A stretch of DNA of 32,234 nucleotides from contig DAOUPR010000004.1 of the NCBI GenBank assembly GCA_030626065.1, positions 1-32,234 on the forward strand, written 5' to 3'. The position numbers and the translations under genes are program-made. The notes beneath the pieces were generated by a model. That model searched no databases and had not been told where the DNA came from. It saw only the letters and a list, made by a program, of their open reading frames with translations. This DNA is from Clostridium sp. (GTDB taxonomy: Bacteria > Bacillota > Clostridia > Clostridiales > Clostridiaceae). This document shows, piece after piece, positions 1 through 32,234 of the stretch (position 1 is the first letter of the stretch; each line of letters begins with the position of its first letter).

Positions 1-240
1 ACACTACCGATAAAGATTGACAAAACAAGAAAGTAATTTCTTGTACAGATTCAATCGGGTGTACTTCTAAGTACAGGTTTCCTTTATTAAAGAAAGCTTT
101 GTTTTAGAATATTGTTTGTTATTATAGGTATTACTTTGAGTTTATTTTAGTTATGTAATAGTGTTTAAATAGCAATGTTTTAAAATTAGTTGAGGATAAT
201 TTTACTGATGTGAAATTAGTTGTTAAATTAAAGATTTTAT

Positions 241-292
241 GAGGTACGAAGAAAATCATCCTTAATTGTGCATTGTAAATTGTGCATTGTGC
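241..292. repeat. Heptad element remnant: hairpin-I-like right arm plus ATTGTGC array, opposite orientation to 27761
   Basis: gaagaaaatcatccttaattgtgc followed by attgtaa attgtgc attgtgc; matches the reverse complement of the 27761 element's left arm. Confidence 0.75.
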
Positions 293-388
293 ATTAATTT
301 AAGATGGAAAAACTATTTATAAAGGATAATACATTTAATATAATCAATACTATAGCATAGCTCAAAAAATTAAAAGGGAGATATGTAT

Positions 389-2215
389 ATGTGTGGAATA
401 GTAGGATATTTAGGAAGTAAGGATGCATCATCAATTTTAATAGAAGGATTATCAAAACTTGAATATAGAGGATATGACTCTGCAGGAGTTGCAATAGTAG
501 AAGGAGCAGGTATTACTGTTAAAAAAAGCAAAGGTAGACTTGCAAACCTTGAAGAGATGCTGAAAGAAAATCCTGTAGTGGGTAATGTTGGTATAGGTCA
601 TACAAGATGGGCAACTCATGGAGAGCCATCGGATGTTAATTCACATCCTCATCTTGATATGCAAGATAGAATTGCAGTAGTTCATAATGGTATCATAGAA
701 AACTATATGGTATTAAAAGAATGGCTTCAATCAGAAGGATATAAGTTTAAATCAGAAACAGATACAGAAGTAATTCCTCAGCTTGTTGACTATTACTATG
801 AAGGTGATTTGTTAGATGCTGTAATGAAGGCTGTTGAAAAAATGCAAGGTAGTTATGCATTAGGGGTTATTGCAAAAGCAGAGCCTAATAAAATTGTTGC
901 AGTAAGAAAAGATAGTCCATTAATCGTTGGAGTTGGAGAAGGAGAATCTTTTATAGCTTCTGATATTCCAGCAGTTTTAAATCATACAAGAGATGTTTAT
1001 TTTTTAGAAGATAATGAGTTTGTTTTAATAGAAGAAGACGGTATAAAGATGTTTGACGCTGAAAAGAATAAAGTTGAGAAGGAAGTATTTCATGTAACTT
1101 GGAATGCAGATGCAGCTGAAAAAGGCGGATACGATCATTTTATGCTAAAAGAAATCCACGAGCAACCTAAAGCTATAAAAGATACTCTAACTTCTAGAGT
1201 AACAAAGGGGGAGAAAATAAAGCTTGATGGTATTTCAATTACTAAAGAATATCTTGAAAATATTGATAAAATTTATATAATAGCATGTGGAACAGCTTAC
1301 AACGCTGGTATTGTAGGTAAATCATTAATTGAAAAATTTGCGAAAATTCCTGTGGAAATAGATGTGGCTTCAGAATTTAGATATAGAGAACCACTTATTA
1401 CTGATAGAACTCTTATGATAGTACTCAGTCAATCAGGAGAAACAGCAGATACGCTTGCAGCATTAAGACTTGCAAAATCTCAAAATGCTAGAATTTTGGC
1501 TATAACAAATGTTGTAGGAAGTTCAGTTTCTAGAGAAGCAGAAGATGTTCTTTATACTTGGGCAGGTCCTGAGATTGCTGTTGCTTCAACAAAGGCTTAT
1601 GTAACTCAGCTTATTGCTTTATATATTGTGGCACTTCACTTCGCAGAAATATTAGGTACAGTAAGAGACAGTGAAATTGAAAAGATTAAAAGTGGTCTTT
1701 TAGATATGTCTGAGAGAGCTGCAGAAGTTTTAAATAATAAAGAGGAAATAAAAGAATTTGCTAAAGAAGTAGCTAAGCATAAAGATGTATTCTTCTTAGG
1801 AAGAGGCCTTGACTACGCAGTAGCTATGGAAGCTTCATTAAAGCTTAAAGAAATATCTTATATTCACTCTGAGGCTTACGCTGGAGGAGAATTGAAGCAT
1901 GGTACTATTGCCTTAATTGAAAAAGGAACAATAGTAATAGCTCTTGCAACTCAGAAAGCTTTATTTGAAAAAATGCTAAGCAATGTTAAAGAGGTTAAAA
2001 CAAGAGGAGCAAAAGTCATAGCAGTATCCAAAGAAGGCTATGAAGAAATCGAAAAGACAGTTGACGAAACAATATATACACCTAAAGTAAGGAGTATATT
2101 GGCACCAATCTTATCAGTAATTCCTCTTCAATTACTTGCATATTATGTTGCGGTTGAAAAGGGTGCTGACGTAGATAAACCAAGGAATTTGGCTAAGTCA
2201 GTTACAGTTGAATAG
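389..2215 (+). CDS. glmS: Glutamine--fructose-6-phosphate aminotransferase (isomerizing)
   Basis: Translation MCGIVGY...(Cys nucleophile after Met), GHTRWATHG, two SIS domains, C-terminal KPRNLAKSVTVE. RBS aaaagggag fits the ATG at 389 better than the ORF-track ATG at 383. Confidence 0.98.
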   Translation: MCGIVGYLGSKDASSILIEGLSKLEYRGYDSAGVAIVEGAGITVKKSKGRLANLEEMLKENPVVGNVGIGHTRWATHGEPSDVNSHPHLDMQDRIAVVHNGIIENYMVLKEWLQSEGYKFKSETDTEVIPQLVDYYYEGDLLDAVMKAVEKMQGSYALGVIAKAEPNKIVAVRKDSPLIVGVGEGESFIASDIPAVLNHTRDVYFLEDNEFVLIEEDGIKMFDAEKNKVEKEVFHVTWNADAAEKGGYDHFMLKEIHEQPKAIKDTLTSRVTKGEKIKLDGISITKEYLENIDKIYIIACGTAYNAGIVGKSLIEKFAKIPVEIDVASEFRYREPLITDRTLMIVLSQSGETADTLAALRLAKSQNARILAITNVVGSSVSREAEDVLYTWAGPEIAVASTKAYVTQLIALYIVALHFAEILGTVRDSEIEKIKSGLLDMSERAAEVLNNKEEIKEFAKEVAKHKDVFFLGRGLDYAVAMEASLKLKEISYIHSEAYAGGELKHGTIALIEKGTIVIALATQKALFEKMLSNVKEVKTRGAKVIAVSKEGYEEIEKTVDETIYTPKVRSILAPILSVIPLQLLAYYVAVEKGADVDKPRNLAKSVTVE

Positions 2216-2299
2216 ATTAAGTCTAAACGGCTTGTCTACTGATAAAAACAAACCCATACAGAGAAAAATAAAGTTGTTCAGAAAACGAGAGAAAAGACC

Positions 2300-2340
2300 A
2301 GAGAAAAACGGGAATAAAGTCCTGCTTTTCTCTTTTTTTC
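2300..2340 (+). terminator. Rho-independent terminator after glmS
   Basis: agagaaaaacggga/ataaag/tcctgcttttctct stem followed by a T-run. Confidence 0.8.
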
Positions 2341-2751
2341 TTGAGAAAAAAGAATGAGAAAGTGTTTGATGAAAAGTATTGAAAGGATTGAATTACAAAG
2401 GTTTGAGGGAATTATTGAGAAAAAGATTAAGAGAAAAACATACATTAATCCTTATTACATAATCCTAAAAAACTCCCTAATTTCTTACCGACTTTATTTT
2501 GATTTTTTTGAAAATGAAAAGGAATATACAGGAAATTAAAAAATGAGATTTCTGAAAGAGTTTTTTTTAGGTCACAATATGTAAATCATAATTAGAAAAT
2601 ATTTTTCAGGAAAAGGTTGCAGAGGTTACCGATTTTGGCTATAAATTAGTATATTATAAAATAGTAAAATACAGATTATGTAATATAATAAAATGTAAAA
2701 GGCACATGTTTTGCTACGGGTTAAATCAATTAGAAAAAAAGGAGAAAACAA

Positions 2752-3237
2752 ATGACGAATTATATTTTATATGCAATTGCTTTTGTATTGCTATTCATAT
2801 CTTTTCAAAAGGATAGAGTGAAAACTAAAAAAGCACTTAAAAAAGCATGGAAGGCTTTTGATAATATTCTTCCAGAATTTTTAGGAGTAATTATGTTAGT
2901 GGGAATTTTAATGGCTGTTTTGAACCCAGAAGTTATTTCGAAAATAATTGGTGACGAGTCAGGATGGTTTGGAGTTGTTATATCAGCAGTGGTAGGAACA
3001 ATTACTTTAATACCAGGGTTTATAGCTTTTCCAACAGCAGCGATGCTTTTAGAAGGAGGAGCGGGATATATGCAAATTGGTGCCTTTGTATCTACACTAA
3101 TGATGGTTGGTGTTGTAACTGCACCTGTTGAAATGAAGTATTTTGGTAAGAAAATGACTATTATGAGGAATGTTCTTGCTTTTGTATTTTCTTTCTTTGT
3201 TGCATTTATTATTGGAAAGGTGGCAGGTGGCATATGA
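2752..3237 (+). CDS. Permease, N-terminal half (split YraQ/ArsP_1-like, DUF318-type)
   Basis: 161 aa hydrophobic protein with GTITLIPGFIAFP motif; RBS aaaggag; overlaps the next gene by ATGA. Confidence 0.75.
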   Translation: MTNYILYAIAFVLLFISFQKDRVKTKKALKKAWKAFDNILPEFLGVIMLVGILMAVLNPEVISKIIGDESGWFGVVISAVVGTITLIPGFIAFPTAAMLLEGGAGYMQIGAFVSTLMMVGVVTAPVEMKYFGKKMTIMRNVLAFVFSFFVAFIIGKVAGGI

Positions 3238-3764
3238 AATTAATTAAAAGATATAAATTTTTTCTAGTGACTTTAGTGATTGTAGGGATCATAACTATTG
3301 TAAATATGGAATTAGGGTTAGAAGCTTTATCAGTTACAGGATACAGTTTAAAAGAAATGATAATGGTAATTCCACCTGTATTTATACTATTGGGACTTTT
3401 AGATGTATGGATACCGAGAGAAACTATGGTTAAATACATGGGGCATGGGTCTGGACTTACTGGAATAGTTTTAGCTTTGGCTTTTGGATCAGCAGCAGCA
3501 GGACCACTTTATGGTGCATTTCCGGTTGCGGCAGTTTTTATGAAGAAAGGTGCTAAATTCAGTAATGTGCTTATTTTTATAGGAGCATGGTCAACTACAA
3601 AAATACCTATGTTTTTATTTGAATTATCTGCGCTAGGTACAAGTTTTGCTCTTACAAGATTACTTGTGGATATACCTGGAATTATTATAATGGCATATAT
3701 TTTATCTTCATTAATATCAAAAGAAGAAGTTGAGAAAATATATAAAAAAGTAGAGACTTTATAA
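3234..3764 (+). CDS. Permease, C-terminal half (split YraQ/ArsP_1-like)
   Basis: 176 aa with FGSAAAGPLYGAFPVA motif; ATGA overlap with the upstream half. Confidence 0.75.
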   Translation: MKLIKRYKFFLVTLVIVGIITIVNMELGLEALSVTGYSLKEMIMVIPPVFILLGLLDVWIPRETMVKYMGHGSGLTGIVLALAFGSAAAGPLYGAFPVAAVFMKKGAKFSNVLIFIGAWSTTKIPMFLFELSALGTSFALTRLLVDIPGIIIMAYILSSLISKEEVEKIYKKVETL

Positions 3765-3806
3765 TAAAAGCACTAAAAGGCTTAGCCTTTTAGTGCTTTT
3801 ATTAAT
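3763..3806 (+). terminator. Strong hairpin terminator
   Basis: Perfect 19-bp stem aataaaagcactaaaaggc/tta/gccttttagtgcttttatt. Confidence 0.85.
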
Positions 3807-3941
3807 GGAGAGGAAAAATAATGAGGTATAATTTACAAAATATGGTATAATATATTCATAGCAAATCTATTGAGTTAAAACGAATGGTGAAAAGTAGAAC
3901 GAATTTTGTATTTAAAATAGTTGAGAAAAAGGAGTAAAGAA

Positions 3942-4529
3942 ATGGATGATAAAGTAAAAAAACATATAATAATTAGTATTGGAATAGTAGTTCTTTCGGC
4001 ACTTTTATTGCCTTGTTTTTCACCTAAAAGTATTGATGGTTTATATAAATGCAGTTTTGGGTTTCCAGTAGCGTATTTGCATATATTTTCAACAGGAAAA
4101 AATTCTATGGTTGTACCGATTCTTTTGAATAAGAGTAAGGATATAAATTTTGATATATTACGGTTTGCTATAGATGCAGGGATTTATTATTTTATTTTGA
4201 GTAAATGTGCTTTGATGTTTAAAAATAAAAAAATAGGTGTAGGCACTTTATCAATAGTAGTATTTATATTTGCTATATCATTTTTTATTACCATAGAAGG
4301 TTATGGAATAATTGGAGCTTACGTATTATCTAAATTTGGGTTTACGGTTAGTTTAGGGAAAATATTAGGATTAAATTATTCAACCATATGTCCATTAATG
4401 TTATTTCTATTGTCTTTTTTCTTGGGGAAAAAATATAAAAAAGACATAGGAGCTGAACTTGGGACAAGCCTGTCAGCTTTTATGGGTATTTTTTTAGGGT
4501 TACTTTTAATAGTAAGAATAACCTTGTGA
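3942..4529 (+). CDS. Hypothetical multi-pass membrane protein
   Basis: Several hydrophobic segments; RBS aaaggag at about 3929-3935 fits ATG 3942 (ORF track starts at 3921). No family recognised. Confidence 0.6.
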   Translation: MDDKVKKHIIISIGIVVLSALLLPCFSPKSIDGLYKCSFGFPVAYLHIFSTGKNSMVVPILLNKSKDINFDILRFAIDAGIYYFILSKCALMFKNKKIGVGTLSIVVFIFAISFFITIEGYGIIGAYVLSKFGFTVSLGKILGLNYSTICPLMLFLLSFFLGKKYKKDIGAELGTSLSAFMGIFLGLLLIVRITL

Positions 4530-4549
4530 ATTGTGCTGTGTTATAAAGT

Positions 4550-5224
4550 CTATTCTAAAAAGAATTTAAGTTGTAATAATTCTATATTGTGTGCATCATA
4601 ATTAATCAGACCATCTTTTTTCATTTTAGCTAGTTCTCTAGAAAGAGAAGTTCTTTGTATTCCCATTTTTTCTGCAAGCTCTTTTTTGCTTAACTGAAGT
4701 TTAATAATAGAAGAATTTTGAATATTATATTCATATCTTAAAAAATCTATAATACTATCTCTAATAGATTTAAGAGAGATTGCCTTTATTTTTTTCGTTA
4801 GAAGTGCCGATTTATTAGATATATTATTTAAGAAAAGAACTAAAAAATCTTTATTGTTACTACATAAATTAAGTATAAATTCTTTCTTTAAATGAAGCAG
4901 AATTACATTTTCTTTTGCTATAATACTCATAGGGTAAATAGGATAATTAGAGAATATTAAATTCCCCCCAAAATCATCTCCTTTTTTAAAATTTGCAATA
5001 GTAAGAACATTTCCTTTTTCGTCGATTTTCTGTACAATAACATCACCTTTTAAAATAATATCAAAAGTGGTTGACTGTTCTCCTTCAAGTCTTATTAAAG
5101 CGTTTTTATTGTAAGCTTTTATTGTATACTCTTGTTCAGTAAAATAATTTTCGATTTTTTCTTCAGATAAATGATTAAATAATTTGTTTTTTTTCAGGTC
5201 TGATAAGTATTTTTGTATTTTCAT
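4550..5224 (-). CDS. Crp/Fnr family transcriptional regulator
   Basis: N-terminal cNMP-binding-like beta-barrel (GDVIVQKIDEKGNVLTIANFKKGDDFGG) and C-terminal HTH (LSKKELAEKMGIQRTSLSRELAKMKKDGLI). Confidence 0.9.
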   Translation of the reverse strand: MKIQKYLSDLKKNKLFNHLSEEKIENYFTEQEYTIKAYNKNALIRLEGEQSTTFDIILKGDVIVQKIDEKGNVLTIANFKKGDDFGGNLIFSNYPIYPMSIIAKENVILLHLKKEFILNLCSNNKDFLVLFLNNISNKSALLTKKIKAISLKSIRDSIIDFLRYEYNIQNSSIIKLQLSKKELAEKMGIQRTSLSRELAKMKKDGLINYDAHNIELLQLKFFLE

Positions 5225-5280
5225 CTAAATTACAGTCCTTTCTTTATAATTAATAATCTACAAGTAAGACTTTCACATTA

Positions 5281-5312
5281 ATTGTGCATTGTGCATTGTA
5301 AATTGTGCATTG
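5281..5312. repeat. Heptad array (ATTGTGC)2-ATTGTAA-ATTGTGC
   Basis: attgtgc attgtgc attgtaa attgtgc, exact 7-bp period. Confidence 0.9.
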
Positions 5313-5322
5313 CTTTAAGATT

Positions 5323-5338
5323 AGTTACCAAGGTAACT
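5323..5338. promoter_or_regulatory. Candidate operator dyad AGTTACC-AA-GGTAACT between Crp/Fnr gene and cupin operon
   Basis: Perfect 7-2-7 inverted repeat located 58 bp upstream of the cupin ATG. Confidence 0.6.
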
Positions 5339-5396
5339 GATTTAATCTCCAATTAATTATATTATAAAAGTACGAAATATAAAAGGAGGACACAAG

Positions 5397-5723
5397 ATGT
5401 TAGAGAAAATATTTGAATATTCAATGAAGAAAGAAAAGGCTGTTGAGAGGGTTATTGATGATGAAAATGTAAATATTAATCATATGATTTTTAGAAAAGG
5501 AGAATCATTACCAGAACATTTTTCAAATTCTAATGTTTATATGATTATCACTAATGGGACTATGAATATAAAGTTAAATGATCAGGAATATCATTCTTAT
5601 GAAAAGGGTGAAATGCTTAATATTCCGTATAATACAAAAATGAATATCACTAATTTAGATGAAGAAATTTTAGAGTTTTTTGTAGTTAAATCTCCTGCAC
5701 CTAAGTATTTTGGAGGTAAGTAA
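5397..5723 (+). CDS. Cupin-domain protein
   Basis: Small beta protein: GESLPEHFSNSNVYMIITNGTMNIKLNDQEYHSYEKGEMLNIPYNT; RBS aaaaggagg. Confidence 0.75.
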   Translation: MLEKIFEYSMKKEKAVERVIDDENVNINHMIFRKGESLPEHFSNSNVYMIITNGTMNIKLNDQEYHSYEKGEMLNIPYNTKMNITNLDEEILEFFVVKSPAPKYFGGK

Positions 5724-5725
5724 GT

Positions 5726-6208
5726 ATGGATATATTTACATTGGGTCTTTGGGTAGTGACTGGTATTTTGTTTGTTTTTTTTATGATTAAGGATAAAAAT
5801 AAAACTTTGTCTTCTATGAAAATGTCCAAGGGTATGATGAAAGGTATGATAGGAGAAATTCTAGGAATATTATTTTTGATAGGATTAATATTAACATTTA
5901 TTCCTCCTGAAAGTATAAAAAATGTTTTAGGGGAATCAAATTTAGTCCTATCAACAGTAGTATCAGCATTTGTAGGTAGTATTACTTTGATACCAGCTTT
6001 TGTAGCGTTTCCATTAGTAGGATCTTTAGTTAATGTAGGAGCGAGTATTGTACCTGCTGTTGCATTTTTGACTACACTTACTATGGTTGGGTTTGTAACA
6101 TTCCCGTTAGAAAAAAGAGAGTTTGGTTTAAAATTTGCTTTTTATAGAAATATATTTAGTTTTATCTTTGCAATTATTATTGCAATATCTATGGGGGTGT
6201 TCATTTGA
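5726..6208 (+). CDS. Permease, N-terminal half (second split YraQ/ArsP_1-like copy)
   Basis: Paralogous to 2752..3237: GSITLIPAFVAFPLVG vs GTITLIPGFIAFPTAA. Confidence 0.75.
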   Translation: MDIFTLGLWVVTGILFVFFMIKDKNKTLSSMKMSKGMMKGMIGEILGILFLIGLILTFIPPESIKNVLGESNLVLSTVVSAFVGSITLIPAFVAFPLVGSLVNVGASIVPAVAFLTTLTMVGFVTFPLEKREFGLKFAFYRNIFSFIFAIIIAISMGVFI

Positions 6209-6930
6209 AAATTGTAAGTTTTTTAAAAAGAAATCTTTTAGTAGCCTCTGTTATTTTGATTTATATAGCACTTTTTATATTTGCTCAAGATAAGGCGATT
6301 TCATCTGTAGATAATAGTATGTATTATGTTGTTGAAATGTTGCAAATTATGCCAGTTATTTTTCTTTTAACGGCTATTTTAGATGCGTGGGTTCCAAAGG
6401 ATGCTATTGTGAAGGGTTTGGGAGAAAATTCAGGAGCTAAAGGGATGTTATTATCTTTTCTTTTTGGAAGTATTTCTGCGGGACCTATATATGCAGCGTT
6501 TCCAGTGTGTAAAATGCTTCTAAATAAAGGAGCTAGTGTTAAAAATATTGTTGTTATTTTAAGTGCGTGGGCAGTAATTAAGGTACCAATGTTAGCTAAT
6601 GAAGCTAAATTTCTTGGTGTCCAATTTATGAGTATAAGATGGGTTTTAACTGTAATATCAATAGTATTTATTGCTTATTTTGTATCTTTGATTGTTAAAA
6701 GAGAAGATGTGAAAATTGAAAAAGTTAAAGAATTAAGTGAGGTTAAGAGTGTTAGTATAATAACGGAATCTTGTATTGGCTGTGGACTTTGTTCAAAGAC
6801 TATGCCGGAATATTTTGAAATGAATAATAGAAAAGCGAAAGTATCAAATAAGGTATTAAAGCCTGAAGATTTGGATAAATTAAGAGAAGTAAGTGAAAAA
6901 TGTCCTGCTAAGGTTATCAGATTAAATTAA
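6205..6930 (+). CDS. Permease C-terminal half fused to a C-terminal [4Fe-4S] ferredoxin domain
   Basis: FGSISAGPIYAAFPV permease half, then SCIGCGLCSKTMPEYF...SEKCPAKVIRLN ferredoxin domain. TTG start overlaps the upstream TGA. Confidence 0.8.
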   Translation: MKIVSFLKRNLLVASVILIYIALFIFAQDKAISSVDNSMYYVVEMLQIMPVIFLLTAILDAWVPKDAIVKGLGENSGAKGMLLSFLFGSISAGPIYAAFPVCKMLLNKGASVKNIVVILSAWAVIKVPMLANEAKFLGVQFMSIRWVLTVISIVFIAYFVSLIVKREDVKIEKVKELSEVKSVSIITESCIGCGLCSKTMPEYFEMNNRKAKVSNKVLKPEDLDKLREVSEKCPAKVIRLN

Positions 6931-7038
6931 GGTTTGTTACAATTATTACTAACTTTTAGTCTGGAATATGGTAAATTAACTATAAGTAACGTTTTTCATG
7001 ATATTATTGAATATTAAAAAAATTAAGGAGGCAAAATT

Positions 7039-7227
7039 ATGAGAGGCAATGTAGATAAGGAAACATGTATTGGTTGTGGCATATGCGCTGAAGTTTGTCC
7101 GGAAATTTTTAAAATGGACGATGATGATAAGGCTATAGCCAGAGAAATTGATATACCGGAAGATACATTAGATAGTGCAAGAGATGCAGAAGAACAATGT
7201 CCTGTGGAAGCTATAGAGGTAAAATAA
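7039..7227 (+). CDS. Single-cluster [4Fe-4S] ferredoxin
   Basis: 62 aa, CIGCGICAEVCPEIF...EEQCPVEAIEVK; RBS aaggagg. Confidence 0.92.
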   Translation: MRGNVDKETCIGCGICAEVCPEIFKMDDDDKAIAREIDIPEDTLDSARDAEEQCPVEAIEVK

Positions 7228-7235
7228 TTAAATAG

Positions 7236-7281
7236 AAAAAGATGAGATATTTTGATTTTAGAAATATCTCATCTTTTTTTA
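7236..7281. terminator. Bidirectional hairpin terminator between ferredoxin and nitroreductase
   Basis: aaaaagatgagatattt...aaatatctcatcttttttt. Confidence 0.8.
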
Positions 7282-7296
7282 TACATTGATATAATA

Positions 7297-7935
7297 TTAT
7301 TCTATAATAGTCATTACTTCTTCGACAGGTTTTCTTCTTGGGCTTTTTAGGTCTTCATTAGCTGGTACACCTAGTGGAACCATACAAGCCAGTGAGTAAC
7401 CTTCTTTGTGGAAACCAATAAAATCTGCAATTTCTTTAGCAGCAAAATTTGGGCCTGTCATCCAACAAGCTCCATAGCCCATGGCAGTTGCAGCAAGTTG
7501 AATATTTTCAACAGTAGCACCTATATTTTGAATTCTTGGAGACATAGAGATTAGGTTTTCTATTTCAGTAGAATCTATTCCAGCTTCTTTCATTACATCT
7601 AAACCTAAAATTGGATATTCCCCTGCAAAAACAAGAATTAATATTGGAGCATTTTTGAATAATGTAAAATATTTAAGATATTTTGAAAATTTTTTATTTA
7701 GTTCATCATTAGTAGATTTAGCTACTAGTGCATCATGCTTCTTTTCAATTATTTCAGCTATCTTGTTCAATTTCTCTTTGTTTTTAATAACAACAAAGTG
7801 CCAATTTTGAGAGTTAGTTCCTGATGGTGCAAAGGTAGCAGCTTTTATAATTTCATTAATATCTTCGTATGGTACATCTGTATCTTTAAACTTTCTCACA
7901 CTATGTCTGTTGTATATAAAATCTAAATTTGTCAT
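7297..7935 (-). CDS. Nitroreductase family protein
   Basis: MTNLDFIYNRHSVRKFKDTDVPYEDINEIIKAATFAPSGTNSQNWHFVVI; RBS aaaggag. Confidence 0.92.
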   Translation of the reverse strand: MTNLDFIYNRHSVRKFKDTDVPYEDINEIIKAATFAPSGTNSQNWHFVVIKNKEKLNKIAEIIEKKHDALVAKSTNDELNKKFSKYLKYFTLFKNAPILILVFAGEYPILGLDVMKEAGIDSTEIENLISMSPRIQNIGATVENIQLAATAMGYGACWMTGPNFAAKEIADFIGFHKEGYSLACMVPLGVPANEDLKSPRRKPVEEVMTIIE

Positions 7936-8148
7936 GTATAATACACTCCTTTATTTTAATAAAATTATAACTCATTATACTTAACTAAGGTATTTTAGTC
8001 AATATAATAAGAGATATTCTGTTTATTATAAAATTAAATAATGTAAAAAAGTATGAATAAGAAGAAATTATATTGGAAAAATATAAAAGGATAAAACATA
8101 TAAAAATATAAAATGAAACATATGAAAAATGAAAGAGGAGGATTTGAT

Positions 8149-9798
8149 TTGGAAAATTCAATGTTTTGTTATCAATGTGAGCAGACAGTAGGAGGAAAAG
8201 GTTGTACTAAGGTTGGCGTTTGTGGTAAAGATGCAGAAGTAGCAGCACTTCAAGATTTATTAGTATATCAACTAAAAGGAATAGGATTTTGTGGCCAAAA
8301 GATACTTGATAGAGGAGATAAAATTGACGAGGAAATTTGTAAATTTGTTATTGATGGAAGTTTTGCAACTTTAACAAATGTAAATTTTGATCCTGAAAGA
8401 TTTGTAGAGTTTTTGAAAAAAGCAGACCAGATTAAAGAAGAATTAAAAAGTAAAGCTGGAAGTATGTCAGGAGAAGTGCCTTGTTGTGTGAATTATAGGC
8501 TCCCAACATCAAAAGAGCAAATGTTAAAAGATGCAGAAAAAGCTGGTATTATGTATGATCAAGAATTAGATGCAGATATTCGTTCTTTGAGAGAAACTCT
8601 TATTTACGGACTTAAGGGTATGGGAGCGTATGCACATCATGCTCATGTACTTGGAAAAGTTGATGAAGAAGTAAGCAATTTCTTTTATAAAGGATTTGCA
8701 GCTACACTAGATAATTCTTTGACAGTGGATGATTTATTTAATTTGTGTATGGAATTTGGTAAAGTTAATTTTAAATGTATGGGTCTATTAGATGGGGCTA
8801 ATACAGGGCTTTACGGTAATCCAACACCTACTGAAGTTTGTATTACAAAGAAAAAAGGTCCTTTTATAATTGTATCTGGGCATGATTTGAGAGATTTGAA
8901 AGAACTATTAATACAAACTGAAGGAAAAGGAATTAATATATATACACACTGTGAGATGCTTCCGGCTAATGGATATCCAGAACTTAATAAATATAAACAT
9001 TTAGTAGGGAACTTTGGTGGAGCTTGGCAAGAACAACAACGTGAATTTGATGGAGTTCCTGGATGTATATTGATGACAACTAATTGTCTTCAGAAACCAA
9101 GAGATTCTTATAAGGATAGAATTTATACTACAAGTATAGTTGGATGGCCAGATATTGCACATATTTGTGAAGAAAATGGTAAAAAGGATTTTACACCAAT
9201 TATAAACAAAGCATTAGAACTTGGTGGCTTTACTGAAGATGAACCTGAAAAGAAAATAACTGTAGGATTTGGTCATAATGCTGTGCTTAGCAATGCAGGC
9301 GAAATAGTAGATGCAGTAAAACAGGGAGCAATTAAACATTTCTTCTTAATTGGTGGCTGTGATGGAGCAAGACCAGGTAGAAATTATTATACTGAATTAA
9401 CAGAAAAAATACCAAAAGATTGCTTGATGTTAACTCTTGCTTGTGGCAAATATAGATTTAATAAATTAGAGCATGGTACTATAGGACCATTTCCAAGATT
9501 GTTAGATGTTGGTCAATGTAATGATGCATATTCTGCAGTGCAGATAGCATTAGCATTAGCGGATGCATTTAGTTGTGGAGTAAATGAATTGCCATTATCA
9601 ATGATATTATCTTGGTACGAACAAAAGGCAGTATGTATTTTGCTAACGTTATTATCATTGTATATAAAAAATATTTATTTAGGACCAACTTTACCAGCAT
9701 TTATTTCACCGAATGTATTGCAAGTTTTAATAGATAAATTTAATTTACAACCAATATCAACTCCAGAAGATGATATAAAAGCATGTCTTTCCAAATAA
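8149..9798 (+). CDS. hcp: Hydroxylamine reductase / hybrid-cluster protein
   Basis: MENSMFCYQCEQTVGGKGCTKVGVCG N-terminal Cys motif and full-length Hcp-like sequence. TTG start at 8149 sits correctly after aggagg at 8136-8141; the ORF-track ATG at 8113 has no RBS. Confidence 0.95.
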   Translation: MENSMFCYQCEQTVGGKGCTKVGVCGKDAEVAALQDLLVYQLKGIGFCGQKILDRGDKIDEEICKFVIDGSFATLTNVNFDPERFVEFLKKADQIKEELKSKAGSMSGEVPCCVNYRLPTSKEQMLKDAEKAGIMYDQELDADIRSLRETLIYGLKGMGAYAHHAHVLGKVDEEVSNFFYKGFAATLDNSLTVDDLFNLCMEFGKVNFKCMGLLDGANTGLYGNPTPTEVCITKKKGPFIIVSGHDLRDLKELLIQTEGKGINIYTHCEMLPANGYPELNKYKHLVGNFGGAWQEQQREFDGVPGCILMTTNCLQKPRDSYKDRIYTTSIVGWPDIAHICEENGKKDFTPIINKALELGGFTEDEPEKKITVGFGHNAVLSNAGEIVDAVKQGAIKHFFLIGGCDGARPGRNYYTELTEKIPKDCLMLTLACGKYRFNKLEHGTIGPFPRLLDVGQCNDAYSAVQIALALADAFSCGVNELPLSMILSWYEQKAVCILLTLLSLYIKNIYLGPTLPAFISPNVLQVLIDKFNLQPISTPEDDIKACLSK

Positions 9799-9820
9799 AA
9801 AAATATAGATTTATATTAAC

Positions 9821-9861
9821 AAGAAAAGAAATTGTGTCAGGCAATTTCTTTTCTTTTTTTG
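9821..9861 (+). terminator. Terminator after hcp
   Basis: aagaaaagaaattg/tgtcagg/caatttcttttctt followed by a T-run. Confidence 0.85.
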
Positions 9862-9964
9862 ATATAAAGGACAAATTCTCGTAACAGTTAAATTCAGCTT
9901 TCATAGAATAAAAGTAGGTAGCTATATATTTATTAACTAATTATAAAAAAGTGGGAGTGGTTTT

Positions 9965-10708
9965 GTGAAAGTAGTAATTCTTTGTGGAGGAAAAGGACTA
10001 AGAATGAGGGGGGGCAATGACGATATTCCTAAACCAATGGCATTGGTCAAGGACAAGCCTATTCTGTGGCATGTTATGAAATCTTATACTAAATTTGGAT
10101 TTAATGAGTTTGTACTTCCTCTTGGATATAAAGGTGAAAAGATTAAAGAATATTTTATTAATTATAAATGGAGAAATTCTAGTTTTACAACAGAATTTAA
10201 TAAAGAAACTATAGAATATCATAATGATATAGATATTAAAGATTGGAAAATTACTTTTGTGGATACTGGAGTAGAAACTATGACTGGCGGAAGAGTGAAA
10301 AGAATAGAAAAATATATTGATGGTGATATTTTTATGCTTACCTATGGAGACGGTTTATCTGATATTAATATTGGAGAGCTTGTCAAATTTCATAGAGAAA
10401 AAGGGAAAATAGCAACATTAACAGCTATAGAAAGGAAAAGTCAATACGGGATTCTTAATATAAAAAATGGTATAGTGGAATCTTTTGATGAAAAGACAAA
10501 ACTTGATGGATTAATAAATGGAGGATTTTTTGTTTTAGATAGAAAGATTTTTAATTATTTAGATGGTGATAGTTGTGTATTAGAAAAAGAACCATTGAGG
10601 CAGTTGGTAAAGGAGAGCGAACTTTCAGTATATGAACATAGGGGATACTGGAAGGCTATAGATACATTAAAAGATTTGAAAGTTGCGAATGAAACCTGGG
10701 AAAATTGA
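9965..10708 (+). CDS. rfbF: Glucose-1-phosphate cytidylyltransferase
   Basis: MKVVILCGGKGLRMRGGNDDIPKPMALVKDKPILWHVMKSY, nucleotidyltransferase of RfbF type; GTG start after gggagtgg. Confidence 0.9.
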   Translation: MKVVILCGGKGLRMRGGNDDIPKPMALVKDKPILWHVMKSYTKFGFNEFVLPLGYKGEKIKEYFINYKWRNSSFTTEFNKETIEYHNDIDIKDWKITFVDTGVETMTGGRVKRIEKYIDGDIFMLTYGDGLSDINIGELVKFHREKGKIATLTAIERKSQYGILNIKNGIVESFDEKTKLDGLINGGFFVLDRKIFNYLDGDSCVLEKEPLRQLVKESELSVYEHRGYWKAIDTLKDLKVANETWEN

Positions 10709-10724
10709 AAGGAGAGAAGAAGGA

Positions 10725-12977
10725 ATGAATACAAATTCACTAATAAATTTATTAAATGAAGTTTTGAATTATGTGCAAAGTGAAAATAGGACAGATTTAG
10801 TTAGATTGATGAATTCACTTGGAAATAACAATATAAGTATTCAAGACGTAATAGATCAGCTTTCAGAAGAATTAGAATATAAATTGGATAAGTCTAAAGA
10901 GTATGCTGAAAATTTTAATCAAGAGGAGTATTTATACAAAGATTCTATTAATAAGAAGCCTTTTAGAGACGATGAAGAATATGGTTATTATGCAGAAGCT
11001 GAATATGGAGAAGAAGACGATGAAAGAGAAATAATAGAAGCAAAATTTACTTCAATAGAAAAAGATAAAGCAGAATATAATTTTTGTACGCTTGCCGGTA
11101 AAGGATATTTAATTAAAATTATAACTTTTTATAGGTGTCTTTCTAGAAATACTAAAAATTTCAAGCTATGGATTTGTTGTATGGATGAAGTTATATATAG
11201 AGTTTTATCAAAACTGAACTTAAAAAATGCAGAGATTTATACGGTAGATAAATTGGAGACGCCACAATTACTGCAAGCTAAAAGAGAAAGAACAATGAGT
11301 GAATATTGTTGGACATTAAAAGCTCCAATGATGGAGTATCTTTTAGATAAATATAATTTAGAGAAGATTGTTTATTGTGATTCAGATATTTGTTTTTTCT
11401 CAAATGCTAAACAAATATATGATGAGTGGGGCGAAAAAAGTGTTTTCTTATGTCCACAAAGAGATAGAGAAAGTATTGAAGAAAAATATGGAACCTATCA
11501 AGCAGGGTTGATTGGATTTAAAAATGATAGTGAAGGTAGAGAAGCCTTAGAATGGTGGAAAAATAAATGTATAGAATGGTGCTTTAAAAGAGAAGATATT
11601 GAAAATGATAGATGGGCTGATCAGAAATATCTTGATAAAGTTCCAGAATTATTTAATAATCTCAAGATTACAGATAATTTAGGGATAAATGCAGCTCCTT
11701 GGAATTTGATATATAATAATGATTTTAATATTCAGAAGAAAAATAATTCTGTTTATATAGAAAAAAATAAATTGGTTGCATTTCATTTTGCATGTTTTTC
11801 TATTTTTAATAAGGATGAGTTTGACCTATGGAATTTAGGTAGGCTAGATATGAAATCAGTTATAAAAAAAGATATTTATGCAGTTTATATAAAAGAGTTA
11901 AGAAATACTATTGATATATTAAATAGAAAAATTACTCGTATTGACAAGCAGATTTATTCACAAAACAATAAGGATGAGGCAAAAAATTTTTATAAAGTTA
12001 ATAAAGTAAGAGAATATATGAATGACTATGATGATTACTATATTTTTTGTACACTTGCGTCAAAACAATATTTAGTTAAAGCTTTGACGTTATATAGATC
12101 TCTGAAAAAAAGAATGAATAATTTTCAATTATTTGTTTGTTGTATGGATAATACTGTTTATAAAATATTGAAAAGAATAAAAAGTAAAAATATTACAATC
12201 ATCAGATTACAAGAAATTGAAAAGCAAAATCCAGAATTATATAAGATTAAAAAAGAAAGAAATATTACTGAATATTGTTGGACATTAAAAGCGCCATTAA
12301 TAAAGTATGTTATAGATAATTATGGAATTCAATCAGTAGTTTATTTGGATTCAGATCAGTTTTTCTTCCAAAATCCTAAGCAAATATTTGAACAATGGAA
12401 AGATTTTTCAATATTAATGTGTACTCAAAGAGGTGATTTTGAGCTAGAGAGTGTACATGGTTATTATCAAGCGGGTCTTTTAGGTTTTCGAAGAGATAAT
12501 TATGGGTCTCCATGCTTAAAATGGTGGAAGGATAAATGTTTTGAATGGTGTTATGAAGAGTGGGATAAAGAAGAGAATAGATGGGGTGACCAAAAATATT
12601 TAGAGAAATTGCCTTATAAGTTTAAAAGTATAAAAGTTGTTAGAGATTTAGGCATTAATGCAGCGCCTTGGAATGTTGTTTTTAATAATGATTTTAAAGT
12701 AACGAAGAAAAATGGTGAAGTTTATATAGAAGACAAAAAGTTAATTGTATATCATTTTGGAAGTTTATTAATATATAAAAATGGACAATTTGATTTATGG
12801 AAGTTAGGGCCATTAGATTTTAAAGAAGAAGTAATTGAAAATATATACAAACCATATTTAAAAGAAATAAATAAGACTATTGATATTTTGGTTAAAAACG
12901 GCATTAACATTAATGATATTGTAAGTAACAAGGAGAATCCACAAAATTTATTTAAGCTAAATTCAAGGTGGAGATAA
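10725..12977 (+). CDS. Putative glycosyltransferase with two tandem homologous domains
   Basis: Two ~280-aa repeats each with FCTLA.K.YL, EYCWTLKAP, a DxD motif (YCDSDICFF / YLDSDQFFF), QAGL.GF, DQKYL and LGINAAPWN. ATG 10725 preceded by aaggag/gaagga. Confidence 0.7.
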   Translation: MNTNSLINLLNEVLNYVQSENRTDLVRLMNSLGNNNISIQDVIDQLSEELEYKLDKSKEYAENFNQEEYLYKDSINKKPFRDDEEYGYYAEAEYGEEDDEREIIEAKFTSIEKDKAEYNFCTLAGKGYLIKIITFYRCLSRNTKNFKLWICCMDEVIYRVLSKLNLKNAEIYTVDKLETPQLLQAKRERTMSEYCWTLKAPMMEYLLDKYNLEKIVYCDSDICFFSNAKQIYDEWGEKSVFLCPQRDRESIEEKYGTYQAGLIGFKNDSEGREALEWWKNKCIEWCFKREDIENDRWADQKYLDKVPELFNNLKITDNLGINAAPWNLIYNNDFNIQKKNNSVYIEKNKLVAFHFACFSIFNKDEFDLWNLGRLDMKSVIKKDIYAVYIKELRNTIDILNRKITRIDKQIYSQNNKDEAKNFYKVNKVREYMNDYDDYYIFCTLASKQYLVKALTLYRSLKKRMNNFQLFVCCMDNTVYKILKRIKSKNITIIRLQEIEKQNPELYKIKKERNITEYCWTLKAPLIKYVIDNYGIQSVVYLDSDQFFFQNPKQIFEQWKDFSILMCTQRGDFELESVHGYYQAGLLGFRRDNYGSPCLKWWKDKCFEWCYEEWDKEENRWGDQKYLEKLPYKFKSIKVVRDLGINAAPWNVVFNNDFKVTKKNGEVYIEDKKLIVYHFGSLLIYKNGQFDLWKLGPLDFKEEVIENIYKPYLKEINKTIDILVKNGININDIVSNKENPQNLFKLNSRWR

Positions 12978-12978
12978 T

Positions 12979-13935
12979 ATGAAATTTAAAGAGGTATTTT
13001 TCAAAAACAAAAGGGTTTTCATTACGGGTGGTGGAGGATTTATTGGTTCTCATCTTGTAAGAAGACTATTAAGTATAGGAGCTAGAGTATCTATCCTAGT
13101 AAGAGAAAATTCTGATTTATGGAAAATTAGAGATGTGGAAAAAGATTTGGAAATATTTCATTGTGATATACAAGATAAAAATATGGTAGAGAAAATTATT
13201 AAATCAATAAAACCTGATATTGTATATCATTTAGCCGCTTATGGAGTCAATTCGAAAAAAAATGATTATTATAAAGCATTGAATATAAATGTAAATGGAG
13301 CGGTGAATGTTATTAAACCTCTTATTTATACGGGGTGTGAAAAAGTTATATATATTGGAAGTAGCTCAGAGTATGGTGCAAGTAAAGATCCAAGAGATGA
13401 AAAAAATGCACTTTATCCATTAAATATTTATGGAAGTACAAAGGCAGCAGGAACAATAGTGATGCATCAAATTGCGAGAGAAAATGATATTGGAATTATT
13501 ACCATAAGACCTTTTGGTCTTTTCGGAGAAAGAGAAGAGCAGCACAAAATATTTTCATATATCATTGGTAGTATTTTAAAAGGTAAGGAAGTTAAACTTA
13601 CTGCATGTGAACAATTTAGAGACTATTTATATGTAGAAAACCTTGTTGATGCTATGATATTAGCAGCAGAAAGTGATGTTAAAAATGAGATTTTTAATAT
13701 AGGAACTGGGAAGGTTAAAAAGTTGAAGTATTATGTTGAAAAAATATTCGAGATTATTGGAACTAATCAAAAACCATTATATGGTCAATTGGGTAGTAGA
13801 ATTAATGATATGTGGTGTCCAGAACCGGATGTAAATAAAATCAAAACTGTGCTTGAATGGGAACAGAGAGTATCTTTAGATGAAGGCCTTAAACTTACTA
13901 TACAATGGTTTCAAAAGAATATTGGCAACTATTGA
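12979..13935 (+). CDS. NAD(P)-dependent epimerase/dehydratase (extended SDR)
   Basis: VFITGGGGFIGSHLVRRLL Rossmann motif; YGSTKAAG catalytic YxxxK. Confidence 0.9.
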   Translation: MKFKEVFFKNKRVFITGGGGFIGSHLVRRLLSIGARVSILVRENSDLWKIRDVEKDLEIFHCDIQDKNMVEKIIKSIKPDIVYHLAAYGVNSKKNDYYKALNINVNGAVNVIKPLIYTGCEKVIYIGSSSEYGASKDPRDEKNALYPLNIYGSTKAAGTIVMHQIARENDIGIITIRPFGLFGEREEQHKIFSYIIGSILKGKEVKLTACEQFRDYLYVENLVDAMILAAESDVKNEIFNIGTGKVKKLKYYVEKIFEIIGTNQKPLYGQLGSRINDMWCPEPDVNKIKTVLEWEQRVSLDEGLKLTIQWFQKNIGNY

Positions 13936-13959
13936 TAGCTACTAGAAGAGGTGATATTT

Positions 13960-15030
13960 ATGGAAGAAAATTTATTGAAAGTATTTAAAAACAAGAATGT
14001 TTTAGTTACAGGTCATACTGGATTTAAAGGATCATGGTTAGTTATTTGGTTACTGAAGCTAGGGGCTAACGTTATTGGATATTCGCTTGATCCTAAAACC
14101 GAAAAAGATAATTATGTTCTATCTAAGCTAGAAGATAAAATAATTGATGTAAGAGGAGATATTAGAGATTTTGATAAGTTGAATGAAGTTTTTGAAAAGT
14201 ATAAACCTGAAATAGTTTTTCATTTAGCGGCACAGCCACTTGTTAGATACTCTTATAGATATCCAAGGGATACGTATGATGTAAATGTAATAGGTGCTGT
14301 TAATATTTTGGAATGTATAAGAAAGTATAAAGAAACTAAGGTTGGTGTAATAATTACAAGTGATAAATGTTATAAAAATAATGAGTGGGTTTGGGGATAT
14401 AGAGAAGAGGACAGATTAGGTGGGTATGATCCTTATAGTTGTAGCAAGAGTTGTGTTGAACTTTTAGTTGCATCTTATAAAGATTCTTTTTTTACCGAGG
14501 ACAATTATTTATCAAATGGTAAAGTGATTGCTTCCGCTAGAGCAGGAAATGTAATCGGTGGAGGAGATTGGTCAGAAGATAGATTAATACCAGACTGCAT
14601 AAGAGCACTAGAAGAGAAAAATGATATTGTTATAAGGAGTCCAAATGCTATAAGGCCATGGCAACACGTACTTGAACCACTCAGTGGATATTTGATGCTT
14701 GCGGCAAAAATGTATTTAGAAGGGCTGGAATATACAGGAGCATGGAATTTTGGTCCGGAATATAAAAATATTGTTAATGTATCTCAATTAGTTGAGAGAA
14801 TAGTAAATGTGTGGGGAGAAGGAGTAATTAAATTAATTAATACAAAAAAAGATCTTCACGAAGCTAAATTGTTAAGTTTGGATATTAATAAAGCAAAATA
14901 TTATTTAGAATGGTTTCCTAAATGGGATATTGACATGACTATAAATAAGACTATAGAATGGTATAAAATTTATTCTGAGATAGATGTTTTTAATCTTTGC
15001 CAAAAGCAAATAGATGAATATACACTGTAG
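13960..15030 (+). CDS. rfbG: CDP-glucose 4,6-dehydratase
   Basis: VLVTGHTGFKGSWLVIWLLKLGANVIGYSL; YDPYSCSKSCVELL; RAGNVIGGGDWSEDRLIPD; RPWQHVLEPLSGYL. RBS agaggtg fits ATG 13960. Confidence 0.93.
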   Translation: MEENLLKVFKNKNVLVTGHTGFKGSWLVIWLLKLGANVIGYSLDPKTEKDNYVLSKLEDKIIDVRGDIRDFDKLNEVFEKYKPEIVFHLAAQPLVRYSYRYPRDTYDVNVIGAVNILECIRKYKETKVGVIITSDKCYKNNEWVWGYREEDRLGGYDPYSCSKSCVELLVASYKDSFFTEDNYLSNGKVIASARAGNVIGGGDWSEDRLIPDCIRALEEKNDIVIRSPNAIRPWQHVLEPLSGYLMLAAKMYLEGLEYTGAWNFGPEYKNIVNVSQLVERIVNVWGEGVIKLINTKKDLHEAKLLSLDINKAKYYLEWFPKWDIDMTINKTIEWYKIYSEIDVFNLCQKQIDEYTL

Positions 15031-15038
15031 TTAATAAG

Positions 15039-15084
15039 AAAACACTCCCATATTGAAGTGAAATTCTAAAAGGGGGTGTTTTGG
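15039..15084 (+). terminator. Probable terminator hairpin after rfbG
   Basis: aaaacactccc ... gggggtgtttt stem. Confidence 0.5.
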
Positions 15085-15199
15085 TGTTATATATCATAAA
15101 TAAGTTCATATTTATTGTCGATTTATGTTTAAAATATTGATATAATTTATTTTATTAAGGAAGTGGATTTAATAAATAATTAAGTGAGGAGTATCATAG

Positions 15200-16813
15200 A
15201 TGAATAATGGATTTATAAATAATAAAAAAAGTAGGGTTAATTTTGTTAAATATTTTAGTATTATATTTATGTTTATATTAGCTATATTTTTAATGATACT
15301 ATATTTATCTAAAGTGGCAGAAATTAAAGCTAAAAAATTAGATTTAGAAAATAAAGAATTATATAATGTTGAGGGAAGAGAAAGGACAATATACTACGAT
15401 TTGAGTGAAGTTTTTTCTGACCTTGAGTATGTTAAAAATTTTGTGTCAAAATATGTAACAGGTCAATACTCATATGGGTATATAGCAGAGAATCTTATAA
15501 TGTATTCAGATAACAAAATGAAATATGATCAGATTAGGTATATAGATAAAGAAGGTATGGAATGGGTTAGGATTAATTATGATGAAGACAATTCTGAACT
15601 GGTGGACAAGAAAGAACTTCAAAACAAAAGGGACAGATATTATTTCTACGAGACGGCATCTCTTCTAAATGGACAGATTTTTGTGTCTAAATTTGATTTG
15701 AATATTGAAAATGGAATGATTGAAGAACCTGTGAAACCGATGATTAGATTTTCAACTCCAATTTATAACAAAGATGAATTTATGGGTATAGTTATAATGA
15801 ACTATTCAGCGCAAAACTTAATAGAAGAGTTTAATAATTATGAAGATGAAGGAAGTGGAAATACAAGTCTTCTTAATAGTGATTCATATTGGATAATTTC
15901 ACAGGATTCTGAACTGCAATGGGGCTTTATGTATGAAGATAAAAAGGATACTAATTTTAAAGAAAAATTTGAGAATGAATGGAATAGAATAAGTAAGGAA
16001 GAAAAAGGACAATTCTATACAGAAAACGGTTTATTTACGTTTGATAAAGTAGATAAACTTTTGAGTATTGACAATAAAAGATTTAAAAGTAATATAAATT
16101 TGTATGATGATTCATGGGTTATTTTATCTTATATAGACACTAATAATGAAGAGTTTATGTGGATAAAGAAGCCTATACATAGATTACTTATAGAAGATTT
16201 ATTAGAAAATTATTATTTATTAATATTAGTATTTATGGTGTCTTTGATAGTAACTAGTTTATATAGCATGAATAAAGAATATAAAGAAGAAGTAGAGTAT
16301 TTTGCTAAATATGATGCTATGACAAATACACTTAATAGACGATCAGGATTAGAAATGTTAAATATAGAAGTAAAGAGGTCAATTGCTAATAATGAAAATC
16401 TCAGTATTTGTTTTATTGATATAAATGGATTGAAGGTTGTAAATGATACTTTTGGACATGAAGCAGGGGATGATTTGATTACCACTGTTGCAGATATAAT
16501 AAAGAAGAACATAAGAAAACGTGATGTTTTGATTAGACTAGGTGGAGATGAATTTTTAATAGTATTTCCTGCATTAAAAGGGAAAGCTGCAGAAGAAATT
16601 TGGGAAAGAATAAGATTAGAATTGACTAAACTTAATGAAGAGGATATTAAAAAATTCAAGATAAGTATTAGTCATGGGATTTCAGAATATTTGCCATGTA
16701 AAATGGACCCTATTGATTCTATTATAAATCTTGCAGATGAGAGAATGTATGAGGAAAAGAAGATAATAAAACAAAATATAGAAGAATTTAATAGGTATAT
16801 AATTAAAAAATAA
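15200..16813 (+). CDS. Membrane-anchored diguanylate cyclase (GGDEF) with extracytoplasmic sensor region
   Basis: N-terminal TM, ~280-aa extracytoplasmic domain, second TM, GGDEF domain (RLGGDEFLIVF) with RxxD (RKRD) five residues upstream. Confidence 0.92.
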   Translation: MNNGFINNKKSRVNFVKYFSIIFMFILAIFLMILYLSKVAEIKAKKLDLENKELYNVEGRERTIYYDLSEVFSDLEYVKNFVSKYVTGQYSYGYIAENLIMYSDNKMKYDQIRYIDKEGMEWVRINYDEDNSELVDKKELQNKRDRYYFYETASLLNGQIFVSKFDLNIENGMIEEPVKPMIRFSTPIYNKDEFMGIVIMNYSAQNLIEEFNNYEDEGSGNTSLLNSDSYWIISQDSELQWGFMYEDKKDTNFKEKFENEWNRISKEEKGQFYTENGLFTFDKVDKLLSIDNKRFKSNINLYDDSWVILSYIDTNNEEFMWIKKPIHRLLIEDLLENYYLLILVFMVSLIVTSLYSMNKEYKEEVEYFAKYDAMTNTLNRRSGLEMLNIEVKRSIANNENLSICFIDINGLKVVNDTFGHEAGDDLITTVADIIKKNIRKRDVLIRLGGDEFLIVFPALKGKAAEEIWERIRLELTKLNEEDIKKFKISISHGISEYLPCKMDPIDSIINLADERMYEEKKIIKQNIEEFNRYIIKK

Positions 16814-16843
16814 TTATCTCATAGGGTGGTAAAATAATAAAAT

Positions 16844-16887
16844 AAATCTTACTAATAAAAATTTAGTAGGATTTTTCTTTTTTTTTG
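16844..16887 (+). terminator. Terminator after GGDEF gene
   Basis: aaatcttactaa/taaaaat/ttagtaggattt followed by a T-run. Confidence 0.8.
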
Positions 16888-17018
16888 TTCATAGAAAGAG
16901 GTTCTAAAAATTTCACCATAAAACAAAGTATGAATGACATCATATGTATATCTTTAATATTTAGGTAATATTTGATATGATTGATTTAATAATTGGAGAT
17001 ATTAAAAGGGGTGGGGTT

Positions 17019-18275
17019 ATGGATTTTTCAATTGGTTTTGGTAAAGGGGTTATGAAATTTAATATTAATGACAATAATGTTCAGCAAGTTTTGAGTCCTA
17101 ATAAAGTTTTAGTTGATTTAAAAGGGGAAGAAGAGGTTAAGAGAGCTTTAAAAGCACCAATAAATTCAGAAAGGCTTAAAGATATTGTAGCTAAAGAAGA
17201 AGATATAGTAATTATCACAAGTGATATTACTAGACCTATGCCTAGTAGAAAAGTACTTCCCGCAGTTATTGAAGAATTGAATAATGGAGGAGTACCAGAT
17301 AATAATATAACTATTATTTTTGCCCTTGGTAGCCATAGAAAGCATACAGAAGAAGAAAAAAAATATCTTGTAGGAGAAGAAATATATAATAGAATTAATT
17401 GTATTGATAGCGATGATAAGAATTATGTATGTTTAGGTGAAACGAGAAATGGTACACCAGTAGAAATATTTAAGCCTGTTGTAGATGGAAATCGAGTTGT
17501 ACTTCTTGGAAATATCGAGTATCATTATTTTGCTGGTTATAGTGGCGGATTGAAAGCGATAATGCCTGGAGTATCAACTAAGTCAGCAATACAAGCAAAT
17601 CATAAAAGAATGGTTGAAGAAGAAGCTAAAACAGGGAATATAGATACTAATCCCGTGAGACAGGATATTGAAGAAGCGGCGGAACTGGTAAACGTTGATT
17701 ATATAGTAAATGTTGTTTTAGATGAAAAGAAAGAAATTGTAAAAGCTGTATGCGGTCATCCTATAGATGCACATAGAGAAGGTTGTAAATTTTTAGATGC
17801 TTTATATAAAGTTCAAATAGATAAAAAGGCAGATATAGTTATAACCTCACCAGGGGGATATCCTAAAGATTTAAATCTTTATCAAGCTCAAAAGGCGTTA
17901 GATAATGCGAAACATGCCGTTAAAGAAAATGGCATAATAATTTTTGTGGCATCTTGTATAGAAGAATTTGGATCAAGTATATTTGAAGAATGGCTTTTAG
18001 AGGCAAAAAAAAGTGAAGAATTAGTTACTAGGATTCGTAAAGAATTTAAACTTGGGGGGCATAAAGCAGCTGCAATTGCTATGGTTCTTGAAAAATCTAA
18101 GATATATTTTGTTTCAGAAATGAAAGATAGTACAGTAAATAATATTTTTATGGAACCATATGGAGATGTTCAAAAAGCTTTAGATCAAGCTTTTATAGAA
18201 TTAGGCGAAGAGGCAAAAGTAGTAGTGATGCCTTATGGTGGTTCTACTTTACCTGTAGTTATTAATAAAAGTTAA
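17019..18275 (+). CDS. larA: LarA-like protein (nickel-dependent lactate racemase family, DUF2088-type)
   Basis: TSDITRPMPSRKVLP, GSHRKHTEEE, YFAGYSGGLKAIMPGVS, GGYPKDLNLYQAQKA. RBS aaaggggtgg fits ATG 17019. Exact substrate not determinable. Confidence 0.8.
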   Translation: MDFSIGFGKGVMKFNINDNNVQQVLSPNKVLVDLKGEEEVKRALKAPINSERLKDIVAKEEDIVIITSDITRPMPSRKVLPAVIEELNNGGVPDNNITIIFALGSHRKHTEEEKKYLVGEEIYNRINCIDSDDKNYVCLGETRNGTPVEIFKPVVDGNRVVLLGNIEYHYFAGYSGGLKAIMPGVSTKSAIQANHKRMVEEEAKTGNIDTNPVRQDIEEAAELVNVDYIVNVVLDEKKEIVKAVCGHPIDAHREGCKFLDALYKVQIDKKADIVITSPGGYPKDLNLYQAQKALDNAKHAVKENGIIIFVASCIEEFGSSIFEEWLLEAKKSEELVTRIRKEFKLGGHKAAAIAMVLEKSKIYFVSEMKDSTVNNIFMEPYGDVQKALDQAFIELGEEAKVVVMPYGGSTLPVVINKS

Positions 18276-18296
18276 GCTAATAGTTTTTATTTATAA

Positions 18297-18512
18297 GCAA
18301 TTTGCAATTCTTTTTAAAAGATAAATTGTAATTATTTTCAAAAGATAATTTGCAATGTGCAATTTGCAATGTGCAATTAATGTTGATTTTCTTCCCTTGG
18401 TCAGAAAATTTTGAATCATTAAATTAATTCAAAGATTTTGCGCAGCAAAATCATCCTTAATCCTTAATTGCTAATTGCTAATTGCTAATTGCTAATTGCT
18501 AATTACTAATTT
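18297..18512. repeat. Composite intergenic heptad element: left (GCAATKW) array, hairpin I, hairpin II, right (TTGCTAA)5-TTACTAA array
   Basis: Left heptads 18297-18310 and 18352-18379; hairpin gattttct/agaaaatt 18385-18410; hairpin gattttgc-gca-gcaaaatc 18434-18452; right heptads 18468-18509. Confidence 0.85.
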
Positions 18513-18526
18513 GTTTAAATATGGAA

Positions 18527-19660
18527 TCATTTTTGACCACAAACAGTCTTATAAGCATCGAGTGTTTCTTTTGCAGTTTTGTTCCATGAGTATTCAGAAC
18601 TTTTCTTTAAGCCTTTCTTTATTAAATTTCGTTTTAAATCTTGATTATTTAGAACTTTAGTTAATGAGCTGGTTATTTCATCAATTGAATGAGGATTAAT
18701 ATAATAAGCGGCATCTCCAATTATCTCAGGTATTGATGTTAGAGAAGAAGCTATAACTGGTGTGCCACATGCCATTGCTTCAATTGGAGGTAATCCGAAA
18801 CCTTCGTAAAATGAAGGATATACAAAAACCTCACAAGCATTATAGAAAATTGGCATATGATTTACTGGGATATAGCCAGTAAATATGACTTTATTTTCTA
18901 TTTTTAAATCTTCTACCTTCTTTTTATAAATACTATATGACAATCCTTTTTTGCCTGCAATAACAAGTTTAAGATTTCTATCTTTTGAGAGATTAATATA
19001 GTTACTAAAAGCTTCTATTAAACCAGTTATGTTTTTCCTAGGACTAAAACCTCCTACATAAAGTATGAAATTATCTCCAATTTTATATTTTCGATGGATA
19101 AAATTTTTGCATAAACTACTATCTATAGGATAATAAATTTCTTCGTTTGACAAATGTGTGACGAAAATTTTTTCTTTGGGATAATTAAACTGAGTTGCAA
19201 TATCATTTTTAGAATATTGGGATACAGTTATAATACCATCTGCATTATCAATAATAGTATCGATATATTTATGGAAAATTCTTAGGTAAGAATCGCTTAC
19301 GGTTTCAGGCATTTTATAAGGGATAATATCATGTAATGTAATAATAGTAGGGGTTGATTTATTAGAAAGCATTCCTATTCCGTTATGAGGTATATGATAA
19401 ATATTTGTTTTTTCGTTCAAATATTTCGGAGGAGTAGAAATATCATTCCAAAAATAACCGCTATAATTATTATTAGAAAAAATTATCTTTGAATTTTTAT
19501 TGTTAATATAAATATCTTCTTTTGATTCGTATGGTGCATATATATTATAGTGATTTTTATCATATTTCTTAATTAAAGAATATATAAGCTGATAAGTATA
19601 GGTTCCTATTCCAGTTCCTCTATACCAAAAAGCAGCACGTCCGTCTATTGATATGTTCAT
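18527..19660 (-). CDS. Glycosyltransferase family 1/4 (CotSA-like position next to a CotS-like gene)
   Basis: [76 protein letters not shown] at 19660 follows aaggga. Confidence 0.92.
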
Positions 19661-19790
19661 AATACATCCCTTCAATAAATTATAGATATAATTCAGTATA
19701 TTAGCGGTAGATTTAAAACGTTACGATAATTAATCTGTTCTAAATGAATATGGTACTTCATATAGTTTTTATATGGAGGTGAACTTAGTT

Positions 19791-20798
19791 ATGATGAGAG
19801 AATTTGAAATAGAAAGACAATTTGATATAAGAATAGAAAGCATCAAACCACAAAAGGGTGTTTACCTTTTAAAAACTAATAAAGGGGATAAATGTCTTAA
19901 GAGAATAAATTATGGTGTTCAAAAACTGTATTTTGTATATGCAGCCAAAGAACATTTAATTAAGAATGGTTTTACTTTTATAGATAGATATGATTTGAAT
20001 ATTGAAGAAGAGCCCTTCGCATTTGTAAATGAAGACATTTATACTCTTTCAAGATGGATACAAGGAAGGGAGAGTGATTTTTACAACGACGAAGATTTAG
20101 TGGAAGCAACCAAAAATCTCGCTAGAATGAGTATTGCTTCAAGAGGCTATGATCCACCTGAAAATAGTAAGTTAAAAACTGATCTAGGGCGTTGGCCACA
20201 TTTAATGGATAAGAGGGTTACTGCTTTAGATAAGATGAGAAATATGAGTAGAAAAAGACATAGAAAATGTGATTTTGATTTTGCCTATCTACAACATATG
20301 AATTATTATAAAAAATATGGTGTTAGAGCACTTAATGTATTAAAAGATTCAAAGTATAAAGAACTTTGTGAAGAAACAGAACTTGAAAAGAGTTTTTGCC
20401 ATCATGATTATACTTATCACAATATTATTATCGATGAAGATAGCAATTTTAATGTAATTGATTTTGATTATTGTAAAAGAGAATTGAAAATTTATGATAT
20501 ATCTAATTATATGGTAAAGGTATTGAAAAGAAGAGATTGGGATATTAAATATGCTAAATTAATTCTTGAAAATTATAATAAAATAAATCCAATAAAAGAA
20601 GAAGAATATAGAGTGTTATTTGCATTCTTATTATTTCCACAGAGATTTTGGAGATTAGCTAATAGATTTTATTATAATGAAGTTAGTTGGGGTACTAAAA
20701 GTTTATCTAGAAGACTTGATTTGATAATAGATGAACAAGAAAAATATGATAAGTTTATTGAAGATTTTAAGAAAGAATATGAACAAAAGGAAGACTAA
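19791..20798 (+). CDS. CotS family spore coat protein (kinase-like fold)
   Basis: CLKRINYG, CHHDYTYHNIIID and FNVIDFDYCKRE kinase-like motifs; RBS ggaggtg fits ATG 19791. Confidence 0.85.
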   Translation: MMREFEIERQFDIRIESIKPQKGVYLLKTNKGDKCLKRINYGVQKLYFVYAAKEHLIKNGFTFIDRYDLNIEEEPFAFVNEDIYTLSRWIQGRESDFYNDEDLVEATKNLARMSIASRGYDPPENSKLKTDLGRWPHLMDKRVTALDKMRNMSRKRHRKCDFDFAYLQHMNYYKKYGVRALNVLKDSKYKELCEETELEKSFCHHDYTYHNIIIDEDSNFNVIDFDYCKRELKIYDISNYMVKVLKRRDWDIKYAKLILENYNKINPIKEEEYRVLFAFLLFPQRFWRLANRFYYNEVSWGTKSLSRRLDLIIDEQEKYDKFIEDFKKEYEQKED

Positions 20799-20902
20799 AG
20801 ATAAACTATAAGTAAACTTAATTTATACATGTACAAAATACAATGAGTTAATGAGTTATGGACTTGTATAAAATTATGTTGGAGTAGTTTAGCTATATAG
20901 GA

Positions 20903-20945
20903 TAAAAACCATGTACGCAGAAATAGCATACATGGTTTTTATTTT
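20903..20945 (+). terminator. Hairpin terminator
   Basis: aaaaccatgtacgc/agaaata/gcatacatggtttttattt. Confidence 0.75.
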
Positions 20946-21040
20946 AGTATTGGAAATAAGAATATTTTAGGTTGCGAAATTATATATTAGAATGATGGTT
21001 TATAAATTGAATTATGGAGAGGAGGATAGAATGCTAAAGC

Positions 21041-21910
21041 ATGGGATCCAGTTGTAGAAAAGTACTTACTAATAAAGAAATTAAAAGAAAAGCTAGAGAT
21101 AGTTTGAAAGAAAAGTGGGATGAAATTATTATATTTTCTTGTGTTTATTTTCTTGTACTTAAAGTATTTTGGCTTTGGTTTCTGTTAATTAAGTTAGGAG
21201 ATTTATTGAGTTTTATTCCAGAGCAAAAGAATTTTATCATAAGTCAGGGTGTTGATACAAAGACAATAATTTTAGTGGCTAGTGTAATTCAAATTTTCTT
21301 AGGCGGGATTTTAATTTATGGGCTCGCTACTTATGTTTTGTTTTTTATTAGAGAGAAATATTGTGATAACAAAATAGTTTTTGGAAAGATGAAGAAATTA
21401 AAAGTATTTATAAAGACTTGTTTTATTAATATTAATATTATTATACTAAAAATAATATGGGCTAATTTTATATTAGCGATAATTATAATATTAGCTTTAG
21501 CAATATTTACTCCATGCTTTATTGATATGTTAAGTAGAAGATGTTTGTACGATATTCTAGAATTTAATGTTCTTCCTGCTGATATACAAGTAATGTTAAT
21601 CCAAAATTCTATTATTATGTTTGCGTTATTTTTAGGAATTATGATTATATATTTTATTATAATTGTAAAATATAATTTTGCTTTCTTTATCTCAATAGAT
21701 AAACAAGAGAAAAATTTTTTAAAGTGTATTAAAGAGTCTAAAGAAATACTTTCTGAGTATAGGATTAAGTTGCTGCTTTTGTATTTTAGTTTTTTAGGAT
21801 GGATATTGATTAGCATAATAACATTTGGTATGGGATTTATACTTTTGAAAATATATATTAAAACAAGTCTTGCAGTTTTTTATGAAAATATAAAGAAGGA
21901 TGAAGTGTGA
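21041..21910 (+). CDS. DUF975-like integral membrane protein
   Basis: LTNKEIKRKARDSLKEKW N-terminus followed by multiple TM segments. Start codon uncertain (see findings). Confidence 0.6.
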   Translation: MGSSCRKVLTNKEIKRKARDSLKEKWDEIIIFSCVYFLVLKVFWLWFLLIKLGDLLSFIPEQKNFIISQGVDTKTIILVASVIQIFLGGILIYGLATYVLFFIREKYCDNKIVFGKMKKLKVFIKTCFININIIILKIIWANFILAIIIILALAIFTPCFIDMLSRRCLYDILEFNVLPADIQVMLIQNSIIMFALFLGIMIIYFIIIVKYNFAFFISIDKQEKNFLKCIKESKEILSEYRIKLLLLYFSFLGWILISIITFGMGFILLKIYIKTSLAVFYENIKKDEV

Positions 21911-21933
21911 ACTTCTTCCTTCTTGTAATTAAA

Positions 21934-22281
21934 TTAGTTGTATTTTAAATTTAGTCCATAGCAATCAATTACTGGTGTTATAAACATAAAACCTACGCCG
22001 GGATTATTCGCATAATCTAATTCATAATTTAGTGCATCTACTACTTTGTTGAGTTTAGATTCTTCTCTGATTACACTTATAATGGTTTTGTTGTAAGGTT
22101 GATTGCCTTCTAAAATTTTTCTTATACCTGAAAATATAGGGATTTCAACATTGTTATTTAAAAGAATTTTACCAAGCCCAACGCTATCTAATGTAGTTGC
22201 TCCACATGCGTTATCATAAAATATTTCTTGTACATCGTCTAACTTGTTTAAATCATTTAAAATTAAATATATGGCATACAT
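21934..22281 (-). CDS. PII-like (GlnB-fold) small protein
   Basis: MYAIYLILNDLNKLDDVQEIFYDNACGATTLDSVGLGK resembles the PII N-terminus; 12 bp downstream of the antiporter gene. Confidence 0.55.
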   Translation of the reverse strand: MYAIYLILNDLNKLDDVQEIFYDNACGATTLDSVGLGKILLNNNVEIPIFSGIRKILEGNQPYNKTIISVIREESKLNKVVDALNYELDYANNPGVGFMFITPVIDCYGLNLKYN

Positions 22282-22293
22282 AACAATACTCCT

Positions 22294-23466
22294 TTAAATT
22301 TTGGCTTCTTTAGCTTTAATTATAGCATTTTTAGTTGAGATTGGCCCGATTATTTCAGTGAAAATAGTGGTTCCTAGTAAAACAGTTATTACAAGAGAAC
22401 CAAGTTCAGTTCCAGCAAATTCTCGGCTAACAATTATAGCTAAGCCAACTGCAACCCCAACTTGTGAAAAAAGACCAAATCCAATATTATTTTTAATTTC
22501 TGCAGGCGCTTTTGCAAGAGTTCCACCTAAATATGCACCACCAACTTTTCCCAGCATTCTAAATAGCAAGTAACATATTCCTATTAATCCTATATGAGGA
22601 AGCATATAAATATCGAGTCTAGCTCCTGCGAGTACAAAGAAGGCCGCGATGATAGGCGGAGAAAATTTTTCTATAGAAGAAAAAGCTTTTCTGCTAAATG
22701 ATGAAATGTTTGATACCATAAGGCCTATAGTCATTGATGAAAGTAGAGCAGATAAATCAAATTTTATAGTGATTCCGATATTTAATAATATTATTCCGAT
22801 TATGAAAGTTAAAAGTTCACCGCTTTTATTTGACATTTTTAATAAATAACAAAGAATTATACCAAGGATAACGCCCACTAGTAAAGATAATATTATTTCT
22901 AACAATGGATGGAATAAAACTTTATTTAATGTGATAATGTCATGTTTGATAAATACTTTTGAGATGGAAGAAGCTACAGAATATATCATGAGGCAAATAG
23001 CATCATCAACTGCCACTACACCTAGAAGAGTAGTTGTTAATGGCCCAGAAGCTTTATACTCTTTTAATACCATGACAGTAGCTGCGGGAGCTGTTGCTGA
23101 TGCAACTGATCCTAGAATTAATGAAGTAGCAATGTCTCTAGTTAGTAAGAATATTATTCCGGATACTAAAGTAAAGGCACCTAGGGCTTCGCACAGTGCT
23201 ATTAATAAAATTGTTTTTCCTAATTTTTTGATTATAGTGAATTGTAGATCACTTCCAATATTAAAGGCTATTATCCCTAAAGCAAAATCACTTATAAAAG
23301 AAAGTTGGTCGATAGTTTGAGGATTTATAATATTTAGGCCAGATATTCCAATTACTAAACCAGCTATTATGTAACCAGCTACTGCAGGTATTTTTAATTT
23401 ATTGGTAACTTGTCCTAAAATGATGCCTAGTATTACTGCTATCCCTAAAGAAAAAAATGGATTCAT
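22294..23466 (-). CDS. Kef-type cation:proton antiporter (CPA2), membrane domain only
   Basis: MNPFFSLGIAVILGIILGQVTNKLKIPAVAGYIIAGLVIG; SVASATAPAATVMVLKEY; no C-terminal RCK domain. Confidence 0.88.
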   Translation of the reverse strand: MNPFFSLGIAVILGIILGQVTNKLKIPAVAGYIIAGLVIGISGLNIINPQTIDQLSFISDFALGIIAFNIGSDLQFTIIKKLGKTILLIALCEALGAFTLVSGIIFLLTRDIATSLILGSVASATAPAATVMVLKEYKASGPLTTTLLGVVAVDDAICLMIYSVASSISKVFIKHDIITLNKVLFHPLLEIILSLLVGVILGIILCYLLKMSNKSGELLTFIIGIILLNIGITIKFDLSALLSSMTIGLMVSNISSFSRKAFSSIEKFSPPIIAAFFVLAGARLDIYMLPHIGLIGICYLLFRMLGKVGGAYLGGTLAKAPAEIKNNIGFGLFSQVGVAVGLAIIVSREFAGTELGSLVITVLLGTTIFTEIIGPISTKNAIIKAKEAKI

Positions 23467-23615
23467 TTGTTAAACACCTCTATTTCTGTAATTTGAACAT
23501 AACTATAAGTGTATTACTTATATGGAATTAAGTAAAATGTCATAAAACAGAGTATATGAGTGTATATGATTAAAGAAGGTTTGTCTATAAGAGAAAAATG
23601 CTATTATTATAATAT

Positions 23616-23633
23616 TCGTTTCAAATGAAACGA
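23616..23633. promoter_or_regulatory. Palindrome TCGTTTCA-AA-TGAAACGA between antiporter and yabG
   Basis: Perfect 8-2-8 inverted repeat in the divergent intergenic region. Confidence 0.45.
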
Positions 23634-23675
23634 TTTCATAAGGGAAAGTATATTGAATTGAATAAATTAAATAGC

Positions 23676-23702
23676 ACTTAAAATAATATATTTCATAGTA
23701 TA
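23676..23702 (+). promoter_or_regulatory. Candidate sigma-K promoter of yabG
   Basis: AC (23676-23677), 16-nt spacer, CATAgtaTA (23694-23702); fits AC-N16-CATAnnnTA. Confidence 0.6.
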
Positions 23703-23739
23703 GAGTGAAGGCATTTTTGAATCTGAAGGGGGGACATCT

Positions 23740-24639
23740 TTGGAAATTGGGGATTTAGTTGTTAGGAAATCCTACGGAAGGGATATAACTTTTAAAATAA
23801 TTGATGTGAAGAAAAAAGAGAATAAGGTTATTTATGTGCTTAAAGGAATTAATCTTAGAATAGTAGCAGATTCACCAGAAATGGATTTGGAATATGCTAC
23901 AAAAGAATGTATAAGTAAGAATGAAAGCGTATTTAATGATAAAATTAATAGAAATATCGATAGCATAATGGGAAGTAGAGATGGAAATGAACAAATTAAT
24001 ATTTCATCTAAAGATATTAAAACTGATATAGAAAAAAAAACGAAAATAATGCAGAAGAATAAAAGTGGAATGTCGTTTGGAAGACCAGGGAGTGTTCTTC
24101 ATGTAGATGGAGACCCAGATTACTTAGAGATATGTTTAAAAACTTATAGTCAACTTAAATTAACATCTTATGGATTTGTTTTAAAAGAAAACAAACAACC
24201 AGATGAAATACTTAGTTTAGTGAAACTATATAAACCAGATATAGTTGTTTTGACAGGACATGATGCAATAATTAAAGGTGCACAGGATTATATGGATTTA
24301 ACAAATTATAAAAATTCAAAATATTATGTAGAATCAGTTACTAAATTAAGAACTTATAATTCTAATTATGATGAACTTGTTATCTTTGCTGGAGCATGTC
24401 AATCATGTTATGAGGCTATACTGGATGCAGGAGCTAATTATGCGAGTTCGCCTAATAGGATATTAATACATTGCTTAGATCCTGTTTTTTTGGCAGAAAA
24501 AATAGCTTATTCAAATATTAATAAGGTTGTTTCTGTGAAAGATGTTTTAAATAATACAGTAACAGGAATAGGAGCTATAGGTGGATTGCAAACACGCGGA
24601 AAATACAGAGAAGGATATCCGAAATCTAAGTATATATAA
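23740..24639 (+). CDS. yabG: Sporulation peptidase YabG
   Basis: EIGDLVVRKSYGRDITFKI, SVLHVDGDPDYLEICLKTY, FAGACQSCYEAILDAGANYASSPNRILIHCLDP, IGGLQTRGKYREGYP; TTG start after gaagggggg. Confidence 0.95.
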   Translation: MEIGDLVVRKSYGRDITFKIIDVKKKENKVIYVLKGINLRIVADSPEMDLEYATKECISKNESVFNDKINRNIDSIMGSRDGNEQINISSKDIKTDIEKKTKIMQKNKSGMSFGRPGSVLHVDGDPDYLEICLKTYSQLKLTSYGFVLKENKQPDEILSLVKLYKPDIVVLTGHDAIIKGAQDYMDLTNYKNSKYYVESVTKLRTYNSNYDELVIFAGACQSCYEAILDAGANYASSPNRILIHCLDPVFLAEKIAYSNINKVVSVKDVLNNTVTGIGAIGGLQTRGKYREGYPKSKYI

Positions 24640-24758
24640 TCATATTGCATAAAGGAAAGAAATAATGATAATAATAGTTAATGTGTGGAATGATTAAGAT
24701 ATACAGTTAGAAAGGTTTTAATAATAAGTTTATATGTTAATTTAACAGAAAATTAATA

Positions 24759-24788
24759 TTGACAATAGGGTTTGTTTAGTGATAAAAT
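24759..24788 (+). promoter_or_regulatory. Upstream sigma-A-like promoter of veg
   Basis: TTGACA-N18-TAAAAT. Confidence 0.45.
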
Positions 24789-24799
24789 AATTAGTTAAT

Positions 24800-24828
24800 T
24801 TGACAAGCGACTTATTAGGTGTTATAAT
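24800..24828 (+). promoter_or_regulatory. Consensus sigma-A promoter of veg
   Basis: TTGACA-N17-TATAAT, exact consensus. Confidence 0.85.
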
Positions 24829-24854
24829 GTAAATGTGGAAAGAGGGTGTTTTGA

Positions 24855-25091
24855 GTGAATAGAGTTAATGTATTAGCTTCAATCAAAAACGAAATTGATA
24901 ACCATATTGGTGAAGAGGTAACACTAAAAGCTAATAATGGTAGAAGGAAAATTGTTGTAAGCAATGGGATTATAGAGAAAACATATCCCAGTATATTTGT
25001 AGTTAGATTAGGAAGTGACACCCCAAGGACAGTGACATATAGTTATTCAGATGTATTGACAAAAGCAGTACAAATAGAATTTGCTGGATAA
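24855..25091 (+). CDS. veg: Veg family protein
   Basis: 78 aa VNVLASIKNEIDNHIGEEVTLKANNGRRK...GSDTPRTVTYSYSDVLTKAVQIEF; GTG start. Confidence 0.95.
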   Translation: MNRVNVLASIKNEIDNHIGEEVTLKANNGRRKIVVSNGIIEKTYPSIFVVRLGSDTPRTVTYSYSDVLTKAVQIEFAG

Positions 25092-25128
25092 AGTGATACT
25101 AAATTTTAGTATTACTTTTTTTTTATTA
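25091..25128 (+). terminator. Terminator after veg
   Basis: aagtgatactaaattttagtattacttttttttt. Confidence 0.8.
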
Positions 25129-25194
25129 TTAGCATATTTTTAAATCTCCTAAATATAAATAAATAGTAGGTATAATAGGGAGGTTTAAAGAGGT

Positions 25195-26739
25195 ATGGAT
25201 TTAATAAAAGAAAGTATAAATTATGAGCAAATTCTTTGCGAAGAAATTCAAGAAACAGTTTTAAAAGAAGAATATGTAGTTCCTGACACAGAACCCGATG
25301 TGTATAAAATATTAAATATGGATACAAAACCAGTGATAACTACTAAAGATGTGATGTTAGGAAAAGTATATATACAAGGGATGCTTCAATGTAATGTTTT
25401 GTATATTGCCAGAATGGATGAGGATTATGAGATTTGTTCTGTAGGGTACACAAAAGAATTTTCTACTTATTTTGATATTGAAGAGGTAGACGAGGATATG
25501 TTGTGCACAGCAGAAGGCAATGTTGAACATATAGAATGTAAAATTCTTAATGAAAGAAAGATTGGTATTGAAGGAATAGTTGAAGTTAAAATAGGAGTAT
25601 ACAATAATGTAGAATTAGAAATTGTTAAAGATGTTGAAAATTATGATGAAGTACAAGTATTAAAAACACCTGTAGCAATAGACAAAATAGTTTGTAAGCT
25701 TGAGGGAGAGTTACTAGCTAAAAGTCATATCAAGATTGCCACTGATAAACCTGAGATAGGTAGAATCTTAAAATGTTTAGTACAGCTTCATAGAGAAGAA
25801 GTAAAACTATATGATGGAAAAGTTGATTTTGAGTGTTTTGCTATGGTGAAAATATTATATAGGACTAATGATAGTAAAGAAATTTGCTATATCCAAGATG
25901 ATGTGTTTATGAGTAAAGAGATGGATGCAGAGGGTGTAGATTCATTTATGAATCAAAAGACAGATTTTTTAGTGGATTCAATAGATTATGATGTTAAAGA
26001 AGATGATTTAGGGGAATATAGAATAATTGACGTAGAAGCACTAGTTAACACTTATACAAAAGTATTGTATAAAAATGAAGTAGAAATGATTGAAGATGCA
26101 TATAGTCCGGATTGTAAACTTAGTATGGAAAAAGAAAAATATAAAATTAATTTAATGTTAGATAGTAAAGAAGTAGAAACTGTAGTAAAAGATAATATAG
26201 AAACAGGAAAAGGAAAACCAAAAGAGATTTTAATGTCAGAAGGTCAAGTTTATGTATCAGACTGTAGACTACTTGAAGATAAAGTTATTGTAGAGGGTTT
26301 AGTTGCTACTAAAATATTATTTAAAACAGAAAATAATGTATTAGAGTGTACAGATGAAGAATTACCTTTTAATTATAGTGTTGATTTTTCAGGTGCGAGA
26401 ATTAATATGCACCCGCATGTAAATGCAACTCTTGAGAATATTGAAGCTGATGTTGAAGCTAGTACTTTGGCTGTTAAATCTTTGATTAAAATGAAAGTTT
26501 TTGTTGATTATGATGAAGAAAAAGAATTCATAATAGATGTAATTCAAGAAGAAAGAGAAGTTGCTGAGAAGAAAGCTAGTATAAGTATATATGCTGTTCA
26601 AAAGGGGGATACACTTTGGAAAATAGCAAAGAGATACTATACTACTATTGAATCATTAACAAAGGTAAATGATATTTTAGAAGAAGATGTTCTTAATATA
26701 GGACAAAAATTAATGATTCCAGGAAGAGCAATATTTTAA
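25195..26739 (+). CDS. sipL: SipL-like protein: SPOCS (DUF3794) repeats plus C-terminal LysM
   Basis: SPOCS-like repeats (DVMLGKVYIQGMLQCNVLYIA) and LysM YAVQKGDTLWKIAKRYYTTIESLTKVNDI; conserved yabG-veg-sipL-ispE order. Confidence 0.9.
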   Translation: MDLIKESINYEQILCEEIQETVLKEEYVVPDTEPDVYKILNMDTKPVITTKDVMLGKVYIQGMLQCNVLYIARMDEDYEICSVGYTKEFSTYFDIEEVDEDMLCTAEGNVEHIECKILNERKIGIEGIVEVKIGVYNNVELEIVKDVENYDEVQVLKTPVAIDKIVCKLEGELLAKSHIKIATDKPEIGRILKCLVQLHREEVKLYDGKVDFECFAMVKILYRTNDSKEICYIQDDVFMSKEMDAEGVDSFMNQKTDFLVDSIDYDVKEDDLGEYRIIDVEALVNTYTKVLYKNEVEMIEDAYSPDCKLSMEKEKYKINLMLDSKEVETVVKDNIETGKGKPKEILMSEGQVYVSDCRLLEDKVIVEGLVATKILFKTENNVLECTDEELPFNYSVDFSGARINMHPHVNATLENIEADVEASTLAVKSLIKMKVFVDYDEEKEFIIDVIQEEREVAEKKASISIYAVQKGDTLWKIAKRYYTTIESLTKVNDILEEDVLNIGQKLMIPGRAIF

Positions 26740-26767
26740 TAGTGCTATGAATTGGAAGTGTAAGAAG

Positions 26768-26815
26768 AAAAGGCCTTATATATGTTTTAAAAAATATATA
26801 TAAGGTCTTTTGTGT
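26768..26815 (+). terminator. Terminator after sipL
   Basis: aaaaggccttatatat ... atatatataaggtctttt. Confidence 0.75.
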
Positions 26816-26913
26816 GTCTTTCTTTGAAATTTTCGCTATGATTAGTTTTATAAATTTATCCATTATGTGATATAATATCTTTAAAATAATTATAAGTAGA
26901 GAGGGAAGATACT

Positions 26914-27756
26914 ATGCAATTAAAGGCATATGCAAAAATAAATTTATCTCTTGATGTTGTAGGGAAAAGAAAAGATGGATATCATCTTTTAAAAATGATA
27001 ATGCAAAACATTGATTTATATGATGAGATTAATATAGAAAAAATTGAAAAAGGTATTATAGTTGAGACGGACAAGGAGTATATACCAGATGATGAGAGGA
27101 ATTTAGCTTATAAAGCTGCCAAATTATTCATAGATTCCTATAATATATCTGAAGGCGTAAAGATTAATATTAAGAAAAATATTCCTGTAGCGGCAGGACT
27201 AGCTGGTGGAAGTGCTGATGCAGCAACAGTGCTTCGAGGTATGAGAGAAATATTTGAAATTGAGATAAGTGATGAAGAATTGATGGGATTAAGTTTTAAA
27301 ATAGGGTCAGATATACCGTATTGTATAATTGGGGGAACGGCTCTTTGTGAAGGAGTTGGAGAAATTGTTACTCCGTTGAAATCTTTTGAAAATAAAATTG
27401 TAGTTATTGTAAAACCTAATTTTGGGTTATCAACAAAAGAGGTATATAAGGGATTTAAAATTGATAAAGTTCATAGACATCCTAATACACCCAAAATTAT
27501 TGAAGGTATAGAGAAGGATGATATTAACATAGTATCAATGAATCTTATGAACTTGTTGGAGAATGTATCCTATAGAATGTATCCTATGTTAAGAGAATTA
27601 AAAAAAGACATTAAAAATATGGGAGCTTTGGGGTCGTTAATGAGTGGAAGTGGATCAACTATGTATGGATTATTTGATGATAACGAAAAAGCTATTAAGT
27701 GCTATGAAAAATATAAAAGTAAGTATAATGAAGTTTATATTACAAAGACCATATAA
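26914..27756 (+). CDS. ispE: 4-diphosphocytidyl-2-C-methyl-D-erythritol kinase
   Basis: AYAKINLSLDVVGKRKDGYHLL; PVAAGLAGGSADAATVLRG; LMSGSGSTMYGLF. Confidence 0.95.
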   Translation: MQLKAYAKINLSLDVVGKRKDGYHLLKMIMQNIDLYDEINIEKIEKGIIVETDKEYIPDDERNLAYKAAKLFIDSYNISEGVKINIKKNIPVAAGLAGGSADAATVLRGMREIFEIEISDEELMGLSFKIGSDIPYCIIGGTALCEGVGEIVTPLKSFENKIVVIVKPNFGLSTKEVYKGFKIDKVHRHPNTPKIIEGIEKDDINIVSMNLMNLLENVSYRMYPMLRELKKDIKNMGALGSLMSGSGSTMYGLFDDNEKAIKCYEKYKSKYNEVYITKTI

Positions 27757-27760
27757 TATT

Positions 27761-27818
27761 AATGCACAATGCACAATGCACAATTAAGGTGGATTTTCTT
27801 CTCGTTGGTCAGAAAATC
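27761..27818. repeat. Heptad element: (AATGCAC)3 array plus hairpin I
   Basis: aatgcac x3 (27761-27781), then aattaaggtg and hairpin gattttct-tctcgttggtc-agaaaatc (27792-27818). Confidence 0.85.
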
Positions 27819-27900
27819 TATAATTAATGTAAAGAATTGCAAACAATGAGAAAGTCATTTACCGATGCATTTTATGTTTTAAAACAGAATATTACTAATA

Positions 27901-27940
27901 AAAAAGTGTTACCTAGATTTATTTGGGTAACACTTTTTGT
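27901..27940 (+). terminator. Terminator downstream of ispE
   Basis: Perfect 13-bp stem aaaaagtgttacc ... ggtaacacttttt. Confidence 0.85.
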
Positions 27941-28001
27941 TTTGCTATGTTTTAAAGAATTGCTGATTTATAAAGTATAGTTCTATCAAAAATAATTTAT
28001 T

Positions 28002-28150
28002 ATTAATAGTGTGAAATGTGAAGAGTCGAGTGTGAAGACATAAGTAATATCCTTATTATTAGGAAATCGTTAGATTAAATATTCGATTTTGCATAGCAAA
28101 ATCATCCTTAACTTCACACTTCAAATTCCACACTAAACACTATTATTAAA
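28002..28150. repeat. Composite heptad element with inverted degenerate heptads and hairpin II
   Basis: Left gtgtgaa/atgtgaa/gagtcga/gtgtgaa (28009-28036); hairpin gattttgc-ata-gcaaaatc (28085-28103); right ttcacac/ttcaaat/tccacac/taaacac (28113-28140). Confidence 0.8.
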
Positions 28151-28322
28151 GTAAAATTTAATCTTATAAATAATAATATAAATATTAACAAAAGTCTCTT
28201 TTAAAATAAATTCTCAAACAAAGCATCTATTTTAAGTATATTTTTAGAAAAAGAACAAAAAATAGACTGGTTAGGAATTTGAGAATAATAAAATAATAGT
28301 TGAGGTGGAAACTCTATAAGAG

Positions 28323-28526
28323 GTGATTAATATAAAGGTATTGGATTTGTTTGATAAATATTTAGTTTTGTTAGTTCTAATTTTAGGTCTGATTGTTGGA
28401 GTGCATGATTCGAAGGAATTTAAAAATTTAAATCTTCAAAATGAATATAAATTATCAAGATATGTAGTATTATCTATGGTTGGATTGGTTGTGATTTTGT
28501 TTATAGTAAGAGTGATAGTAATGTGA
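28323..28526 (+). CDS. Small two-TM protein upstream of gerA; possible germinant-receptor D-like subunit
   Basis: 67 aa, two hydrophobic helices separated by HDSKEFKNLNLQNEYKLSRY; immediately upstream of the ger operon. Start codon uncertain. Confidence 0.5.
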   Translation: MINIKVLDLFDKYLVLLVLILGLIVGVHDSKEFKNLNLQNEYKLSRYVVLSMVGLVVILFIVRVIVM

Positions 28527-28562
28527 AAATTTAATAAAAATTATCAAAGAGGAAGTGACTAT

Positions 28563-30023
28563 ATGAAGGAGTGGCTAAGAGAAGAAATATCAACTCAAAT
28601 TGATGACAATTTGAGTTATTTGAAAGAAATATTAAAAGATAATACGGACATTGTATTTAGGGAGTTTTATGTACAGGAATGGAAGGCTGCATTTATATAC
28701 ATAGATGGAATGGCAGATAAAATTTTATTGAGTGATTTTGTATTAAAAGCAATGATGGATACGAATACTCAAATAACTGAGATAAATGAAGTGAAGGGAA
28801 AATTATTAGCTGCTTCAGAAGTAGATGATGTAACTGACTTATCAGAAGGTATAAAAGCTGCTTTAGCAGGAGATACTTTTATGCTTTTAGATGGGATGAG
28901 TACTGGATATGTTTTAGGAACTAGATATTGGCCTGCAAGAGGGGTAAGTGAACCATCAGGTGAAACTGTTGTGAGGGGGTCAAGAGAAGGCTTTACAGAA
29001 ACAGTTAGATTTAATACTGCTCTTGTTAGAAGAAGGGTTAGGGATACTAGATTTAGATTAACATCAAAGTCTATAGGAGAAAGATCAAAGACAGATGTTG
29101 CAATTCTTTATATAGATGATATTGTAAATAAAACTGTTTTAAATGAGTTAATGGAAAGACTGGATACAGTACAAATTGATGCAATTCTAGATAGTGGATA
29201 TATTGAACAGATGATTGAAGATGACCCATATTCACCATTTCCTCAAATACAAAGTACTGAGAGGCCAGATGTTGTAGCGGCGGCATTATATGAAGGAAGA
29301 GTTGGTATTTTGGTGGATAACACTCCTTTTGCATTAGTTGTTCCGGCAACTCTAAATAATATAGTGCAATCACCAGATGATTATTATCAAAGGTGGATGC
29401 ATGCTTCAATAGTTAGATTAATAAGATATATGGCTATGTTTATTTCTTTGATTTTGCCATCTATCTATATAGCTTTTACATCGTTTCACACGGGGATAAT
29501 ACCTACAGAGTTAGCATATTCTATTGCAGCTTCAAGAGAAGGAGTACCATTTCCAGCCTTCGTGGAAGTGTTAATAATGGAGGTAAGTCTTGCTTTTTTG
29601 TTAGAGGCGATTGTAAGGTTACCGAAACCCATTGGAGCTACAATAGGGATTGTTGGAGGATTAATTATAGGTCAGGCTGCAGTGTCGGCAGGAATCGTTA
29701 GTCCTATTATGATTATAATTGTTTCAACTACGGCAATAACGGAATTTGTTACTTCAAATTATGCATTAAGTATGGCTTTTAGAACAGTTAGATTTATGTT
29801 GATATTAGCCTCTACATTTTTAGGGTTTTATGGTATATTGATTGGTTTGCTAGTGTTCTTGATACATTTAATAAGGTTAAGAAGTTTCGGAATACCATAT
29901 TTAGCACCGGCTGTAAGACCACAATTGAAAGATCAAAAAGATTTTCTAGTAAGGTTACCATTTGGTTTTTTTAAAGAGAGACCTCAATATATGAAGAGTA
30001 GAGATAGGATAAGACAGAAGTAA
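28563..30023 (+). CDS. Spore germination protein, GerA family (A subunit)
   Basis: GDTFMLLDG, SREGFTETVRFNTALVRRRVRD, C-terminal TM domain, RPQLKDQKDFLVRLP. Confidence 0.95.
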   Translation: MKEWLREEISTQIDDNLSYLKEILKDNTDIVFREFYVQEWKAAFIYIDGMADKILLSDFVLKAMMDTNTQITEINEVKGKLLAASEVDDVTDLSEGIKAALAGDTFMLLDGMSTGYVLGTRYWPARGVSEPSGETVVRGSREGFTETVRFNTALVRRRVRDTRFRLTSKSIGERSKTDVAILYIDDIVNKTVLNELMERLDTVQIDAILDSGYIEQMIEDDPYSPFPQIQSTERPDVVAAALYEGRVGILVDNTPFALVVPATLNNIVQSPDDYYQRWMHASIVRLIRYMAMFISLILPSIYIAFTSFHTGIIPTELAYSIAASREGVPFPAFVEVLIMEVSLAFLLEAIVRLPKPIGATIGIVGGLIIGQAAVSAGIVSPIMIIIVSTTAITEFVTSNYALSMAFRTVRFMLILASTFLGFYGILIGLLVFLIHLIRLRSFGIPYLAPAVRPQLKDQKDFLVRLPFGFFKERPQYMKSRDRIRQK

Positions 30024-30028
30024 AGAAT

Positions 30029-30112
30029 AATGCACAATGCACAATTTAGGAGGATTTTCTTTCCTTTGGTCAGAAAATCTTTTGATTTATTAAAGATTAA
30101 AGATTAAAGATT
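30029..30112. repeat. Heptad element: (AATGCAC)2, hairpin I, (AAAGATT)3
   Basis: aatgcac x2 (30029-30042), hairpin gattttct-ttcctttggtc-agaaaatc (30053-30079), aaagatt x3 (30092-30112). Confidence 0.85.
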
Positions 30113-30150
30113 AAATAGCTTTTCACCTGTGGTAAAAAGGGGGAAGAAAA

Positions 30151-30174
30151 ATAAAGATAAAAATAAAGATAAAA
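30151..30174. repeat. 12-bp direct repeat ATAAAGATAAAA x2
   Basis: ataaagataaaa ataaagataaaa atac. Confidence 0.6.
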
Positions 30175-30246
30175 ATACAATCAGAGACGTAGGCTCAATC
30201 AAAAGATATAAGGAGTTTTAAAGTTATTCGGAGAGCTATAATGATT

Positions 30247-30281
30247 GTGAACTGTGAACTGTGAACTGTGAACTGTGAACT
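30247..30281. repeat. Heptad array (GTGAACT)5
   Basis: Five exact 7-bp units. Confidence 0.95.
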
Positions 30282-30320
30282 AGTAATGGTAATAGAATAA
30301 GTTAACAAAGGAGAAACTAT

Positions 30321-31418
30321 ATGGGTAATAAAATAATAAGTAAATACGATTTTTTTGTAACTGTTGTAGTTACTGTCATTGGGGCTGGAATATTTTCATT
30401 ACCCAGTGAATTGGCAGGAGAGGTAGGGGCTGATGGATGGATAGTTACGTTGCTACTTGGAGTTGCTTTTTTTATAATTGTATCTTTACAAACTAAAGCT
30501 GTGGAATTAAATAATTATACTAAATTAGATATTATGATGAAAAATAATTTTGGTAACATTATTGGAAAAGTCATTATTTGTTTAATAATAACATCTTCAT
30601 TAGTAGTAATAGCGTTAGAATTGAGAACTTTTACAGAGGTTTTTAAAATGTTTTTGCTAGAAAAAACTCCAACAGAATTGATTATGGCTATTATGATTTT
30701 GGTAGGAGTTTATCTAGTGAGGGGTGAATTTGAAAATGTGATTATGTTTAATGAGGTTATATTTTTCATTATTTTTATTCCATTGTTTTTATCGATTCCT
30801 TTTATTTTAAATGGTTCCGATATTACAAATATCTTTCCTGTTTTTGATGATCAATTATCAGATTATGTTTTTGCTATGAAGAGAGCTATACCAAGTTTTA
30901 GTGGGTTTAGCATTATTTATATGATACATCCGTTTTTAAGTGAAAAAAGAGATTTGAAAAAGAATGGGATTAAAAGCGTATTTTTTATAACTTTAGTCTA
31001 TACAGTTATCGTTATAATTTCATTAGCGGTATTTCCAAAAGAGTATAATAAACAACTGTTATGGCCTACAATTTCAATGGTTTCAATAGTTGAGATACCG
31101 GGAGCTTTTTTAGAAAGATGGGAAGGAATAGCTATGAGTTTCTGGACTTTATTTATTTTTTCGACATTTGTTAATTTATTTTATTTTTCATCTTCTTTAT
31201 TGGAGACTACATTCAATTTAAAAGATGTTAAAATTACTTCGTTTATTTTAGCACCTATTATTTATTTAATGGCATTATATCCTGATAGTATTGCAGAGCT
31301 TTATAGTATATATGGTACGATAATGCCTTATATAGATATGAGTATAATTTTTGTTTTGCCAGTTATTCTTATAATAATTCATTTTTTGAAAAAGAAGGTG
31401 AGTAATAATGAGAATTAA
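30321..31418 (+). CDS. Spore germination permease, GerB family (B subunit)
   Basis: ISKYDFFVTVVVTVIGAGIFSLPSELAGEVGADGWIVTLLLG; amino acid permease-like TM protein. Confidence 0.93.
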   Translation: MGNKIISKYDFFVTVVVTVIGAGIFSLPSELAGEVGADGWIVTLLLGVAFFIIVSLQTKAVELNNYTKLDIMMKNNFGNIIGKVIICLIITSSLVVIALELRTFTEVFKMFLLEKTPTELIMAIMILVGVYLVRGEFENVIMFNEVIFFIIFIPLFLSIPFILNGSDITNIFPVFDDQLSDYVFAMKRAIPSFSGFSIIYMIHPFLSEKRDLKKNGIKSVFFITLVYTVIVIISLAVFPKEYNKQLLWPTISMVSIVEIPGAFLERWEGIAMSFWTLFIFSTFVNLFYFSSSLLETTFNLKDVKITSFILAPIIYLMALYPDSIAELYSIYGTIMPYIDMSIIFVLPVILIIIHFLKKKVSNNEN

Positions 31419-32234
31419 AAAGATGGGTGTAGTTATTTTGTTATTAAGTAATCTCCTTTTGATAGGATGTTGGGATAAAAATGAAATAGATAGGAAGAGT
31501 TTTATTTCTACGATAGCTATAGATGTAGGGAAGGATATTGGAAAAGAAGAAGAATTTAAGAAAATTGAAGAAAGTGAAGAATTTCAAGGAAAAGATCTTG
31601 AAAAAATAAGTATTACCTTTGGATTTCCAGATATAAGTGAAATAACTGCAGGACAAAGTGGAACAGCAACCGAAAAATTTATAAATACAAAAGCATATTC
31701 ATTACAAGATGGAATTACTAAAATGGCATCAAAAACAAGTAGGGGTATACATACTTCTCATACAAAACTATTAATTTTGAGTGATGAATTGCTAAATTAT
31801 CCAGAAACTTTTAAAGAAGTATTAGATTTTTTAGAAAGAGATGCGAACATGAACAAGAAAATGCAGGTAGTTGTTGCCAGTGGCAAGGCAGAAAGTTATG
31901 TATCCTATAAGCCTTTAACTGAAAATAATATTGAGAGCTATATAATTGGCCTTATGGAGAATAGTAAGAATAATTCAACTATATTACCGGTGGCATTAAA
32001 TGAACTTCAAATGTTACTACATCAAAATGGAAATGCAATTATTCCTACAATGAATTATGATAAAAATCAAGACCAAGTTTTTTTGTCTGGAATTACTTTA
32101 ATAAAAGATTTTAAAGCTATTGGTAATTTAGATGATATAGAAACTTCTTCTTTAGAGATTTTAAGAGGTAAAGTAGAAGGTGGAAATAAGGCGATTTTTG
32201 TTGATGGTCATCCTGTTGATTTTGAAATTGATTC
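31408..32234 (+). CDS. Ger(x)C family spore germination lipoprotein (C subunit), truncated by window end
   Basis: MRIKKMGVVILLLSNLLLIGCWDKNEIDRKSFISTIAIDVGK, lipobox LIGC and CWDxxEI. Not in the ORF track because it runs off the window; overlaps the gerB stop by 11 bp. Confidence 0.93.
   Translation, partial: MRIKKMGVVILLLSNLLLIGCWDKNEIDRKSFISTIAIDVGKDIGKEEEFKKIEESEEFQGKDLEKISITFGFPDISEITAGQSGTATEKFINTKAYSLQDGITKMASKTSRGIHTSHTKLLILSDELLNYPETFKEVLDFLERDANMNKKMQVVVASGKAESYVSYKPLTENNIESYIIGLMENSKNNSTILPVALNELQMLLHQNGNAIIPTMNYDKNQDQVFLSGITLIKDFKAIGNLDDIETSSLEILRGKVEGGNKAIFVDGHPVDFEID

Follow-up and report, generated by a model that had tools for sequence, protein, structure and literature searches.

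The intergenic region at 18297-18512 of a 32,234-nt stretch of Clostridium DNA (the window, by which the whole analysed stretch is meant) raises the question of what kind of sequence places inverted arrays of 7-nt repeats on either side of two hairpins. The region lies between two convergent genes, identified by Pfam as encoding a LarA-type protein (16977-18275) and a group 1/family 4 glycosyltransferase (18527-19675, minus strand). The first-pass annotation had named heptads, two hairpins and a boundary sequence here, and all of these pieces are located at 18347-18511. The parts are as follows.

Out to about 18297, plus strand: older, decayed units of the left arm, beyond the heptads that are in register
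18347-18374, plus strand: left arm, heptads AATTTGC AATGTGC AATTTGC AATGTGC, in register with the boundary
18375-18384, plus strand: left boundary unit AATTAATGTT, itself heptad-like (family consensus ARTTAAGGAT)
18385-18410, plus strand: hairpin I, gattttct-tcccttggtc-agaaaatt
18411-18433, plus strand: AT-rich linker, in which a weak hairpin is possible
18434-18452, plus strand: hairpin II, gattttgc-gca-gcaaaatc
18453-18461, plus strand: right boundary atccttaat, the complement of the left boundary consensus
18462-18511, minus strand: right arm, read toward the core as AATTAGT (outermost), AATTAGC x5, then AATTAAG

When the 216-nt stretch is folded, the heptad arms pair into a single long stem whose tip bears hairpins I and II together with a weak AT-rich hairpin. 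The fold has a z-score of -5.2 as DNA and -5.1 as RNA, and none of 200 shuffled sequences was equally stable, which bears out the earlier suggestion that the whole region could form one stem-loop. Exact period-7 arrays of at least three copies occur four times in the window, against none in 100 dinucleotide shuffles; exact arrays of the other periods from 4 to 11 are absent from the window.

Several further copies and solo arrays are found in the same window.

182-296, minus strand: half-element, a hairpin (gaagaaaatc side) and a heptad arm
5278-5312, minus strand: solo heptad array of AATGCAC type, no hairpin
27761-27820, plus strand: half-element, an AATGCAC arm, boundary and hairpin I
28010-28137, plus strand: second two-sided element, with AGTGTGA-type arms, a variant hairpin I, and hairpin II at 28085-28103
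30022-30121, plus strand: element with an AATGCAC left arm and hairpin I, no hairpin II
30089-30115, read on the minus strand: AATCTTT heptads forming the right arm of the element at 30022-30121
30246-30281, minus strand: solo heptad array, AGTTCAC x5, no hairpin

The same hairpins and boundary had been said to recur at 241, 27761, 28002 and 30029. Related copies are present at all four places, but only the copy at 28010-28137 is two-sided: those at 182-296 and 27761-27820 are half-elements with one arm and one hairpin, and the one at 30022-30121 has two arms and a single hairpin.

The window holds other kinds of repeat as well. A 12-nt tandem repeat, AAAAATAAAGAT, adjoins the heptad elements at 30147-30177, between spore germination genes, and a 764-aa ORF (10683-12977) contains an internal repeat of 77% identity (11262-11354 and 12231-12323, 969 bp apart). 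A further repeat, roughly GCTATGTTTTAAAGAATTGTTGATTTATAAAATATTGTTTAAATAA and its inverse, occurs around elements of this genome (in the flanks of L001-L030, and at 27888-27980 of the window).

Used as a DNA query against its own genome, the core finds about 40 copies. A covariance model (A1) built from 25 copies matches all but one of the 150 candidates listed at E <= 0.01, and the 2.85 Mb draft holds at least about 140 distinct copies after strand duplicates are merged. The common architecture, taken from 68 elements with 136 arms parsed in register, is [ARTNNRC]n - ARTTAAGGATG - hairpin I - AT-rich linker - hairpin II - CATCCTTAAYT - [inverted heptads]n. The motif ART is matched in 90% of first heptads in phase and in 0-3% in the other phases, so that the arms keep an exact 7-nt register with the boundary; the information in the heptad lies mostly at positions 1, 3 and 7. 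Because the boundary is itself a heptad-like unit, the arm enters the core with no break in phase. All 49 copies tested lie clear of ORFs of 100 aa or more; the crude ORF caller used for this assigns 76% of the sequence as coding.

The relation between the two arms is looser than first described. The arms had been called near reverse complements: both do share the ART scaffold and in most cases the terminal C, but the heptads on the two sides often are not reverse complements. Neighbouring heptads within an arm are 72% identical, compared with 58% for left against right in the same element and 53% for left against right across elements. The commonest pairing, AATGCAC with AATTAGC (8 of 68 elements), joins unlike arms, and certain hairpin types go with particular heptads, as the ATTTCCTCATTC hairpin does with AGTGTGA arms. 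Chimaeric and half elements occur throughout, half-elements and solo arrays in the window itself among them. Since the arms of one element are often unlike, some hairpin types go with their own heptads, and half-elements and solo arrays exist, the element is best seen as two facing half-elements, each inheriting its own heptads. A minimal form, a near-perfect palindrome in which two heptad arms enclose one hairpin, is seen in C. hydrogenum (L245, around 6751-6827). Elsewhere, the palindromes AAAATATTGCAATGCAATATTTT and AAAGTGCTTCGCAAAGTTTTT often stand just outside the heptad arms (L074, L140, L141 and others); these may belong to a larger composite, or be terminator-like repeats nested there.

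Beyond this genome, the model matched in 41 of 195 genomes sampled across the bacterial family, in 17 of 46 genera. The matching genera have heptads of their own (for example AGTAACC, AGAGGAC, AATTGAC, AAAGTTC, AATTAGT and AATGATG). Outside the family, a broader model (R2) had no match among 291 genomes sampled from the class; of 299 genomes drawn from the phylum it matched just one, a member of another class. This genome (G252) has several good copies with AATTGAC-type heptads and the same boundary (L253, L255, L260, L262, L264, L266, L270), possibly acquired by horizontal transfer. In the GTDB collection a scaffold pattern picks out 53 stretches, all from one Bacillota MAG or from Clostridium species with names (C. 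guangxiense, C. hydrogenum, C. sp. cel8, C. ragsdalei and C. ljungdahlii); an earlier pattern specific to hairpin II of the own genome had no match in a scan of genome contigs. An exact-pattern scan of viral contigs gave none, and similar DNA was found neither in plasmids (three members as query) nor in phages (two members as query).

The hairpins are conserved as structures. Both are about 98% paired across genera, and all 15 hairpin pairs show double changes in the alignment that spans them (A3). Over the whole structure, 90.5% of the cells in A3 are paired, compared with 42-64% when the structure is slid, and double changes occupy 204 cells where 54 are expected from shuffles; this covariation is somewhat inflated, as A3 was fitted to the model, and the slid and shuffled controls are the safeguard. 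In 35 non-redundant rows, 89.9% are paired overall. The covariance model and the scans of the genome and its relatives that the first-pass annotation had proposed thus came out positive, and its claim of a repeat family with an architecture of its own, distinct from a microsatellite, stands: further copies with the same order of parts abound, and Rfam has no match for the window or for elements from ten other loci. The family is real, widespread and fast-evolving, and consists of foldback-like miniature elements. What the present analysis adds to that account is that the two half-elements vary independently, and that the elements are polymorphic, apparently mobile and widespread in the bacterial family.

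Evidence for mobility comes from comparison of genomes. In one genome (G053) about 20 near-identical copies of 250-330 bp lie at unrelated sites, with arms of 18, 25, 32 or 39 nt, that is, in whole-heptad steps in all 44 arms. These copies have fixed, inverted outer ends outside the heptads, with AATATTACGNACTAA at both ends, and no evident target duplication. Two other genomes, G151 and G160, which represent sister species, were compared over about 195 kb of aligned sequence, mostly 93-97% identical, with coordinates mapped by hand; the flanks of the elements are 95-97% identical. The R2 matches listed number 6 in G151 and 13 in G160, and none of the 19 is common in place: each falls in a stretch with no alignment to the other genome. 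Several sites are filled in both, but with different elements, and at one orthologous site G151, G160 and G157 each have a different one. Where a filled site can be set against an empty one, two sites have candidate target duplications, of 8 and 9 bp, one of them imperfect in the left copy; at three others the overlap is 4, 5 or 7 bp or is not clear-cut. At the G151 232360 site the heptads start at the junction. Changes in the length of heptad arrays within the aligned sequence are too few for a conclusion.

A second, unrelated miniature element, TCCGATGACTACCTGCTCTAATRCTC...CAAGAACTCTG, is present in the same syntenic stretch (L159-L198, for example at G151 A-coordinates 26221, 42082 and 174506). 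It has clean empty sites, and its duplication is TTTAT in two cases and TTTA in one, which shows that the duplication test works. One G160 site had suggested that flanking host DNA is the source of the heptads, an idea dropped because the filled and empty pairs did not support it.

The element is probably a non-autonomous, MITE- or REPIN-like mobile foldback element with two exchangeable halves, moved in trans. Transposition is the best explanation of the comparative evidence, on which it rests. Each half consists of a heptad array, a boundary unit and a hairpin, and a single strand would fold into a long heptad stem with the two small hairpins on top. An enzyme encoded elsewhere would move the copies by reading this folded shape, a proposal made because the hairpin pairs differ in sequence between genera yet remain paired. 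The heptad arrays would lengthen and shorten by slippage, one unit per step. New copies would often insert in or beside old ones, and deletions would then leave half-elements, and chimaeras with unlike arms; such nested landing and deletion would also produce three different elements at one orthologous site in three close relatives. Part of the replacement pattern could come from ectopic recombination between old copies, with no new transposition. A point against a mobile element is that subfamilies differ in their outermost sequence, which is not what a classic transposase end would look like. Facing halves separated by 0.7-5 kb, taken from 1.47 Mb of sampled sequence, yielded no autonomous copy, and the genes scanned between them were ordinary host genes, with no mobilising enzyme among them. 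Any benefit to the host is putative, and selfish DNA is the default view.

Other explanations account for parts of these observations. If the element were a MITE of a DDE transposase, its true ends would be farther out than the heptads, leaving the heptad stem and hairpins as internal filler. The G053 copies, whose inverted ends do lie outside the heptads, and the candidate duplications, whose 8-9 bp are of DDE type, agree with such an origin, which is nevertheless unlikely: at the G151 232360 site the junction is where the heptads begin, the outer sequence varies between genera where the heptads, boundary and hairpins form the conserved core, and filler would not retain covarying hairpins. 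Mobilisation of REP or REPIN elements by a RAYT-type (Y1, IS200/IS605-like) transposase is suggested by the inverted hairpin doublets, the singlet remnants and the extragenic placement, by the clover fold proposed for REPINs (PMC3116915), and by Y1_Tnp proteins in 12 of 14 element-bearing genomes tested, several of them of RAYT size (about 310 aa). However, the element-rich genomes G151 (complete, in a single contig) and G114 have no Y1_Tnp match, and most of the Y1 genes examined have a different palindrome, GGGACGGTTC...GAACCGTCCC, on their flanks, with heptad arms beside none of them, so that mobilisation by a RAYT is not supported. The hairpin base, moreover, carries no fixed GTAG tag: it reads ARTTAAGGAT in alignments A1 and A3, and GTAG appears in some hairpin II loops only. 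Recent loss of a RAYT from G151 and G114 after the spread of the elements is possible, and the RAYT explanation as a whole seems improbable. The Y1 genes are of interest in themselves: RAYT-size genes (about 300-325 aa) with GGGACGGTTC...GAACCGTCCC flanks form a REPtron-like arrangement in Clostridiaceae (L292, L296, L298, L299, L301-L304, L308), and the Y1_Tnp matches of the own genome (G000 contigs C24, C26, C188 and C207) are mostly truncated or interrupted by stops, with no clearly intact full-length copy in the draft.

The two remaining explanations do without dedicated mobility or place the cause in the host. Intergenic placement, a stable RNA fold and conserved pairing would suit RNA or DNA structures kept by selection for the host, such as 3' UTR stabilisers, terminators or protein-binding sites, with heptads arising from slippage. 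Convergent gene ends are not preferred, however: the copies lie in 5 convergent, 31 co-directional and 4 divergent gaps, compared with 16, 69 and 20 among all gaps longer than 120 bp, and a terminator role, considered on the basis of gene orientation, was set aside for want of enrichment at convergent ends. A conserved function would also not be expected to turn over almost completely between sister species, and a host role of this kind is quite improbable. Covariation could in principle arise with no selection at all, through template-switching correction of quasi-palindromes combined with STRR-like slippage of the heptads; the whole-heptad length changes and the likeness of left and right arms of one element, only slightly above chance, fit such a process. 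It leaves unexplained the near-identical copies at dozens of sites, the filled and empty sites, and the fact that in many genera the heptads stay exactly in register with a conserved boundary, and is very improbable as a full account.

An excess of 7-nt repeats in bacterial genomes is on record but lacks an accepted explanation; PMC4692102 cites a hypothesis of DNA-polymerase slippage. Heptad arrays alone are not new and are already in the literature of other bacteria: in the sections accessible, TAACTGA arrays are described in Beggiatoaceae, Cyanobacteria and Bacteroidetes (PMC4679880), GGGAATC in Xanthomonas, with 70-75 convergent (inverted) pairs, and GGGGA(C/T)T in Nostoc (PMC4692102), and four-heptad elements in Geobacter (PMC2700814). 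Like the present element, these are intergenic, high-copy, 7-nt direct repeats, and the 7-nt indels reported there between Cyanothece strains resemble its whole-heptad changes. The TAACTGA, GGGAATC and GGGGA(C/T)T units can each be phased to contain A-R-T, a weak likeness with an estimated chance of roughly one in three each. A boundary unit, a paired-hairpin core and insertion polymorphism of a defined element are not described in those parts of this open-access PMC literature, and the element is more than an STRR-type array of nothing but direct 7-nt repeats, for it has a boundary and a covarying hairpin core in register. There is a small chance that the heptad array acts as an iteron-like landing array for an enzyme working on the folded single strand, the stem and two hairpins acting as T-shaped terminal repeats do in rolling-hairpin replicons; the cyanobacterial, Xanthomonas, Beggiatoaceae and Geobacter arrays would then be remnants or relatives of elements of this class. 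The heptads described here belong to an element that is defined, dispersed and apparently mobile and whose core covaries, so that the heptad excess becomes a testable question: which enzyme moves the element, and why the unit is seven.

With REPINs and the REP-RAYT system (PMC3116915, PMC3733652) the element has in common the inverted doublet of extragenic hairpin units, high copy number, singlet remnants and a clover fold. It differs in its 7-nt array arms, in having no GTAG/CGTC tag and no linked RAYT, and in being abundant in two genomes that are devoid of Y1_Tnp. Bacterial MITEs (reviewed in PMC10969869) are likewise short, non-coding, polymorphic and dispersed between genes, with inverted arms. 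The element, unlike them, has sub-repeated arms, no terminal sequence fixed throughout the family and no parental IS found; its arms are inverted in scaffold only, and the heptads vary by arm and by subfamily, though the G053 copies do have fixed inverted ends farther out. The text of that review has no mention of tandem repeat, heptanucleotide or Clostridi. The families Clop-1, Clot-1 and Clot-3 of C. perfringens and C. tetani, which appear in surveys of stem-loop families (PMC2267715), may or may not be related.

The closest likeness in form is to the foldback (FB) transposons, such as Tm1, as presented in the accessible sections of PMC3169594. These too have composite inverted arms of variable short tandem sub-repeats, with unequal arm lengths, and include MITE-like members; their target duplications of 8-10 bp compare with the 8 and 9 bp candidates of the element. 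FB transposons are eukaryotic, the sub-repeat of Tm1 is about 14 bp and a transposase-encoding member is known, whereas the element is bacterial, its unit is 7 nt and no such member has been found; a conserved pair of small hairpins at the tip, as in the element, is not described in those sections. The likeness is an analogy only, and membership of the FB/Mutator group is not claimed. By that analogy, the element, through which many intergenic regions have come to differ between sister species only a few percent diverged, may be regarded as a bacterial counterpart to the foldback transposons.
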